Origin: Propionibacteriales bacterium
GTDB taxonomy: Bacteria > Actinomycetota > Actinomycetes > Propionibacteriales > Nocardioidaceae
Assembly: GCA_026392415.1 (NCBI GenBank)
Contig: JAPLCC010000049.1
Span: forward strand, 45,174-109,173
Reading direction: 5' to 3'
Length of the DNA stretch: 64,000 nt
The position numbers and the translations under genes are program-made. The notes beneath the pieces were generated by a model, which was given only the letters and a program-made list of their open reading frames with translations, was not told the origin of the DNA and searched no databases. This document shows, in pieces, positions 1-64,000 of the stretch. How positions within the stretch are numbered: the stretch's first letter is position 1; every line of letters begins with the position of its first letter.

Positions 1-2
1 AC

Positions 3-167
3 TGCATCGCCATCGAGGACTCGCCGACGGGTGCGCGGTCAGCAGAGGCCGCCGGTTGTCGCGTGCTGGTGGTCCCGAACCACGTGCCGGTGCCCGAAGC
101 TCCCGGTCGCACGTTCCGGGACACGCTCGAAGGACTCACGCCGGAGGCGTTGAACTCACTGCTGTGA
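3..167 (+). CDS. HAD-superfamily hydrolase, C-terminal fragment
   Basis: Only the last 54 codons lie in the window; the reading frame is open from base 3 to TGA at 165-167. The visible IEDSPTGARSAEAAG stretch is the HAD motif IV region (ED followed by a G-x-x-A-A-x-A-A-G helix) of beta-phosphoglucomutase or phosphoglycolate phosphatase-like enzymes, which dephosphorylate small phospho-metabolites in the cytosol. The substrate cannot be told from this tail. Its 3' end overlaps the convergent nuclease gene by about 32 bases. Confidence 0.75.
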   Translation, partial: CIAIEDSPTGARSAEAAGCRVLVVPNHVPVPEAPGRTFRDTLEGLTPEALNSLL

Positions 168-1053
168 GGGGCAGCGTCGGCGCGGCCGTCAGAGGAAAGG
201 GCGGGGGAGTCCCGTCGTACGACGGGCACAGAGCCTGGTGCGCGCACCAGCGACAGCCGAAGCCCGGCCGGGACTCGAACTCGCCCTTCTCCGTCGCGAG
301 CCGGATGGCCTGCCAGACGGCCTGCACCTTGCGCTCGGTCGCCAACAGGTCCTGCTCGTCGGGCTCGTAGCGAAGCACCTGACTGTCGCCGAGGTAGACC
401 AGCTGCAGCATCTTCGGGACCACTCCGCGAGTACGCCACAGGACGAGCGCGTAGAACTTGAGCTGGAAGAGCACCTTGCTCTCGAACTTCTCGTTGACCG
501 CGTTTCCGGTCTTGTAGTCCACGATCCGGATGGCGCCGTCAGGCGCCACATCCACCCGGTCGATGACACCTCGCAACAGCAACTTCGTGTCGGTCAGCGT
601 CTCGACGTACAACTCGCGCTCGGCCGGCTCCAGGCGGGTCGGGTCCTCGAGGTCGAAGTACTTCACCAGGGTCTCGCGGCACGACACCAGCCACTCGGTG
701 ATCTCGGGGCCGTCGACGGGGAACATGGACGAGACCGCCGGCTCGGCCTCCTGAAGGTCCGCCCACGCCGGCGCGAGCATCGTCTCGGCACGCTCGGGCG
801 TCCGCTCGACAGCTGGCAGGTCGAACAACCTCTCCAGGACCGTGTGGATCACCGTGCCGCGCACCGCGGCAGGCGAGGGCGGCTCCGGGAGCCGGTCGAT
901 CGTGCGGAACCGGTAGAGCAACGGGCAGGACAGGAAGTCACCGACGCGCGAGGGGGACAGCGCGCCCAGCACGTCGACGCCGTCGACGCGAGTGCCACCG
1001 CGCTCCGACGGATCGGCCGGCTCGAGGCCGGTCCGCGCGGGCTGTGTGGTCAT
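136..1053 (-). CDS. RecB-family PD-(D/E)XK nuclease with Fe-S cluster motif
   Basis: This 305-aa protein matches the stand-alone RecB/AddB C-terminal nuclease family. DRVDVA, IVDYKTG and FQLKFYALVLW are the PD-(D/E)XK core (motifs II-III and the Q-x-x-x-Y motif). An early Cys in FLSCPLLYRF plus a late CRWCAHQALC cluster reproduce the one-plus-three cysteine arrangement that holds a 4Fe-4S cluster in AddB and Cas4. It probably acts on DNA ends, but its partner is unknown. The ORF track starts 19 codons earlier. ATG at 1053 is preferred because TAGTGT lies 7 bases upstream, which fits a leaderless transcript. In actinobacteria this gene often sits next to the mpa/dop region. Confidence 0.85.
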   Translation of the reverse strand: MTTQPARTGLEPADPSERGGTRVDGVDVLGALSPSRVGDFLSCPLLYRFRTIDRLPEPPSPAAVRGTVIHTVLERLFDLPAVERTPERAETMLAPAWADLQEAEPAVSSMFPVDGPEITEWLVSCRETLVKYFDLEDPTRLEPAERELYVETLTDTKLLLRGVIDRVDVAPDGAIRIVDYKTGNAVNEKFESKVLFQLKFYALVLWRTRGVVPKMLQLVYLGDSQVLRYEPDEQDLLATERKVQAVWQAIRLATEKGEFESRPGFGCRWCAHQALCPSYDGTPPPFPLTAAPTLPLTAVSSTPPA

Positions 1054-1060
1054 GGGTCCG

Positions 1061-1066
1061 ACACTA
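1061..1066 (-). promoter_or_regulatory. Leaderless -10 (TAGTGT) for the RecB-type nuclease
   Basis: TAGTGT, then 7 bases, then the ATG at 1053. The spacing puts the predicted transcription start at the start codon. Confidence 0.5.
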
Positions 1067-1109
1067 GGCGAGCCCTCCGACACCTCACGGCCGCGGGACG
1101 CGCGACACA

Positions 1110-1115
1110 TAGGGT
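1110..1115 (+). promoter_or_regulatory. Leaderless -10 (TAGGGT) for the GTPase
   Basis: TAGGGT, 6 bases, then ATG at 1122. No Shine-Dalgarno is present. Confidence 0.5.
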
Positions 1116-1121
1116 TGTGCC

Positions 1122-1865
1122 ATGAGTCGATCCTCCGAAAGCCTCCGGCGACGCCTGGCCGCCATGCCTGAGCGCATCGGACATGCCGCCCGCGGTCGAT
1201 ATCCGGTCGTCGCGGTGACCGGCATGACCGGCGTGGGCAAGACCCAGCTGACCGACCGACTCGCCGGAAGTGCCGACGAGGCCGCTGCCGACGTGGGCTC
1301 CGCGGTGATGGAGAAGCGCACCCGGCGTTCGTCCGGGCTTCGAGGCTTCCGCTTCCGGGTGGTGCCCGGCGACAACGCGGCCACCCGACTGGGCGCTCTC
1401 GACGAGGTCTTCCACGACGACCCTGTCGACGGCGTCCTGCCCGTGGTGGCCAACGGCCACGCCACCGCCAGGCGTGCTGCAGGGACGAGCGGCGCGGCAG
1501 AGGCCAGCCGCGAGGAACAGCTGGCCGCCGAACTGGAGGACTGGTCGATCACCTCGCACCGGATCGCCTCCATGGCTGTCCGGCGCGACCGGCCGATCTG
1601 GCTGGTGATCGTCGTGACCAAGGCCGACCTCTTCGCCGACGAACTGGCGGACGTCGTGCACTACTACTCGCCGGGCAGCGGTTCGCCGTTCGCTGACAAG
1701 GTCGACGAGCTGCGCGCACTGGCCGGTGGGGCGCGTCTGTCGGTGGACGTACTCGCCGTCAGCACCCTGCCCGGCGACCGCAAGTCGGCGATGCCGGCCA
1801 AGCGGAGCACCCAACTGCTGGACGCCCTCGCCACGCGCCTCGAGCAGTTGAGCGGCCACCGGTAG
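1122..1865 (+). CDS. P-loop GTPase of unknown role
   Basis: This 247-aa cytosolic protein has a Walker A/G1 motif (GMTGVGKT, residues about 34-41) and a G4 motif TKAD near residue 167, so it should bind guanine nucleotides. A central Ala/Arg-rich segment (about 120-135) looks disordered. It is not one of the ribosome-assembly GTPases I can recognise (Era, Der, Obg), and no partner is obvious. It is divergent from the nuclease gene and ends 9 bases before the site-2 protease gene, whose -10 hexamer overlaps this stop codon. Confidence 0.7.
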   Translation: MSRSSESLRRRLAAMPERIGHAARGRYPVVAVTGMTGVGKTQLTDRLAGSADEAAADVGSAVMEKRTRRSSGLRGFRFRVVPGDNAATRLGALDEVFHDDPVDGVLPVVANGHATARRAAGTSGAAEASREEQLAAELEDWSITSHRIASMAVRRDRPIWLVIVVTKADLFADELADVVHYYSPGSGSPFADKVDELRALAGGARLSVDVLAVSTLPGDRKSAMPAKRSTQLLDALATRLEQLSGHR

Positions 1866-1868
1866 CCT
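1863..1868 (+). promoter_or_regulatory. Leaderless -10 (TAGCCT) for the site-2 protease
   Basis: TAGCCT, whose TAG is the stop codon of the GTPase gene, then 6 bases to ATG 1875. Confidence 0.45.
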
Positions 1869-1874
1869 CGAAGC

Positions 1875-2999
1875 ATGTCCGAGCCCGAGGTCCCCGCACG
1901 ACCACCGTCGCCGCGGGGCATGATCCGGATCGGGCGAATCGCCGGCAGTGACGTCCTCGTCGCGAACTCCTGGTTCCTCGTCGCTGCCCTGATCGCCTAC
2001 ATCATGGGTCCCCGGGTGGACGAGGTGCAGAGCGGCCTCGGCGCCTGGAAGTACGTCGTCGGGCTGGCCTTCGCGATAGCGCTCTACCTCGCGATCCTCC
2101 TCCACGAGGCATCCCACGCGGTCGTCGCCAAACGCTTCGGCTTCCGGGTCGAGTCGATCACCCTGCACTTCCTCGGTGGCGCGACATCGATCGTCGGCGA
2201 GGCCCGTCGGCCGCGCCAGGAGTTCTGGATCGCCGTGGTGGGACCGATCACCTCGCTGGCCGTCGGTGCTGCCGCGCTGGGCCTCTACTTCGTCGTACCC
2301 CCGGGCCTCGGGCGACTGGTCATCGAGGGCCTGGCCGGCGCGAACCTGATGATCGGGGTGCTCAACCTGGTCCCGGGACTCCCGCTCGACGGTGGCCGGG
2401 TCCTCAAGGCCGGTGTGTGGGCAGCGACCGGTCGTGTGCACACCGGCACCATCGCGGCCGCCTGGGGCGGCCGGGTGACCGCCGTGCTGGTGCTGGTCTG
2501 GGCGCTGCTCAGCGCGACGACCGGCAGCGTGGTCAACCCGGTCATCCTCGCCATCGTCGCCCTCTTCCTCTGGACCGGCGCCAGTCAGTCGCTGGCCGCC
2601 GCCCGGGTGGTGCGGCGACTGGCGCAGGTGGTCCCGCACGAACTCGCGCGTCGCACCCTGGCGGTTCCCGACGACCTCCCGCTCGCGGAAGCCGTCAGGC
2701 GGGCCAGGGAGGCCGGCGCCGGCAGCATCGTGACGGTCACCTCGGACGGGCGCCCGATCGGCGTCGTCGACGAGCAGGCAGTCAACGCGATGCCCGACGA
2801 CCGGAAGCCCTGGGTCGCGGTGTCGACCGTGGCGCGCAGCCTGGCCGGCGGGCGGGCCCTGCCTGCCTCGATCGACGGAGCCGACCTGATCGACGCGCTG
2901 CGCAACTCACCCGCCTCGGAGTACGTCCTGCTCGCCGAGGACGGCAGCGTCTACGGCGTCCTGGCGGCCGCCGACATCGCGCGTGCCGTGCAGCGATAG
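1875..2999 (+). CDS. Site-2 protease family (M50) membrane metalloprotease with CBS pair
   Basis: This 374-aa polytopic membrane protein has the zinc motif HEASH (residues 77-81) in one membrane helix and LPLDGGR (about residue 172) in a later one, which together form the M50 active site for intramembrane proteolysis. About six hydrophobic segments span residues 25-245. The C-terminal 120 residues contain two CBS-like repeats, a common regulatory add-on that binds adenine nucleotides. The architecture matches the mycobacterial Rip3/Rv2625c type. The substrate, usually an anti-sigma factor or other membrane protein, is not known here. It sits immediately upstream of trmI. Confidence 0.85.
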   Translation: MSEPEVPARPPSPRGMIRIGRIAGSDVLVANSWFLVAALIAYIMGPRVDEVQSGLGAWKYVVGLAFAIALYLAILLHEASHAVVAKRFGFRVESITLHFLGGATSIVGEARRPRQEFWIAVVGPITSLAVGAAALGLYFVVPPGLGRLVIEGLAGANLMIGVLNLVPGLPLDGGRVLKAGVWAATGRVHTGTIAAAWGGRVTAVLVLVWALLSATTGSVVNPVILAIVALFLWTGASQSLAAARVVRRLAQVVPHELARRTLAVPDDLPLAEAVRRAREAGAGSIVTVTSDGRPIGVVDEQAVNAMPDDRKPWVAVSTVARSLAGGRALPASIDGADLIDALRNSPASEYVLLAEDGSVYGVLAAADIARAVQR

Positions 3000-3002
3000 A
3001 TT
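2997..3002 (+). promoter_or_regulatory. Leaderless -10 (TAGATT) for trmI
   Basis: TAGATT overlaps the stop codon of the M50 gene and lies 6 bases before GTG 3009, supporting that GTG as the start. Confidence 0.5.
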
Positions 3003-3008
3003 GCGCCG

Positions 3009-3962
3009 GTGAACGACGCAACTTCCGACGTGCCCCCGGAGGCCTGGTCCGGCGTCCATCGTGGACCGCTGCGCGAGGGCGAATGGGTGCGACTGGTCGA
3101 TGGCAAGGGCCGTCGCCACAATTTCGCGCTCGAGTCCGGCAAGCGGTTCTTCTCCAACAAGGGACACCTGGAGCACGACGAGCTGATCGGTCGCGAGGAA
3201 GGCTTCACCGTGACCTCCTCGGTCAACGGCGAGTACCTCGTCTTCCGCCCCCTGCTGTCCGAGTACGTCGTCTCGATGCCGCGCGGCGCCGCAGTGGTCT
3301 ATCCCAAGGACTCGGCGCAGATCATCTCGATGGCCGACATCTTCCCGGGTGCGCACGTGGTGGAAGCCGGCGTCGGGTCGGGCGCACTGACCTGCTCGCT
3401 GTTGCGTGCCGTCGGCCCCTACGGCCGCGTGTCGTCGTACGAACGCCGCGAGGAGTTCGCTGACGTCGCCCGACGCAACGTGACCCAGTTCTTCGGCGCA
3501 CCCGACGGCGAGACCCACCCGGCCTGGGAGCTCACGCTCGGCGACCTCGCCGAGGAGCTGCCCGCGTCGGGGAAGCGCTGCGACCGGATCATCCTCGACA
3601 TGCTGGCTCCCTGGGACTGTCTGGACGCCGCCGCCGAGGCGTTGCTGCCCGGCGGCATCATCTGCGCGTACGTCGCGACCACGACCCAGCTCTCGAAGTT
3701 CGTCGAGGCCGTCCGCATGCACGGCGGCTTCACCGAGCCGGCTCCGTGGGAGTCGCTCGTCCGCGACTGGCACGTCGAGGGCCTGGCCGTCCGGCCCGGG
3801 CACAAGATGATCGGTCACACAGCGTTCCTGGTCACGGCTCGCCGGATGGCGCCCGGTGAGCGGGCTCCATTGAAGAAGCGGCGGCCGGCGCCGGGGGCCT
3901 ACGGACCCGACTACGACGGGCCGCGACCGCCCGGCGTGCCGGAAATCACCGAAACTCCCTGA
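3009..3962 (+). CDS. trmI: tRNA (adenine(58)-N1)-methyltransferase
   Basis: This 317-aa protein contains the TrmI N-terminal beta domain (residues about 15-80) followed by a Rossmann methyltransferase fold. The SAM-binding loop is VVEAGVGSGALT (about 118-129), and IILDMLAPWDC carries the motif IV Asp. TrmI methylates N1 of A58 in the tRNA T-loop, stabilising tRNA. Its place just upstream of mpa is conserved across actinobacteria (Rv2118c in Mycobacterium). The GTG start is supported by the -10 hexamer six bases upstream. The C-terminus is basic and proline-rich, as is common in this family. Confidence 0.93.
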   Translation: MNDATSDVPPEAWSGVHRGPLREGEWVRLVDGKGRRHNFALESGKRFFSNKGHLEHDELIGREEGFTVTSSVNGEYLVFRPLLSEYVVSMPRGAAVVYPKDSAQIISMADIFPGAHVVEAGVGSGALTCSLLRAVGPYGRVSSYERREEFADVARRNVTQFFGAPDGETHPAWELTLGDLAEELPASGKRCDRIILDMLAPWDCLDAAAEALLPGGIICAYVATTTQLSKFVEAVRMHGGFTEPAPWESLVRDWHVEGLAVRPGHKMIGHTAFLVTARRMAPGERAPLKKRRPAPGAYGPDYDGPRPPGVPEITETP

Positions 3963-3972
3963 ACCGACCCAG

Positions 3973-3978
3973 TAGGGT
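3973..3978 (+). promoter_or_regulatory. -10 element (TAGGGT) of mpa, with a very short leader
   Basis: TAGGGT lies 18 bases before ATG 3997. The predicted start would fall at about 3985, where the AGGAGG ribosome-binding site begins. So this gene, unlike its neighbours, should have a leader, but only about 12 bases of it. Confidence 0.45.
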
Positions 3979-3996
3979 CAATTCAGGAGGTGTGCC

Positions 3997-5760
3997 ATGA
4001 CCAACATGGGAGAAGGCACCTCGGGAAGCCAGAGCTCCCCGAGCCGCCAGGAACTAGAGGACCAGGTCGGATTCCTCGAGGCCGAGATCCACGACCTGCG
4101 CCGGCGCCTGATCGACACGCCCGGGTCCACTGCGCGGTCCGTGGACATGCGCCTCGCGGACACCCAGCGGTCGCTGGCGGCGGTGACGGCCCAGAACGAG
4201 CGCCTCGCCAGCACCTTGCGCGAGGCCCGTGACCAGATCCTGAAGCTCAAGGAGGAGGTCGACCGGCTCGCCCAGCCGCCGGCCGGCTTCGGCACCTTCC
4301 TCCAGCGCAACGAGGACGACTCGGTCGACGTGTTCACCGGTGGCCGCAAACTGCGCGTCAGCGTGAGCCCCAACGTCGACCTCGACACCTTGCGTCGCGG
4401 CCAGGAGGTCATGCTCAACGAGGCGATGAACGTCGTCGCAGCGTTCGAGTACGAGACGGTCGGCGAGGTCGTCATGTTCAAGGAGCTGCTGGCCGACGGC
4501 GAACGCGTCCTGGTCATCGCCAACGCCGACGAGGAGCGCGTGGTCCGTCTGGCCGACCCGCTCTTCAACGAGACCCTGCGCGCCGGAGACTCGCTGCTGC
4601 TCGACTCCCGCGCCGGCTATGTCTACGAGAAGGTGCCGAAGTCCGAGGTCGAGGAACTCGTCCTTGAAGAGGTGCCCGACATCTCCTACGAGTCCATCGG
4701 TGGTCTGGGCAACCAGATCGAGATGATCCAGGACGCCGTCGAGCTGCCGTACCTCTACCCCGAGCTCTTCGCCGAGCACGAGCTGAAGCCGCCGAAGGGG
4801 ATCCTGCTCTACGGCCCGCCCGGCTGTGGCAAGACGCTGATCGCCAAGGCGGTCGCCAACTCGCTGGCCAAGAAGGTCGCGGCAAAGACGGGCCAGGAGG
4901 GGAAGTCCTACTTCCTCAACATCAAGGGACCCGAGCTGCTCAACAAGTACGTCGGCGAGACCGAGCGCCACATCCGCCTCGTCTTCCAGCGTGCCCGCGA
5001 GAAGGCCAGCACCGGTACGCCGGTCATCGTCTTCTTCGATGAGATGGACTCGCTGTTCCGCACCCGGGGCTCGGGTGTCTCCTCTGACGTCGAGAACACC
5101 ATCGTCCCGCAGCTGCTGAGCGAGATCGACGGTGTCGAGCTGCTCGAGAACGTCCTGGTCATCGGCGCCTCCAACCGCGAGGACATGATCGACCCGGCGA
5201 TCCTGCGTCCGGGCCGCCTGGACGTGAAGATCAAGATCGAGCGTCCCGATGCCGAGTCCGCACGCGACATCTTCAGCAAGTACCTCACCACCTCGCTGCC
5301 CCTGCACGCCGAGGACGTCGCCGAGTTCGGCGGCGACCGGCAGGCCACGATCGGGGGGATGATCCGCGCCACCGTCGAGCGGATGTACACCGAGACCGAG
5401 GAGAACCGCTTCCTCGAGGTGACCTACGCCAACGGCGACAAGGAAGTTCTCTACTTCAAGGACTTCAACTCCGGCGCCATGATCCAGAACATTGTCGACC
5501 GGGCGAAGAAGATGGCGATCAAGGACTTCATCGACCACAGCCAGAAGGGTCTGCGGGTCTCGCACCTGCTCCAGGCGTGCGTCGACGAGTTCAAGGAGAA
5601 CGAGGACCTGCCCAACACCACCAACCCCGATGACTGGGCGCGGATCTCCGGCAAGAAGGGCGAGCGGATCGTCTTCATCCGCACGCTCGTCACCGGCAAG
5701 CACGGCACCGAGCCGGGCCGATCCATCGACACGGTCAACGACACGGGCCAATACCTGTAG
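3997..5760 (+). CDS. mpa: Mpa/ARC proteasome-activating AAA ATPase
   Basis: This 587-aa protein has the full Mpa architecture. An N-terminal coiled coil (about 18-92) binds Pup, tandem OB domains span about 95-240, and an AAA+ module carries Walker A GPPGCGKT (273-280) and Walker [11 protein letters not shown]. It ends in GQYL, the short C-terminal tail that docks into PrcA pockets. It unfolds pupylated proteins and feeds them into the 20S proteasome. The start is set by AGGAGG 6 bases upstream of ATG. It is followed after 20 bases by dop, with the usual gene order trmI-mpa-dop-pup-prcB-prcA-pafA. Confidence 0.97.
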
Positions 5761-5768
5761 GACCCGCG

Positions 5769-5774
5769 TAGGCT
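5769..5774 (+). promoter_or_regulatory. Leaderless -10 (TAGGCT) for dop
   Basis: TAGGCT, 6 bases, ATG 5781. It lies in the short gap after mpa. Confidence 0.5.
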
Positions 5775-5780
5775 CGATGC

Positions 5781-7289
5781 ATGAGCGTGCGCCGGGTGAT
5801 GGGCACCGAGATCGAATACGGGATCTCGGTGCTGGGACAGCCGACGGCCAACCCGATGGTGGCGTCGTCGCAGGTTGTGAACGCCTATGCGTCAGCGACG
5901 TTGCGGGCGCGCCGTGCGCGGTGGGACTTCGAGGAGGAGTCCCCGCTGCGCGACGCCCGCGGGTTCGACATGTCGCGCCAGATCGCGGACCCGAGCCAGC
6001 TGACCGACGAGGACCTCGGTCTGGCCAACGTGATCCTGACCAACGGCGCCCGGTTGTACGTCGACCACGCCCACCCGGAGTTCTCCACGCCCGAGGTGAT
6101 CACCCCGCTCGACATCGTGCGCTGGGACAAGGCGGGGGAGCAGGTCATGCTGGATGCCGCGCGCCTCGCGCAGCAGTTGCCCGGCAACCCGATGATCACG
6201 CTCTACAAGAACAACACCGACAACAAGGGAGCGTCGTACGGCGCTCACGAGAACTACCTGATGCGTCGGTCGACACCGTTCGCCGACATCGTCCGGCACC
6301 TGACCCCGTTCTTCGTCAGCCGTCAGGTGTTCTGCGGCGCCGGCCGGGTCGGCAAGGGCCAGGACGGTCGGGGCACGGGCTTCCAGATCAGCCAGCGCGC
6401 CGACTTCTTCGAGGTGGAGGTCGGCCTCGAGACGACCTTGAAGCGTCCCATCATCAACACGCGCGACGAGCCGCACGCCGATCCGGACAAGTACCGCCGG
6501 CTCCACGTGATCATCGGCGACGCGAACCTGTCGGAGATCGCCACCTACCTCAAGGTCGGCACGACGTCGCTGGTCCTGGCGATGATCGAGGACCGTTTCA
6601 TCAGCCGCGACCTCACCGTCCAGGGTCCGGTCGCCGCGCTGCGCGCCGTCTCGCACGACCCCGGTCTCGCGCAGCAGGTCACGCTGACCGACGGTCGCAC
6701 CCTGACGGGCATCCAGCTGCAGCTCGAGTACCTCGACCTCGCGAAGAAGTACGTCGAGGACCGCTACGGCTCCGACGCGGACGCCCAGACGATCGACGTG
6801 CTGGCTCGCTGGGAAGACGTGCTGACCCGCCTAGAGACCGACCCGATGTCGCTGTCGGACCAGCTCGACTGGGTCGCCAAGCTGAAGCTGATCGAGCAGT
6901 ACCGCTCCCGCGACGGTCTCGACTGGGACGATGCCAAGCTCCAGTTGATCGACATCCAGTACTCCGACATCCGGCCGGACAAGGGGCTCTACCACCGTCT
7001 CGTGAAGAGCGGTCGCATCCAGCGGCTCCTCTCCGACGCCGAGGTCGACTCCGCGATGACGAACCCGCCCGAGGAGACGCGTGCCTATTTCCGCGGCCGC
7101 TGCCTGGAGAAGTACGCGTCCGACATCGCGGCGGCGTCGTGGGACTCGGTCATCTTCGACCTGCCCGGGCGCGAGTCGCTCCAGCGGGTTCCGACCATCG
7201 ATCCGCTGCGCGGGAGCAAGGCCCACGTCGGCGAACTGATCGACAAGTGTGAAACAGCAGAGGCATTGGTCCGCGCACTCAGCCGGTGA
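5781..7289 (+). CDS. dop: Depupylase/Pup deamidase Dop
   Basis: This 502-aa member of the glutamine-synthetase-like Pup ligase/depupylase family carries the glutamate-rich MGTEIEYG N-terminus that binds Mg-ATP. It also has [14 protein letters not shown] with the catalytic Asp at residue 95, and the shared [19 protein letters not shown] motif. Residues about 42-63 ([21 protein letters not shown]) form the Dop-loop that distinguishes Dop from PafA. Dop removes Pup from substrates and, in species whose Pup ends in Gln, deamidates it. The Pup encoded next door already ends in Glu, so only the depupylase job should be needed here. Confidence 0.96.
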
Positions 7290-7294
7290 GTGGC

Positions 7295-7300
7295 TAGGGT
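7295..7300 (+). promoter_or_regulatory. Leaderless -10 (TAGGGT) for pup
   Basis: TAGGGT, 6 bases, ATG 7307. This would give pup-prcBA its own promoter inside the locus. Confidence 0.5.
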
Positions 7301-7306
7301 TGCGGT

Positions 7307-7504
7307 ATGGCCCAGGAGCAGAAGCAACCGCGCAAGTCGGATGACGCCCAGGAGGCGACCGAGGTCGCCACCGAGTCCGATGTTGCCGAGCGCAAGGACG
7401 CGATGGATGACGACGTCGACGCGATCCTCGACGAGATCGACGAGGTCCTCGAGTCCAACGCCGAGGACTTCGTGAAGTCGTTCATCCAGAAGGGCGGGGA
7501 GTAG
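7307..7504 (+). CDS. pup: Prokaryotic ubiquitin-like protein Pup (Gly-Gly-Glu ending)
   Basis: This 65-aa acidic, largely disordered protein ends in [10 protein letters not shown]. The conserved C-terminal half ([25 protein letters not shown]) is the part that pairs with the Mpa coiled coil. The last codon before TAG is GAG (Glu). Many actinobacterial Pups end in GGQ and must be deamidated by Dop before PafA can attach them through the side-chain carboxylate; this one is translated in the ligation-ready form. It lies 17 bases after dop and 7 bases before prcB. Confidence 0.97.
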
Positions 7505-7511
7505 CCCACAC

Positions 7512-8387
7512 ATGACTGGTGACGCACGGATCCCGGCCGCCTTCCTGCGCCCCGGGACCTCCTCCTTCAGCGACTTCATCGGCGTCAACGCGCCCGATCT
7601 GCTGCCTGCCCGTCGATCGCTCCCGGCCGGCACCGCCGCGGACCTCGCCCCGCACGGCACCACCATCGTCGCGGCGACCTTCCCCGGTGGCGTGGTGATG
7701 GCCGGTGACCGTCGCGCCACGATGGGCAACGTCATCGCCCAGCGCGACATCCAGAAGGTCTTCCCGGCCGATGAGTACTCGGTCGTGGGCATTGCCGGCA
7801 CGGCCGGCCTCGCCGTCGAGATGGTCCGGCTCTTCCAGGTCGAGCTCGAGCACTACGAGAAGATCGAGGGCAGCGTGCTGTCCCTCGACGGCAAGGCCAA
7901 CCGGCTCTCGGCCCTGATCCGGGCCAACCTGGGCATGGCGATGCAGGGCCTGGCCGTGGTCCCGATGTTCGCCGGTTTCGACCTGCACAGCGGGGTCGGC
8001 CGGATCTTCGGCTACGACGTCACTGGCGGCCGGCACGAGGAGGCCGCGTTCTTCACGGTGGGCTCCGGCTCGCTGTTCGCCCGGGGTGCCCTCAAGAAGC
8101 TCTACCGTGAGGACCTCAGCCAGGACGACACCGTCCGGGTCTGCCTGCAGGCGCTGTACGACGCGGCCGACGACGACTCCGCGACGGGCGGGCCCGACAT
8201 GGCGCGCCGGATCTTCCCGATCGTCTGGGTGGTGACCGCAGAGGGCGGCGTCGAGCTGAGCCAGGAGCAGATCGGCGCGCTCGCCGACGAGGTCGTGGCC
8301 GCCCGCCAACTGCGACCCGACGGCCCGGTGGCGCCGCTTCCCGGCGGCGACAGTGCCGGCGACAACGGACAGGAGGCCCCGGCATGA
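7512..8387 (+). CDS. prcB: 20S proteasome beta subunit
   Basis: This 291-aa precursor has a 49-residue propeptide followed by the processing site [13 protein letters not shown]. Thr50 would become the N-terminal nucleophile of the mature subunit. GDRRAT and the QKVF Lys (equivalent to Lys33) complete the active site, and [13 protein letters not shown] carries the conserved Asp/Ser pair. Two inner rings of beta subunits form the proteolytic chamber. The 3' end overlaps prcA by four bases (ATGA), so the two subunits are translationally coupled. Confidence 0.97.
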
Positions 8388-9187
8388 GCACCCCGTTCTA
8401 CGTCTCGCCCGAGCAGCTGATGAAGGACCGCGCCGATTTCGCCCGCAAGGGCATCGCCCGCGGTCGCTCGCTGACCGCCGTGCAGTACGCCGACGGCGTC
8501 CTCCTGGTGACCGAGAACCCCTCGCAGGCCCTGCACAAGGTCTCCGAGCTCTACGACCGGCTCGCGTTCGCCGCGGTCGGCCGCTACAACGAGTTCGAGA
8601 ACCTCCGCATCGCCGGCGTCCGGCTCGCCGACATGCGCGGCTATGCCTACGACCGCCGCGACGTCACCGGCCGCGGTCTGGCCAACGCCTATGCCCAGAC
8701 GCTGGGCACGATCTTCTCCTCGGGCGGCGAGAAGCCCTACGAGGTCGAGATCTTCGTCGCCGAGGTGGGTGCCACCGCGGCCGACGACCAGATCTACCGC
8801 CTGACCTACGAGGGTCGGGTGGCCGACGAGCACGGCTTCGCGGTGATGGGCGGCGACGCGGACACCGTGTCGGCGTACCTCAAGGAGCACTACACCGACG
8901 GCGCGAGCCTCGATGCCGCGCTGGCCGTCGCCGTGGCCGCACTCGGTCACAGCAGCGACGAGCGCGGGCAGGTGCAGGACCGGGTGATCCCGGTCGAGGA
9001 CCTGGAGGTCGCAGTCCTGGACCGCACCCGCACCCAGCCGCGCAAGTTCCGCCGGATCCTTCCCGCGAAACTCGCCGAACTCCTGGGGGACCGGGGCCCG
9101 GCCGAGGCAGCCCCGGAAGCACACTCCTCAGAGACTCCGACCAACGGCGGCCCCGAAGAGCCACCGGTGGCGCCTCCGCTCGCGTAG
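8384..9187 (+). CDS. prcA: 20S proteasome alpha subunit
   Basis: This 267-aa protein begins [23 protein letters not shown], the N-terminal gating segment and H0 helix of PrcA, and lacks a catalytic Thr. Alpha rings cap the beta rings and control entry; their surface pockets accept the C-terminal GQYL of Mpa. The last 40 residues are a Glu/Pro-rich disordered tail. It starts on the ATGA overlap with prcB. The pafA -10 hexamer overlaps its stop codon. Confidence 0.96.
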
Positions 9188-9190
9188 GGT
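9185..9190 (+). promoter_or_regulatory. Leaderless -10 (TAGGGT) for pafA
   Basis: TAGGGT, whose TAG is the prcA stop codon, 6 bases, ATG 9197. Confidence 0.5.
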
Positions 9191-9196
9191 TCCATC

Positions 9197-10558
9197 ATGG
9201 ACCGCCGAATCTTCGGTATCGAGAACGAGTACGGCGTCACCTGCACGTTCCGCGGTCAACGCCGGCTGAGCCCCGACGAGGTGGCGCGCTACCTGTTCCG
9301 CAAGGTGGTGAGCTGGGGGCGTTCGAGCAACGTCTTCCTCCGCAACGGCGCCCGGCTCTACCTCGACGTGGGCAGCCACCCCGAGTACGCCACGCCCGAG
9401 TGCGACGACATCGCCGAGCTCGTGACGCACGACAAGGCGGGGGAGCGGGTCCTCGAGGGCCTGCTGCTCGATGCGGAGCAGCGCCTGCACGACGAGGGCA
9501 TCGCCGGCGAGATCTACCTCTTCAAGAACAACACCGACTCCGCGGGCAACTCCTATGGCTGCCACGAGAATTACCTCGTGAGCCGGGCCGGGGAGTTCAG
9601 CAAGCTGGCCGACGTGCTGATCCCGTTCCTGGTGACCCGGCAGATCATTGTCGGCGCCGGGAAGATCACCCAGACGCCGCGCGGTACGTCGTACTCCGTC
9701 AGTCAGCGGGCCGAGCACATCTGGGAGGGCGTCTCGAGCGCGACCACCCGCAGCCGCCCGATCATCAACACGCGCGACGAGCCGCACGCCGACGCGGAGA
9801 AGTACCGCCGTCTCCACGTCATCGTCGGTGACTCCAACATGAGCGAGACGACCACGATGCTCAAGGTCGCCTCCTGCGACCTGGTGCTGCGGATGATCGA
9901 GGAGGGCGTCGTCATGCGCGACCTCACGATGGAGAACCAGATCCGGGCCATCCGGGAGATCTCCCACGACGTCACGGGCCGGCGCAAGATCCGGCTCGCG
10001 AACGGCCGGGAAGCGAGTGCGCTCGACATCCAGGGCGAGTACCTCGCCAAGGCTCGCGACTTCGTGGACCGCCGGGGGATCAGCACCCCGATCATCGAAC
10101 GGTCCCTCGACCTGTGGGAGCGCGGCCTGAAGGCCGTCGAGTCCGACGACCTGGGCCTGGTCGACCGCGAGATCGACTGGGTCATCAAGTGGAAGGTGAT
10201 CGAGCGTTACCGCGCCAAGCACGGTCTGCCGCTCAGCCACCCCCGGGTCGCCCAGCTCGACCTCGCCTACCACGACATCCACCGAGGTCGCGGCCTCTAC
10301 TACCTGCTGGAGAAGCGCGGAGCGGTGGCCCGGGTCAGCACCGACCTCAAGATCTTCGAAGCGAAGTCCGTGCCGCCGCAGAACACCCGTGCCCGCCTCC
10401 GGGGCGAGTTCATCCGCCGCGCCCAGGAGCGCCGCCGCGACTTCACGGTCGACTGGGTGCACCTCAAGCTCAACGACCAGGCGCAACGCACCGTCCTGTG
10501 CAAGGACCCGTTCCGGGCCTACGACGAGCGCGTGCAGCGGTTGATCGACGGCATGTAG
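9197..10558 (+). CDS. pafA: Pup-protein ligase PafA
   Basis: This 453-aa paralogue of Dop lacks the Dop-loop. It shows [13 protein letters not shown] (Mg-ATP Glu residues), [15 protein letters not shown] with catalytic Asp57, and [19 protein letters not shown]. PafA phosphorylates the C-terminal Glu of Pup and transfers it to a substrate lysine, forming an isopeptide bond. The length is normal for the family. It is the last enzyme gene of the pupylation set; the transcription activators pafBC follow after one lipoprotein gene. Confidence 0.97.
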
Positions 10559-10579
10559 GGACTACTCAGGCCGACTGGG

Positions 10580-10585
10580 TATGGT
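10580..10585 (+). promoter_or_regulatory. Leaderless -10 (TATGGT) for the FKBP lipoprotein
   Basis: TATGGT, 6 bases, GTG 10592. This favours the GTG over the TTG at 10586 used in the ORF track. Confidence 0.45.
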
Positions 10586-10591
10586 TTGCGC

Positions 10592-11713
10592 GTGCTCGAC
10601 CGCCTGCGACGACGTCCCGCTGCCCTGCTGCTGACCGCCCTGCTCCCGGCGAGCCTCGCGCTCGCCGCCTGCGGGGACGGTGACGAACAACTGAAGGGCT
10701 TCGACGCCGTCTCGATCAGCGGAGCGGTCGGCTCCACGCCGAAGCTCGACTGGAAGGGCAAGCTCGCGGCCGGCAAGCGCCAGGTCAAGGTGGTCACCGA
10801 GGGCGACGGGCCCGAGATCGCCAAGGGCGACGTGGTGCAGGTCGACTTCACGATGGCCAACGGGTACACGCACAAGGTCACCTACGACGCCTACGACAAG
10901 TACTCCCTCAGCACGTTGGTCAAGGTCGGCACCGAGCTCGTCCCGTCGAGCTTCTCGGACCTGCTCGCCGCCGGCATCGACGACGAGATCAAGGCCGGCC
11001 AGAAGATCGGCACCCGGATCGCCGTCACGATGAGCAGCGAGGACCTGATCGCCGACTACCTCGGCAACGCCCAGGCCGCCCAGCTCATTGCCTCCAAGGA
11101 CATCGGCAACGAGGACGGCCTGCTCTTCGTCGCCGACCTGACTGCTGTGGCCGGTCCGAGCGGCACCGAGGAGAAGGCGCCCGCCTGGGCGCCGAAGATC
11201 GTCGAGGAGGACGGCGTGCCGTCCAGCTTCGACTTCAAGGGCGCCCCCGCCCCCTCGGGCAAGCTCGAGGTCGCTGCGATCATCCTGGGCGACGGACCCA
11301 AGGTGAAGAGCGGCCAGAACATCCTGGCCAGCTACCTCGGCCAGCTCCCGAAGGAGAAGACGCCGTTCGACGAGAGCTACGCCGACGGTCGAGCTCTCGC
11401 CGCCGTCGTCGGCGGCGCTGATGCATCGGTCGTCAAGGGCTGGTCGAAGGGCCTCGTCGGACTGCCGGTCGGCAGTCGGGTACTCCTGCAGATCCCGCCG
11501 AGCCTCGGCTACGGCAAGGAGGCGCAGAAGGACCAGGCCGGCAAGGTGACCATCCCGGCCAACTCGACGCTCTACTTCATCGTCGACATCCTCGACGTGG
11601 CCGACCCCGAGCCCGCGCCCGAGCCCGCCGAGCCGGCATCGCCGACCGACGCTGCCACCGGCACCCCGTCCGGGACGCCTTCCACAGAGCCGTCCGAAGG
11701 GGCGTCGGAGTAG
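10592..11713 (+). CDS. Lipoprotein with tandem FKBP-type peptidyl-prolyl isomerase domains
   Basis: This 373-aa protein has a lipoprotein signal ending at lipobox LAAC (Cys about residue 27), so it is anchored to the outer face of the membrane. Two FKBP-like domains follow. The first (about 60-185) has lost most hallmark residues, and the second (about 205-335) keeps VVKGWSKGLVGLPVGSRVLLQIPPSLGYG and the closing strand. A Pro/Glu/Thr-rich tail ends the protein. It probably assists folding of exported proteins. FKBP genes sit between pafA and pafBC in many actinobacteria. No ribosome-binding site is visible. Confidence 0.87.
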   Translation: MLDRLRRRPAALLLTALLPASLALAACGDGDEQLKGFDAVSISGAVGSTPKLDWKGKLAAGKRQVKVVTEGDGPEIAKGDVVQVDFTMANGYTHKVTYDAYDKYSLSTLVKVGTELVPSSFSDLLAAGIDDEIKAGQKIGTRIAVTMSSEDLIADYLGNAQAAQLIASKDIGNEDGLLFVADLTAVAGPSGTEEKAPAWAPKIVEEDGVPSSFDFKGAPAPSGKLEVAAIILGDGPKVKSGQNILASYLGQLPKEKTPFDESYADGRALAAVVGGADASVVKGWSKGLVGLPVGSRVLLQIPPSLGYGKEAQKDQAGKVTIPANSTLYFIVDILDVADPEPAPEPAEPASPTDAATGTPSGTPSTEPSEGASE

Positions 11714-11724
11714 CCCACACCGGG

Positions 11725-11730
11725 CAGAAT
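11725..11730 (+). promoter_or_regulatory. Leaderless -10 (CAGAAT) for pafBC
   Basis: CAGAAT, 7 bases, ATG 11738. Confidence 0.4.
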
Positions 11731-11737
11731 CGATCCC

Positions 11738-12700
11738 ATGCCGGCTCCGAAGAGCGAGCGCCTGCTCAACCTGCTGATCATGCTCCTGGTCCAGCGGCGC
11801 CCGATCGCCAAGGACCGGATCCGCGAGTTGCTGTACCCCGACTCGCGGCCGGACGCCTTTGAGAAGATGTTCGAGCGCGACAAGGACGAGCTCCGCAGCC
11901 TCGGCGTTCCGGTCGAGGTCGCTTCGATCGACCCGCTGTTCGAGGACGAGATCGGCTACCGGATCCCGCCCGAGGCGTTCGCGCTGCCCGACATCGAGCT
12001 GACGTCGGAGGAGGCCGCGGTCGTCGGCATCGCCTCCCGGGTGTGGCAGCACGCCACGATGGCCCAGGCCACCACGGACGCCGTACGCAAGCTCACCGCG
12101 GCCGGGATCGACGTCGACCTCGACGCCCTCGAGATCGCGCAGCCGCTGCTCACCGCCGACGAGCCGGCCTTCGAGACCTGCTGGGTCGCGGTCTGCGAAC
12201 GGACCGCCATCGAGTTCGACTACAAGCGCCCCGGCGCCGACAGTGCGCTCACCCGGCACGTCGAGCCCTGGGGTGTCGTGCGCTACTCCGGGCGCTGGTA
12301 CGTCGTCGGCCACGACGCCGACCGAGGCGCCGAGCGCGTCTTCCGCCTCTCTCGCGTCCAGGGCGTCGTCCGCACCGTCGGCCAGCCCGGCGCGTACGAC
12401 GTCCCGCCGGACACCGACGTACGCGAGATCGCGCGGAGGCTGGCCCCGCCGAGTGGCACCGAACGCGCCGTGCTCCTGGTCCGGCACGGCACCGGACACG
12501 TGTTCCGGCGCTCTGCCGACCGCATCGAGACCGGTGTGCTGGGACCCGATCACCTGAGCGCCTGGGACCGCGTCGAGTTGACCCGCCCGGCCGTGGGTCT
12601 CGTTGACGACGTCCTCGCGCAGGGTTCCGACGTGGTGCTGCTCGAACCGGCAGCGCTTCGCCAGCGCATCATCGCCCGCCTCGAGCAGGTGGCCCGGTGA
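11738..12700 (+). CDS. pafB: WYL-domain transcription activator PafB
   Basis: This 320-aa protein has an N-terminal winged HTH (about 5-65), a middle helical region and a WYL domain (about 150-225, with WGVVRYSGRWYVVGHD). PafB and PafC together activate the LexA/RecA-independent DNA-damage response in mycobacteria. The WYL domain is thought to sense single-stranded nucleic acid. The gene overlaps pafC by four bases (GTGA), so the two halves of the heteromer are coupled. Position downstream of pafA is the standard arrangement. Confidence 0.94.
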   Translation: MPAPKSERLLNLLIMLLVQRRPIAKDRIRELLYPDSRPDAFEKMFERDKDELRSLGVPVEVASIDPLFEDEIGYRIPPEAFALPDIELTSEEAAVVGIASRVWQHATMAQATTDAVRKLTAAGIDVDLDALEIAQPLLTADEPAFETCWVAVCERTAIEFDYKRPGADSALTRHVEPWGVVRYSGRWYVVGHDADRGAERVFRLSRVQGVVRTVGQPGAYDVPPDTDVREIARRLAPPSGTERAVLLVRHGTGHVFRRSADRIETGVLGPDHLSAWDRVELTRPAVGLVDDVLAQGSDVVLLEPAALRQRIIARLEQVAR

Positions 12701-13719
12701 GCACGACCCGCGCCGCGAGCGGAGCCGGAGCCCGCGATCAGGTGGCCCGCCTGCTGACCCTGGTGCCCTTCCTGCACCACCGTGACGGCGTACGGCTGGA
12801 GGAGGCGGCCTCGCTCCTCGGCACGTCCTCCGAACAGGTCCTGCGTGACCTCAAGGTGCTCTTCATGTGCGGGCTGCCCGGCGGGCTGCCCGGCGACCTG
12901 ATCGATGTCGACCTGGACGCGATCGAGACCGAGGAGGGCAGCCCCGTGACCGAGGGCGTCATCCGGGTGGAGAACGCCGACTACCTGGCGCGTCCGCTGC
13001 GGCTCAGCGCAACGGAGGCGTCCGCGGTGATCGTCGCGCTGCGCATGCTCCGCGACACGTCATCGGGGGACACCCGCACCCTGGTCAAGCAGGTGCTGAC
13101 CAAACTGGAGAACGCCGCAGCCACGGCCGGCGCCGCCCACTTCGACGTCACGCCCTCGGACCGGGACGCCGCGCAGGTCGTCCAGGCCGACCTGACCCGC
13201 GTGCTCAACGATGCCGTCGCCGCCGGACGCCAGGTGCGGCTGGCCTACTTCGTCCCCTCGCGGGGCGAGGAGACCGAACGCGTGGTCGACCCGCGGGGCG
13301 TCGTCACCCACGGCGTGTTCGCCTACCTCGACGCGTGGTGCCACGGCGCCGACGCCGAGCGCCTGTTCCGGCTCGACCGGATCGCGAAGGCCGAGGTGCT
13401 CGACAGCTCGATCACCACGACACCCCGGGCTCCTCGGGACCTCAGCGACGGCCTGTTCGCCGACGCCGACCAGCCCGGCAGCGCGGTGGTCACCCTGCAT
13501 CTCGCCGCCGAAGCACGATGGGCGACCGAGTACTACCCGATGCGAGACGTGCGTCCGCAGGCCGACGGATCCGCTGAGGTCGACCTCGTCGTCGTCGACC
13601 AGCGCTGGCTGCTCCGGCTGCTGATGCGCCTGGCGCCGCACGCGCGCGTGATCGCTCCCCAGGAGTTCACCGAGTCTTTCACCGCAACTGCACAGGAGAC
13701 CCTCAGTCTCTACCGATGA
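12697..13719 (+). CDS. pafC: WYL-domain transcription activator PafC
   Basis: This 340-aa partner of PafB starts with GTG on the overlap. It has an HTH at about 15-70, a WYL region around DPRGVVTHGVFAYLDAWCHGA (residues 195-230), and a C-terminal WCX-like extension (about 260-335). It should bind DNA-damage promoters together with PafB and RNA polymerase. The tatA promoter lies directly after its stop codon. Confidence 0.93.
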   Translation: MSTTRAASGAGARDQVARLLTLVPFLHHRDGVRLEEAASLLGTSSEQVLRDLKVLFMCGLPGGLPGDLIDVDLDAIETEEGSPVTEGVIRVENADYLARPLRLSATEASAVIVALRMLRDTSSGDTRTLVKQVLTKLENAAATAGAAHFDVTPSDRDAAQVVQADLTRVLNDAVAAGRQVRLAYFVPSRGEETERVVDPRGVVTHGVFAYLDAWCHGADAERLFRLDRIAKAEVLDSSITTTPRAPRDLSDGLFADADQPGSAVVTLHLAAEARWATEYYPMRDVRPQADGSAEVDLVVVDQRWLLRLLMRLAPHARVIAPQEFTESFTATAQETLSLYR

Positions 13720-13727
13720 GGGGGGCG

Positions 13728-13733
13728 TAGGAT
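13728..13733 (+). promoter_or_regulatory. -10 element (TAGGAT) of tatAC
   Basis: TAGGAT lies just after the pafC stop, giving a leader of about 37 bases to ATG 13777. Unlike most genes here, tatA is not predicted to be leaderless. Confidence 0.35.
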
Positions 13734-13776
13734 GGCCCCTGTCCGCACAGCCTGAGACGTGAGAGTTGGTCCTTCG

Positions 13777-14031
13777 ATGACCCCCCTGATCGGAATGCCC
13801 CAGGGAGCCGAGTGGCTCATCATCCTGGCGATCGTGATTCTGGTGTTCGGTGCGGCCAAGCTCCCTGAACTGGCTCGCGGCACCGGCCAGGCGCTTCGCA
13901 TCTTCAAGTCCGAGACCAAGGGCCTTCGCGACGAGGACGAGACGCCCGCCGCCCCCAAGGGTGAGCTGAACGCGGCCGACGAGGTCGCCGAGGGCGAGAT
14001 CGTCGACGAGCGCCGCGAGAACAACGCCTGA
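13777..14031 (+). CDS. tatA: Sec-independent translocase subunit TatA
   Basis: This 84-aa protein has one membrane helix (EWLIILAIVILVFGAAKLPEL, about 10-30), the FG hinge, an amphipathic helix with ARGTGQALRIFKSE and an acidic disordered tail, which is classic TatA. TatA multimers form the passage for folded twin-arginine substrates recruited by TatC. ATG 13777 is preferred over the GTG at 13759 because it gives the usual short periplasmic N-terminus. It is followed at once by tatC. No tatB is present in this window. Confidence 0.93.
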   Translation: MTPLIGMPQGAEWLIILAIVILVFGAAKLPELARGTGQALRIFKSETKGLRDEDETPAAPKGELNAADEVAEGEIVDERRENNA

Positions 14032-14032
14032 G

Positions 14033-14872
14033 TTGGCCCTGCTCAGCGTTGCAAAGCTGCTGGTCGGCACACCGGTCCATCCGGTCGGCGCCGACGGACG
14101 GATGGCCCTGTCGGACCATCTGCGGGAGTTGCGCGCCCGGCTGTTGAAGGCGGCGTTCGCCGTCGTCGTCGCGTTCGGCATCGCACTCTTCTTCTACGAA
14201 CCGCTGCTGCACCTCGTTCTCGACCCCTACCTCGAGGCACAGAAGGCACTCCCGGACGGCGCGACCGAGGCCACGACTTCGGGCGCCGCCGGTGGTTTCC
14301 TGTTGTACCTCAAGCTCTGCGGCCTGGCCGCCCTGGTCGGGTCGAGCCCGGTGTGGCTGTACCAGATCTGGGCGTTCATCCTCCCGGGCCTGCACCGCAA
14401 CGAGAAGAAGTGGACGGGCATCTTCGCGGTCATCGCAGCGCCGCTCTTCCTGGCGGGTATCGCGCTGGGTTACTTCACGCTGCCGAAGGGCCTGGAGATC
14501 CTGATCGGTCTCAACCCGGACGAGCTCACGAACCTCGTCGAGTTCAACGAGTACCTCACCTTCTTCAGCCGCACCCTGCTCGGCTTCGGCATCGCTTTCG
14601 AGATCCCCGTCTTCGTCGTGCTCCTCAACCTCGCCGGCGTGGTCAAGGGCAAGAGCCTGGGGGCCCACCGCCCGTGGATCATCGTCGGCTCGTTCATCTT
14701 CGCCGCCGTGATGACGCCCTCGGGTGACCCGTTCACCATGAGCTTCATGGCCGTGCCGATGGTCATCCTGTTCCTGATCTCCGAGGTCATCGCACGGCTC
14801 AACGACCGCCGTCGGGCCAAGCGGGCCATCAACGCAGGTCTTTCTCCCGACGAGGCGAGCCCGCTGCCCTGA
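14033..14872 (+). CDS. tatC: Sec-independent translocase subunit TatC
   Basis: This 279-aa protein has six membrane helices and the TatC signature near the N-terminus (MALSDHLRELRARLLKA), which binds twin-arginine signal peptides. The FEIPVFVVLLNLAGV and HRPWIIVGSFIFAAVMTPSGDP segments are also family-conserved. The assigned TTG is one base after the tatA stop and suggests re-initiation. ATG 14102 would remove 23 residues and is possible, although mycobacterial TatC has a similar extension. The gene order pafBC-tatA-tatC-helY is conserved in actinobacteria. Confidence 0.93.
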   Translation: MALLSVAKLLVGTPVHPVGADGRMALSDHLRELRARLLKAAFAVVVAFGIALFFYEPLLHLVLDPYLEAQKALPDGATEATTSGAAGGFLLYLKLCGLAALVGSSPVWLYQIWAFILPGLHRNEKKWTGIFAVIAAPLFLAGIALGYFTLPKGLEILIGLNPDELTNLVEFNEYLTFFSRTLLGFGIAFEIPVFVVLLNLAGVVKGKSLGAHRPWIIVGSFIFAAVMTPSGDPFTMSFMAVPMVILFLISEVIARLNDRRRAKRAINAGLSPDEASPLP

Positions 14873-14883
14873 GCGCGGTGCCC

Positions 14884-14889
14884 TAATCT
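14884..14889 (+). promoter_or_regulatory. Leaderless -10 (TAATCT) for the diacylglycerol kinase
   Basis: TAATCT, 6 bases, GTG 14896. Confidence 0.5.
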
Positions 14890-14895
14890 TCACCT

Positions 14896-15765
14896 GTGCC
14901 TCGCGCCGTCGTACTGACCAACCCCACGTCGGGGAAGGGCCGGGGTGCGCGGATGCGTGACGAAGCACTGCCCAGGTTCCACGGCGCAGGCTGGCGCACC
15001 ACGTCGCTGTACGGGCGGGACGCGGACGAATCGCTCGACCTGGCCCGCAAGGCCGTCGCGGAGGAGCCCGACGTGCTCGTGCTGTGCGGGGGAGACGGGA
15101 TGGTCAATCTCGGACTCCAGGCAGCCGCCGGCACCAGGGTGCCGATCGGCATCCTCCCGGCAGGCACCGGCAACGACATCGCACGCTCCCTCGACCTCCC
15201 GTTGCGCGACGGCGCGGCCGCGGCGACACGGATCATCGAGGGGGCTCCGCGAGCCATCGACCTCGCCCGCATCGGCGATCGCTGGTTCGGTGGTGTCCTC
15301 GCAGCAGGGTTCGACTCGGTGGCCAACGAGCGCGCCAACCGGATGCGCTGGCCCAAGGGCCAGATGCGCTACAACCTGGCCACGCTCGCCGAGCTGCGGG
15401 TGTTCGAGCCCCTCCACTACGTGCTCGAGCTCGACGGCGTGGAGCGGCAGGTCGAAGCGATGCTCGTGGCCGTCGGCAACGGGCCGTCGTACGGCGGCGG
15501 GCTGCGGATGACGCACGGTGCCGTTCTCGACGACGGGCTGCTGGACGTCGTACTGATCAAACCCATGGGGCGTGTCGAGCTGGCGCGCACCTTCCCCAAA
15601 CTCTTCAACGGGACCCACGTGACCCATCCGCAGTACGAACACCACCTCGTGCGCCAGGTGACCATCGCCAGCGCCGGCATCGTCGGGTACGCCGACGGCG
15701 AGCGCTTCGGCCCGCTGCCCCTCACGGTCGAGTGCGTCCCCGGAGCGGTCCAGGTGTGGGCATGA
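14896..15765 (+). CDS. Diacylglycerol/lipid kinase family protein
   Basis: This 289-aa DagK-type kinase has NPTSGKGRG near the start, the nucleotide-binding GGDGMVN (about 61-67) and GILPAGTGNDIARSL (about 85-99). It phosphorylates diacylglycerol or a related lipid, recycling it to phosphatidate at the membrane. The GTG start is supported by the leaderless -10. It overlaps helY by four bases (ATGA), so the two are co-translated although their functions are not obviously linked. Confidence 0.9.
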   Translation: MPRAVVLTNPTSGKGRGARMRDEALPRFHGAGWRTTSLYGRDADESLDLARKAVAEEPDVLVLCGGDGMVNLGLQAAAGTRVPIGILPAGTGNDIARSLDLPLRDGAAAATRIIEGAPRAIDLARIGDRWFGGVLAAGFDSVANERANRMRWPKGQMRYNLATLAELRVFEPLHYVLELDGVERQVEAMLVAVGNGPSYGGGLRMTHGAVLDDGLLDVVLIKPMGRVELARTFPKLFNGTHVTHPQYEHHLVRQVTIASAGIVGYADGERFGPLPLTVECVPGAVQVWA

Positions 15766-18497
15766 CCGGGCACCCGATCTTCGAGGACTTCGCGGGCACG
15801 TTCCCGTTCCCGCTCGACGACTTCCAGGTCGAGGGGTGCAAGGCGGTGGAAGAGGGGGACAGCGTCCTCGTTGCTGCTCCGACCGGTGCGGGCAAGACCG
15901 TGGTGGGGGAGTTCGCGGTCCATCTCGCGCTCGAGACCGGCCGCAAGTGCTTCTACACGACCCCGATCAAGGCGCTGTCCAACCAGAAGTACAACGACCT
16001 CGTCGTCCGCCACGGGGCCGACAAGGTCGGCCTGTTGACCGGCGACACCTCGATCAACGGCGAGGCACCGATCGTCGTGATGACGACCGAGGTGCTGCGC
16101 AACATGCTCTACGCGCGTTCCCGGACCCTCGTGGGTCTCGGCTTCGTGGTCATGGACGAGGTGCACTACCTCGCCGACCGTGCTCGCGGCGCCGTATGGG
16201 AGGAAGTGATCATCCACCTCCCCGAGTCGGTGTCGGTGGTGTCGCTCTCCGCGACGGTCTCCAACGCAGAAGAGTTCGGCGAGTGGCTCGAGACCGTACG
16301 TGGCACCAACCGCACCATCGTGGCGGAGCGGCGCCCGGTGCCGCTGTACCAGCACGTGATGGCCGGTCGGCGCCTGCACGATCTCTTCGCCTCCTCCGAC
16401 GTCGACGCCGCCGCCGGCTTCGTCCGCGAGGGCGCGCCGGTCAACGAGGAGCTGATGAAGCTCGCCCGCGACGACTGGGCCTCCTCCCGCCTCAAGGACC
16501 GGCGCACACCCAAGGGCGCCAGCAAGGGCGCCCGCCCCGGCGGTCCCGGGAGCCGTTCGGTCGGCAACGGCCGACGGATCTGGATCCCCGGCCGGCTCGA
16601 CGTCCTCGACGCGCTGGAGCGGGCCAACCTCCTGCCCGCCATCGACTTCATCTTCAGCCGCGCCGGATGCGACGCGGCCGTCCAGCAGTGCCTGGACGCC
16701 AACGTCCGGCTCACCACCGCCGACGAGCGTGACGAGGCGATCGCGTACGTCGAGCACACGCTCGGCGCGATGCCACCGGACGACCTGGAGGTCCTCGGCT
16801 ACCACGACTTCCTCGACGCCGCCTCCCGCGGCGTCGCGGCCCACCACGCCGGCATGCTTCCGGCGTTCAAGGAATGCGTCGAGGCGCTGTACCTGCGTGG
16901 ACTCGTGAAGATCGTCTTCGCGACCGAGACCCTCGCGCTCGGCATCAACATGCCTGCCCGCACCGTGGTGCTCGAGAAGCTGAGCAAGTGGAACGGCGAG
17001 ACCCATGCCGACATCACCCCGGGGGAGTACACCCAGTTGACCGGCCGTGCGGGCCGCCGCGGACTCGACATCGAGGGCCACGCGGTCGTGCTCTGGCAGC
17101 CCGGCATGAACCCGCGCGACCTGGCGGGTCTCGCGTCGACGCGCACCTATCCGCTCCACTCGTCCTTCCGGCCGTCGTACAACATGGCGGTCAACCTGGT
17201 GCACGCCTTCGGGCGCCACCGCGCCCGCGAGCTCCTCGAGATGTCCTTCGCACAATTCCAGGCCGACCGCGCCGTCGTCGGGCTCGCCCGCCAGCTGCGC
17301 AAGGCCGAGGACGCCCTCGAGGGGTACGCAGAGTCGGCGCACTGCCACCTGGGCGACTACATGGAGTACGCCGGGCTGCGCCGGCGCATCTCCGAGCTGG
17401 AGAAGGAGTCCAGCAAGGTACGACGCCACGACCGCCGCGACGAGGCAGCGGCCTCGCTCGAACACCTCGAGCCGGGCGACATCATCGTGGTCCCGGTCGG
17501 CAAGTTCGCTGGCCCCGCCGTCATCGTCGAGCCGGGTCTGTCCGAGCAGGGCCACCGGCCCTTGGTGATCACCGCCGAACGCCAGGGCCGTCGTCTCGCG
17601 ATGATCGACTTCCCGGTGCCGGTCGAGGCGGTGGCCAGGATCCGTCTGCCGAAGCGTGTCGACACCCGCAACCCTCAGCAGCGCAAGGACATCGCCCAGG
17701 CGGTTCGGGCAGCGGTCCGGTCCCTGCCCGTTTCCATGACCCGCCCGCGCGCCGAGCGTGCGCCCATGGACGAGGGGGTGGCGGCGCAGATCGCCGAGAT
17801 CCGCACCCAGATCCGTCAGCACCCCTGCCACGGCTGTGACGACCGCGAGGACCATGCACGGTGGGCCGAGCGTCACGCCAAGCTCGCCAAGGACGCGCAG
17901 ATGCTCTCGGAGCGCATCGAGCGGCGCACCAACACCGTTGCCCGGACCTTCGACCGCGTGTGCGAGGTGCTGACCGCTGTCGGCTACCTCGAGGAGGACG
18001 CCGTCACCGACCGCGGCCGGGCCCTGATGCGGATCTACTCCGACCTCGACCTCGTCGCGGCCGAGGCGCTGCGGCTGGGCCTCTGGGAGGGTCTGACGCC
18101 CCAGCAGCTCGGCGCCGTGCTCTCCTCGCTCGTCTACGAGTCCCGTCGGCCCGAGGACGGTCCGGGAAACGTGCCCGGTGGTGTCATCTCCGAGACCATC
18201 GATGCCATGACCCGGCTTTGGTCCGAGCTCGAGCAGCTCGAACGCACCCACCGCCTCGACTTCCTGCGCAAGCCCGACCCCGGCTTCGCGTGGACGGCCT
18301 TCCGCTGGGCGGGGGGCCAGGACCTCGACGAGGTGATCACGCGCAACGACCAGACGGCCGGTGACTTCGTCCGCCAGATGAAGCAGCTGATCGACTTCGC
18401 CGGTCAGATCGCCAACGCCGCCGCGGGGACACCTGTCCGGGACACCGCACGCGACCTGGTCAAGCTGCTGCGCCGCGGGATCGTCGCCGGCGTCTGA
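15762..18497 (+). CDS. helY: DEAD/DEAH-box RNA helicase HelY (Ski2-like)
   Basis: The real protein is 911 aa; the ORF track's extra 226 residues upstream are out-of-context read-through. Walker A is APTGAGKT (about 38-45), motif II DEVH, motif III SAT, and motif VI QLTGRAGRRGLD. A Ski2/Mtr4-like C-terminal helical domain follows. Such helicases unwind structured RNA for decay or processing. The length and position after tatC match mycobacterial HelY (about 906 aa). ATG 15762 sits in the ATGA overlap with the kinase gene. Confidence 0.93.
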   Translation: MTGHPIFEDFAGTFPFPLDDFQVEGCKAVEEGDSVLVAAPTGAGKTVVGEFAVHLALETGRKCFYTTPIKALSNQKYNDLVVRHGADKVGLLTGDTSINGEAPIVVMTTEVLRNMLYARSRTLVGLGFVVMDEVHYLADRARGAVWEEVIIHLPESVSVVSLSATVSNAEEFGEWLETVRGTNRTIVAERRPVPLYQHVMAGRRLHDLFASSDVDAAAGFVREGAPVNEELMKLARDDWASSRLKDRRTPKGASKGARPGGPGSRSVGNGRRIWIPGRLDVLDALERANLLPAIDFIFSRAGCDAAVQQCLDANVRLTTADERDEAIAYVEHTLGAMPPDDLEVLGYHDFLDAASRGVAAHHAGMLPAFKECVEALYLRGLVKIVFATETLALGINMPARTVVLEKLSKWNGETHADITPGEYTQLTGRAGRRGLDIEGHAVVLWQPGMNPRDLAGLASTRTYPLHSSFRPSYNMAVNLVHAFGRHRARELLEMSFAQFQADRAVVGLARQLRKAEDALEGYAESAHCHLGDYMEYAGLRRRISELEKESSKVRRHDRRDEAAASLEHLEPGDIIVVPVGKFAGPAVIVEPGLSEQGHRPLVITAERQGRRLAMIDFPVPVEAVARIRLPKRVDTRNPQQRKDIAQAVRAAVRSLPVSMTRPRAERAPMDEGVAAQIAEIRTQIRQHPCHGCDDREDHARWAERHAKLAKDAQMLSERIERRTNTVARTFDRVCEVLTAVGYLEEDAVTDRGRALMRIYSDLDLVAAEALRLGLWEGLTPQQLGAVLSSLVYESRRPEDGPGNVPGGVISETIDAMTRLWSELEQLERTHRLDFLRKPDPGFAWTAFRWAGGQDLDEVITRNDQTAGDFVRQMKQLIDFAGQIANAAAGTPVRDTARDLVKLLRRGIVAGV

Positions 18498-18524
18498 CAG
18501 GGCAGGCCGGAAGCGCCCGTCGCG

Positions 18525-18905
18525 TCAGTCGAGCGGCAGCGTGGGCAGGGCGATCCCTCGCTCGGCTGCCCGCAGGCGGGCGGCGTACGACTGCCCTCGT
18601 GGTGACAGCGCCACCACGGCCCGTCGGCCGTCGGCCGGATCGGCCCGACGCACCACGAGTCCTCGCTCGACCAGCCGGTCCATGTGCCGGGTCAGACTCG
18701 CCGCCGGCACCACCGCGGCGGTGGCGATCTCGCTCATGCCGAGCCCCGGCTCGTCGTCGATGACAGCAAGGATCCGCCAGTGCTCGAGGGTGAGGCCGTG
18801 CTCCCCCAGGAGGGGCTGCAGCGCGTCGCGCACAGCGGCCTCCACCTGGCGCACCTGGACCGCGATGCTCGAGGTGAGAGCGTGCTGCGTGGTGACCCGG
18901 CTCAC
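18525..18905 (-). CDS. MarR-family transcription regulator
   Basis: This 126-aa winged-helix protein runs from MSRVTTQHALTSS, through the recognition region LGMSEIATAAVVPAASLTRHMDRLVERGLVVR, to the wing ADPADGRRAVVALSPRG. MarR proteins bind palindromes as dimers and release DNA on ligand binding. GTG 18905 is chosen over ATG 18947 because AAGGAG lies 6 bases upstream of it. It is divergent from the AmiC-like sensor gene and could regulate it. The palindrome CGTTAACG lies between them. Confidence 0.85.
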   Translation of the reverse strand: MSRVTTQHALTSSIAVQVRQVEAAVRDALQPLLGEHGLTLEHWRILAVIDDEPGLGMSEIATAAVVPAASLTRHMDRLVERGLVVRRADPADGRRAVVALSPRGQSYAARLRAAERGIALPTLPLD

Positions 18906-18955
18906 GGTGGTCTCCTTCGCGCTGGGCGTACCAACCGAGTGATTCATGACAATCG

Positions 18956-18963
18956 CGTTAACG
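18956..18963. promoter_or_regulatory. Candidate operator palindrome CGTTAACG between marR and the AmiC-like gene
   Basis: An 8-bp perfect palindrome about 50 bases upstream of the marR start, in the divergent gap. MarR operators are usually longer imperfect palindromes, so this is only a candidate. Confidence 0.25.
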
Positions 18964-19076
18964 GCGCCGCCACGCCGCGGCTTCGGCTCTATCCTAGGCA
19001 TCGCCACAGCAATTCCGGTTGCAATGCGTGCAGGCAACGTCGCCGGCCGAGCCAGCCCCGGCCGCACGGAGGTCCC

Positions 19077-20150
19077 GTGCCCGACCTGCCCAGCGACGTC
19101 CTCTCGGTTGCCTTCGTCGTGCCCCTGCAAGGACCGACGGGTATCTACGGACCGTCCTGTCTGGCTTGCGGTGAGCTCGCCGTCGAACAGCTCAACACCC
19201 GCCACGGCATCGGCGGACGCCAGGTCGAGCTGGTCGTCGTTGACGGCGGCCGCGCGCCTGCCCTGGTGGCCGACGAGGTCGGCCGGCTCGTCGACACCGG
19301 CCGGGTCCAGGCCGTCGCCGGCTGGCACATCTCGGCCGTGCGCCAGGCGATCACGGCGCGGGTCGGCGGCCGAGTGGTCTACGCGTTCGGTGCGATGCAC
19401 GAGGGAGGCGATCCGACGCCCGGCGTCTTCATGCTCGGCGAACGTCCGATCAACCAGTTGCTGCCTGCAGCCCACTGGATGCGCGAGGAGCTCGGTGTCG
19501 GCCGGTGGGCGATCGTGGGCAACGACTACGTCTTCCCGAGGGTCACCGGCACGACGGCGCGGCTCGCGCTCGAGGACACCCCCTCCGAGATCGTGAGCGA
19601 GACCTACGTACCCCTCGGGACCAGCGACTTCAGCACCGTGCTGTCGGACCTCGCCGGCCTTCCCATCGACGGGGTGATCATGCTCCTGATGGGGCAGGAC
19701 GCGGTCCACTTCAACCGCCAGTTCGCCCGCTCCGGTCTGTCGGTGGCGCTGCCCCGGCTCAGCCCGGCGGTGGAGGAGAACACCCTGCTGGCCGGCGGCG
19801 CGGCTGCCCATGACGGCCTGTACGCCGCGGCGGCGTACTTCGACGGCATGGGTACGGCGGAGAGCACCGAACTCGCTCGCGACTACTACGCGCGCTGGGG
19901 ACCCTGGGCGCCGGCGCTCAATGCCGTGGGGGAGTCCTGCTACGAGGCGTTGTACTTCCTTGCACGCGTCGCCGAGGTGTGTGGATCCCTGACGGTCGAC
20001 GCCGTGTCCGGGCTCGAGTCGGGACACTTCTACTCCAGTCCGCGTGGCCTGATGCGCCTCGACGGCAACCTCCTCGACCAGGACGTCTACCTCGCCGCGG
20101 CCGACGGGCTCGGGTTCCGGGTGGAACAGCAGATCGCGCGGGCCCACTAG
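19077..20150 (+). CDS. AmiC/UrtA-like ligand-binding protein without signal peptide
   Basis: This 357-aa type 1 periplasmic-binding-fold protein begins directly with the domain (VAFVVPLQGPTGIYGPSCLACGELA) and has no signal peptide or lipobox, so it should stay in the cytosol like AmiC, the amide sensor of Pseudomonas. It resembles UrtA from the same window; compare GNDYVFPRVTGTTARL with GSDYVFPRTANKIIK. The ligand may be urea, an amide or a related compound. GTG 19077 follows GGAGG by 5 bases. AmiC works with the antiterminator AmiR; no AmiR gene is visible here. It is convergent with ureD, and their stop codons interlock in CTAG. Confidence 0.8.
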   Translation: MPDLPSDVLSVAFVVPLQGPTGIYGPSCLACGELAVEQLNTRHGIGGRQVELVVVDGGRAPALVADEVGRLVDTGRVQAVAGWHISAVRQAITARVGGRVVYAFGAMHEGGDPTPGVFMLGERPINQLLPAAHWMREELGVGRWAIVGNDYVFPRVTGTTARLALEDTPSEIVSETYVPLGTSDFSTVLSDLAGLPIDGVIMLLMGQDAVHFNRQFARSGLSVALPRLSPAVEENTLLAGGAAAHDGLYAAAAYFDGMGTAESTELARDYYARWGPWAPALNAVGESCYEALYFLARVAEVCGSLTVDAVSGLESGHFYSSPRGLMRLDGNLLDQDVYLAAADGLGFRVEQQIARAH

Positions 20151-20896
20151 AGGCGGTCCTCCGCGCCCGCCATCGCCGCGTCCCAGGCGGCGGGCAGCTG
20201 TGCCTCGTGGGCGCGCACGCCGAGACGGCGCCACAGGGTCCCGCCGTGGTCGAGGTCGTACCTGTCCTCGGCAGGGCCGCCGAACGAGGTCCCGATCGCC
20301 AGGACCGAGGAGACGACCCGGTGCCCACCGAGCAGAGCCGGCGCGCTCGTCGGGTCGAGGGGGAGGTCCTCGACCAGCACGGGAACGCGGTCGAGCGTGA
20401 TCTCCGTCTGCTGGCGAATCGTGCCCGGCACCTCGCCGTAGCGGCCGAGCACCAGCGACTCACGCAGGGCCAGAGCGGCCCCCGGAGCCATCCGGACGAC
20501 GGTACGGCGCTGGACGTCCGCGCCGGCCGAGACCACGAACGGTTCACCGGCCCACGTGAGCACGGCGCCGGGGCCGAGGGTGATGAGCACGGACCAGGAC
20601 GCCCGGCCGCCGCGCATGTCGAACGCGACCGTCCCGCCCGGCTCGATCAGGTCGAGCCGAGCCCCGGCGTCGACCGTGACATCGAGCTCGATCGTGTCGC
20701 CCGCCAGCAACAACGCGCCCTCGGGGACCAGCGACACCCGAGCGCGGTCGGTGTCGTGGTGGACCAGCACCGGTCGGATCGACGCGGCCGTGGGGTCGGA
20801 CAGCGACACCGTGCTGCGCACCCGGCAGCGCGCCCCGCCCTCGCCGACGCCGACCCGCAGGCGGGTGCGCGCGGAACGTTCAGTGCTCGTGAGCAT
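20147..20896 (-). CDS. ureD: Urease accessory protein UreD
   Basis: This 249-aa UreD/UreH-family scaffold carries [15 protein letters not shown]-like segments and [11 protein letters not shown], matching the family. UreD binds apo-urease with UreF and UreG and channels nickel to the active site. ATG 20896 overlaps the end of ureG by 17 bases; the track's earlier start would only add a shadow of the UreG His tail. It is the last gene of the urea operon, and its stop shares bases with the convergent AmiC-like gene. Confidence 0.9.
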
Positions 20897-21611
20897 GGTC
20901 GTGGTCGTGGGCGTGCTCCTCGCCGGCATGGAAGTGCGGAGCCATCGGACCCGGGTCCACCGGAACCAGACCGCCCGACAGGTGGCGCTCCCTGACGCCG
21001 TCGAGCCAGCCCACCAGGGCGTCGATGCTGGCGCGATCGGTCCGGGACAGCCCGATCACCGGCCGATCGCCACGGGCCTCGGTGGCATCAGCGAGCATCC
21101 GGACCACGTCGACGCCGACGTACGGCGCCAGGTCGGTCTTGTTCACCACGAGCAGGTCGGCACGCTCGATGCCCGGCCCACCCTTGCGGGCGACGTCACC
21201 GCCGCCGGCGACGTCAAGGACGAAGATCTGGATGTCGACCAGAGCCGGGGAGAAGGTCGCGGTGAGGTTGTCGCCACCGGATTCCAACAACACCAGATCG
21301 AGGTCCGGGTACTCCGCCTCGAGCTCCTCGACCATCATCAGGTTCGCGCTGATGTCGTCGCGGATCGCCGTGTGCGGACAGGCGCCGGTCTCCACCGCAC
21401 GGATCCGCTCGGGCGCCAGCACGCCGGCCGAACGCAGGAACCGTGCGTCCTCGTCGGTGTAGATGTCATTGGTGACCACGGCGAGGTCGAGCCGCCCGGC
21501 GAGCTCGCGGCAGAGCAGGGCGATCAGCGAGCTCTTGCCGGTGCCCACCGGCCCACACACGCCGAGTCGCAGGGGACGCACAGCCCGGGTGGGCGCAAGG
21601 TGATCAGGCAC
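20880..21611 (-). CDS. ureG: Urease accessory GTPase UreG with His-rich C-terminus
   Basis: This 243-aa SIMIBI GTPase has Walker [10 protein letters not shown], the nickel-binding CPH motif in [23 protein letters not shown] and [14 protein letters not shown] hydrolysis drives nickel insertion into urease. The end is [18 protein letters not shown], with 7 His in 18 residues. UreG His tracts are usually N-terminal, and since ureE is absent this tail may store or deliver nickel. GTG 21611 is chosen for the GGAGG upstream; the track's longer N-terminus is read-through of ureF. Confidence 0.94.
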
Positions 21612-22263
21612 GGAACAACCTCCTGGAGGTACCGGCATGGGCCTGTGCCCATGCCTCGATCTGGGGTGAGGACACCGCGGGGATCTCCTCGGGTTCGCGG
21701 ACATCGGCGACCGCGGCGACCACCTCGTCGACGCCTGCGAGGGCGTCGTGGACCCAACCGGTGACCACCACCGGGTCCAGCGGGACGAGTTTCAGCGCCG
21801 CCGCGCAGACCGTCTGCACGTCGTCGTAGGCGACCAGGCGGGCCAGCGACGCCGCTCCGAGGTCGAAGTGGGCAGCGACCGTGCCCAGCACCGTCGACCT
21901 GCCCGGTCGCGGAACCTCGCCCAGTGGGTTCGTCGAGGCCGGCCACACCCGGTTCGCCAGTCGGAGCAGCGCCTGGCCCTGCATCCGGGCTGCATCACGA
22001 AGCGCAGGCGACACGGTCCGCACGGCCCACGCCCGGTCGACCGCCACCACCTCCGACCCGGTCACGACGGCGTGCCGAGCCGCAACTGCGGTGCCGGCCT
22101 CGACCCGGGTCACGCCGAGCAGCCGGGTCCGCAGGTAGGCAGGCACGTCGGCCGGGTCCAGCCCGTTGGCCAGCGCGCCTTCGAGCGTGCCCGACTGCGT
22201 GTGTCCGGCGACGGGCAACCGCGCGTCGGCCAGCAGCAGCATCATCAGTTCGGAGTGCGGCAT
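21604..22263 (-). CDS. ureF: Urease accessory protein UreF
   Basis: This 219-aa helical protein contains [22 protein letters not shown], the UreF N-terminal signature, and a conserved C-terminal region. UreF bridges UreD and UreG and acts as a checkpoint in urease activation. ATG 22263 lies 8 bases after the ureC stop; the longer track ORF is a ureC shadow. It overlaps ureG by 8 bases. Confidence 0.88.
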
Positions 22264-22271
22264 GCGACGGC

Positions 22272-23978
22272 TCAGAACATCGAATAGAGCTGCGCCAACG
22301 GCAGCTCCTCGGCCGGCGCGGGCACGACACGTTCCCCGTCGACATCGATGGCGAACGTCTCCGGATCGATGTCGATCCGCGGCAGCACGCCGTTGTTGAC
22401 CATCGACGCCTTGGTGAGGTCCCGGGTCGGTCGTACGGCGGCCAGCCGACGCCGCAGACCCAGCCGGCCCTCCAACCCGTCGGCGAGCGCTGCGGGCGAC
22501 ACGAACGTCACTCCGTAGGGGCTGCCGTCCTCCACGAGCGTGGGGCGCATCAGCACCGGCTGGGGCGTGGGTATCGACGCGTTCGGATCGCCGAGCGCGC
22601 CCCACACGAGCGCTCCCGACTTCATCACCACGTCCGGCCGGATCCCGAAGAACCGTGGGTCCCAGAGCACGAGGTCCGCCATCTTGCCTGGTTCGACCGA
22701 GCCCACCTCGTGGTCGATGCCGTGCGCGATCGCCGGATTGATCGTGTACTTCGCGACGTACCGCTTCGCCCGGGTGTTGTCGGCCGGTCCCGATCCGAGG
22801 TCCGCGTGGTCACCGAACTGTCGCTTCATCACGTGGGCCACCTGCCAGGTCCGGCAGATGACCTCTCCGATGCGCCCCATGGCCTGTGCATCGGACGAGG
22901 TGATCGACAGGGCCCCGATGTCGTGCAGCAGGTCCTCGGCGGCGATCGTGGTGGCCCGGATCCGTGACTCGGCGAAGGCGAGGTCCTCGGGCACCTGGGG
23001 GTTCAGGTGGTGGCAGACCATCAGCATGTCGAGGTGCTCGGCGACCGTGTTCACGGTGTGCGGAAGCGTCGGGTTGGTCGAGCCGGGGATGACATGGGGG
23101 AGGGAAGCGACGGTCAGGATGTCCGGCGCATGGCCACCGCCCGCGCCCTCGGCATGGAAGGCGTGGATGCCCCGCCCTGCGATAGCGCCCACGGTCGACT
23201 CGACGTACCCCGCCTCGTTGAGGCTGTCGGAGTGCAGCGCCACCTGGAGCCCGAACTCCTCTGCCGCGCGGAGGGATGCATCGATGGCTGCCGGCGTCGA
23301 GCCCCAGTCCTCATGGACCTTGTAGCCGGCTGCGCCAGCCAGGGCCTGCTCGGCGAGGCCCGCAGCACTCACCGTGTTGCCCTTGCCGAACAGCAACACG
23401 TTCAGCGGCACCGTGTCGAGCGCGCGGTGCACGGTAGCCAGGTGCCAGGCACCCGGCGTGACCGTGGTCGCCTTGGAACCCTCGGAAGGACCGGTGCCGC
23501 CGCCGCCGACCGTGGTGATGCCCGTGGCAAGTGCCTCGACGAGCTGCGAGCGGGACAGGAGGTGCACGTGGATGTCGATGGCGCCGGCCGTCAGGATCCG
23601 GCCCTCGCCCGAGATCACGTCGGTCCCGGGGCCGATCACCAGTGACGGGTGGACGCCGTCCGCGATGTCGGGATTGCCCGCACGTCCCAGCGCCACGATC
23701 CGTCCGGCCCGGATGCCGACGTCGGCGCGGACGATGCCCCAGTGGTCCAGCACGAGCGCGCTGGTGATGACGGTGTCGAGCGCGCCCTCACTCGAGGACA
23801 GGGTCGACTGGGCCATCGACTCACGGATCGACTTGCCGCCTCCGAAGACTGCCTCCTCGCCACCGACGACGTGGTCCTGCTCGACCTCGATCCACAGGTC
23901 GGTGTCACCCAGGCGCACCTGGTCGCCGACGGTCGGCCCGTACAACGCGGCGTACGACGCCCGACTGATCTCAACCAT
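22272..23978 (-). CDS. ureC: Urease alpha subunit
   Basis: This 568-aa protein has the normal length for UreC. All active-site elements are visible. These are the His pair in AIDIHVHL, the Lys to be carbamylated in [11 protein letters not shown], the His in LHSDSLNE and [15 protein letters not shown], the mobile-flap Cys in [10 protein letters not shown], and the Asp in [11 protein letters not shown]. It hydrolyses urea to ammonia and carbamate using two nickel ions. ATG 23978 overlaps ureB by 8 bases. Confidence 0.97.
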
Positions 23979-24309
23979 GGACCGACCCGCCTGTGGACCT
24001 GATCTGGATCCCCGGCACCCGCCGACGACCGGCGAGCGCCACGATCGCGACCTCCTGCGACGCTCCGGGTTCGAAGCGGCGGGAGGTGCCGGACGGGATG
24101 TCGAGGCGGTAACCCTGCGCCGCCGCGCGATCGAAGTCCAGGGCACTGTTCACGTCGGGCAGGTGCACGTGCGAACCGATCTGGATCGGACGGTCACCGG
24201 TGTTGGTGAAGACGACCAGCGCCCGCTGCTCGGGCGTCCGGTCGCCGTTGAGGACCACGGTGCCGGGCCCGGTACGGGTGGCGCCCGGACCCTCGCTCAC
24301 GATTCCCAC
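23971..24309 (-). CDS. ureB: Urease beta subunit
   Basis: This 112-aa protein carries [26 protein letters not shown] and the [15 protein letters not shown] region typical of UreB. It starts with GTG preceded by GAGGAGG. As in most actinobacteria, ureA and ureB are separate small genes, unlike the fused subunits of Helicobacter. It forms the (ABC)3 urease trimer. Confidence 0.95.
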
Positions 24310-24322
24310 AGCGGCAGCCTCC

Positions 24323-24625
24323 TCAGGCGATCGGGTGGTGGAGGGTGACGAGCTTGCGCCCGTCCGGGAAGGTCGCCTCGACCTGGACGTCGCGGATCAT
24401 GGCGGCCACGCCGTCCATGACCTGCTCGCGGGTCAGCACGTCGCGGCCACGCTCCATCAGGTCGGCGACCCGAGCGCCCGCGCGCGCCTCCTCGATGACC
24501 CAGCACGACAGGAGCGCCACTGTCTCGGGGTAGTTGAGGCGGATGCCCCGGGCGAGCCGGTCCCGCGCGACGATCCCGGCAACGCTCAGCAGGAGCTTCT
24601 CCGTGTCGGCCGGAGTCAGGTGCAT
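24323..24625 (-). CDS. ureA: Urease gamma subunit
   Basis: This 100-aa protein is the canonical Ure[18 protein letters not shown] at the start, [22 protein letters not shown] in the middle and [18 protein letters not shown] at the end. ATG 24623-24625 is one base from the urtE stop, so structural urease is read directly after the urea transporter. The 52 extra N-terminal residues in the track are a urtE shadow. Confidence 0.97.
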
Positions 24626-24626
24626 C

Positions 24627-25307
24627 TCAGACCGCCATCGCTGCGCGGACGGCTTCCAGCGCGCCGGCGCCTCCGGCACCACTGGAGGTGATCCGCCCCG
24701 ACTCGATGACGTAGTAGGAGTCCGTGCTGCGCAGCGCGAATCCCACGTGTTGCTCCACCAGGAGGACGGAGAGGTCGCCACGCTGGGTCAGGCTCGCGAT
24801 GACGGCCTCGATCTCTGCCACCACGTTGGGCTGGATGCCCTCTGTCGGCTCGTCGAGGATCAACAGGCGCGGCCTGGTGAGCAGCGTCCGGGCGATCGAG
24901 AGCTGTTGCCGCTGACCGCCCGACAGGAGACCGGCCCGCCGGGGGAGCAGGTCGACCAGTGCCGGAAAGGTTCCCAGCACCTCGTCGATCGCCGACCTCT
25001 CCGTGGTGACCAGCTGCAGGTTCTCCAGCGTGGTCATCTGCGGGAAGCACACCTGACCCTGGGGGACGTAACCCACACCCCGCCGGACCCGCTTGTTGGG
25101 TCGCAGCCTGGTGATGTCCTCGCCGTCGAGCAGCACCTGACCGCGCATCACCGGAATCAGGCCGACAGCCACCCGGAGCAAGGTGGTCTTGCCGGCTCCG
25201 TTGTGGCCCATGATCGCCACGGCGCCGCCGTCGGGCACCTCGATGGTGACGTCCTCCAGCACCCGGGTCCTGCCGTAGCCGGCCCTCACCCCACGCAGCT
25301 CAAGCAT
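24627..25307 (-). CDS. urtE: Urea ABC transporter ATPase UrtE
   Basis: This 226-aa ABC ATPase of the LivF type has Walker [10 protein letters not shown], signature LSGGQRQQ, Walker [14 protein letters not shown] and switch His in [17 protein letters not shown] is typical of UrtE. It pairs with UrtD to power UrtBC. ATG 25307 overlaps urtD by 8 bases. Confidence 0.94.
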
Positions 25308-26058
25308 GGTCCACCTCCGAATCAGCGGTGCGGCCCAGATAGACCTCCTGGACCCTGGCGTTGGCCTGGATCTCCGCGACGCTGCCCTCGGCCAGGACCT
25401 TGCCGGCATGCATCACGGTCACGACGTCGGCGTAGTTGCGCACGAAGTCCATGTCATGCTCGATCACGACGATCGTGCGCTCGTTCCCGATCCGGCGGAG
25501 CAGGTCGCCGGTCGACTCCCGTTCCTCGGCACTCATGCCGGCCACCGGCTCGTCGAGCAGCATCACGCGGGCGTCCTGCACCAGCAGCATGCCGATCTCC
25601 AGCCACTGCTTCTGGCCATGGGCGAGCACGCCTGCCGGCTTGTCGCGGAGCGCGCCCAGACCGATCGTCTCCAGTGCCTCCTCGACGTACGACGGCGTAC
25701 CTCGACGAGCGCGGACCATGCCCCAGGCCGACCGGTGAATTCCTCCGGCGATGTCGAGGTTCTGCAGGACCGAGAGCCCCTCGAACACCGACGCGGTCTG
25801 GAAGGTGCGCCCGATGCCCGCGCGAACGATCCGGTGCGACCTCATCCGCAGGAGGTCCTGGTGCCGGTAACGAGCCAGGCCGGTCCCAGCGACCAGGCCG
25901 GTGACGGCGTCGACCAGCGTGGTCTTGCCGGCGCCGTTCGGACCGATCAGGAAGTGCAGTTGGCCCTGCAACAGCGTCAGGTCGACGCCGTCGATCGCCT
26001 TGAAGCCGTCGAAGTCGACGGTCAGACCCCGGATCTCGAGGTAGTCGTCCCTGATCAT
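25300..26058 (-). CDS. urtD: Urea ABC transporter ATPase UrtD
   Basis: This 252-aa LivG-type ATPase has Walker A GPNGAGKTT, Walker B VMLLDEPVAGMSAEE and IEHDMDFV. The signature is LAHGQKQWLEIGM rather than LSGGQ; LSHGQKQWLEIGM is the known UrtD form. ATG 26058 shares a base with the urtC stop. A GTG one codon earlier is an alternative. Confidence 0.94.
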   Translation of the reverse strand: MIRDDYLEIRGLTVDFDGFKAIDGVDLTLLQGQLHFLIGPNGAGKTTLVDAVTGLVAGTGLARYRHQDLLRMRSHRIVRAGIGRTFQTASVFEGLSVLQNLDIAGGIHRSAWGMVRARRGTPSYVEEALETIGLGALRDKPAGVLAHGQKQWLEIGMLLVQDARVMLLDEPVAGMSAEERESTGDLLRRIGNERTIVVIEHDMDFVRNYADVVTVMHAGKVLAEGSVAEIQANARVQEVYLGRTADSEVDHA

Positions 26059-27134
26059 CACGCCACCTCTGCCTTGCGGAACCGGCTCGTGAGCTGTGAC
26101 CAGGCGTTCCCGAGACCGGAGGGGAAGCACAGGATGACCACGATGAACAGGAGGCCGAGGAAGTAGGTCCACTGGTCGGGGAACCTCTCGGACAAGGTGG
26201 TCTGGCCGAAGCCGACGGCGATGGCACCCAGGGCCGGGCCGAGCAGCAACGCCCGTCCACCGAGCGCCACACCGGCGATCAGGAAGATCGAGGCGGTGGC
26301 GTCGACGTCGGAGGGGGAGATGATGCCGGTGATCGGCGTGAACAGCGCGCCGCCGATGCTGGCCATCACTGCTGCGACCACGAAGGCGACCAGCTTGATA
26401 TTGGCCGGGTCGTGTCCCAGGAAGCGCACCCTTTCCTCGGCGTCCCTCGTCGCGACCAGGAGCTCACCGAAACGGCTTCGGTACAGCTGCCACACGATGA
26501 CCAGGCACACGACCAGGACCACCGACGCGATCGAGTAGATCATCTTCTTGTTGACCGGGTCGTACAGGTTGTAGCCGAAGAACAGCGTGAACTGGTTGAG
26601 GCCGTTGAACCCGCCGGTCTGCTTGATCGTCGCGATCAGCAGGGTGGCGAAGGCGACCGCAAGGGCCTGGGTGAGGATCGCGAAGTAGGCACCCTTCACA
26701 CGGCGCTTGAAGATCGCGTAGCCGAGGATCGCGGCCACCACGGCGGGCACTGCGATGATCGCGAACAGCGTGAACGCTCCGCTGCGGAACGGCTCCCACC
26801 AGCCCGGCATCGTGCCGTCGCCGTAGAGAACCATGAAGTCCGGAACGGCATCCGGTCCGCCCGTGGCCATGGCGGCCTCGAGCTTGAGGTGCATCGCCAT
26901 CGCGTATCCGCCCAGGCCGAAGAAGACCCCTTGGCCCATGACCAGCATCCCGCCGCGGCCCCAGGCCAGTCCGATGCCGACACCGGCGATCGCCCAGCAG
27001 ATGTACTTGCCGAGGTTGTTGAGCCGGAACGGGCTCAGGACGGCGGGCGCCACGACCAGGAGCACCACGGCGACGAGCGCGATGGCCAACAGCGGGCCCC
27101 ACGTCCTGACCAGTTTCTGCAGGCGCTGCTTCAT
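26058..27134 (-). CDS. urtC: Urea ABC transporter permease UrtC
   Basis: This 358-aa LivM-type permease has about nine hydrophobic segments, with AIAGVGIGLAWGRGGMLVMGQGVFFGLGGYAMAMH near the start and the cytoplasmic EAA-like loop RDAEERVRFLGHDP. It forms the channel with UrtB. ATG 27134 overlaps urtB by four bases; the first 206 residues in the track belong to a urtB shadow frame. Confidence 0.93.
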   Translation of the reverse strand: MKQRLQKLVRTWGPLLAIALVAVVLLVVAPAVLSPFRLNNLGKYICWAIAGVGIGLAWGRGGMLVMGQGVFFGLGGYAMAMHLKLEAAMATGGPDAVPDFMVLYGDGTMPGWWEPFRSGAFTLFAIIAVPAVVAAILGYAIFKRRVKGAYFAILTQALAVAFATLLIATIKQTGGFNGLNQFTLFFGYNLYDPVNKKMIYSIASVVLVVCLVIVWQLYRSRFGELLVATRDAEERVRFLGHDPANIKLVAFVVAAVMASIGGALFTPITGIISPSDVDATASIFLIAGVALGGRALLLGPALGAIAVGFGQTTLSERFPDQWTYFLGLLFIVVILCFPSGLGNAWSQLTSRFRKAEVA

Positions 27135-28015
27135 GCGAGCCCCCTCGTCTGCACGGTGAACAGGCCCTGCGGCCGTAGCTGGAGGAAGATCACGACCAGG
27201 GCGAACGTGAACACCTGGGCCATGCTCGAGCTGAACCAGTCGGTGAAGAAGGCCGTCACGATGCCGACGACGAAGGCCGCGATCACGGTGCCCTTGAGCT
27301 GGCCGAGGCCCCCGGCGACCACGACGAGGAAGGCCGAGATGATGTACGTCGTCCCGAGGTTCGGGTTCGTTCCCGAGATCAGGGACACCGCGACCCCGCC
27401 CACACCGGCCAGTCCGGAGCCGACGAAGAACGTCACACGGTCGACGGCCCGCGTGGAGACCCCCATGGTCTCGGCCAGGTCGCGGTTCTGGACCGTCGCC
27501 CTGATCTGCCGCCCGTACGACGTGTACTTCAGCAGCAGGCCGAGGCCGACCAGGGCAGCGACCGCGAGCAGGATCGTGAACATCTGCCGGTAGGGCCAGT
27601 GGTATCCGAAGACGTCGATGAAGCCGTCGAGCCAGCCCGGTGTCTGCACGGGGTCGCCCTGGGCGCCGAAGACGTCCTTGGCGAGCTGCTGGAGGACCAG
27701 GCTCACGCCGACGGTGACCAGCAACGTGTCCAGCGGTCGCCGGTACATCCACGAGATGATCGCGACCTCGAGGAGCAGTCCGAGGGCTCCGGCCACGAGG
27801 AACGCGGCCGGCAGGGCGACGAGGATCGACAGGTCGGTGTTCGTCACGACCTGCTGGGTGAGGAACGTCGTGTAGGCGCCGGCCATGAGGAACTCACCGT
27901 GCGCCATGTTGATGACGCCCATCTGGCCGAAGGTCAGGGCGAGGCCGAGGGCGGCGATGAGGAGCAGGGCACCGGTCGCGGTGCCCGCGAGGAGCGGAGT
28001 CGTGAACGCGTCCAA
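27131..28015 (-). CDS. urtB: Urea ABC transporter permease UrtB
   Basis: This 294-aa LivH-type permease has about eight hydrophobic segments, including LTFGQMGVINMAHGEFLMAGAY and the EAA-like VQNRDLAETMGVSTRAVDRVTF. The start is TTG, with AGGAG 8 bases upstream. A 100-base gap with a strong hairpin separates it from urtA, so less transcript is likely to reach urtB and the genes after it. Confidence 0.92.
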   Translation of the reverse strand: MDAFTTPLLAGTATGALLLIAALGLALTFGQMGVINMAHGEFLMAGAYTTFLTQQVVTNTDLSILVALPAAFLVAGALGLLLEVAIISWMYRRPLDTLLVTVGVSLVLQQLAKDVFGAQGDPVQTPGWLDGFIDVFGYHWPYRQMFTILLAVAALVGLGLLLKYTSYGRQIRATVQNRDLAETMGVSTRAVDRVTFFVGSGLAGVGGVAVSLISGTNPNLGTTYIISAFLVVVAGGLGQLKGTVIAAFVVGIVTAFFTDWFSSSMAQVFTFALVVIFLQLRPQGLFTVQTRGLA

Positions 28016-28042
28016 GACGGGGTCTCCTGACGGATCGAGAGC

Positions 28043-28079
28043 CCCGGGGTGCCGCGTCGCGTGGACGCGACACCCCGGG
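28043..28079 (-). terminator. Hairpin between urtA and urtB (attenuator or processing site)
   Basis: A 16-bp stem starting CCCGGGGTGCCGCGTC, closed by a 5-base loop; in the minus-strand RNA its only non-Watson-Crick pair is a G-U. No T-run follows. Such hairpins between the gene for a binding protein and those for its permeases typically protect the 3' end of the abundant first message and reduce read-through. Confidence 0.7.
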
Positions 28080-28114
28080 TGGACATTGGAACTGGTCGGT
28101 CGGACCGACTCAGG

Positions 28115-29359
28115 TCACTCCTTGCTCGGGTCCCACCAGGCGTAGCCCTTGAGGAACGGGTCCGGCTCGATCGGCTCCTCGGAGGACCAGACGACGTCGA
28201 ACTGGTTGTCCGAGTTGATCTGACCGATCAGGCCGGTCTTGGCGATGTGGTGGTTCTCGCCGTCGATCGTCACGGTGCCTTCAGGTGCGTCGAACGACAC
28301 GCCGTCGGCCGACGCGTTGATCTCGTCGACCTCGAACGAACCCGCCTTCTCGACCAGGTTCTTGTACAGGTAAAGCGAGGTGTACGCCGCCTCCATCGGG
28401 TCAGAGGTCGGGCGGTCCTTGCCGTACTTGTCCTGGAACGCCTTGATGAAGGTGTCGTTCTCCGGGCTCGACACGGACTGGAAGTAGTTCCAGGCCGCGT
28501 ACTGGCCGGTGACGTCCTTGCCCATCGCCGGCGCCTCCTCCTCGGCGATCGAGACCGAGATGATCGGCGTCGTCTTCGCGGTCAGGCCCTGCTCGTAGTA
28601 CGCCTTGATGAAGCCGACGTTGGACGAGCCGTTGATCGTGTTGAACACGAAGTCGGGCTTGGCGTCCACGATCTTGGCCACCTGGGTGGTCCAGTCGTCG
28701 TCATCGAGCGGGACGTACTCCTCGCCGACGATCTCGATGCCGAGCTCGGCGGCGTACTGCTTGATGATCTTGTTGGCCGTGCGCGGGAAGACGTAGTCCG
28801 ATCCGGCCAGGAACAGGGTCTTCACACCCTTGGTCTTGAGGAAGTCCATGGCCGGGATGATCTGCTGGTTGGTCGTCGCGCCGGTGTAGTAGATGTTCTC
28901 GGAGGCCTCGAGGCCTTCGTACTGGACCGGGTAGAACAGCAGGCCGTTGTTGGCCTCCACCACGGGGAGCATCGCCTTGCGGGAGGCAGAGGTCCAACCG
29001 CCGAAGACCGCCGCGACGCAGTCGCCGGTGAGGAGCTTCTCGATCTTCTCGGCGAAGATCGCCGGGTCGCTCGCGCCGTCCTCCTCGACGAACTCGAGCT
29101 CCTTGCCGAGGATGCCGCCGTCGGCGTTGATCTCCTCAGCCGCCATCGACAGCGAGTCGCGAACGGTCTGCTCGCTGATCGCCATCGCTCCGGACGTGGA
29201 GTTGAGGAACCCGAGCTTGATGGAGTCACCGGAGGTGTCGACGCAGCTCTCGACTGCGGTCTTCTCTCCGGATTTGGTGCCACCACAGGCGCTCAGGCTG
29301 AGCGCTGCGGTGAGGGCGAGGACGGTGCCTGTCGCCAGGCGGGTGCGGGATTCGAACAC
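28115..29359 (-). CDS. urtA: Urea-binding lipoprotein UrtA
   Basis: This 414-aa protein has a signal peptide ending in lipobox LSAC, a type 1 periplasmic-binding fold with LGFLNSTSGAMAISE, and the UrtA hallmark YPVQYEGLEASENIYYTGATTNQQ. It captures urea outside the cell for UrtBCDE. GTG 29359 is preferred over TTG 29368 because GAGAGGG is 9 bases upstream of the GTG but only 1 base from the TTG. It is the first gene of the approximately 9.2 kb urt-ure operon. Confidence 0.94.
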   Translation of the reverse strand: MFESRTRLATGTVLALTAALSLSACGGTKSGEKTAVESCVDTSGDSIKLGFLNSTSGAMAISEQTVRDSLSMAAEEINADGGILGKELEFVEEDGASDPAIFAEKIEKLLTGDCVAAVFGGWTSASRKAMLPVVEANNGLLFYPVQYEGLEASENIYYTGATTNQQIIPAMDFLKTKGVKTLFLAGSDYVFPRTANKIIKQYAAELGIEIVGEEYVPLDDDDWTTQVAKIVDAKPDFVFNTINGSSNVGFIKAYYEQGLTAKTTPIISVSIAEEEAPAMGKDVTGQYAAWNYFQSVSSPENDTFIKAFQDKYGKDRPTSDPMEAAYTSLYLYKNLVEKAGSFEVDEINASADGVSFDAPEGTVTIDGENHHIAKTGLIGQINSDNQFDVVWSSEEPIEPDPFLKGYAWWDPSKE

Positions 29360-29384
29360 GGGGGACAACCCTCTCGGTCATCGA

Positions 29385-29405
29385 CCTGCAGTCTCGGGCT
29401 GCAGG
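29385..29405 (-). promoter_or_regulatory. Hairpin in the urtA leader
   Basis: Perfect 7-bp inverted repeat CCTGCAG with its complement CTGCAGG and a 7-base loop, 26 bases before the urtA start. It may affect translation or stability of the operon message. Confidence 0.35.
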
Positions 29406-29446
29406 CTCGGGGCCAGGGGGCACAGCGGCGGGCCCCGGTGGCGATG

Positions 29447-29452
29447 AACCTA
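29447..29452 (-). promoter_or_regulatory. Candidate -10 (TAGGTT) of the urt-ure operon
   Basis: TAGGTT about 90 bases upstream of urtA would give a leader of roughly 80 bases. No good -35 lies at 16-18 bases. A GATTTC/GAAATC inverted repeat (20-base spacer) lies just upstream and may be a regulator site. Confidence 0.3.
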
Positions 29453-29497
29453 GGAAGGGCTGATTTCCAACTACTACCAAATGGAATGAAATCGGTG

Positions 29498-30427
29498 TTA
29501 CGAAGCGGACCCGGCGATGACGCCCGTGAGTCGGGCCACGGGAGAGGCCAGCGACCACCTCTCCGCGAGCGCCTCGAGCGCCTCCGGATCGACGGGCGTG
29601 CGGGGCAGTGCCAGCGCGTCGCCACGCGGGAGGTCGATGTCACGAGCGACCGCGACGACCTTCGGGGCCACGTCGAGGTACGCCGCCGCCTCACGGATCT
29701 TCAACCGCGGACCGGGGCCCAGGTCGCTGGCCGGATCCTCGACGGCCGCGCGGACGCCGGCGATGTCGCCGTACTTCTGCAGGAGCACGGCGGCGGTCTT
29801 GTCGCCGACGCCCTTCACCCCGGGGAGCCCGTCGGACGCGTCGCCGCGCAAGGTGGCGAAGTCGGCGTACTGGTCGGCACGAATGCCGTACTTCTCCAGG
29901 ACCCAGGCCTCGTCGACGCGCTCATGGCGGCCGACGCCCTTGCCGACGTAGAGGATCCGGACCCCGGCAGCGTCGTCGACCAGCTGGAACAGGTCGCGGT
30001 CGCCGGTCACCGCGTCGACCGGCATGCCGGCACCGGTCGCCAACGTGCCGATCACGTCGTCCGCCTCGTAGCCGGGGGCACCGATGACGGCGATGCCGAA
30101 GGCCGCCAGCACCTCGCGGATGACCGGCACCTGGACTTCGAGCGGATCCGGCACCTCCTCGACGTCAGGCGCGTCCGGCACTTCGGCCACGACGCGGTGC
30201 GCCTTGTAGGTGGGGATCAGGTCGACGCGCCACTGCGGTCTCCAGTCGTCGTCCCAGCAGCAGACGAGGTGCGTGGGTTCGTACTGCTCCACCAGACTCG
30301 AGATGTAGCCCAGCAGGCCCCGGACAGCATTCACGTTCGTCCCGTCGGGCGCCAGGATCTCGGGCGCCCCGAAGTAGGCGCGGAAGTACATGCTGGCGGT
30401 GTCGAGGAGCATCAGTCGATCAGTCAT
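29498..30427 (-). CDS. 5'-3' exonuclease (PolA N-terminal-like, FEN family)
   Basis: This 309-aa stand-alone FEN-type nuclease resembles the N-terminal domain of DNA polymerase I. Metal-binding acids are visible in MLLDTASMYFRAYFG, GYEADDVIGTLA and VTGDRDLFQLVDD. A helix-hairpin-helix follows at GLPGVKGVGDKTAAVLL. It would remove RNA primers or 5' flaps. The track's first 196 residues are upstream read-through; ATG 30427 is followed at once by the conserved fold, and TAGTCT lies 8 bases upstream. Confidence 0.92.
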   Translation of the reverse strand: MTDRLMLLDTASMYFRAYFGAPEILAPDGTNVNAVRGLLGYISSLVEQYEPTHLVCCWDDDWRPQWRVDLIPTYKAHRVVAEVPDAPDVEEVPDPLEVQVPVIREVLAAFGIAVIGAPGYEADDVIGTLATGAGMPVDAVTGDRDLFQLVDDAAGVRILYVGKGVGRHERVDEAWVLEKYGIRADQYADFATLRGDASDGLPGVKGVGDKTAAVLLQKYGDIAGVRAAVEDPASDLGPGPRLKIREAAAYLDVAPKVVAVARDIDLPRGDALALPRTPVDPEALEALAERWSLASPVARLTGVIAGSAS

Positions 30428-30435
30428 CGCGAGCC

Positions 30436-30441
30436 AGACTA
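30436..30441 (-). promoter_or_regulatory. Leaderless -10 (TAGTCT) for the 5'-3' exonuclease
   Basis: TAGTCT, 8 bases, ATG 30427. Confidence 0.4.
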
Positions 30442-30496
30442 GGCCGTCACGGCGCACCGCTGGCGAGACATCGCAGGTTCCGCTGGCTCGCTGCCC

Positions 30497-30502
30497 TAGG
30501 CT
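30497..30502 (+). promoter_or_regulatory. Leaderless -10 (TAGGCT) for the Lrp-family regulator
   Basis: TAGGCT, 6 bases, GTG 30509. Confidence 0.5.
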
Positions 30503-30508
30503 GAGCGC

Positions 30509-30973
30509 GTGAGCCAGAGCATGAATCCATCGGTCGAGGCCATCGATCGACAGATCCTGGAGCTGCTGGCCAAGGACGGGCGGATGTCCTACACCGATCT
30601 CGGGCGGGCCACGGGCCTCTCCACCTCGGCCGTGCACCAGCGCGTCAAGCGCCTGGAACAGCGCGGCCTGATCCTCGGCTACGGCGCCACGGTCAACTAC
30701 GCAGAGATCGGTCTCCCGCTGACGGCGTTCATCGCGATCCGCCCGATCGACCCGTCGCAGCCCGACGACTGCCCCGAGCGACTCGTCGGCATGCCCGAGA
30801 TCGAGTCGTGCTGGTCGGTGGCGGGCGAGGAGTCCTACATCCTCAAGGTGCGGACCCATTCGCCGGCGCAGATGGAGACGCTGCTGGGGCGGATCCGCAC
30901 CGTTGCGAACGTCTCGACGCACACGACGATCGTGCTCTCGACCTACTACGAGAACCGCCCGGTTTCCGGCTGA
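30509..30973 (+). CDS. Lrp/AsnC-family transcription regulator
   Basis: This 154-aa protein has an N-terminal winged HTH (about 9-60, with GRATGLSTSAVHQRVKRLEQRGLI) and a C-terminal RAM/AsnC ligand domain (about 70-150). Members bind amino acids and regulate amino acid metabolism, often including their own gene. The target is unknown; it is divergent from the exonuclease gene and upstream of the structured gap. The GTG start is supported by the leaderless -10. Confidence 0.9.
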   Translation: MSQSMNPSVEAIDRQILELLAKDGRMSYTDLGRATGLSTSAVHQRVKRLEQRGLILGYGATVNYAEIGLPLTAFIAIRPIDPSQPDDCPERLVGMPEIESCWSVAGEESYILKVRTHSPAQMETLLGRIRTVANVSTHTTIVLSTYYENRPVSG

Positions 30974-30995
30974 CGCCTCGGATTTCACCGGCACC

Positions 30996-31019
30996 CGGCG
31001 TGCCGTCGGCGACACGCCG
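30996..31019 (+). terminator. Candidate terminator of the Lrp gene
   Basis: Inverted repeat CGGCGTG/CACGCCG with a 10-base loop, 22 bases after the stop codon, with a T-rich stretch about 12 bases further on. Confidence 0.4.
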
Positions 31020-31031
31020 ATGTGGATGAGA

Positions 31032-31050
31032 TTTTTCCGATCTTTTTCCG
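31032..31050. repeat. Two phased T-tracts (TTTTTCCG, period 11)
   Basis: TTTTTCCG occurs twice with an 11-bp period in an otherwise very GC-rich region. Tracts in phase with the helix can bend DNA. They lie about 58-76 bases upstream of a TTGACA promoter. Confidence 0.5.
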
Positions 31051-31064
31051 GCCCGACTGCCCCG

Positions 31065-31102
31065 CGCTGACCTGCGAGAACACGTATCAGTGCAGGTCAG
31101 CG
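31065..31102. promoter_or_regulatory. 11-bp inverted repeat just upstream of a consensus promoter
   Basis: CGCTGACCTGC and its perfect complement GCAGGTCAGCG are separated by 16 bases. The right arm ends 5 bases before the TTGACA box, so it could be a hairpin ending upstream transcripts or a two-half-site operator. Confidence 0.5.
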
Positions 31103-31107
31103 ACCGG

Positions 31108-31136
31108 TTGACACCGCAGGCAAGGCTGACCAGAGT
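31108..31136 (+). promoter_or_regulatory. SigA-type promoter TTGACA-N17-CAGAGT
   Basis: A perfect -35 hexamer and a NANNNT -10 at the ideal 17-bp spacing. The predicted start is near 31143, about 250 bases upstream of lnt. It is the clearest two-box promoter seen in the window. Confidence 0.6.
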
Positions 31137-31142
31137 ACGGTC

Positions 31143-31353
31143 TCGTTCGCTCGTGCAGGTCGTGGCAGGCGGACCGACGTCCGAGTGGCCGAGCGTCGGG
31201 GGAGTAGCACCAACTCAACCCGACAACGGTTCGCGGAGGTCGGTTCGCTCCTCGAGAGTGAACCGGAAGGGTTCGGGTCCCCCTAGACAACGTCGCGTGC
31301 ATCGGCCGCCAGTCGGAAGTCGGGATGGTCCGAAGGGGGCGCGAACCCTTCCG
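31143..31353 (+). ncRNA. Candidate structured RNA or long lnt leader
   Basis: No convincing gene lies in this gap, but the sequence folds into a run of adjoining stems. CGCTCG/CGAGCG (31148-31195) encloses a CGGAC/GTCCG tetraloop hairpin. GTCGGG/CCCGAC (31195-31224) has an inner GAGT/ACTC stem. CGGTTCGCTC/GAGTGAACCG spans 31241-31265. A 12-bp perfect stem CGGAAGGGTTCG/CGAACCCTTCCG (31264-31353) contains a further 6-bp CCCCCT/AGGGGG stem inside it. A consensus promoter sits immediately upstream. It matches no RNA class I can recognise; hallmarks of RNase P RNA, tmRNA and SRP RNA are absent. It could be a small RNA or a regulatory leader of lnt-ppm. Confidence 0.5.
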
Positions 31354-31383
31354 CCCGCCTGCAAAAGCGTGACAGCCGCCGAC

Positions 31384-31389
31384 TACGCT
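31384..31389 (+). promoter_or_regulatory. Leaderless -10 (TACGCT) for lnt
   Basis: TACGCT, 6 bases, GTG 31396. If used, lnt has a second, leaderless promoter independent of the structured region. Confidence 0.45.
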
Positions 31390-31395
31390 CGCCTC

Positions 31396-32913
31396 GTGCT
31401 GCAGCGCTCCTTCTTCGCGGTCTTCGGCGGGGCCCTGCTGGCCGCGTCGTTCGAGCCGCTCGCGCTCGCCTGGCTGCTGCCGATCGGAGTCGCCTCGTTC
31501 GCCCTCGTGACCCGCGACCTCACCGTGCGTCGTGCTGGCCTCGTGGGCGTGCTCTTCGGTGCCGCGTTCATGTTCAGCCACCTCGCCTGGATGCGGACAT
31601 CGGTGGGACCGGATGCATGGGTGGCGCTGTCCTCGTTCGAGGCGCTCTTCTACGGCTTGCTCGGACTCTGCGTGCCCCTGCTGCGGCGCCTGCCGGTCGC
31701 GCCACTGTGGCTCGCGGCGGCGTGGACCGCGATGGAGACCCTTCGCAGCGGGTGGCCGTTCAGCGGGCTGCCGTGGGGCCGCCTCGCTTTCGCCGCCATC
31801 GACACCCCGGCAGCACAGGGTGTCGCCTACGTCGGCATGACCGGGCTGAGCTTCCTGCTGGCCCTCGCGGGCTTCCTGCTGGCCCATCTCGTCGAGTCGG
31901 CGCCGGGAACCCGTCGGCTCCGCGCCGCCGCCCTGGTGGGCGTGCTGGCGGTCCTGGTCACCCCCGCGGTCGTGCCCTACGACGTCGCGCAGACAGACAC
32001 CACCACGGTGGCTGTCGTCCAGGGCAATGTCCCCGGTCGCGGTGACGACATCCTCTTCGATGCACGCGGCGTCACGCAGAACCATGTGGACGCCACCCTG
32101 CAGCTCGCCGCGGATGTCGCGACGGGCAGGGCAGAGCAGCCCGACTTCGTCCTGTGGCCGGAGAACTCCACGGCGGTGGACCCGTTCCTCGACGGTCCCG
32201 TCAACCGCGGCATCCACGACGCGGTGCGGGCCATCGACGTACCGGTCGTCGTCGGCGGGATCGTCGACGACGGCCAGGACCACATCCTCAACCAGGGCAT
32301 CGTCTGGGACCCGGTCAGCGGACCAGGGGAGCGCTACACCAAGCAGCACCCGGTGCCGTACGGCGAGTACATCCCCTATCGCAATCTGTGGGACCCCAAG
32401 TTCGGCCAGCTCGCCCTGGTCTCGCGCGACATGAAGAGCGGCACCCGGACCAGCCCGTTGCGCGTGGCGGGCATCGACCTGGCCGACGCGATCTGCTTCG
32501 ACGTCGCCTACGACGACGTGATGCCCGCCCAGGTTCGCGACGGTGCCGAGCTGTTGACCGTGCAGACCAGCAATGCCAGCTTCATCTTCACCCACCAGAT
32601 CGAGCAGCAGTTCGCGATCACCCGTCTGCGCGCGGTCGAGGCCGGCCGCTGGCTCGCGGTGGCATCGACCAATGGACGCAGCGGCGTGATCGCTCCCGAC
32701 GGCACCGTCGTCGCCTCCGCCGAGCCGCGCACCACCTCGGTCCTGGTCCAGGAGGTCGGCCTGAGCACGGACCTGACGCCTGCGATGCGACTGGGGGAGT
32801 GGCCGTCCCGGTTGTTCACTGCGATGACCCTCGCTGCTCTCGTTGCCGGCGCTTTCGCGTACCGTCGTAGGCAAGAGTCGGCCGGGTCCGCGGAGGAGGA
32901 AACCGTTGCCTGA
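31396..32913 (+). CDS. lnt: Apolipoprotein N-acyltransferase
   Basis: This 505-aa membrane enzyme has six to seven hydrophobic segments in the first 200 residues and a nitrilase domain after about 215. The catalytic triad is visible as Glu in VLWPENS, Lys in YTKQHPVPYGEYIP and Cys in DAICFDVAYDD. It adds the third acyl chain to lipoproteins at the membrane. The ORF track starts 102 codons earlier in the structured gap; GTG 31396 is chosen for its leaderless -10 and for the hydrophobic start of the family. It overlaps ppm by 8 bases. Confidence 0.92.
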   Translation: MLQRSFFAVFGGALLAASFEPLALAWLLPIGVASFALVTRDLTVRRAGLVGVLFGAAFMFSHLAWMRTSVGPDAWVALSSFEALFYGLLGLCVPLLRRLPVAPLWLAAAWTAMETLRSGWPFSGLPWGRLAFAAIDTPAAQGVAYVGMTGLSFLLALAGFLLAHLVESAPGTRRLRAAALVGVLAVLVTPAVVPYDVAQTDTTTVAVVQGNVPGRGDDILFDARGVTQNHVDATLQLAADVATGRAEQPDFVLWPENSTAVDPFLDGPVNRGIHDAVRAIDVPVVVGGIVDDGQDHILNQGIVWDPVSGPGERYTKQHPVPYGEYIPYRNLWDPKFGQLALVSRDMKSGTRTSPLRVAGIDLADAICFDVAYDDVMPAQVRDGAELLTVQTSNASFIFTHQIEQQFAITRLRAVEAGRWLAVASTNGRSGVIAPDGTVVASAEPRTTSVLVQEVGLSTDLTPAMRLGEWPSRLFTAMTLAALVAGAFAYRRRQESAGSAEEETVA

Positions 32914-33661
32914 TCACATCCCAGACCTGGGCCGCACCATCATGGTCGTTCCGACGTTCAACGAGGCCGAGAACATCGCCTGGATCATCGGACGACTCCG
33001 TCTCGCCCAACCCCACGTCGACGTCCTCGTGGTCGACGACGGTTCCCCCGACGGCACCGGCGCCATTGCCGACCGACTGGCCGGGGACGACACACAGGTC
33101 CACGTCCTGCACCGCACGGCCAAGGGCGGTCTGGGCGCGGCGTACCTCGCCGGCTTCGACTGGGCGCTCACCCAGGGCTACGACGTGATCGGGGAGATGG
33201 ACGCCGACGGTTCCCACCAGCCCGAGCAGCTGCACCGCCTGCTGCGCGGGCTGCTCGACGCCGATCTGGTCATCGGGTCCCGGTGGATTCCCGGGGGCTC
33301 GGTCGTCAACTGGCCGTGGGAGCGCGAGGTGCTGTCGCGCGGCGGCAACCTCTACGTCCGGCTGCTGCTCGGGATCGACGTGCGCGACGCGACGGCGGGC
33401 TATCGCCTGTTCCGCCGCACCACCCTCGAGAAGATCCGCCTCCACGAGGTGAAGTCGACCGGCTACGTCTTCCAGACGGACCTCGTCACCCGCACCCTGC
33501 GCGCCGGGTTGACGGTCCGCGAGGTTCCGATCGAGTTCGTCGAGCGGGTCCGCGGCGAGTCGAAGATGAGCGGCCAGGTGGCTGTGGAGTCGCTGAAGCG
33601 GATCACTGCGTGGGGCTTCCGCGAGCGTTGGCACAAGGTCCGGGCCACGTATCGTCGATGA
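32906..33661 (+). CDS. ppm1: Polyprenol monophosphomannose synthase (Ppm/Dpm1-like GT2)
   Basis: This 251-aa GT2 glycosyltransferase has TIMVVPTFNEAENI, VVDDGSPDGT and EMDADGSHQPE (the DxD-type metal site), and no C-terminal membrane domain. It transfers mannose from GDP-mannose to polyprenyl phosphate for lipoarabinomannan-type glycans and protein mannosylation. In M. tuberculosis the homologue is fused to Lnt; here they are separate but overlapping genes. TTG 32906 is chosen because GGAGGAGG lies about 6 bases upstream. Confidence 0.92.
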   Translation: MPDHIPDLGRTIMVVPTFNEAENIAWIIGRLRLAQPHVDVLVVDDGSPDGTGAIADRLAGDDTQVHVLHRTAKGGLGAAYLAGFDWALTQGYDVIGEMDADGSHQPEQLHRLLRGLLDADLVIGSRWIPGGSVVNWPWEREVLSRGGNLYVRLLLGIDVRDATAGYRLFRRTTLEKIRLHEVKSTGYVFQTDLVTRTLRAGLTVREVPIEFVERVRGESKMSGQVAVESLKRITAWGFRERWHKVRATYRR

Positions 33662-33662
33662 G

Positions 33663-34124
33663 GTGCCCGTGGTGAGACGAGGCGGCCGTCGGGCCGCGCT
33701 GCTGCTGTTCCTGGCGTTCGTGGTGATGCCGATCCTGGAGATCTTCGTGCTGATCCAGGTCGGGCAGGCGATCGGCCCGTGGTGGACGATCCTGCTGCTC
33801 GTGCTCGACAGCTTCATCGGAGCGTGGCTGATCAAGCGCGAGGGCCGGCGGGCCTGGCAGGCGCTCCAGGCGCGGCTTCAGACCGGCCAGATGCCCGCCC
33901 GCGAACTCGCCGACGGCGTCCTGGTCGTGCTGGGTGGCGCGTTCATGCTGAGCCCGGGATTCGTCACCGATGCCCTCGGCATCCTGCTGATCCTGCCGTT
34001 CACCCGCCCGCTGTTCCGCGGGTTGCTGACGTCGTACGCCCTCAACCGGATCACCACACGAACAAGCCCCGGAACACCGCCGCAGGGCGACGTGGTCCGG
34101 GGCGAGGTCGTAGATCCCGAATAG
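33663..34124 (+). CDS. fxsA: FxsA family membrane protein
   Basis: This 153-aa protein has three to four hydrophobic segments with the family motifs FVVMPILEIFVLIQVGQAIGPW, LDSFIGAWLIKREG and LVVLGGAFMLSPGFVTDALGILLILP. FxsA is an inner-membrane protein first known for suppressing F-exclusion of phage T7; its normal role is unclear. It begins one base after the ppm stop and ends 12 bases from the convergent rbpA stop. The C-terminal tail after residue 125 is polar. Confidence 0.9.
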   Translation: MPVVRRGGRRAALLLFLAFVVMPILEIFVLIQVGQAIGPWWTILLLVLDSFIGAWLIKREGRRAWQALQARLQTGQMPARELADGVLVVLGGAFMLSPGFVTDALGILLILPFTRPLFRGLLTSYALNRITTRTSPGTPPQGDVVRGEVVDPE

Positions 34125-34136
34125 GGCTCGGGCCCG

Positions 34137-34529
34137 TCAGGACTTGGTGGCGGCCTTCCGCTTGCGGGCGTTGGCCCGGTGGAGGTGCGCCGGGCCGATC
34201 TCGCCGCCGCGCAGCAACTCCAGGCGCTCGGTGAGGATCTCCTCGAGCTCCTTCTCCGAACGACGCTCCAACAGCATGTCCCAGTGGGTGCGCTGGGGCT
34301 TCTCGACCTTCACCTCGCGCTCGATGCCCGAGGTGCTCTCGCCCTCGGCACCGCAGCGCGGGCACTCCCACACCGCGGGCACGTCGGCCTCGATCGACAT
34401 GGTGATCTCGAACTCGTGCCCCTGCGTGCAGCGGTATCCGACCTGTTGGCGAGCCGCGAACTCGATTCCTCGCTCGTCCTCGAACGACTGGCCCCCCAGT
34501 CGGGCGCCGCGCAATGTCCGCTCAGCCAT
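34137..34529 (-). CDS. rbpA: RNA polymerase-binding protein RbpA
   Basis: This 130-aa protein contains the RbpA core: MAERTLRGARLGGQSFEDERG, the zinc site around YRCTQGHEFE and WECPRCGAEG, and the sigma-interaction domain KPQRTHWDMLLERRSEKELEEILTERLELL. It binds RNA polymerase and the principal sigma factor, stabilises open complexes and influences rifampicin tolerance. ATG 34529 has GGGAGGTGGAG upstream. The tail is basic and longer than in mycobacteria. Upstream lies a SigR-like promoter. Confidence 0.95.
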   Translation of the reverse strand: MAERTLRGARLGGQSFEDERGIEFAARQQVGYRCTQGHEFEITMSIEADVPAVWECPRCGAEGESTSGIEREVKVEKPQRTHWDMLLERRSEKELEEILTERLELLRGGEIGPAHLHRANARKRKAATKS

Positions 34530-34565
34530 GAGAACTCCACCTCCCGTGTTTCGTCTCTGATCTGT

Positions 34566-34592
34566 CAACGCTACCCGCCGGTAAAAGGTTCC
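34566..34592 (-). promoter_or_regulatory. SigR/SigH-type promoter GGAAC-N18-GTTG for rbpA
   Basis: GGAAC (bases 34588-34592 read on the minus strand), exactly 18 bases, then GTTG. This fits the SigR/SigH thiol-stress promoter consensus (GGAAT-N18-GTT). The predicted start is about 30 bases before the rbpA ATG. rbpA is a known SigR target in Streptomyces. Confidence 0.7.
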
Positions 34593-34628
34593 AGTCCCTG
34601 GCAGACCGGGCGGGTGTCCGCCGTCACG

Positions 34629-36020
34629 TCAGATCACGGGCGGTGGGGTGTTGCCAGCCTCTCGGATGCCTCGCTCGGTGTCCACTCGGAGGAGCAGCAG
34701 GCCGCCGATCACGAAGAAGGCGATGAGCGCGAAGACGGCGGGCCGATAGGAGCCGGACAACTGATAGACGAGTCCGAAGGTGAGCGTTCCGAGCCAGGAC
34801 GTCCCGCGATCCATCGCGTGGTAGAGGCTGAAGTACTCCGCTTCCTTGCCCTTGGGGATGAACAGCGAGAAATAGGAGCGGGCCAGTGCCTGGGTGCCGC
34901 CGAGGACCACACCGATCGCCACCGCGAGCAGCAGGAACGGCCACAGGGTCTTCTCGGGGATGAACAGGGCGGCGGTGACGATCGCCATCCAGATCACGAG
35001 TCCACCGAGGACCACGTTCTTCGCGCCGCGCCTGGCAGCGAGGCGCCCGAATCCGATGGCGCCGCCGACGGCGACCAGCTGGACCAGCAGGTAGGTGCCG
35101 AGCACCGTGCCCGTCTCGAAGCCGAGCTCCTTCTCCCCGAAGATCGCTGCCGAGGCGATCACCGTCTGGATGCCGTCGTTGAAGAACAGGTACGCGAGCA
35201 GGAAGGTCAAGGCCACCGGGTAGTTCCGCAGGTCCTTCAGGGTGGCCAACAGCTGACCGAACGACCGGGCCAGGAGCCCGCCCTCGACGTGCTCGACGGC
35301 GGTCGGTGCGTGCTGCTTGATCCCGCGCCACGGAATGATCGTCCAGGCCGCCCACCAGATCGCGCCGGAGAGCATGCAGAGCCGTACCGCCATGGCGGTG
35401 CTCAGACCGAGCGAGTCATGGAAGGTGACCACGGCGAAGTTCACCGCGAGGAGCAGACCACCTCCGGCGTAGCCGTAGGCCCATCCGATCGAGGAGACCC
35501 GATCTCGCTCCGACTCCTCCGAGATGATCGGCAAGATGGCGTCGTTGATGACCGTGGACGCGCCGAACGCGAGGTTGGCCACGATGAAGACGATGCTGCC
35601 GAAGAGCCAGTTGTCGTCGACCAGGAAGAACAGCAGACCTGCGGCTGCAGCCCCCGTCCAGGCAAAGCCGGCAAGCATGGTGGGCTTGCGCGCCGTACGG
35701 TCGGCCAGGGCCCCGATCAACGGGTACAGCAGCGCGCCGAGCACCGTCGACAAGGTGATGACGTACGACGGCAGCGAGCCCGGGGAGATGGAGAGCCCGA
35801 GCACCTCCAGGCTCTCGCGGCACTTCTGGTTGTCCTCGCTGACGAAGCCGCAGGCAGCCTCCTCGGCGATCGAGATGAGGTACGGCGCGAACAGGACGCC
35901 GGCGATGGTGGTGGCGAACGCCGAGTTGGCCCAGTCGTAGAAGAACCAGGCGCGTTGCTCCTTGGCCCGGTTCAGCGGTGCCAGATCGGCGACACCTGAA
36001 GGCCCGTCGAGCGATTTCAT
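34629..36020 (-). CDS. MFS transporter, UMF1/Atg22-like
   Basis: This 463-aa protein has about twelve hydrophobic segments. AWFFYDWANSAFATTIAGVLFAPYL near the start is the family signature of Atg22-like (UMF1) transporters, and TLSTVLGALLYPLIGALADRTARKPTML holds the MFS loop 2-3 motif. Fungal Atg22 exports amino acids from the vacuole; the bacterial substrate is unknown. ATG 36020 overlaps the phosphodiesterase gene upstream of it by ATGA, so the pair is co-translated. Confidence 0.88.
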   Translation of the reverse strand: MKSLDGPSGVADLAPLNRAKEQRAWFFYDWANSAFATTIAGVLFAPYLISIAEEAACGFVSEDNQKCRESLEVLGLSISPGSLPSYVITLSTVLGALLYPLIGALADRTARKPTMLAGFAWTGAAAAGLLFFLVDDNWLFGSIVFIVANLAFGASTVINDAILPIISEESERDRVSSIGWAYGYAGGGLLLAVNFAVVTFHDSLGLSTAMAVRLCMLSGAIWWAAWTIIPWRGIKQHAPTAVEHVEGGLLARSFGQLLATLKDLRNYPVALTFLLAYLFFNDGIQTVIASAAIFGEKELGFETGTVLGTYLLVQLVAVGGAIGFGRLAARRGAKNVVLGGLVIWMAIVTAALFIPEKTLWPFLLLAVAIGVVLGGTQALARSYFSLFIPKGKEAEYFSLYHAMDRGTSWLGTLTFGLVYQLSGSYRPAVFALIAFFVIGGLLLLRVDTERGIREAGNTPPPVI

Positions 36021-36808
36021 GTGGTTGTCCCTCCCTGCGCGGACAGCCATTGGCCGCGCCCCTGGAGGACATCCTTGAGCACATCGGTGCGGTCCGTGAA
36101 GAGACCGTCGACGCCGCGGTCGAGCAACGCGTTCATTTCGGCAGGATCGTCGATGGTCCAGACGTGCACCGGGTGGCCCGCAGCATGGGCCCGGCGGACG
36201 AAGCCCGGCGTCACCACGGTGAGCCGGCCACGACGGTGGGGCACCTGGAAGGCAGCGAACGCGTTGCCGGCCAACAGCTGCGCGACCCGGGCGCTGGGGG
36301 AGAGGCGGAACGCGACGATCTGCCAGGGATGGGCAGCCGTCGGCACCCGGGCGTCGGTCAGTTCGCGAAAGCGCGTGATCCGCCGGCGCGAGAAGGAGCC
36401 GACCAGCACCCGCTCCCACAGGCCACGCTCACGGATCAGCGCGGCAAGTGGCGCAACGGCCTCTTCGGACTTGATGTCGATGTTGAACCGCGCGTTCGGG
36501 AAGGCGTCGAGGAGCTCGACCAGCGTCGGCACCTGCTCCCGGCCCCCGATCCGCGCTTCCCTCACGTCGGCCAGGGCCAGCTCACGGACGATGCCGGCCC
36601 GGTCGGTGACCCGCTCGAGGACGTCGTCGTGGAATGCCAGGAGTACGCCGTCTGCGGTCAGGTGGACGTCGGTCTCGAGGTAGTCGTAACCGAGCGCAGC
36701 CGCGTGCCTGAACGCCGCCATCGTGTTCTCGAGGCCCTCGATCTCGGGGTGGTAGGCACCGCCACGATGGGCGAACGCCAGCACCTTGCCCGGCTGCAGG
36801 TAGGACAC
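36017..36808 (-). CDS. Glycerophosphodiester phosphodiesterase
   Basis: This 263-aa GDPD-family TIM barrel has FAHRGGAYHPEIEGLENTMAAF, YLETDVHLTADGVLLAFHDD and a C-terminal VHVWTIDDPAEMNALLDRGVDGLFTDRTD. It has no signal peptide, so it should act in the cytosol, hydrolysing glycerophosphodiesters to glycerol-3-phosphate and an alcohol. GTG 36808 is 2 bases after the HTH-MurA stop. The track ORF reads far into the MurA gene and is not real there. Confidence 0.9.
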   Translation of the reverse strand: MSYLQPGKVLAFAHRGGAYHPEIEGLENTMAAFRHAAALGYDYLETDVHLTADGVLLAFHDDVLERVTDRAGIVRELALADVREARIGGREQVPTLVELLDAFPNARFNIDIKSEEAVAPLAALIRERGLWERVLVGSFSRRRITRFRELTDARVPTAAHPWQIVAFRLSPSARVAQLLAGNAFAAFQVPHRRGRLTVVTPGFVRRAHAAGHPVHVWTIDDPAEMNALLDRGVDGLFTDRTDVLKDVLQGRGQWLSAQGGTTT

Positions 36809-36810
36809 GG

Positions 36811-38352
36811 TCAGATGTCGCGGAAGGTCTCGATGTCCGCGCCGAGCGAGCTCAGCCGCTCGGCGAGGTCTTCGTACCCGCGATGGATGACATAGGTGCC
36901 ACGCAGGACCGACGTGCCCTTGCTCGCGAGCATCGCCAGCAGCACCACGACCGCGGGGCGCAGGGCCGGCGGGCAGATGAGCTCGGCGCCGGTCCATGAC
37001 GTCGGACCCTCGATCTGCACCCGGTGCGGGTCGAGCAGGGTGACCCGGCCACCGAGCTTGTTGAGCTCGGTGAGGTAGATCGCCCGGTTGTCGTAGACCC
37101 AGTCGTGAAGGTAGGTCTGACCCTCGGCCACGGCGCCGATCACCGCGAAGAACGGCAGGTTGTCGATGTTGAGTCCGGGGAACGGCATCGGGTGGATCTT
37201 GTCGCGAGGAGCGACCAGGTCGGAGGCGTGCGTGGTGATGTCCACCAGGCGGGTCCGGCCGTTGGCTGCGAGGTACTCCTCGGTCAACGTGTAGCGGAAG
37301 CCCATCTCCTCGAGGACGGCCAGCTCGATCTCGAGGAACTCGATCGGCGCGCGCTCGATGGTGATCTCCGAGCGGGTCACGATCGCCGCGGCGAGCAGTG
37401 ACATCGCCTCGATCGGGTCCTCGCTCGGTGAGTAGTCGACGTCGACGTCGATGGCTTCGCATCCGGTGACCGTGAGAGTCGTCGTACCGATGCCCTCGAC
37501 CTGCACGCCGAGGGCCTGCAGGAAGAAGCACAGGTCCTGGACCATGTAATTCGACGACGCGTTGCGGATGACCGTGGTGCCGGGATGCAGGGCAGCCGCC
37601 ATCAGGGCGTTCTCGGTGACCGTGTCACCGCGTTCGGTGAGCACGATCGGCCGGGTCGGGGAGATGGCCCGGTTCAGCTGGGCGTGGTACCAGCCGTCGG
37701 TGGCCTTGACCTCGAGGCCGAACGGACGCAGCGCCGACATGTGCGGCTCCACGGTGCGGGTGCCGAGGTTGCACCCCCCGGCGTACGGCAGGTCGAAGTC
37801 GTCCGAGCGGTGCATCAGCGGGCCGAGGAACATGATCACCGAGCGAGTACGCCGGGCCGCCTCCTCGTCGATCTTCGTGAGGTCGAGGTCCTTCGGCGGG
37901 ATGATCTCGAGGTCGTTGTCGGCGTTGATCCAGCGGGTCTGCACGCCCAGGCTGTCGAGGACCTCGAGCAGCCGGTTGACCTCCTCGATCCGGGCGACCT
38001 TGCGCAGGGTGGTGCGGCCACGGTTGAGCAGGGACGCGCAGAGCAGCGCGACGCCCGCGTTCTTCGAGGTCTTCACGTCGATGTTGCCGACCAGCGTGGT
38101 CGGACCCTTGACGCGCAGGTGCGTGGGCCCGGCACCGACGGCGACGATCTCGGAGTCGACGGCCGCACCGATGCGCGCCAACATCTCCAGGGACAGGTTC
38201 TGGTGCCCCTTCTCGATGCGGTTGATCGCGCTCTGGCTGGTCCCGAGCCGGTCGGCGAGCTGGGCCTGGGTCAGGCCGCGGTGCTTGCGCGCGTCACGGA
38301 TGAGGTTGCCGATGCGACCCTTGTAGTCGTCGCCGGACTCGTCGAAAGTCAT
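36811..38352 (-). CDS. HTH-MurA fusion: XRE-type DNA-binding domain plus UDP-GlcNAc enolpyruvyl transferase-like domain
   Basis: This 513-aa protein joins an XRE helix-turn-helix (about 12-66, RKHRGLTQAQLADRLGTSQSAINRIEKG) to a full MurA/EPSP synthase fold (about 75-513). MurA residues are kept: TSKNAG (Lys97-Asn98) and the catalytic Cys194 in YAGGCNLGTR. Normal MurA transfers enolpyruvate from PEP to UDP-GlcNAc in the first step of peptidoglycan synthesis and has no DNA-binding domain. The fusion could be a metabolite-sensing regulator, a bifunctional enzyme, or both. A 12-bp palindrome lies just upstream. Similar fusions occur in other actinobacteria. Confidence 0.85.
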   Translation of the reverse strand: MTFDESGDDYKGRIGNLIRDARKHRGLTQAQLADRLGTSQSAINRIEKGHQNLSLEMLARIGAAVDSEIVAVGAGPTHLRVKGPTTLVGNIDVKTSKNAGVALLCASLLNRGRTTLRKVARIEEVNRLLEVLDSLGVQTRWINADNDLEIIPPKDLDLTKIDEEAARRTRSVIMFLGPLMHRSDDFDLPYAGGCNLGTRTVEPHMSALRPFGLEVKATDGWYHAQLNRAISPTRPIVLTERGDTVTENALMAAALHPGTTVIRNASSNYMVQDLCFFLQALGVQVEGIGTTTLTVTGCEAIDVDVDYSPSEDPIEAMSLLAAAIVTRSEITIERAPIEFLEIELAVLEEMGFRYTLTEEYLAANGRTRLVDITTHASDLVAPRDKIHPMPFPGLNIDNLPFFAVIGAVAEGQTYLHDWVYDNRAIYLTELNKLGGRVTLLDPHRVQIEGPTSWTGAELICPPALRPAVVVLLAMLASKGTSVLRGTYVIHRGYEDLAERLSSLGADIETFRDI

Positions 38353-38359
38353 GTCGACG

Positions 38360-38365
38360 ACCGTA
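38360..38365 (-). promoter_or_regulatory. Leaderless -10 (TACGGT) for the HTH-MurA gene
   Basis: TACGGT, 7 bases, ATG 38352. It is directly next to the CTCATATATGAG palindrome. Confidence 0.4.
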
Positions 38366-38366
38366 A

Positions 38367-38378
38367 CTCATATATGAG
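38367..38378. promoter_or_regulatory. Candidate operator: perfect palindrome CTCATATATGAG
   Basis: A 12-bp perfect, AT-rich palindrome in the 55-base divergent gap between the HTH-MurA gene and the alcohol dehydrogenase gene. It abuts the -10 of the first and lies 17 bases before the -10 of the second. A bound dimer would control both; the HTH-MurA protein is the natural candidate. Confidence 0.55.
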
Positions 38379-38395
38379 ATAACTGGTACCCGTGG

Positions 38396-38401
38396 CAGGA
38401 T
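38396..38401 (+). promoter_or_regulatory. Leaderless -10 (CAGGAT) for the alcohol dehydrogenase
   Basis: CAGGAT, 6 bases, ATG 38408. Confidence 0.4.
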
Positions 38402-38407
38402 CGTGTC

Positions 38408-39424
38408 ATGCGTGCGACCACGATCCATGGTGCCGGTGACATCCGCGTCGAAGATGTCCCGGACCCCGTCCTGAAGAAGCCCACCGACGCCATCATCAAG
38501 GTCACCGCAGGATGCATCTGCGGCTCGGACCTGTGGCCTTACCGGGGCGAGAACCCGATCCGGCGCGGCTCGACGATCGGTCACGAGTGCATCGGCGTGG
38601 TCGAGGAGGTGGGCAGCGAGGTCGGCTCCTTCAAGCCCGGCGACTTCGTCGTCGTCCCCTTCTGCCACTGCGACAACACCTGCGTCCACTGTCGTGCCGG
38701 GGCCCAGTCGGCCTGCGTCAACCTGGGCATGACCACCAGCGGCCAGGCCGAGTACGCCCGAGTCGTCGAGGCCGACGGCAGTCTGGTCGCCACCAACGGC
38801 GTCCCGGACGCGGACCTGATCGCCTCGGTCCTCTCCCTCAGCGACGTGATGCCGACAGGCTGGCACGCAGCGGTCGCTGCCGGGGTCAAGGCTGGTGACA
38901 CGGTGGTGGTCGTCGGCGACGGAGCAGTCGGCCTCTGCGGTGTCCTCGCCGCGTCGGTGCTCGGTGCCGAGAAGATCATCGCGATGTCGCGGCACGAACC
39001 CCGCCGGACCATCGCGCGTTCGTTCGGCGCCACGCACGTGGTGGCGGCCCGCGGCGCCGAGGGCGTCGCCGAGGTCCTGGAGATCACCGGGGGAGTCGGC
39101 GTGGACGCCGCCCTCGAGTGCGTCGGCACCAACGACGCCATGACCACCGCCATCAACGTCACGCGTCCCGGCGGCGGCGTCGGCTTCGTTGGGGTCCCGC
39201 ACGGTGTCGAGCTGCCGGTCGGCACGCTGTTCGCGAAGAACGTCGGGATCCGCGGCGGCATCGCACCGGTACGGAAGTACCTGCCGCACCTCCTCGAGCT
39301 CGTCGTCGAGCGCAAGATCGACCCGGGCCAGGTCTTCGACCTGACGCTCCCGCTCGACCAGTCGCCCGAGGGCTATCGCGCGATGGACGAGCGCCGCGCG
39401 GTCAAGGTGTTGCTGCAGCCGTAA
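38408..39424 (+). CDS. Zinc-dependent alcohol dehydrogenase (medium chain)
   Basis: This 338-aa MDR-family enzyme has the catalytic zinc ligands in CICGSDLWPYRG and GHECIGVVEEVG. The four structural-zinc cysteines are in CHCDNTCVHCRAGAQSAC, and the NAD(P)-binding loop is VVGDGAVGLCGVLAA. It oxidises an alcohol or reduces an aldehyde in the cytosol; the substrate is not evident. It is divergent from the HTH-MurA gene across the palindromic site. Confidence 0.9.
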   Translation: MRATTIHGAGDIRVEDVPDPVLKKPTDAIIKVTAGCICGSDLWPYRGENPIRRGSTIGHECIGVVEEVGSEVGSFKPGDFVVVPFCHCDNTCVHCRAGAQSACVNLGMTTSGQAEYARVVEADGSLVATNGVPDADLIASVLSLSDVMPTGWHAAVAAGVKAGDTVVVVGDGAVGLCGVLAASVLGAEKIIAMSRHEPRRTIARSFGATHVVAARGAEGVAEVLEITGGVGVDAALECVGTNDAMTTAINVTRPGGGVGFVGVPHGVELPVGTLFAKNVGIRGGIAPVRKYLPHLLELVVERKIDPGQVFDLTLPLDQSPEGYRAMDERRAVKVLLQP

Positions 39425-39452
39425 GTGGGATGCGCTTGTCGGCACAGCGCTC

Positions 39453-39458
39453 TAGCGT
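39453..39458 (+). promoter_or_regulatory. Leaderless -10 (TAGCGT) for the maleylpyruvate isomerase family gene
   Basis: TAGCGT, 7 bases, ATG 39466. Confidence 0.45.
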
Positions 39459-39465
39459 CCTTGGC

Positions 39466-40266
39466 ATGACTCTCCTCGGCACCGACGCCTATCTCGACCA
39501 CATCCGCACGGAGTCCGCGCGCTTCGTTGAGGTCCTGACCTCCTGCCCGCCGAACGCACGGGTCCCGTCGTGCCCCGACTGGGACGCCTCGGACCTGCTG
39601 TGGCACCTCGGAGAAGTGCAGCACTGGTGGCACCACGTGATCACCACCCGCCCTGCGGCTCCGGACGCCTACGTCGACCCGGTGCGCCCGGCGACGTACG
39701 AAGGGCTGCTGGCATTCTTCGCGGAGTGGCACGAGAAGTTCGTCGACGAGCTCGTCGCCGCTGACCCGGCCGATGCTGCCTGGTCGTGGTCCGCACGACC
39801 CGACCACCACGACGTGGCGTTCACCTTCCGCCGGCAGGCCCACGAGGCGCTGATCCACCGTCTGGACGCCGAGCTCGCGGCCGGTTCGATCACGCCGCTG
39901 CCCACGGCCCTGGCTGCAGACGGCGTCGACGAGGCCCTGGACGTGATGTACGGCGGACTCCCGTCGTGGGGGCAGTTCGACGCACTCGACACGTACGTCG
40001 AGTACCGGATCACCGACACTGGGGAGTCGGTGTGGGCCCAGCTGGGCCTCTTCTCCGGCACGGCGCCCGACGGTGAGGAGCACAGCGGCGAGCAGGACCA
40101 GCACGTCGTGGCGGATCCGGGGCGTGCAGCCGACCTCGTGATCAGCGGCACCGCCGATGCGCTCGACAGCTGGCTGTGGCATCGCAACAGCGACGGCGTG
40201 CAGATCGAGGGCGACCCGACCGTCCGCGACCACGTCGCGACGGTGCTGGGCAACCCGATCAACTGA
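39466..40266 (+). CDS. Maleylpyruvate isomerase/DinB-like family protein
   Basis: This 266-aa protein has an N-terminal DinB-like four-helix domain with likely metal-binding His in LLWHLGEVQHWW and HEALIHRLDAELAA, and a C-terminal domain of the mycothiol-dependent maleylpyruvate isomerase family. Such proteins use mycothiol, the actinobacterial thiol, for isomerisation or detoxification. The reaction here is not known. The track start is out of frame context; ATG 39466 is supported by the -10 hexamer. Confidence 0.82.
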   Translation: MTLLGTDAYLDHIRTESARFVEVLTSCPPNARVPSCPDWDASDLLWHLGEVQHWWHHVITTRPAAPDAYVDPVRPATYEGLLAFFAEWHEKFVDELVAADPADAAWSWSARPDHHDVAFTFRRQAHEALIHRLDAELAAGSITPLPTALAADGVDEALDVMYGGLPSWGQFDALDTYVEYRITDTGESVWAQLGLFSGTAPDGEEHSGEQDQHVVADPGRAADLVISGTADALDSWLWHRNSDGVQIEGDPTVRDHVATVLGNPIN

Positions 40267-40278
40267 CCGGGTTGCCGC

Positions 40279-40404
40279 TCAGGAGCGGTGCTGGGCCCGC
40301 CGTCCGGACTTGCCGGCGAAATACACCACGCCGAAGAGCGCCGCGACGAACGCGATGACTGCAAGGACGGACGCAAGAAGGATCACCAGTGCCAGGCCGC
40401 TCAT
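40279..40404 (-). CDS. Small single-span membrane protein, 41 aa (not in ORF track)
   Basis: The minus strand encodes MSGLALVILLASVLAVIAFV followed by AALFGVVYFAGKSGRRAQHRS. There is one membrane helix of about 27 residues and a basic cytosolic tail, obeying the positive-inside rule. ATG 40404 has AACGCT 6 bases upstream, the same leaderless geometry as its neighbours. The function is unknown. It is convergent with the maleylpyruvate isomerase family gene. Confidence 0.6.
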   Translation of the reverse strand: MSGLALVILLASVLAVIAFVAALFGVVYFAGKSGRRAQHRS

Positions 40405-40410
40405 GGGGAC

Positions 40411-40416
40411 AGCGTT
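40411..40416 (-). promoter_or_regulatory. Leaderless -10 (AACGCT) for the 41-aa membrane protein
   Basis: AACGCT, 6 bases, ATG 40404. Confidence 0.3.
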
Positions 40417-40469
40417 GCATGACGTGGGTCACAAATCACGGATGTCCTGTTCGTGGAACGGTTGCGGCC

Positions 40470-40601
40470 TCAGGCGCTGGCTGCGGAGTACGCGCACCCG
40501 CACTCGTGGTCACACGGCAGGTAGTAGTGCCCTGCGTGGCCGCACCATGCGCAGGGGCGGTCGTGTGAGAGGTGTTCGGCGCGTTGGGTGTTCGTTTCCA
40601 T
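40470..40601 (-). CDS. Small Cys/His-rich protein, 43 aa (not in ORF track)
   Basis: The minus strand encodes METNTQRAEHLSHDRPCAWC followed by GHAGHYYLPCDHECGCAYSA. Cys17-x2-Cys20 and Cys30-x3-Cys34-x-Cys36 with nearby His residues look like a zinc-binding knuckle. GGGAG lies 6 bases before the ATG, so it is expected to be translated. The function is unknown. It lies downstream of sdaA on the same strand, beyond that gene's terminator. Confidence 0.55.
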   Translation of the reverse strand: METNTQRAEHLSHDRPCAWCGHAGHYYLPCDHECGCAYSAASA

Positions 40602-40654
40602 GATGGGCTCCCGGTTGGTTTCCCGGACCATCGGCCGCCGCCGGAGTGACCTGA

Positions 40655-40676
40655 GCCGGGCCTGACAATGCCCGGC
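40655..40676 (-). terminator. Terminator hairpin after sdaA
   Basis: 7-bp perfect inverted repeat GCCGGGC/GCCCGGC with an 8-base loop, beginning 4 bases after the sdaA stop on the minus strand. No long T-run follows, as is usual for actinobacterial terminators. Confidence 0.55.
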
Positions 40677-40679
40677 CGC

Positions 40680-42050
40680 TCAACACTCGATGACGTTGAC
40701 AGCGAGGCCGCCGCGCGAGGTCTCCTTGTACTTGGTGTGCATGTCCCGGCCGGTGTCGCGCATGGTCTTGATCGCCCGGTCCAGCGAGACCGTGTGGAGC
40801 CCCGTGCCCACCATCGCCAGCCGCGCCGCGTTGATCGCCTTGACCGACGCGATGGCGTTGCGTTCGATGCACGGGATCTGCACCAGACCGCCCACCGGAT
40901 CACAAGTGAGGCCCAGGTTGTGTTCGATGCCGATCTCGGCGGCGTTCTCGACCTGCTCGGGCGTGCCGCCGATGACCTCGCAGAAGGCGCCGGCGGCCAT
41001 GGAGCACGCCGACCCGACCTCACCCTGGCAACCGACCTCGGCACCGGAGATCGAGGCGTTCTGCTTGAACAGGGCGCCGATCGCGCCGGCAGTCAGCAAG
41101 AAGCGCACGATCCCGTCGTCCGTGGCGCCCGGGACGAACCGCACGTAGTAGTGCAGGACAGCCGGGATGATGCCGGCGGCGCCGTTCGTGGGAGCCGTGA
41201 CCATCCGTCCGCCCGCGGCATTCTCCTCGTTGACCGCGAGGGCGAACAGGTTCACCCAGTCCATGGCCCGCAGCGGGTCGTGGTCGTCCGGGGACGCGGT
41301 GAGGCGGGCCAGCAGGCCCGGGGCCCGCCGCGGCACCTTCAGTCCGCCGGGGAGCACGCCCTCCTGCTCGCAGCCGGCGCGCACGCAGGCGGCCATCGCC
41401 TCCCATATCTCCAGCAGGCCGGATCGCACCTCGGCCTCGGTGCGCCAGGAAAGCTCGTTGGCGAGCATCACGTCGCTCACCCGCAGGCCGTTCTCCGCGC
41501 AGGCGGTCAACAACTCGCCGGCATTGTTGAACGGGAACCGGACCGGCGTCTCGTCGGCCACCACGCGGTCGGCGCCGATCGCGTTCTCGTCGACCACGAA
41601 GCCGCCACCGACGGAGTAGTAGATCCGGTCGCGCAACGACTCGCCGGCGGCGTCGAGCGCCGAGAAGAGCATGCCGTTGGGATGACCCGGCAGGGACCGG
41701 CGTCGATGCATGACGAGATCGTCCTCACCGAAATCGACCTCGTGCCGACCAGCGAGTGTCAACCGCTTCCGAGCCCGTACGCCGAGCGCCCGCTCGTCGT
41801 ACGTCGCGATGTCGACGGTGGCCGGCTCGGCACCCTCGAGCCCGAGGATCACGGCCTTCTCCGAACCGTGACCGTGACCGGTCGCACCGAGGGAGCCGAA
41901 CAGCTCGGCCCGCACCCGCGCCACGGAGTCGATCAATCCGTCGGCGAGGAGCCCGTCCGCGAACTGCTTGGCGGCCCGCATGGGGCCGACGGTGTGCGAC
42001 GAGGACGGGCCGATGCCGACCGAGTAGAGATCAAAGACGCTCAGCGCCAT
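40680..42050 (-). CDS. sdaA: L-serine ammonia-lyase (single-chain, Fe-S)
   Basis: This 456-aa enzyme has [22 protein letters not shown] at the start of the beta domain and an alpha domain with the 4Fe-4S cysteines in [21 protein letters not shown] and IPCIERN. It deaminates L-serine to pyruvate and ammonia. The final residue is Cys456 (VNVIEC); in the Legionella enzyme the C-terminal Cys reaches into the active site and ligates the cluster until substrate displaces it. TACATT lies 6 bases upstream of ATG. Confidence 0.95.
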
Positions 42051-42056
42051 ACGGCC

Positions 42057-42062
42057 AATGTA
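42057..42062 (-). promoter_or_regulatory. Leaderless -10 (TACATT) for sdaA
   Basis: TACATT, 6 bases, ATG 42050. Confidence 0.45.
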
Positions 42063-42069
42063 GGTCAGC

Positions 42070-43878
42070 TCACCCCAGAGGCATGTAGGACTTCACTGTG
42101 TCGGCGAGCCGGATGACCGGATTCTTCTTCCCGGGAGGCGCCTCGCCGAGTTGCGGCCACGGTGCGAAGACGCGCTCGACGTCGCCGACCACCGTCCCCA
42201 GCTCGGGATAGTGGCGCAGCATGACGTCCTTCATGCTGGTGTTGTTCACCCAGTCGAGCCCGACCTGGGTGTAGACCTCGGGGCGGTAGTCCTCGGTGAA
42301 GAAGCGGTCGCTCTTGAGGCGGCGCGACGCCATCAGGATGAAGATCCGGAAGGCCGTGTCGGAGAAGCCGAAGCCCTTCGGAGGCTTCTCGGCCTGCATG
42401 CCGATCTGGAGGTCGACGGCGTTGACGTCGCCCTTGTAGATCTCGGCGAGCTCCTTGGCCCAGGCCTTGTCGGGCGTGATGTCGTCGAACGTCTTGCGTC
42501 GCGGCATCCGCAGGACCTCGCGGAAGTCGTTGTAGCGCGGGATGCCGCGCTCGCGGTCCCGCACGATGTCGAGCGTGGCGAGGTCGGTGATCTGGCCGTC
42601 GACGCGGGTCAGCTTGCGCAGTGCGTTCGGGTAGTTCTTGAGGCACACGGCGCCGGCCGAGGCGAGGCCGAAGGAGTACCACATGTCGCCCATCTCCATG
42701 CTGTCCATGAAGTCGCGGGTGTACATGCCCTGCAGGTCGGTGAAGTCGCGGTGCTCGAGGAACTCGCCCGACTCCAGGGAGTAGAAGTCCCAGTCGTCAG
42801 CGATGAGCGGGTGCATCCGGTAGACCGACACGAACTCCTCGGTCAGCGAGAACGGCGCGGAGTGGTGGTCCGCCGACGAACCGATGATCCCGGAGAGTGT
42901 CTCGCTGTCACCGATCCGGCCGACCTTGCTGCGGAAGGTCTCGCCGAGGGCGCCGTACCAGTTGGCGTACATGCCGATCTGGAGCGCCGGGTGCCGCAGC
43001 ACACAGGGGGTCCACTCGACCGTGTGGATCTTCGCGATCAGGGCCGAGACGACGAGGACCCCGAGCTCGAACAGACGCTGGTCACTGAGCGAGGGGTAGG
43101 CCTTCTTCAGCTCGTCGCAGACCGCGTTGTGCTCGCGGGAGAACAGGGTGTGGAGCAGCCCGACGCCCACCCAGTAGTTCTCCTTCATCCCGGTCAGGTC
43201 GATGCCGGGAATGCTGCTCTTCAGCAGGCGACCGTCGTCACCGACCTTGATCTTGCCGTCGACGAAAGTCCTCATCTCGTCCTGGCGGTCGCGGCCACTG
43301 CCGTAGATCTGCGACCCGTCCCACCAGTGGGTCTCCTGGTTGGCGAAGACCGGTGCCGGGCAACCGCTGGCGATCTCGCCACCGTTGATCGGGATGGTGG
43401 AGCGGATCCTCATCGGGTTCTCGGGGAAGTCGTCACCTTCCTGCAACGGGATCTCGATCGTGCGGTCCGGCACGCCGTCGCCGTGGAAGAACCAGTTGTG
43501 GTTCTCGAACTGCAACCAGGCGGCTGCGAGCCCGTTGATGATGCCGGCCGGCTTGAACGTGTCGCGCGCCATCAGGCGCTCGCTGATCACGCGAGGGTCC
43601 GGGTCGAGCAGGCGCTTGAGGTCCGGGGAGGTCTTCTCGATCGGGGCGTTGCGACCGAAGCCGGTGCCCTTGGCGCCCATGTGCTTGCAGCCGAGGTCGT
43701 TCCACGTGCCGTCGGCCGTTCGCGCCCGCACTGCTTCCTCTGGCGGTGTCTCCGTGCCGTCCTCGTCGGGCCTGATGTCCTCGGCCTCGAACAGGTTCTT
43801 CTCGCGGAGGTCCTTGCGCTCCTCGGCGAGGCTCTTGAGCTGGAGGAGAAGGGACGGGTTCTGGTGCCATTGGAGCAT
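42070..43878 (-). CDS. Haem peroxidase family fatty-acid alpha-dioxygenase-like protein
   Basis: This 602-aa protein resembles plant alpha-dioxygenases and cyclooxygenases. [13 protein letters not shown] holds the distal His (127), [17 protein letters not shown] (about 241-257) is strongly alpha-DOX-like, and [11 protein letters not shown] holds the proximal His356 and, three residues before it, Tyr353 at the position of the catalytic tyrosyl radical (Tyr385 in COX-2). That Tyr argues for fatty-acid oxygenation rather than a simple peroxidase. No signal peptide is seen. It is divergent from a P450 gene across 47 bases. The substrate is inferred, not shown. Confidence 0.85.
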
Positions 43879-43884
43879 GAGCGA

Positions 43885-43890
43885 AGTGTG
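43885..43890 (-). promoter_or_regulatory. Leaderless -10 (CACACT) for the alpha-dioxygenase-like gene
   Basis: CACACT, 6 bases, ATG 43878, within the 47-base divergent gap shared with the P450 gene. Confidence 0.35.
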
Positions 43891-43912
43891 ACCACAGGCA
43901 CACTCGGTCGTC

Positions 43913-43918
43913 TAGTGT
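43913..43918 (+). promoter_or_regulatory. Leaderless -10 (TAGTGT) for the P450
   Basis: TAGTGT, 7 bases, ATG 43926. Its distance to the opposing -10 is about 22 bases, so the two promoters may exclude each other. Confidence 0.45.
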
Positions 43919-43925
43919 CTCGTCC

Positions 43926-45245
43926 ATGCCAGAGTCGAACGACTTCCCGCGTGCCTCGATCATCGAGGGCGTGCGCTTCACCGCACAGGTCGGCGTGCCC
44001 AACGTGATCCAGGGCCTCTTCAAGAAGCGAGAGCTGCCCACGAAGGTCGCGGGCGTTGCCCGTGCCGACCTCTTCGGCTTCATGTTGATCCAGGGCCTGG
44101 TCCGGAAGTACGGACCGGGCCCGTTCTATGTCCGGGTGGCGACGGACGAGACCCTGTTCGTGAGCGACCCGGCCGACATCGTGTTCGTGCTCGGCGGCTC
44201 ACCGGAGCCGTTCGCCTCGGACCCGCCGGCCAAGAAGGCCGGCATGAGCGCCTTCCAGCCGGACGCGTTGACGTTGTCCCGCGACGACCTGTGGCACAAC
44301 CGGCGGGCGTTCGCCGAGAGCGTGCTGCAGACAGGCAAGCCGCTGCACTCCCTGGGCTCACGGATGGCGGAGGTCGCCGGTGAGGAAGCCGCTGGTCTGT
44401 CCGGCGAGATCGGGTACGACGAGCTCAACACCGGCTTCCAGCGCCTCACCAGGCGCGTGGTCTTCGGCGACGCTGCCGCTGACGACACCGGCCTCACCGC
44501 ACTCCTCGGCACGCTGATGTCCGCCGGGAACCGCACGCCCGGCAAGGCCGCGAAGGGCTACGACGAGCTCATCGAGCGGATTGCGGCGTACGTCGACGCG
44601 GCGGAGAAGGGCTCGCTCGTCTCACTGGTCGCCAAGGCTCCGCACGATGACGCCACTGCGGTCCCGGGCCAGCTGATCCACTGGTTGTTCGCGATGGGCG
44701 ACACGCTCCCGGCCAACCTGACCCGCGCCCTCGCGCTGATCGGCAGCCATCCCGAGCAGCGTCGCGAGGTCTACGCCGAGCTCGAGGGCGTCGACGTCGG
44801 CGCCGCCAGGTCCATCGCGAAGCTCGACCACCTCGGCGGAGTCATCCAGGAGGCCATGCGGTTGTGGCCGACGACGCCCATGTTCGGCAGGGTCGCCACC
44901 AGCGACATCACCTTCCCCGACGGTCGGGTGCTGCCCGCTGGCACCCAGGTCCTGATGTCGAACCTGTTCAACCACCGCGACTCCGCCCGGATCCCGTACG
45001 CCGACCGGTTCGCCCCGGGGGAGTGGTCCCGCGGTGACGCCGGCCAGTCGTGGTCCTTCAACTTCTTCAGCCACGGCCCGCAGGGCTGCCCCGGAGCCGC
45101 GATGTCGGTCTTCCTCGGCCAGGCGTTCCTCGCGGCCCTGCTCCGGCGGGCCACGCCGGAGCTGATCAGTCCGTCCCTCAACCCGTCGAAGCCGCTGCCC
45201 CACGGACTCGACCTGTTCGCGATCCGGATCGGACTCACGGCATGA
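43926..45245 (+). CDS. Cytochrome P450 with atypical haem motif
   Basis: This 439-aa cytosolic P450 has ExxR as EAMR (309-312). The haem-binding loop FSHGPQGCPG puts the haem ligand at Cys388 and has Gln where nearly all P450s have Arg. The I-helix reads AMGDT (256-260) instead of AGxDT. These changes are compatible with handling of hydroperoxides rather than O2, but this is inference. The gene is divergent from the alpha-dioxygenase-like gene and overlaps the SDR by four bases, suggesting a three-enzyme pathway. Confidence 0.88.
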   Translation: MPESNDFPRASIIEGVRFTAQVGVPNVIQGLFKKRELPTKVAGVARADLFGFMLIQGLVRKYGPGPFYVRVATDETLFVSDPADIVFVLGGSPEPFASDPPAKKAGMSAFQPDALTLSRDDLWHNRRAFAESVLQTGKPLHSLGSRMAEVAGEEAAGLSGEIGYDELNTGFQRLTRRVVFGDAAADDTGLTALLGTLMSAGNRTPGKAAKGYDELIERIAAYVDAAEKGSLVSLVAKAPHDDATAVPGQLIHWLFAMGDTLPANLTRALALIGSHPEQRREVYAELEGVDVGAARSIAKLDHLGGVIQEAMRLWPTTPMFGRVATSDITFPDGRVLPAGTQVLMSNLFNHRDSARIPYADRFAPGEWSRGDAGQSWSFNFFSHGPQGCPGAAMSVFLGQAFLAALLRRATPELISPSLNPSKPLPHGLDLFAIRIGLTA

Positions 45246-46078
45246 GCGATCTCGACGGCAGGACGTTCCTGGTGACCGGGGCCAACACCGGCATCGGCAA
45301 GGAGACCGTTCGCGTCCTCGCCGGGCGTGGCGCCCGGGTGGTGCTCGCGGGACGGTCGGAGGACAAGACCCGCGCTGCCATGTCCGAGATCGCGAACGCG
45401 ACCGGCAACACCGACCTCGACTACCTCCCGCTCGATCTCGGCGACCTCGATTCGGTCCGCCGCGCAGCGACGACCTTCCTCGACTCCGGCGAACCACTGC
45501 ACGTGCTCATCAACAACGCCGGGCTGGCGGGCGCGAAGGGCCTGACGAAGAGCGGGTTCGAGCTCGCGTTCGGCACCAACCACGTCGGCACCTTCCTGTT
45601 CACCGACCTGCTCCGCGAGCACCTGATCGAGAGCGGCCCGGGTCGGATCGTGAATGTCGCGAGCACCGCGCACTACCGGGCCAAGGGCATCGACTGGGAC
45701 GCCGTACGGCAACCGGCGGTGTCGCGTACCGCGTTCGACGAGTACTCCGTGTCGAAGCTGGCCAACGTGCTGCATGCCCAGGAACTGGCTCGACGTCTGG
45801 AGGGGACCGGCGTCACGACTTACTCCCTGCACCCGGGCGCGATCGCCTCCGACGTGTGGCGAGAGGTGCCGTTCGGGCTGCGCCACGTCCTGAAGCTGTT
45901 CATGAAGTCAACTGCCGACGGGGCCAAGACGTCGCTCCACTGCGCGACGTCGCCGGATGTCGCCGGGGATTCCGGGCTCTACTACGACAGCTGCCGCGTG
46001 AAGACTCCGTCGCAGGTGGCGACGCCGGAGCTCGCCGACGAGCTGTGGCGCCGTACCGAGGCCTGGGTCGCTGGCTGA
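45242..46078 (+). CDS. Short-chain dehydrogenase/reductase
   Basis: This 278-aa SDR of the retinol-dehydrogenase-like type has cofactor motif TGANTGIG, NNAG, a catalytic Ser in VASTAH, and YSVSK as the Tyr-x-x-x-Lys. It starts on the ATGA overlap with the P450, so the two are coupled; it may oxidise or reduce the alcohol or carbonyl product of the P450/dioxygenase pair. The 64 earlier codons in the track are P450 shadow. Confidence 0.9.
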   Translation: MSDLDGRTFLVTGANTGIGKETVRVLAGRGARVVLAGRSEDKTRAAMSEIANATGNTDLDYLPLDLGDLDSVRRAATTFLDSGEPLHVLINNAGLAGAKGLTKSGFELAFGTNHVGTFLFTDLLREHLIESGPGRIVNVASTAHYRAKGIDWDAVRQPAVSRTAFDEYSVSKLANVLHAQELARRLEGTGVTTYSLHPGAIASDVWREVPFGLRHVLKLFMKSTADGAKTSLHCATSPDVAGDSGLYYDSCRVKTPSQVATPELADELWRRTEAWVAG

Positions 46079-46098
46079 AGTGCGGTTGGGCACCGTGG

Positions 46099-46104
46099 GA
46101 TCAT
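46099..46104 (+). promoter_or_regulatory. Leaderless -10 (GATCAT) for the AraC-family gene
   Basis: GATCAT, 6 bases, GTG 46111. Confidence 0.35.
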
Positions 46105-46110
46105 GAGGCC

Positions 46111-46602
46111 GTGACCAGCGGACCGGACACGGAACACCTGCGCCAACTGGCCCGCCTGCGGCGTGTCCGCGACCGGATCGACCGTGAGTACGCCCAGCCG
46201 CTCGACGTCGAGGCACTGGCGCGCGACGTCCACATGTCCGCCGGCCATCTCAGCCGCGAGTTCAAGCGGGCTTACGGCGAACCGCCGTACTCCTACCTGA
46301 TGACGCGGCGGATCGAGCGCGCGATGGCCCTGCTGCGGCGCGGAGACCTGAGCGTCACCGATGTCTGCTTCGAGGTCGGGTTCTCCTCGCTCGGCACCTT
46401 CAGCACCCGGTTCACCGAGCTCGTCGGTGTCGCACCGAGCCTCTACCGCGAGCAGGCCGACGCGCCCGGTCCGCAGCCGGCCGAGCCGCCGTCGTGCGTC
46501 ACGAAGAAGGTCACCCGGCCGATGCGGAGGGGAGGGGCTCAGACGAGTCCCGACGTGATCAGGAATCAAGAAGCGCCGCGATTCGAGGCGCCACTAGCGT
46601 GA
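46111..46602 (+). CDS. AraC-family transcription regulator
   Basis: This 163-aa protein has a single AraC DNA-binding domain at residues about 15-115 (two HTHs, AL..DVHMSAGHLSREFKRAYGEPP and VTDVCFEVGFSSLGTFSTRFTELVG) and a basic C-terminal extension; there is no sensor domain. It lies directly upstream of the VOC-uvrA pair and may control it. Its stop codon falls just before the VOC start. Confidence 0.88.
   Translation: MTSGPDTEHLRQLARLRRVRDRIDREYAQPLDVEALARDVHMSAGHLSREFKRAYGEPPYSYLMTRRIERAMALLRRGDLSVTDVCFEVGFSSLGTFSTRFTELVGVAPSLYREQADAPGPQPAEPPSCVTKKVTRPMRRGGAQTSPDVIRNQEAPRFEAPLA
46595..46600 (+). promoter_or_regulatory. Leaderless -10 (TAGCGT) for the VOC-uvrA pair
   Basis: TAGCGT, 7 bases, ATG 46608, inside the end of the AraC-family gene. 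Confidence 0.4.
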
Positions 46603-46607
46603 GCGAC

Positions 46608-49384
<2,777 letters not shown>

Positions 49385-49427
49385 CGTCGACGGCGACCTG
49401 TCGGCGCTCTCCAGTAGAACTGGTGGC

Positions 49428-49889
49428 ATGAGCCGCAACGTGCAGGTCACCTTCGACGCCCACGACCCGCGAGCGCTGTCGTCCTTCTGGCGCGACGTCC
49501 TCGGTTACGTGCATCCGGGTCCACCCGGCGTGGAAATCCCAGCGGGTAGCGACCCGTTGGCCGCCTGGGACGAGTTCCTGGCTCGGCTCGGCGTACCTGA
49601 GGACCAACGGAACTCGCGGTCCGCGATCGAGGACCCCGACGGCGACGGGCCGCGGATCTTCTTCCAGCAGGTTCCCGAGGACAAGGCAGGCAAGAACCGC
49701 GTCCATCTCGACGTGCGCGCGGCCCCCGGGCTCCAGGGCGAGGAGCGGATGGCAGCGCTGGAAGCCGAGTGCGAGCGCCTCGTCGCACTCGGCGGGAACC
49801 GCCTCCAGCGACACGACCCGCAACCTCCCATGGCCGCCGGCCACATCGTGATGGCCGACCCCGAGGGCAACGAGTTCTGCCTCGACTGA
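49428..49889 (+). CDS. VOC-superfamily protein (glyoxalase-like)
   Basis: This 153-aa protein matches the actinobacterial glyoxalase-like family: VQVTFDAHDPRALSSFWRDVLGYV at the start, RVHLDVRA in the middle and MADPEGNEFCLD at the end. The substrate is unknown. It follows the uvrA-like gene after 43 bases and is convergent with helR, 3 bases apart. A TAGAAC hexamer lies 7 bases before the ATG but lacks the final T. Confidence 0.85.
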   Translation: MSRNVQVTFDAHDPRALSSFWRDVLGYVHPGPPGVEIPAGSDPLAAWDEFLARLGVPEDQRNSRSAIEDPDGDGPRIFFQQVPEDKAGKNRVHLDVRAAPGLQGEERMAALEAECERLVALGGNRLQRHDPQPPMAAGHIVMADPEGNEFCLD

Positions 49890-49892
49890 GAC

Positions 49893-52055
49893 CTACGGAC
49901 TCGTGAGCATGACGAGCTGCTGCGTGGCTCGTGTCATCGCGACATAGCGGTCCACCGCGCCCTCGACACCGACCCCGAAGTTCTCCGGATCCATGAGAAC
50001 GACGAAGTCGAACTCGAGACCCTTGGAGTGCTCGGGCGACAGCGACCGCACGCGCCGGCGACCGTCGTACGAGCCGTCCTCGCGCCCGACACCGATGACA
50101 CACGCGGTCCCGTCGGTGTGCTCCGCGAGCCATCCGTCGAGGATCCGGTCGATGTCGGCGACCGATCCGCGCGCCACCGGGACACCGCTCCGGCGGACCG
50201 AAGTCGGGACGTTGGCGTCGGGCAGAACGGCTCGAATCACCGGCTCGGCCTCGTTCATGACCTCTTCAGGCGTCCGGTAGTTGATGCTCAGGGACGCCAT
50301 CTCGATCCGGTCGAGGCCGACGGTCTCGAGCCGCTCCTGCCAGCTGTCGGTGAAGCCGTGCCTGGCCTGCGCGCGATCCCCGACGATGGTGGAGCTGCGC
50401 GACGGGCAGCGCGCCAGCAGCATCTGCCACTCGGCGGCGGTGAGTTCCTGCGCTTCGTCGACGACCACGTGCGCGAACGGACCGGCAAGGAGGTCGGTGT
50501 CGGCCTGGGGGAGTGCGCCTTCGTCGACGAGGGCGGAGCGGATGCCGTCCTGCCGGAGTTGGGCCATCATCCCGTCCTCGTCGTCGAGCTGGAGCAGGTC
50601 CTCGACGACGTCGTCCATCCGCTTGCGTTCGGCAGCGACAGCTGCCTCGTGTCGACGACGTCGACGCGACTCCTCCGGGTCACCGAGACGCAGGCGGGCG
50701 GCGTCGAGAAGCGGCAGGTCGGACGTCGTCCAGGCCCTGGGGTCGGCGCGCCGCAGGAGCTTGACCTGCTCCGGCTCGAGCCAAGGTGCGCACAGTCGCA
50801 GGTAAGCGGGCACTTCCCACAGGTCACCAACCAGGTCCTCCGGGTCGATGAGCGGCCAGGCCTTGTTGAAGGTGGTGACCAGGTCGCTGTTCCGCAGCAG
50901 CGCGGCGCGCAACATCTCCGGGGTGACGTCGTCATCGCCCTCGAACTTGTCGACCAGGATCGTGAGCAACTCGTCCCACACCTGGTCGCGCGCCTCGTTG
51001 TGCGGCATGCCGGGGTCGGCGGACTCGAACGCCTCGGCCCAGTCGTGCTTGCTGAGCCACAGGTCGGCCCAGGGTGTCTCCACTTCGCTGCTCTCCGCGG
51101 GTGGTTCCTCGTACAGGCGCACGGCCGGCTCGATGGCCTTCACCATCTCGACGCTGGCCTTGAGCCGCGCCACCTCGGGGTCGGACTCCGGCTTTGCAGC
51201 CGCACCGCCGGGGACGAGGTCCGCGAGCGTGCAGGTCTGCACCCCGTCCTCACCGAGGCTCGGCAGCACGTCCGCGACGTAGGCGAGATACGGCTGGTGG
51301 GGGCCGACGAACAGCACTCCGCCGCGACCGTCACCGAGGTGCGGGTCCGCGTAGAGCAGGTACGCCGCCCGGTGCAGCGCCACGACCGTCTTGCCCGTGC
51401 CGGGACCACCGTCGACGACCAGCGCACCGCGCGAGGACGCGCGAATGATGGCGTCCTGGTCGGCCTGGATCGTGCCGAGCACGTCACGCATCTGCGGCGA
51501 CCGACTGCTCCCGAGGCTGGCGATGAACGCAGACTGGTCGTCGAGGGCTGCGTTGTCCTCGAGTCCTTCGGCCGTGAACACCTCGTCCCAGTAGTCACCG
51601 ATCCGGCCGAGGGTCCACCGGTACCGGCGGCGGCTGGCCAGGCCCATCGGGTTCGCATGGGTCGCGCCGAAGAACGGTTCGGCGGCGGGGGAGCGCCAGT
51701 CGACGAGGAGCCGACGACCGTCCTTGTCCGTGAGGCCGAGTCGTCCGACGTACAACGGCTCGCCGTCGTCGGCGCTGACCATCCGGCCCAGGCACAGGTC
51801 CAGGCTGTAGCGACGAAGGGTGCGCAGCCGTGCGGCCAGCCGGTGGATCTCCAGATCCCGGTCCATCGCCGCCTGACCTGTGCCTCCGGGCGCCCTGCGC
51901 TCGTGATCAAGACGCTCCGACAGGTCCGCGATCGAATCCTCGAGGCTGGTCCGGATGGCTGCGAAGTGGCGATCGTCGTCGGCGATCAATGCCGGGGCGG
52001 CCTTGGCTGCCAAGTGGTCGGAAAGTGCGAACGCAGTGGTGATTGCGTCGTTCAA
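49893..52055 (-). CDS. helR: HelR-type RNA polymerase recycling ATPase (HelD family)
   Basis: This 720-aa UvrD-like protein has an N-terminal coiled coil (about 20-85) that enters the polymerase secondary channel, an SF1 Walker A GGPGTGKTVVALHR, motif II DEAQELTAAEW, and late helicase motifs (INYRTPEEVMNEA, MTRATQQL). HelD proteins remove RNA polymerase from DNA; the HelR branch also displaces rifamycins. The identification as HelR rests on the exact RAE upstream plus the architecture. The start is TTG, with GGAG upstream. Confidence 0.88.
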   Translation of the reverse strand: MNDAITTAFALSDHLAAKAAPALIADDDRHFAAIRTSLEDSIADLSERLDHERRAPGGTGQAAMDRDLEIHRLAARLRTLRRYSLDLCLGRMVSADDGEPLYVGRLGLTDKDGRRLLVDWRSPAAEPFFGATHANPMGLASRRRYRWTLGRIGDYWDEVFTAEGLEDNAALDDQSAFIASLGSSRSPQMRDVLGTIQADQDAIIRASSRGALVVDGGPGTGKTVVALHRAAYLLYADPHLGDGRGGVLFVGPHQPYLAYVADVLPSLGEDGVQTCTLADLVPGGAAAKPESDPEVARLKASVEMVKAIEPAVRLYEEPPAESSEVETPWADLWLSKHDWAEAFESADPGMPHNEARDQVWDELLTILVDKFEGDDDVTPEMLRAALLRNSDLVTTFNKAWPLIDPEDLVGDLWEVPAYLRLCAPWLEPEQVKLLRRADPRAWTTSDLPLLDAARLRLGDPEESRRRRRHEAAVAAERKRMDDVVEDLLQLDDEDGMMAQLRQDGIRSALVDEGALPQADTDLLAGPFAHVVVDEAQELTAAEWQMLLARCPSRSSTIVGDRAQARHGFTDSWQERLETVGLDRIEMASLSINYRTPEEVMNEAEPVIRAVLPDANVPTSVRRSGVPVARGSVADIDRILDGWLAEHTDGTACVIGVGREDGSYDGRRRVRSLSPEHSKGLEFDFVVLMDPENFGVGVEGAVDRYVAMTRATQQLVMLTSP

Positions 52056-52112
52056 GTGATCAGCTCCGGGGCAGGTTCGTGGCGTGGAATCGGGGATTCT
52101 GCCCTGACAGGA

Positions 52113-52131
52113 GGGCCTTGCCGCAAGCCCC
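52113..52131 (-). promoter_or_regulatory. Rifamycin-associated element (RAE) upstream of helR
   Basis: On the minus strand the bases read GGGGCTTGCGGCAAGGCCC, identical to the 19-bp imperfect palindrome described as the RAE that makes rifamycin-resistance genes rifamycin-inducible in actinobacteria. It ends about 58 bases before the helR start. Confidence 0.85.
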
Positions 52132-52138
52132 CTCGTGC

Positions 52139-52144
52139 GTTATA
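52139..52144 (-). promoter_or_regulatory. Candidate -10 (TATAAC) of helR
   Basis: TATAAC lies 7 bases upstream of the RAE, so the predicted transcript would begin at or just before the first base of the RAE. Confidence 0.45.
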
Positions 52145-52266
52145 CCTTGGTGACGGAGGAACCGTTCAACGGCCGCGCCACGGTCCCGACTTTCTCGATT
52201 CGACCGCGGTTCCGGCGACGGCGTGCCTACGATCGCCCGACCAGCCATCCACCTGATTGACGTCGC

Positions 52267-53676
52267 ATGCGCGTTCACGGCCGAGTCGTGCCACTGCCCG
52301 TGGCCGTGTGTGCGCTGATGTGGCTGTGCCTCGTCGTCGGCCTCCTCACGATCCGCCCCTCCGAATCGACCGGGGCCAGCGCCCCGGCGGGAGTTGTGGC
52401 TGCTGGGGCTGGCGAGGGGAGGGGCGAGGGGAGTGGCGACCGGCCACCGCCGGCACCACCGGCACCGGTGGGTGCCGCGTGGAGCGGGTTCGCCTTCGAC
52501 GCGTGCCGGGCGCCCAGGCAGCGCGTGATGGACCGCTGGCGGACCAGCTCGCCGTTCACCGGTGTGGGCATCTACCTCGGCGGTGTCCATCGGGCGTGCA
52601 GACAGCGGCACCTGACACCGACGTGGGTCTCGCGCCAGTTGGCCACGGGGTGGAAGCTGCTGCCGATCTGGGTCGGCCCCCAGGCCTCCTGCACCGGCTA
52701 CCGGCACAGGATCAGGAGCAGACCCGGTCAGTACGAGCAGTACCCGGCCGCCCGAGCCCGGGCAGGACGCGAGGCGCAGCTGGCCGTCCGGGCAGCTCGG
52801 TCGCTGCGACTGCCTCGGGGCGAGCTGATCTTCTACGACATCGAGCCGTTCGACGTGGGTCGGCGACACTGCCGCGGCTCGTCGCTGGCCTTCCTCGACG
52901 AGTGGACCCGTGAGGTCCATCGCCTCGGCTACCGCTCCGGGGTCTACTCCCACGTCAACTCCGGGATCTCGCTGCTCAGCCGGACCGGGCCGAACTACGC
53001 GCAACCCGACGCCGTCTGGTACGCGTGGATCGACCGCGCGGGCAACATGCCGCGGAAGTACGTGTCGAACGCGACCTTCATGCAGGCCAGCCGGGTCCAC
53101 CAGTACGCCCTGGACACCCGCGTGACGTTCGGCGGGTTCCGGATGGACATCGACTGGAACTTCGTGAGTCTCGGCGCCACCCGACGTGCGACGTCACCCG
53201 CCGGCTGTGCAGAAGCTGCCAGCCGGGTACGCACGAGGTCACTGCGCGCGGGGGCGAGCGGCCGGGCCGTGCGGATCCTCCAGTGCTTGGTACTGCCCGG
53301 CGAACGGCATCCACTGAAGACCTCCGGCCGCTACGACCCGTCGACCGTGCGCGCAGTCAAGTCCTTCCAACGGCGTCGCGGCCTCGAGGTGACCGGCATC
53401 GTCGACCGCGGGACCTGGACCTCCCTGCTCATGCGGGGCGGAACGCCCGTCCTGCGCAAGGGAGATCGCGGCGAGCATGTCCGACGACTCCAACGCAGTC
53501 TCAATGCGGCCGTCGGGCGGCCAGCGGTCAGGGTGGACGGCGCCTACGGCCGCGACACTGCGAAGGCCGTTCGGCGCTACCGCACGCAGCTGGGTCTGGG
53601 TCGCAAGGGCGTCGTCAATGACTCGGTGTGGAAGGCGCTCGCGCGAGGAAGGGTGCTGTCGAACGGTGGAGGCTGA
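52267..53676 (+). CDS. Secreted DUF1906 glycoside-hydrolase-like protein with two peptidoglycan-binding domains
   Basis: This 469-aa protein has an N-terminal hydrophobic signal or anchor (about 9-28) and a low-complexity Gly/Pro linker. A DUF1906 TIM-barrel domain like mycobacterial Rv2525c follows (about 70-305, with GVGIYLGGV, LIFYDIEPFD and GFRMDIDWNF). Two PG_binding_1 repeats (about 325-385 and 395-460, each with LxxGxxGxxVRxLQ) complete it. It should act at the cell wall. DUF1906 catalysis is unproven. The dksA-like gene begins 1 base after its stop. Confidence 0.87.
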   Translation: MRVHGRVVPLPVAVCALMWLCLVVGLLTIRPSESTGASAPAGVVAAGAGEGRGEGSGDRPPPAPPAPVGAAWSGFAFDACRAPRQRVMDRWRTSSPFTGVGIYLGGVHRACRQRHLTPTWVSRQLATGWKLLPIWVGPQASCTGYRHRIRSRPGQYEQYPAARARAGREAQLAVRAARSLRLPRGELIFYDIEPFDVGRRHCRGSSLAFLDEWTREVHRLGYRSGVYSHVNSGISLLSRTGPNYAQPDAVWYAWIDRAGNMPRKYVSNATFMQASRVHQYALDTRVTFGGFRMDIDWNFVSLGATRRATSPAGCAEAASRVRTRSLRAGASGRAVRILQCLVLPGERHPLKTSGRYDPSTVRAVKSFQRRRGLEVTGIVDRGTWTSLLMRGGTPVLRKGDRGEHVRRLQRSLNAAVGRPAVRVDGAYGRDTAKAVRRYRTQLGLGRKGVVNDSVWKALARGRVLSNGGG

Positions 53677-53677
53677 C

Positions 53678-54025
53678 ATGGCGGGCGATCGGGAACGCCT
53701 GGAGGAGAAGTTGCGATCCGCTCGTGCCCGGCTCGCTCGACTCACGGACGACTTCGATGATGTCGTCGCGGCTTCGCGCGACACCAACGCCGACGACGAA
53801 CACGATCCTGAGGGCGCGACGATTGCTTTCGAACGGTCACAACTCAGTGCCGTGATCCAGCAGACGCGAGTTCAGGTCACCGAGGCACGAGCCGCACTGA
53901 TCCGCTGGGACTCGGGTGACTACGGCGTGTGTGAGCGCTGCGGACAGCCGATCGGAGCAGAACGCCTCGAGGCCAGACCCACCGCCAGCCAGTGCATCGC
54001 CTGTGCCCGAACAGTTCGCCGATAA
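53678..54025 (+). CDS. DksA/TraR-type zinc-finger protein
   Basis: This 115-aa protein has an N-terminal coiled coil (about 3-80) and a C4 zinc finger in CERCGQPIGAERLEARPTASQCIAC, the DksA/TraR layout. DksA proteins insert into the RNA polymerase secondary channel. The tip acids of the coiled coil are plausible at TDDFDDVV, but function is inferred. ATG 53678 is preceded by GGAGG. It follows the DUF1906 gene without a gap. Confidence 0.85.
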   Translation: MAGDRERLEEKLRSARARLARLTDDFDDVVAASRDTNADDEHDPEGATIAFERSQLSAVIQQTRVQVTEARAALIRWDSGDYGVCERCGQPIGAERLEARPTASQCIACARTVRR

Positions 54026-54026
54026 G

Positions 54027-54039
54027 TGACATTATGTCA
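54027..54039. promoter_or_regulatory. Perfect dyad TGACAT-T-ATGTCA
   Basis: A 13-base AT-rich palindrome one base after the dksA-like stop codon. It looks like an operator rather than a terminator because the arms are A/T-rich and short. The next gene, DUF4331, starts about 180 bases later. Confidence 0.45.
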
Positions 54040-54182
54040 TTCAAACGGGATCTGGACCCCTCTCCGCCCTGACGCTCCTCCTGGCCTTTGGTGGTACGAG
54101 CCATAGTGGCCGAGCAATCTGATTTGTCTCTTCACTCGGAATGAGGCCCCCCCAAATCGGCAGCATCCCTGGGGAGGGGCCC

Positions 54183-54201
54183 GTCCGGCGGTTCGCCGGA
54201 C
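54183..54201 (+). promoter_or_regulatory. Hairpin abutting the DUF4331 ribosome-binding site
   Basis: 8-bp perfect stem GTCCGGCG/CGCCGGAC with loop GTT, ending 5 bases before GGAGGAG. The rest of the 193-base gap (54026-54218) holds a GGCCCC/GGGGCC repeat and no gene. The hairpin may protect the message or regulate translation. Confidence 0.5.
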
Positions 54202-54218
54202 ATTTTGGAGGAGACGAC

Positions 54219-55700
54219 ATGAATCAGATTCCCAGGCGACGCGTGGCCGTGACCGCCCTGCTCGCATCCGGCGGCCTCTTGGCTGCGGTTGGAGCCGCTG
54301 GGCTGAGCCCCACGGGCGCCTCGGCCTCGAGCCACCGCGAGGCGCCACTCATCTCAGGGGCCCCGCAGTACGACAACACCGACACCTACGCGTTCGTCAG
54401 CCCTGACGACCCCGACACCGTCACGCTCGTCGCGAACTGGATCCCCTTCGAGGAGCCGGCCGGAGGTCCGAACTTCTACCCCTTCGCCAACGACGCGTAC
54501 TACGACATCAACATCGACAACGACGGCGACGCTGTGGCTGACATCGTCTACCGCTGGACGTTCAAGACCAAGGTCCGCAACGGCGACACCTTTCTCTACA
54601 ACACCGGCGTGGTGAGCACCCTCGGCGACCCCGACCTCAACGTCCGGCAGACGTATCGTCTGCAACGCATCGAGAACGGCAAGTCACGCCAGCTCCTCAA
54701 CGAAGCCGCCGTCGCCCCGTCGTACGTCGGCGCCGCGTCGATGCCCGACTACGAGGCCCTTTCGAACGAAGCGATCGTCCCGATCAAGAACGGCAAGACC
54801 TGGGCTGGACAGGCCGACGACCCGTTCTTCCTGGACCTGCGCGTCTTCGACCTGCTGTACGGCGGCGACCTGTCCGAGGTCGGCGACGACACCCTGGCGG
54901 GCTTCGGCGTGAACTCGCTGGCACTGCAGATCGACAAGTCGGAGCTCACCGACGGTTCGGATCCCGTCATTGGCGTCTGGTCGACAACCTCCCGTCGTGA
55001 CGCCAAGGGCAAGTACCGCCAGGTCTCTCGACTCGGCATGCCTCTGGTCAACGAGGTCGTCATCCCGATCAAGGACAAGGACAGGTTCAACGCGTCCCGT
55101 CCTGCGGACGACGCCCAGTTCCTCGACTACGTCACCGAGCCCGAGCTTCCCCGACTGATCGAGTCGGTCTACGGGATCCCGGCACCGGCGACGCCGCGCA
55201 ACGATCTCGTCCAGGTCTTCCTGACCGGCGTCCCCGGACTCAACAAGCCGGTCGGCGTCACCCCCAGCGAGCAGTTGCGCCTCAACACCGCGATCGCTCC
55301 GGCAGCAGACCCGAAGCGTCTCGGTGTGCTCGAGGGTGACACCGCGGGGTTCCCCAACGGTCGACGGTTGACCGACGACGTCATCGACATCGCACTTCAG
55401 GTCGTCGAAGGCGAACTCGTCGGCTCCCCCAACGACCTCGGCGACGCGGTCAACGGCAACGACAAGGAGTTCCGCAGCTCGTTCCCCTACCTCGCGCTGC
55501 CTTCCTCGGGTTCGTCCGACAGCCCGCACCCGGTCGGTTTCAATGCGCTGAACGGCGGCGACGCGCCTGACGAGGTCGTGACGGCGTCCGCGGGGATCAC
55601 CTCCTTCGCGCCGTTCAGCCTGGCCGCTGGCCTCGCCTTGTTGCTCGGCGGCGCAGTGTTCGCCACCCGCCGGGCGAAGTCCCCGGTCCTCGCCCACTGA
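54219..55700 (+). CDS. DUF4331 exported protein
   Basis: This 493-aa protein has an N-terminal signal with a run of arginines before the hydrophobic core (IPRRRVAVTALLASGGLLAAVG, possibly Tat-dependent). The DUF4331 domain (about 40-440) begins SSHREAPLISGAPQYDNTDTYAFVSPDDP. A C-terminal membrane helix (FAPFSLAAGLALLLGGAVFA) with basic tail follows; there is no LPxTG motif. The role of DUF4331 is unknown. GGAGGAG lies 6 bases before ATG. A TPR gene follows in the same direction. Confidence 0.87.
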   Translation: MNQIPRRRVAVTALLASGGLLAAVGAAGLSPTGASASSHREAPLISGAPQYDNTDTYAFVSPDDPDTVTLVANWIPFEEPAGGPNFYPFANDAYYDINIDNDGDAVADIVYRWTFKTKVRNGDTFLYNTGVVSTLGDPDLNVRQTYRLQRIENGKSRQLLNEAAVAPSYVGAASMPDYEALSNEAIVPIKNGKTWAGQADDPFFLDLRVFDLLYGGDLSEVGDDTLAGFGVNSLALQIDKSELTDGSDPVIGVWSTTSRRDAKGKYRQVSRLGMPLVNEVVIPIKDKDRFNASRPADDAQFLDYVTEPELPRLIESVYGIPAPATPRNDLVQVFLTGVPGLNKPVGVTPSEQLRLNTAIAPAADPKRLGVLEGDTAGFPNGRRLTDDVIDIALQVVEGELVGSPNDLGDAVNGNDKEFRSSFPYLALPSSGSSDSPHPVGFNALNGGDAPDEVVTASAGITSFAPFSLAAGLALLLGGAVFATRRAKSPVLAH

Positions 55701-55708
55701 GTGTGGTC

Positions 55709-55739
55709 GCCCGCCCCACCACCGCGTGGTGGGGCGGGC
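55709..55739 (+). terminator. Very strong hairpin between the DUF4331 and TPR genes
   Basis: 14-bp perfect stem (GCCCGCCCCACCAC and complement) with a 3-base loop, beginning 8 bases after the DUF4331 stop and ending 6 bases before the AAGGAG of the next gene. There is no T-run, so it may be an attenuator or processing site giving unequal expression. Confidence 0.7.
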
Positions 55740-55754
55740 TCCGCAAGGAGCTCC

Positions 55755-57047
55755 ATGATTCGCAAGCTGATCCTGGTCCTGGTCGTCGGCCTCGCGCTGT
55801 CGGCCGTGGGCGCATACGGCCTCGACCGGACACCGGACCGGTCGACCCCGGTCAGTGTCGGTGACCTCGCCGGCGTCGACCGCGCTGACCTGGCCTCTGT
55901 CATGAAGTCCCTGGAGGAACGGGTGCGCGAGCAGCCGAAGGACGGGCGCTCGTGGGCAACGCTCGGCCACGTGTACGTCGAGCAGTCGCGCGTCACCGGT
56001 GACCTCGACTACTACGCTCGCGCCGATCGCGCCCTGGCGACAGCACTGTCGCTGAATCGCGACGACGACCTCGCGCTCGCGGGCAAGGCCGCGGTCGCCG
56101 CTGCACGCCACGACTTCCATGGCGCGCTGCGCTACGCCGACGAAGCGCTCGCCCTCAACTCCTACCAACCGACCGCCCTGGCGATCAGGGTCGATGCACT
56201 CACCGAGCTGGGCAGGTACGCCGATCAGGAGTCGGCGCTCCGTACCGCCGACGAGCGGGCGCCCGGCCCACCGGTACTCCTTCGCATGTCGTACGCAAGC
56301 GAGCTGCGGGGTGACCTCGCCGGCGCCGAACGGCTCCTGGCACTGGCGCTGGAAGGCACGACCGCAGGGACCGACCGGGCCTTCATCCTCACCATCCTGG
56401 CCGACCTCGACCGCAAGGCGGGACGGCTCGAGGCCTCCCGGGAACACCTTGCCGAGGCCATCGAGGCTGACGTCGACTTCGGCCCGGCGTACGCAAGCCG
56501 CGCGCGCCTCGCAGTGGCGGGCGGCGACCTCGATGAAGCCCTACGACGCTGGCGCGAGGCCCATGAACGATCGGGCTCCCCCGAGTCGGCGATCGAGCTG
56601 GCCGAGCTCCTCCTGCTTGCCGGCCGCACCGCCGAGGCAGAGCCGCTCCTGCGGGCTGCAAAGGAGGGACGAGTCACCGAGGTGGAGGCCGGTGTCGACA
56701 TGGACCTCGAGGTGGCCCAGTTCGAGGCTGACCACGGCTCGTCGGCGGTCGCTCTCGCGGCGGCCCGACGTGAGTGGGGGCTCCGCGAAACCGTGCACAC
56801 CGCCGACGCCCTGGCCTGGGCCCTGCACGCCGACGGACGCAGCAACGAGGCACTCCCCTACGCCGTCGCCGCCACCCGGCTCGGCACGCCGGACGCGAGG
56901 TTCTGGCTGCACCGCGCGATCATCGAGGCAGAACTCGGACGAGATCGCCCGGCGCGGCTCCACCTCGCCAAGGGCCTGTCAATCGACCCCGGCGTGTCCC
57001 CCACCCTCGCGGACGAGGCCCGTCGAGTCCTCCGTCAGGAGACGTAG
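55755..57047 (+). CDS. TPR-repeat membrane-anchored protein
   Basis: This 430-aa protein has an N-terminal signal anchor (IRKLILVLVVGLALSAVGAYG) followed by a series of TPR-like helical repeats (about 60-425), so it is an extracytoplasmic scaffold. Similar TPR proteins accompany DUF4331 genes elsewhere. AAGGAG lies 4 bases before ATG. Its last 13 bases overlap the convergent hydroxylase gene. Confidence 0.82.
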   Translation: MIRKLILVLVVGLALSAVGAYGLDRTPDRSTPVSVGDLAGVDRADLASVMKSLEERVREQPKDGRSWATLGHVYVEQSRVTGDLDYYARADRALATALSLNRDDDLALAGKAAVAAARHDFHGALRYADEALALNSYQPTALAIRVDALTELGRYADQESALRTADERAPGPPVLLRMSYASELRGDLAGAERLLALALEGTTAGTDRAFILTILADLDRKAGRLEASREHLAEAIEADVDFGPAYASRARLAVAGGDLDEALRRWREAHERSGSPESAIELAELLLLAGRTAEAEPLLRAAKEGRVTEVEAGVDMDLEVAQFEADHGSSAVALAAARREWGLRETVHTADALAWALHADGRSNEALPYAVAATRLGTPDARFWLHRAIIEAELGRDRPARLHLAKGLSIDPGVSPTLADEARRVLRQET

Positions 57048-58198
57048 TCGCTGTACTCCCTGGTCCCCCGGAACGGCATCAGGTGCTGGGCGACGAAACC
57101 GTTGGGCACAGTCTCGGGCTTCAGTACGCCGTACTCGTCGGGCCAGCTGCCGTCACGTGGCAACTTGAACGAACCCATGAGCATGTCGACGACCGGCAGA
57201 TGGATGGCGTAGTTGCGGTCCCAGTAGTCGACGTGACGCGCGTGGTGCCAGTGGTGGTAGCGCGGCAGCGTGATGACGTACTCGAGCCAGCCGAACCGGA
57301 TGCCGATGTTGGCGTGGGCGATGACGGCCTGGAGTCCCACCAGGACGGCGTAGGCGTTCACCGCTTCTTGGGAAAATCCTAGAAGGAGCAGCGGGAGCAG
57401 CACCGTGGAGCGGGTCAGGATGGTCTCGATGAGGTGGACGCGCGAGCCCGCCAGCCAGTCGAGCTCAGGGCTCGAGTGGTGGACCGCGTGGAACCGCCAC
57501 AGCACCATGATCCGGTGGTACGCGCGATGGAGGCCGGCCTGGGCGACGTCGGCAGCGAACACGGCGAGGAAGAACTGCGCGACGAACGGCAGCCCGCCGA
57601 CCCACCCCTGGACTCCCCCGATCCTGACGGACTCGACGACGACGCTGGTAGAAGCCGTGACCGTGATCAGGATGAACTGGACGAGCACGTGCGACATGAA
57701 GAAGTACGCCGCGTCGGTCCGCCAGCCGCCACGCAGCACGGCGAGCGGTCGACGTGCGAAGTGGTGCTCGAGCGGGATGAAGACCAGTGCGGAGAAGAAC
57801 AGCGACAGGACGAACCAGTCGAGGCCCAACGAGTACGGGGTCTTGCCGATGGTCTCGAACTGGACGTCCGATCCCCCGGCCAGGACCGCGATGGTCGCGG
57901 ACCCGACACCGATGAAGGCCAGCCGCTTGTGCTGGTCCCGAAGGATCGCAAACGTTCCGGCGATGAACGCGAAGGAGAGCCCGATGAGGAGTAGCCGCCG
58001 AGCGAAGCCTTCGCTGTAGACCGCGCGAAACTCCTGGCTGGTCAGCAACTCCGGGAAGTGGAAACACAGCACGGCGACGAGGCTGCCCAGTCCGAGGACC
58101 ATCGACGCGGCCGGCGCCAGCAGCGGGTGCCGGTACAGGGGAATGGGGCGGTACTTCTCGGAGGTGGGGGTCTCCCCCGCAACGTCGCCTGATCTCAT
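57035..58198 (-). CDS. Fatty acid hydroxylase/sterol desaturase family membrane protein
   Basis: This 387-aa protein has seven or more hydrophobic segments and the three histidine boxes of the di-iron family: HRAYHR, FHAVHHS and HHWHHARH. It would hydroxylate or desaturate a lipid in the membrane. Residues 1-200 form an extra multi-span N-terminal region not found in the shortest family members. ATG 58198 has GATACT 7 bases upstream; the track start adds 14 residues without support. Confidence 0.88.
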   Translation of the reverse strand: MRSGDVAGETPTSEKYRPIPLYRHPLLAPAASMVLGLGSLVAVLCFHFPELLTSQEFRAVYSEGFARRLLLIGLSFAFIAGTFAILRDQHKRLAFIGVGSATIAVLAGGSDVQFETIGKTPYSLGLDWFVLSLFFSALVFIPLEHHFARRPLAVLRGGWRTDAAYFFMSHVLVQFILITVTASTSVVVESVRIGGVQGWVGGLPFVAQFFLAVFAADVAQAGLHRAYHRIMVLWRFHAVHHSSPELDWLAGSRVHLIETILTRSTVLLPLLLLGFSQEAVNAYAVLVGLQAVIAHANIGIRFGWLEYVITLPRYHHWHHARHVDYWDRNYAIHLPVVDMLMGSFKLPRDGSWPDEYGVLKPETVPNGFVAQHLMPFRGTREYSDYVS

Positions 58199-58205
58199 GT
58201 CTCTC

Positions 58206-58211
58206 AGTATC
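58206..58211 (-). promoter_or_regulatory. Leaderless -10 (GATACT) for the fatty acid hydroxylase
   Basis: GATACT, 7 bases, ATG 58198. Confidence 0.4.
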
Positions 58212-58263
58212 GGCGCGGCGACCGGGTTGCAAACGAGCACCTGTGCTCAGTCCTGAACGGAGC

Positions 58264-58269
58264 TACCGT
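58264..58269 (+). promoter_or_regulatory. Leaderless -10 (TACCGT) for the third VOC gene
   Basis: TACCGT, 6 bases, GTG 58276. Confidence 0.4.
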
Positions 58270-58275
58270 GAAGGC

Positions 58276-58668
58276 GTGAACGCTCCAAACGGCTTCGCCA
58301 GTGTCCGTTACCTCGTGGATGACGTCGACGAATCGATCGCGTTCTACACGACCCACTTGGGATTCACGCTCGAGATGAGCGCGGCGCCCGCGTTCGCCGA
58401 CGTGCGGCTCGGTCCCCTGCGACTGCTGTTGTCCGGCGCCGCGAGCTCGGGCGCTCGCGCCACTCCCCCGGAACTCGGCGACTCCCCCGGCCGTAACCGG
58501 ATCCATCTGGTCCTCGACGACATCGAGTCGGACGTCGCCCGGCTCGGCGAGGCCGGACTGACATTCGTGAGCGACCTGGTCTCGGGACCGGGCGGCAGTC
58601 AGATCCTGCTGGCCGATCCCTCGGGCAACCTCGTGGAGCTTTTCCAGCCCGCTGCCCGTCGCGCCTGA
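58276..58668 (+). CDS. VOC-superfamily protein
   Basis: This 130-aa protein carries the two VOC modules: SVRYLVDDVDESIAFYTTHLGFTL at the start and ILLADPSGNLVELFQP at the end. The central segment RNRIHLVLDDIESDVARL links them. The ligand is unknown. It is the third VOC gene in about 12 kb, but it is not closely similar to the others. It is convergent with the ABC-F gene, 5 bases apart. Confidence 0.85.
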   Translation: MNAPNGFASVRYLVDDVDESIAFYTTHLGFTLEMSAAPAFADVRLGPLRLLLSGAASSGARATPPELGDSPGRNRIHLVLDDIESDVARLGEAGLTFVSDLVSGPGGSQILLADPSGNLVELFQPAARRA

Positions 58669-58673
58669 CAGCT

Positions 58674-60317
58674 TCACGCGCGTTCTGACACGCGACCGTT
58701 CTCGACGTGCAGCTCCCGCGTCGTGGCGACCGCCGACAGCATCCGGCGGTCGTGGGTGACCAGGAGCAGGGTGCCGGGATAGGTGGCCAGGGCTGCTTCG
58801 ACCTGTTCGATCGCCGGCAGGTCCAGGTGGTTGGTGGGTTCGTCGAGCACCAGCAGGTTCACTCCCCTGGCCTGCAGGAGCGCAAGAGCGGCGCGGGTGC
58901 GTTCGCCCGGTGACAGCGTGGTCGCGGGGCGCACGACGTGGTCGGTCTTCAGGCCGAACTTGGCCAGCAGGGTGCGCACCGGCTCCGGCGCGAGGTCCGG
59001 CACCTGCCGCTGGAACGCGTCGACGAGCGGTTCGTCGCCCTCGAACAGGCGACGTGCCTGGTCGACCTCACCGACGACGACGCCGGGACCGAGATGCGCC
59101 TGCCCCTCGTCGAGCTCCAGGCGGCCGAGCAGCGCCGCGAGCAAGGTGGACTTGCCGGCGCCGTTGGCTCCGGTGATGGCGACCTTCTCGGCCCATCCGA
59201 TCTCGAGCGTCACCGGTCCGAAGGTGAAGTCGCCACGTCGTACGACGGCGTCCCGCAGGGCGGCAGTCACCGCGCCCGAACGCGGTGCGGCCGCGATCTC
59301 CATCCGCAGGTCCCACTCCTTGCGGGGCTCCTCCACCTCGTCGAGCCGCTCGATCGCCCGCTCGGACTGACGCACCTTCGAGGCCTGCTTCTCGCTCGAC
59401 TCGGTCCGGAACCGGCGGATCGACTTGTCGGGCTCGTTGTTGATGCTGCGCCGGGCGTTGCGGACACCCTGCGCCGCCCAATTGCGTTGCATGTTGGCGC
59501 GCGCCTGGAGTCCGGCCACCGTGCCGGCGTACTCCTCGTAGGCCTCGCGGGCGTGGCGCCGGGCGACCTCCCGCTCCTGGAGCCAGGCGTCGTAGCCGCC
59601 GCCGTAGACATTGATCGCCCGCTGGTGCAGGTCCAGCTCGACGATCCGGTTGACCGTCCGGGCAAGGCACTCTCGGTCGTGGCTGACGATCACCGCGGCT
59701 TCCCCGAGGTCGGTGACGAAGCGCTCCAGCCGGGCGAGGCCGTCGAGGTCGAGGTCGTTGGTCGGCTCGTCCAGCAGGAAGACGTCGTAGCGCGACAGCA
59801 ACAGGCTGGCCAATCCCGCCCGGGCCGCCTGTCCACCGGAGAGCGATGTCATCACCTGGTCAAGGTCGACGGCGAGGCCCACGTCTGCGGCGATGACCTC
59901 CGCACGCTCGTCGAGGTCCGGTGCACCGAGCGCCAGCCAACGCTCGAGCGCATCGGCGTAGTCGTCGTCGGCTCCCGGCTCCCCTGTCTCGAGTCGAGCG
60001 GTCGCCGCGTCGAAGGCGGCCTGCGCCTCGGCCACGCCCGTACGACGCGCGAGGAACTCGCGCACCGTCTCACCCTCCCGGCGCTCGGTCTCCTGAGGGA
60101 GGTAGCCGATCGTCGCGGAAGCCGGAGTGACCGTGACCGTGCCGTCCTCCGGATCGAGCTCGCCGGCGAGAGTGCGCAACAGGGTGGACTTGCCCGCGCC
60201 GTTGGGGCCGACGAGGCCGATCACGTCACGCGGCCCGATGACCAGGTCCAGGCCGGAGAAGAGCGCTGTCGCGCCGTGTCCTGCAGCCAGCCCGCTGGCC
60301 TTGATCGTCGCGCTCAC
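58674..60317 (-). CDS. ABC-F family ATPase
   Basis: This 547-aa protein has two ABC domains without membrane segments: Walker A GPNGAGKST and GANGAGKST, signatures LSGGQAARAG and LSPGERTRAAL, and DEPTNDLDL/DEPTNHLDL. A helical linker of about 80 residues (roughly 235-320) joins them. ABC-F proteins act on the ribosome, in antibiotic protection or translation control; the subfamily is not assigned. GTG 60317 overlaps the upstream F420 enzyme stop (GTGA), and TAACCT lies 6 bases before it. Confidence 0.9.
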   Translation of the reverse strand: MSATIKASGLAAGHGATALFSGLDLVIGPRDVIGLVGPNGAGKSTLLRTLAGELDPEDGTVTVTPASATIGYLPQETERREGETVREFLARRTGVAEAQAAFDAATARLETGEPGADDDYADALERWLALGAPDLDERAEVIAADVGLAVDLDQVMTSLSGGQAARAGLASLLLSRYDVFLLDEPTNDLDLDGLARLERFVTDLGEAAVIVSHDRECLARTVNRIVELDLHQRAINVYGGGYDAWLQEREVARRHAREAYEEYAGTVAGLQARANMQRNWAAQGVRNARRSINNEPDKSIRRFRTESSEKQASKVRQSERAIERLDEVEEPRKEWDLRMEIAAAPRSGAVTAALRDAVVRRGDFTFGPVTLEIGWAEKVAITGANGAGKSTLLAALLGRLELDEGQAHLGPGVVVGEVDQARRLFEGDEPLVDAFQRQVPDLAPEPVRTLLAKFGLKTDHVVRPATTLSPGERTRAALALLQARGVNLLVLDEPTNHLDLPAIEQVEAALATYPGTLLLVTHDRRMLSAVATTRELHVENGRVSERA

Positions 60318-61189
60318 GCGCTGAGGTTAGCCACCCGCGGGAGCACGTCCTCCACCAGAGCGGTGGCCCAGCCTTCCGGATCCGCGGCCGGCGCCATCAT
60401 CGCGGCGAGGGTGACGCCGATGCCGGCATACCCTTCCATGTCCTTCACGAAGGTGTCCGGGTCAGCGACCGGGTCGCCGAAGTAGAGGATGGTCTTGCGG
60501 ATCGCCTCGTAGTCGCGGCCGAGGTCGTCGCAGTGGCGGCGGAGCACCTCCAGCTTCTTCGCGACACCGGGCACCCCCTCCCCCGTGAACAGGTTGCACG
60601 CGTCGGCGTACTGCGCGACGAGACGCAAGGTCTTTCGCTCGCCCTGGCCGCCGATCATCAGCGGCACCCGGCCGCGTACCGGCTTGGGCAGGCAGATCGT
60701 CTCGGCGAGCTGGTAGTGAGTGCCGTCGAACGGACCGTCGTCATCGCTCCACATCTGCTCGGCGATCCGGATCGTCTCCTCGAGGCGCTCGAATCGCTCC
60801 GCCAGGGGCGGGAAGGGTACGCCGAGTCCGTCGTGTTCGCGGTCGTACCAGGCAGCGCCGATGCCGAGTTGCGCCCGCCCGCGGGACAGCACGTCGAGCG
60901 TCGAGACCACCTTCGCGAGCAGGCCGGGATGGCGATAGGTCACCCCGGTCACCATCAGGCTGAGGTCGATCCGCTCGGTGACGCCGGCGAGGTAGCCGAG
61001 CGTCGTGTAGCCCTCGAGCATCGGCTCGAACGGGCCGCCGAAGTCGACCATCTGGAAGTAGTGGTCCATCACGGTGAAGAGCGAGATCCCGCCCTCATCG
61101 GCGATCTTCGCCGTGGCGGTCAGGTGGTCGACCAGCGTGGTCTCCCATGCCGGTGTCGTGAACGACGCGTAGTGGATACCCAGGTCCAT
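60314..61189 (-). CDS. LLM-class F420-dependent oxidoreductase
   Basis: This 291-aa luciferase-like TIM barrel begins MDLGIHYASFTTPAWE and has HPGLLAKVVSTLDVLSRGRAQLGIGAAWYDREHDGLGVPFP and IGGQGERKTLRLVAQYAD, typical of F420-using family members. It would reduce or oxidise a small substrate with coenzyme F420. It has its own leaderless -10, TAGGTT, and overlaps the ABC-F gene downstream. Confidence 0.9.
   Translation of the reverse strand: MDLGIHYASFTTPAWETTLVDHLTATAKIADEGGISLFTVMDHYFQMVDFGGPFEPMLEGYTTLGYLAGVTERIDLSLMVTGVTYRHPGLLAKVVSTLDVLSRGRAQLGIGAAWYDREHDGLGVPFPPLAERFERLEETIRIAEQMWSDDDGPFDGTHYQLAETICLPKPVRGRVPLMIGGQGERKTLRLVAQYADACNLFTGEGVPGVAKKLEVLRRHCDDLGRDYEAIRKTILYFGDPVADPDTFVKDMEGYAGIGVTLAAMMAPAADPEGWATALVEDVLPRVANLSA
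60324..60329 (-). promoter_or_regulatory. Leaderless -10 (TAACCT) for the ABC-F gene
   Basis: TAACCT, 6 bases, GTG 60317; located inside the end of the F420 oxidoreductase gene. Confidence 0.4.
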
Positions 61190-61195
61190 GGAGTC

Positions 61196-61201
61196 AACCT
61201 A
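61196..61201 (-). promoter_or_regulatory. Leaderless -10 (TAGGTT) for the F420-dependent oxidoreductase
   Basis: TAGGTT, 6 bases, ATG 61189. Confidence 0.45.
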
Positions 61202-61227
61202 CGCCGCCACCACACAGGTCGTCTGCG

Positions 61228-61233
61228 TACGAT
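61228..61233 (+). promoter_or_regulatory. Leaderless -10 (TACGAT) for the cyclophilin lipoprotein
   Basis: TACGAT, 7 bases, ATG 61241. Confidence 0.4.
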
Positions 61234-61240
61234 CGCGCCC

Positions 61241-62005
61241 ATGCGTTCCCGCCTCCTCGCCGGTGTCCCGGCCCTGCTCCTGCTCGCTTCACTCACCGCC
61301 TGCGGTGAGGACGACCCGAAGGCCTCCGACGACACCACGGCGTCCGAGTCGCCGTCGGAGACCCCCGCCGCAGACGAGACCACCACCGACCCGGCCGCGA
61401 GCGGCGACGGCGTCACCTGCGACTTCGTCCCTGCGGGCGAGCCTGCCCGCGACGTGCAGCCGCCCGCCGCCAAGGCGACCCGGACCGGTCAGGTGCCGGC
61501 CACGCTCAAGACCTCCGTGGGTGACCTGAAGGTGATCCTCGACGCCGACAAGGCGCCGTGCACCGTCGAGTCGTTCGCGTCGCTGGCCGAGCAGGGCTAC
61601 TACGACGACACGTCCTGCCACCGCCAGGGCAACGACCCGGGATTCGAGTTCCTCCAGTGTGGTGACCCGAACTTCGACCCGAAGGCCGAGACACCTGCCG
61701 CCAACGTCGGTTCGGGCGGCCCCGGCTACACCATCCCCGACGAGATCGCGGGCGACGAGACCTACCCAGCCGGCACCTTGGCGATGGCCAACACGGGCTC
61801 GGCGAACTCCGGTGGGGGCCAGTTCTTCATCGTCTTCGGCGACTCCGGCTTCCCGCCGGCGTACACGGTCTGGGGCAAGCTCGACGACGCCTCGCTCAAG
61901 ACGCTGGTCAAGGCGACGTCGTCCGGGAACGACGGCTACTGGGCCCAGAGCGGTGGCGGCCGGCCCAACACCCCGGTCACGTTCAACTCCATCACGGTCG
62001 ACTGA
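61241..62005 (+). CDS. Cyclophilin-type peptidyl-prolyl isomerase lipoprotein
   Basis: This 254-aa protein has a lipoprotein signal ending in LTAC, a Ser/Thr/Glu/Asp-rich linker (about 22-60) and a cyclophilin domain with CTVESFASLAEQGYYDDTSCHR, TLAMANTGSANSGGGQFFIVFGD and YTVWGKL. It should help fold exported proteins at the membrane. The active-site Arg/Phe pattern is partly kept (HRQGN, FFIVF). The end overlaps the convergent SDR by 14 bases. Confidence 0.92.
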   Translation: MRSRLLAGVPALLLLASLTACGEDDPKASDDTTASESPSETPAADETTTDPAASGDGVTCDFVPAGEPARDVQPPAAKATRTGQVPATLKTSVGDLKVILDADKAPCTVESFASLAEQGYYDDTSCHRQGNDPGFEFLQCGDPNFDPKAETPAANVGSGGPGYTIPDEIAGDETYPAGTLAMANTGSANSGGGQFFIVFGDSGFPPAYTVWGKLDDASLKTLVKATSSGNDGYWAQSGGGRPNTPVTFNSITVD

Positions 62006-62873
62006 GCTCGACCGACTTCTCCCACAGGGCGGCGGCGAGGACTTCGTCGTCGGCCTTGGGCGACATCCGCGCGGGCGCGGGCCAGCCCCACAGTTCAGAT
62101 CGGCCGTGCGGTCCGATGTAGGTCCCGCCGGGGACGTCCATCGTGGCGGCGTAGACCGTGCACAGGGCACCGCGCCATGCGGGCATGCTGACCAGTCGCG
62201 AGCCGTAGTGGCCGATCGCCGTCACCACCGGGTTGCCGGTGCCGCTCGTGATGGACGTCGCCGAAGCTCCGGGGTGCGCTGCGACGGACCGCAACGGAGA
62301 CCCTTCGGCTCGCAGCCGGCGGTCGAGCTCACGCATGAGGAGCAGGTCGGCCAGCTTGGACGCCCCGTAGGCGCCGAACACCCGGTACGGACGCCGTTCC
62401 CAGGCCAGGTCATCGAGGTCGATCTCGCCCGACTTGTGCTCGCGGGAGCTGATCACCACGACGCGGTCGGTCAGCAGTGGAAGCAGCCCTTGCGTCAGCA
62501 CGAAGTGGCCGAGGTAGTTGGTCGCGAAGTGCATCTCCACGCCCTCGGCCGACAGCGCGTGCGGGACGCCGAGCACGCCCGCATTGTTGATGAGTACGTC
62601 GACCGGTCGACCCTCGTCCTCCAGGCCGGCCACGAAGCGACGGACCGACGACAACTCACTGAGATCGAGCTGACGCACCTGGATCCGGCCCTTGTCGTGC
62701 CCGGGCACGGTGCGCGCGGCGGCCTCGCCCTTCTCGACGCTGCGGCACGCCATCACGATCTCCGCTCCGCGGGACCCGAGGATCCGCGCGGTCTCGAGGC
62801 CGAGACCGCCGTTGGAGCCGGTGATGACGAAGCGGCGCCCCACCTGGGGCGGTACCTGGGTCCACGGACGCAT
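61992..62873 (-). CDS. Short-chain dehydrogenase/reductase
   Basis: This 293-aa SDR has ITGSNGGLG for the cofactor, NNAGV, Ser in VISSREHK and YGASK for Tyr-x-x-x-Lys. The substrate is unknown. ATG 62873 is preferred to ATG 62891 because CAACCT lies 6 bases upstream of it, but both are possible. It is divergent from pepN, with about 30 bases between starts. Confidence 0.88.
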   Translation of the reverse strand: MRPWTQVPPQVGRRFVITGSNGGLGLETARILGSRGAEIVMACRSVEKGEAAARTVPGHDKGRIQVRQLDLSELSSVRRFVAGLEDEGRPVDVLINNAGVLGVPHALSAEGVEMHFATNYLGHFVLTQGLLPLLTDRVVVISSREHKSGEIDLDDLAWERRPYRVFGAYGASKLADLLLMRELDRRLRAEGSPLRSVAAHPGASATSITSGTGNPVVTAIGHYGSRLVSMPAWRGALCTVYAATMDVPGGTYIGPHGRSELWGWPAPARMSPKADDEVLAAALWEKSVELSRP

Positions 62874-62879
62874 GGGCGA

Positions 62880-62885
62880 AGGTTG
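62880..62885 (-). promoter_or_regulatory. Leaderless -10 (CAACCT) for the SDR
   Basis: CAACCT, 6 bases, ATG 62873. Confidence 0.3.
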
Positions 62886-62892
62886 CCACATC

Positions 62893-62898
62893 TAGGCT
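62893..62898 (+). promoter_or_regulatory. Leaderless -10 (TAGGCT) for pepN
   Basis: TAGGCT, 6 bases, ATG 62905. Confidence 0.5.
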
Positions 62899-62904
62899 GG
62901 TCCG

Positions 62905-64000
62905 ATGAGTAGCGAGTCCGGGACGTCAGCCAACCTCAGCCTCACGCGCGTCGAAGCAGAACACCGCGCGAGCGTGCTCACCGTGACGGCGTACGACATC
63001 GAGCTGGACCTGACCATCGGCGACGACGTGTTCACCTCCCGCACGACGATCAGGTTCTCCAGCGCCAGTGCCACGACGTTCGTGGACGTGAAGCCGCGGG
63101 AACTCCAAGGCATCACCCTCGACGGCGCGAGGATCGAACCCGGCACCCTGGACCGTGGCCGGGTCGCGCTCGAGCTCGGCAGCGGCGAGCACGAACTGGT
63201 CGTCCTCGCGACGATGCCCTTCCGCAACGACGGAGAAGGCCTGCACCGGATGGTCGACCCGGCCGATGGTCTGGCCTACGTCTACGGCATGTCCTTCATG
63301 GACGCGGCCCCCTCGATCTTCGCGTGCTTCGACCAGCCCGACCTCAAGGCGCCGTACACGATGCGGGTGACGGCTCCGGCCGACTGGATGGTCGTCGGAA
63401 ACGCACCGGCCCGCGAGGTCGGGTCCGACGCGACATCCCGTTGCTGGGAGCTGGGGCCCACTCCCCCGCTCTCGACGTACTTCGTCACCCTCGTCGCCGG
63501 TCCCTACCACCGCCTCACCGATGAACACGACGGCATTCCGCTCGGCCTCAGCTCAAGGCAGAGCCTGGCGACAACGCTCGATCGCGAAGCTGACGAGCTG
63601 TTCACCCTGACCCGGCAGTCCTTCGACGAGTTCCACAGGTTGTTCGGCGTCCGCTACCCGTTCGGCGACTACCACCAGGCGTTCGTCCCGGAGTTCAACG
63701 CCGGCGCCATGGAGAACCCCGGCTGCGTCACGATCCGCGACCCGCTGCTGTTCGAGGGCGCCAGCACCCGCGCCGATCGGAGCTTTCGCGCGGCCCTGAT
63801 CGCTCACGAGATGGCCCACCAGTGGTTCGGCAACATCGTCACCCCGCGGTGGTGGGACGACCTCTGGCTCAACGAGTCGTTCGCCGAGTACATGGGCTAC
63901 CGGGTGACCGCTGAGGCAACGCAGTACGACGACGCATGGCTGCACCAGTCCTACGCACGGCGGACCTGGGGCATCACCGCCGACTCCCGACCGACGACGC
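62905..64000 (+). CDS. pepN: Aminopeptidase N (M1 family), N-terminal part
   Basis: The gene runs off the window; 365 codons are visible and it is absent from the ORF track because no stop is reached. It shows the M1 substrate motif GAMEN (EFNAGAMENPG) and zinc site HEMAHQWFGN followed by NESFAEY, plus the N-terminal beta domain. It removes N-terminal residues from peptides in the cytosol and could finish degradation of proteasome products. TAGGCT 6 bases before ATG supports the start. Confidence 0.96.
   Translation, partial: MSSESGTSANLSLTRVEAEHRASVLTVTAYDIELDLTIGDDVFTSRTTIRFSSASATTFVDVKPRELQGITLDGARIEPGTLDRGRVALELGSGEHELVVLATMPFRNDGEGLHRMVDPADGLAYVYGMSFMDAAPSIFACFDQPDLKAPYTMRVTAPADWMVVGNAPAREVGSDATSRCWELGPTPPLSTYFVTLVAGPYHRLTDEHDGIPLGLSSRQSLATTLDREADELFTLTRQSFDEFHRLFGVRYPFGDYHQAFVPEFNAGAMENPGCVTIRDPLLFEGASTRADRSFRAALIAHEMAHQWFGNIVTPRWWDDLWLNESFAEYMGYRVTAEATQYDDAWLHQSYARRTWGITADSRPTT

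What the first reader, a model, noticed from the sequence alone, without database searches (positions are those of the whole stretch)
52113..52144. Exact rifamycin-associated element in front of a HelR-type gene, lying at the predicted transcription start
The minus strand reads GGGGCTTGCGGCAAGGCCC, identical to the 19-bp RAE known to mark rifamycin-inducible genes. It sits upstream of a HelD-family gene, so this organism probably induces RNA polymerase protection by rifamycins. The only good -10 (TATAAC) lies 7 bases upstream of the RAE, so the RAE would form the first bases of the message. That placement may bear on how induction works.
Basis: partly seen in the sequence, partly recalled or inferred. 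Interest (0 to 1): 0.7.

Follow-up and report, generated by a model that had tools for sequence, protein, structure and literature searches.

The report
Two-way promoter around rifamycin element
The 19-base DNA tag that marks rifamycin-inducible resistance genes is really present in front of an RNA-polymerase-protecting gene (helR), but comparison with about 250 relatives indicates that it is the centre of a symmetrical two-way promoter rather than the start of the message, which gives the unsolved question of how bacteria sense this antibiotic a concrete test.

Summary
The exact RAE is there (52131..52113, minus strand), 58 bp upstream of a genuine HelR gene. It is the only copy in the genome at up to 2 mismatches. 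In about 250 RAE loci, the box it read as a sense -10 (TATAAC here, TATAGC elsewhere) never has the essential T at its sixth position. Read on the opposite strand, shifted by one base, it is a TAnnnT -10 in 248 of 251 loci. A second -10 (CAGAAT here) lies on the sense side in 243 of 251. Both boxes sit exactly 11 bp from the RAE, with no spacing variation. The RAE is therefore the shared centre of a symmetric divergent promoter. The helR message should start about 23-25 nt downstream of the RAE; in 21 relatives the helR start codon lies there. The antisense transcript begins at a covarying hairpin, often followed by a U-tract, so many loci should make a self-terminating RNA of about 30-45 nt. 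The window itself lacks a clear terminator. The same module precedes arr, rox, rgt and rph, and occurs in Lysobacterales, outside Actinomycetota. No regulator gene is linked to it. How rifamycin tips the balance remains inferred.

The parts
52113..52131 (-). Rifamycin-associated element (RAE), GGGGCTTGCGGCAAGGCCC; core GGGnCTTGCnGCAAGnCCC
   Evidence: Exact match; core positions about 95-100% conserved in 39 unbiased helR upstream regions
52096..52101 (-). Sense -10 of helR promoter, CAGAAT, 11 bp downstream of the RAE
   Evidence: A at position 2 and T at position 6 at exactly this distance in 243/251 RAE loci and 39/39 unbiased helR loci
52088..52090 (-). Predicted start of the helR message (inferred)
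   Evidence: Spacing from CAGAAT; 21 relatives have the helR start codon at the corresponding alignment positions 43-46
52121..52126 (-). Sense -35-like TTGCGG inside the RAE (19-bp spacer to CAGAAT)
   Evidence: Sequence; published overlap of the RAE with the -35 of mycobacterial helD promoter 2, PMC10719064
52143..52148 (+). Antisense -10, TACCTT, 11 bp from the RAE on the helR-distal side
   Evidence: Antisense A2 and T6 in 248/251 loci; antisense reading closer to TATAAT in 223 of 248, sense reading in 1
52118..52123 (+). Antisense -35-like TTGCCG inside the RAE (19-bp spacer to TACCTT)
   Evidence: Sequence; mirror image of the sense arrangement
52155..52155 (+). Predicted start of the antisense RNA (inferred)
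   Evidence: 6 nt after the antisense -10; in 109 of 254 loci a perfect 7-bp stem starts exactly here, frequency peaks at this register
52139..52144 (-).
   Evidence: Sixth position is never T in 248 loci; that column is C at 0.95
49893..52055 (-). helR, RNA polymerase recycling/protection ATPase (HelD class II, HelR), 720 aa, TTG start
   Evidence: NF041254 1239 bits; solved M. smegmatis HelD 6yxu matched at E=3e-103, acidic DDED motif of the loop region aligned

Best explanation
The RAE is the palindromic centre of a compact divergent promoter pair. On the helR side a weak-looking -10 (CAGAAT; consensus CASAAT) starts the productive message about 23-25 nt downstream of the RAE. On the other side an antisense -10 (TACCTT; consensus TAnnTT, TATAGT in many mycobacteria) starts an unproductive RNA that, in roughly half of the non-mycobacterial relatives, is a hairpin from its first base and terminates after about 30-45 nt. 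Each -10 begins exactly 11 bp from the RAE edge and is 19 bp from a TTGCnG within the RAE. RNA polymerase can therefore occupy only one direction at a time. The invariant 16 core bases and the rigid spacing suggest that a dimeric factor on the RAE, not yet known, helps place the polymerase in both directions. My proposed mechanism is that antisense initiation competes with helR initiation at the shared RAE and keeps helR low, and that rifamycin tips the balance to the sense side. Shown here: the conserved two-sided architecture and the hairpin register. Inferred: that both promoters fire, that they compete, and how rifamycin shifts the balance.
For: Alignment of 140 RAE loci: outside the RAE the most conserved columns are A-17, T-13, A-12, C-8 and A31, A33, T35. 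Antisense A2/T6 in 248/251 and sense A2/T6 in 243/251, each at one offset only; at offsets one base away the frequency is 0-1%. 39/39 for both boxes in helR upstream regions found by protein search rather than by RAE. Box orientation: the left box is better antisense 223 to 1, the right box better sense 230 to 2. Leftward terminators in 64/138 loci (weighted 25%) against 2.3% in shuffles and 1.4% rightward in the same region; a 7-bp stem starts at the predicted antisense +1 in 109 loci and falls away with shift; random re-pairing of arms between loci keeps 28 of 109. The helR start codon lies at the predicted sense +1 in 21 relatives. Same module in Lysobacterales before arr and rox, terminators in 14 of 19, and before an rgt-like gene in a further Pseudomonadota genome. 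Published: the RAE overlaps the -35 of mycobacterial helD promoter 2, and deletion of half of the RAE abolishes induction (PMC10719064).
Against: No transcript data were available here, so neither promoter is shown to fire. PMC10719064 reports a sense promoter 1 in M. smegmatis whose start lies about 20 bp upstream of the RAE; no conserved sense -10 fits it. The A2/T6 signature is itself nearly self-complementary, so the left box also reads CAAnnT on the sense strand, with fewer matches. The window and mycobacteria (1 of 35) have no clear antisense terminator. Simple occlusion does not by itself explain induction, because a rifamycin-arrested polymerase would still occupy the RAE.
Confidence: 0.68

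Rival explanations
1. Plain operator model: the RAE binds an unknown rifamycin-responsive repressor or activator dimer that controls only the sense promoter; the antisense box is a by-product of the palindrome.
For: 16-bp palindromic core far more conserved than any -35 element. The literature suggests an unknown factor (PMC10719064, PMC12802891).
Against: A by-product would decay, yet the antisense -10 is as conserved as the sense one (248 against 243 of 251) and often comes with a matched terminator. A repressor does not need an exact 11-bp distance to both -10s. No regulator gene recurs near RAEs in Actinomycetota or Lysobacterales.
Confidence: 0.4
2. Factor-free alarm: the antisense promoter is a sacrificial, high-traffic promoter, as at B. 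subtilis helD. Low rifamycin arrests polymerase there and frees the sense promoter, so RNA polymerase itself is the sensor.
For: B. subtilis helD uses a stronger antisense promoter with a terminated RNA of about 90 nt, and its loss makes helD constitutive (PMC12802891). RAE modules have an antisense promoter with an immediate terminator, are portable between phyla and have no linked regulator.
Against: The B. subtilis promoters are convergent; here they are back-to-back and share the RAE, so an arrested polymerase would still block the sense side. Sequence-only RNA polymerase contacts would not explain the invariant GGG and CCC arms. Confined mostly to Actinomycetota and Lysobacterales.
Confidence: 0.2
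3. One reading: TATAAC is a sense -10 and the RAE is the first part of the helR message, acting as an RNA or initially transcribed element.
For: In this window TATAAC matches the consensus at 5 of 6 positions, with TTGAAC 19 bp upstream.
Against: T at position 6 in 0 of 248 relatives. A-17 stays unexplained. The upstream TTGAAC is not conserved in the near relatives L290 and L293. Positions 4 and 16 of the RAE are often G-G, so no perfect RNA stem. helR start codons lie at the downstream promoter's start in 21 relatives.
Confidence: 0.06

Closest known systems
Rifamycin-associated element (RAE) of Actinobacteria (Spanogiannopoulos 2014; helR: Surette 2022, Hurst-Hess 2022, as cited in PMC10719064)
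   Same: Exact 19-bp sequence, same target gene family, same overlap with the -35 of the downstream sense promoter
   Different: Published descriptions that could be read name two sense promoters and an unknown factor; none describes the symmetric antisense -10, the hairpin RNA, or RAEs outside Actinobacteria
B. subtilis helD/pps dual-promoter rifampicin alarm (PMC12802891)
   Same: helD-type target, an antisense promoter in the 5' region, short antisense RNA ended by a proximal terminator
   Different: B. subtilis promoters are convergent, 39 bp apart, without a palindrome; RAE promoters are divergent, starts predicted about 66 bp apart, sharing the RAE
Bidirectional promoters with symmetric -10 elements (PMC12825309)
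   Same: Two mutually exclusive polymerase orientations on one short DNA
   Different: Those share one -10 with starts 10, 18 or 23 bp apart; here two -10s flank a shared palindromic upstream element

Membership tests
Rifamycin-associated element (RAE) | 19-bp sequence GGGGCTTGCGGCAAGGCCC | tested here: met
   19/19 identity at 52131..52113(-); the reference sequence itself comes from the finding and from background knowledge, and the 19-bp palindrome is described in PMC10719064
Rifamycin-associated element (RAE) | Lies upstream of a rifamycin resistance gene | tested here: met
   HelR downstream; relatives: helR, rox, rgt, rph, arr
Rifamycin-associated element (RAE) | Confers rifamycin inducibility | not testable with these tools
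   Needs expression data with and without rifampicin
HelR (class II HelD) | Whole-protein match above the curated cut-off | tested here: met
   NF041254 1239 bits, cut-off 750
HelR (class II HelD) | Primary channel loop with acidic tip, as in M. smegmatis HelD | tested here: inconclusive
   Alignment to 6yxu chain H covers residues 43-717 and keeps the DDED stretch; the loop itself was not modelled
B. subtilis-type dual-promoter alarm | Antisense promoter with proximal terminator | tested here: inconclusive
   Antisense -10 signature conserved; terminator present in many relatives but not clear in the window
B. subtilis-type dual-promoter alarm | Two convergent promoters with starts 39 bp apart | tested here: not met
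   The two conserved -10s point away from each other, predicted starts about 66 bp apart

The most novel reading that the evidence does not exclude
The RAE module is a portable, regulator-free rifamycin sensor: a divergent decoy promoter whose self-terminating antisense RNA keeps RNA polymerase busy, so that the drug's own action on polymerase switches on the resistance gene. It would be an independent invention of the principle found at B. subtilis helD and would work in at least two phyla.
Probability: 0.18. Interest if true: 0.85.

Novelty: new variant of a known kind. Interest (0 to 1): 0.6.

Why it matters
The RAE has been known as a marker of rifamycin-inducible resistance, and papers up to 2026 state that its mechanism is unknown. 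A strictly conserved antisense promoter and hairpin RNA, mirrored around the RAE and present in two phyla, is a concrete part that has to be explained. It turns the question into a few one-step tests: mutate the antisense -10, map both 5' ends, and follow the short RNA with drug. It also corrects where the helR message is expected to start.

Tried and rejected
RAE as an RNA hairpin at the message start: positions 4 and 16 are commonly G and G, and the loop bases are as invariant as the stem. Linked regulator gene: clustering of ORFs within 4-5 kb in actinobacterial and lysobacterial loci gave no recurrent family besides the resistance genes and their antiparallel ORFs. Terminator absent only where the upstream neighbour is divergent (co-option): no clear association. 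Chance explanation for Lysobacterales RAEs: rejected for most, since they keep both -10s or at least the antisense box, the terminators and arr/rox genes, but L114, L162 and L166 look like chance matches. Consensus promoter and terminator scan and Rfam on the window region: nothing found. Convergent promoter downstream of the RAE: no candidate seen by eye.

Full report
Observation. The minus strand reads GGGGCTTGCGGCAAGGCCC at 52131..52113, with TATAAC 7 bp upstream. There is no other match in the window at up to 3 mismatches apart from the palindrome read on the opposite strand, and chance expectation is 0.01. In the 4.19-Mb genome it is the only copy at up to 2 mismatches. The downstream ORF 49893-52055(-) is HelR by the curated NCBI model, 1239 bits against a cut-off of 750. 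It aligns with the solved M. smegmatis HelD over residues 43-717, including the acidic DDED stretch. No Arr homologue is found in this genome.

Collecting relatives. A family survey found the RAE at up to 2 mismatches in 159 of 294 genomes. Downstream genes fall into groups that I read as helR (69, including the window), rox (28), rgt (17), rph (7) and arr (6), from protein clustering and recognisable sequence features. No group is a regulator.

Architecture. Aligning 140 loci on the RAE shows two further strongly conserved boxes. On the helR side, positions 30-35 read CASAAT, with A at position 2 and T at position 6 invariant, starting 11 bp after the RAE. On the other side the invariant bases are A-17, T-13 and A-12. 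Read on the opposite strand these are positions 6, 2 and 1 of a TAnnTT hexamer that also starts 11 bp from the RAE. Over a larger set of unique contexts the antisense A2/T6 pair holds in 248 of 251 and the sense pair in 243 of 251. One base either side the frequency is 0-1%, and no other position within 6 bp exceeds 14% except a weaker antisense echo 6 bp further out (47%).

Bias checks. Because the RAE core is nearly palindromic, chose the better orientation for each match. The unbiased check is: helR genes were found by protein model, orientation was fixed by the gene, and 39 of 42 had an RAE within 2 mismatches. Both -10 signatures were present in 39 of 39, at exactly 11 bp. The signature A....T is partly self-complementary, so the left box can also be read CAAnnT on the sense strand. 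The antisense reading matches TATAAT better in 223 of 248 loci and the sense reading in 1; for the right box the sense reading wins 230 to 2. In mycobacteria the commonest left box is TATAGT on the antisense strand. In this window the evidence from sequence alone is weaker: TATAAC matches 5 of 6 bases and TACCTT 3 of 6, so the verdict rests on the relatives.

Sense start. The sense promoter should start transcription around alignment positions 42-44. In 21 relatives the helR start codon (mostly GTG) lies at positions 43-46, as expected for leaderless messages from that promoter. In the window the TTG start is at 52055 with a GGAG site at 52067-52064, giving a leader of about 34 nt. The published mycobacterial promoter 2 has its -35 over the RAE (PMC10719064), which agrees with this promoter.

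Antisense transcript. Leftward terminators (hairpin then U-tract on the antisense strand) directly follow the predicted antisense start in 64 of 138 loci, 25% after weighting for similarity, against 2.3% in shuffles, 1.4% in the rightward direction and 3.6% on the sense side. A perfect 7-bp stem begins exactly at the predicted antisense +1 in 109 of 254 contexts; the count falls to 15-31 when the register is shifted by 4-10 bases. Stem pairs vary in concert: random re-pairing of arms between loci leaves 28 of 109 fully paired. By group, terminators are present in 31 of 73 Nocardioidaceae, 52 of 120 other Actinomycetota, 1 of 35 mycobacteria and 14 of 19 Lysobacterales contexts. In the window the antisense RNA folds only weakly and has no U-tract. 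A divergent gene (Rv2525c-like, 52267-53676) follows, but terminator loss is not associated with a divergent neighbour in general.

Outside Actinomycetota. The RAE core occurs in 26 of 299 Lysobacterales genomes, and in 7 of 398 sampled Pseudomonadota, five of which were already in the Lysobacterales set. Most listed loci keep both -10s and the terminator and precede arr or rox. A subset before rox keeps the antisense box but not A2 of the sense box. A further Pseudomonadota genome has an RAE with a leftward terminator before an rgt-like gene (L251). No regulator gene recurs near these or the actinobacterial loci. A dedicated linked regulator is therefore unlikely; an unlinked one is possible.

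How it may work. The two promoters share the RAE as their -35 region, each with a 19-bp spacer, so two polymerases should exclude each other (inference; exclusion at other bidirectional promoters is described in PMC12825309). The 16 invariant core bases and the invariant spacing go beyond what RNA polymerase alone normally demands and suggest a dimeric factor that helps place it (inference). Because the antisense -10 is as conserved as the sense one, I infer that antisense initiation is part of the circuit, most simply as a competitor that keeps helR low. The B. subtilis helD alarm uses a dominant antisense promoter with a terminated short RNA (PMC12802891), a striking parallel in logic but not in geometry. 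I could not derive from simple occlusion how rifamycin would favour the sense direction, and that step is open.

Conflict with the literature. PMC10719064 places a sense promoter 1 of M. smegmatis helD with its start about 20 bp upstream of the RAE. In 35 mycobacterial contexts there is no conserved sense -10 at the distance this needs, whereas the predicted antisense start is 24 bp upstream. The strand of that start should be rechecked; the tables were not available to me.

Verdict. The finding is real.

Noticed in passing
L163-L165, L167-L181, L041 (Lysobacterales) and L251 (other Pseudomonadota): RAE modules with both or one -10 and, in most, strong leftward terminators precede arr, rox or rgt genes outside Actinomycetota.
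   Followed up: partly
L163, L165, L169, L171, L172: Lysobacterales RAEs before rox keep the antisense -10 signature but have CTCAAT or CCCAAT (no A at position 2) on the sense side.
   Followed up: no
Alignment positions -18 to -23, for example window 52149-52154(+): In 47% of loci a second A2/T6 hexamer (GAAAGT-like) lies on the antisense strand 6 bp beyond the antisense -10; meaning unknown.
   Followed up: no
Window 52267-53676 (+): Rv2525c-like glycoside-hydrolase-like protein with peptidoglycan-binding domains starts 112 nt downstream of the predicted antisense start, with no clear terminator between; it could be driven by the antisense promoter here.
   Followed up: partly
Window 47021-49384 (+) and 49428-49889 (+): An ABC-ATPase with UvrA-like layout and a glyoxalase-like protein lie next to the 3' end of helR; both families include drug-resistance proteins.
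   Followed up: no
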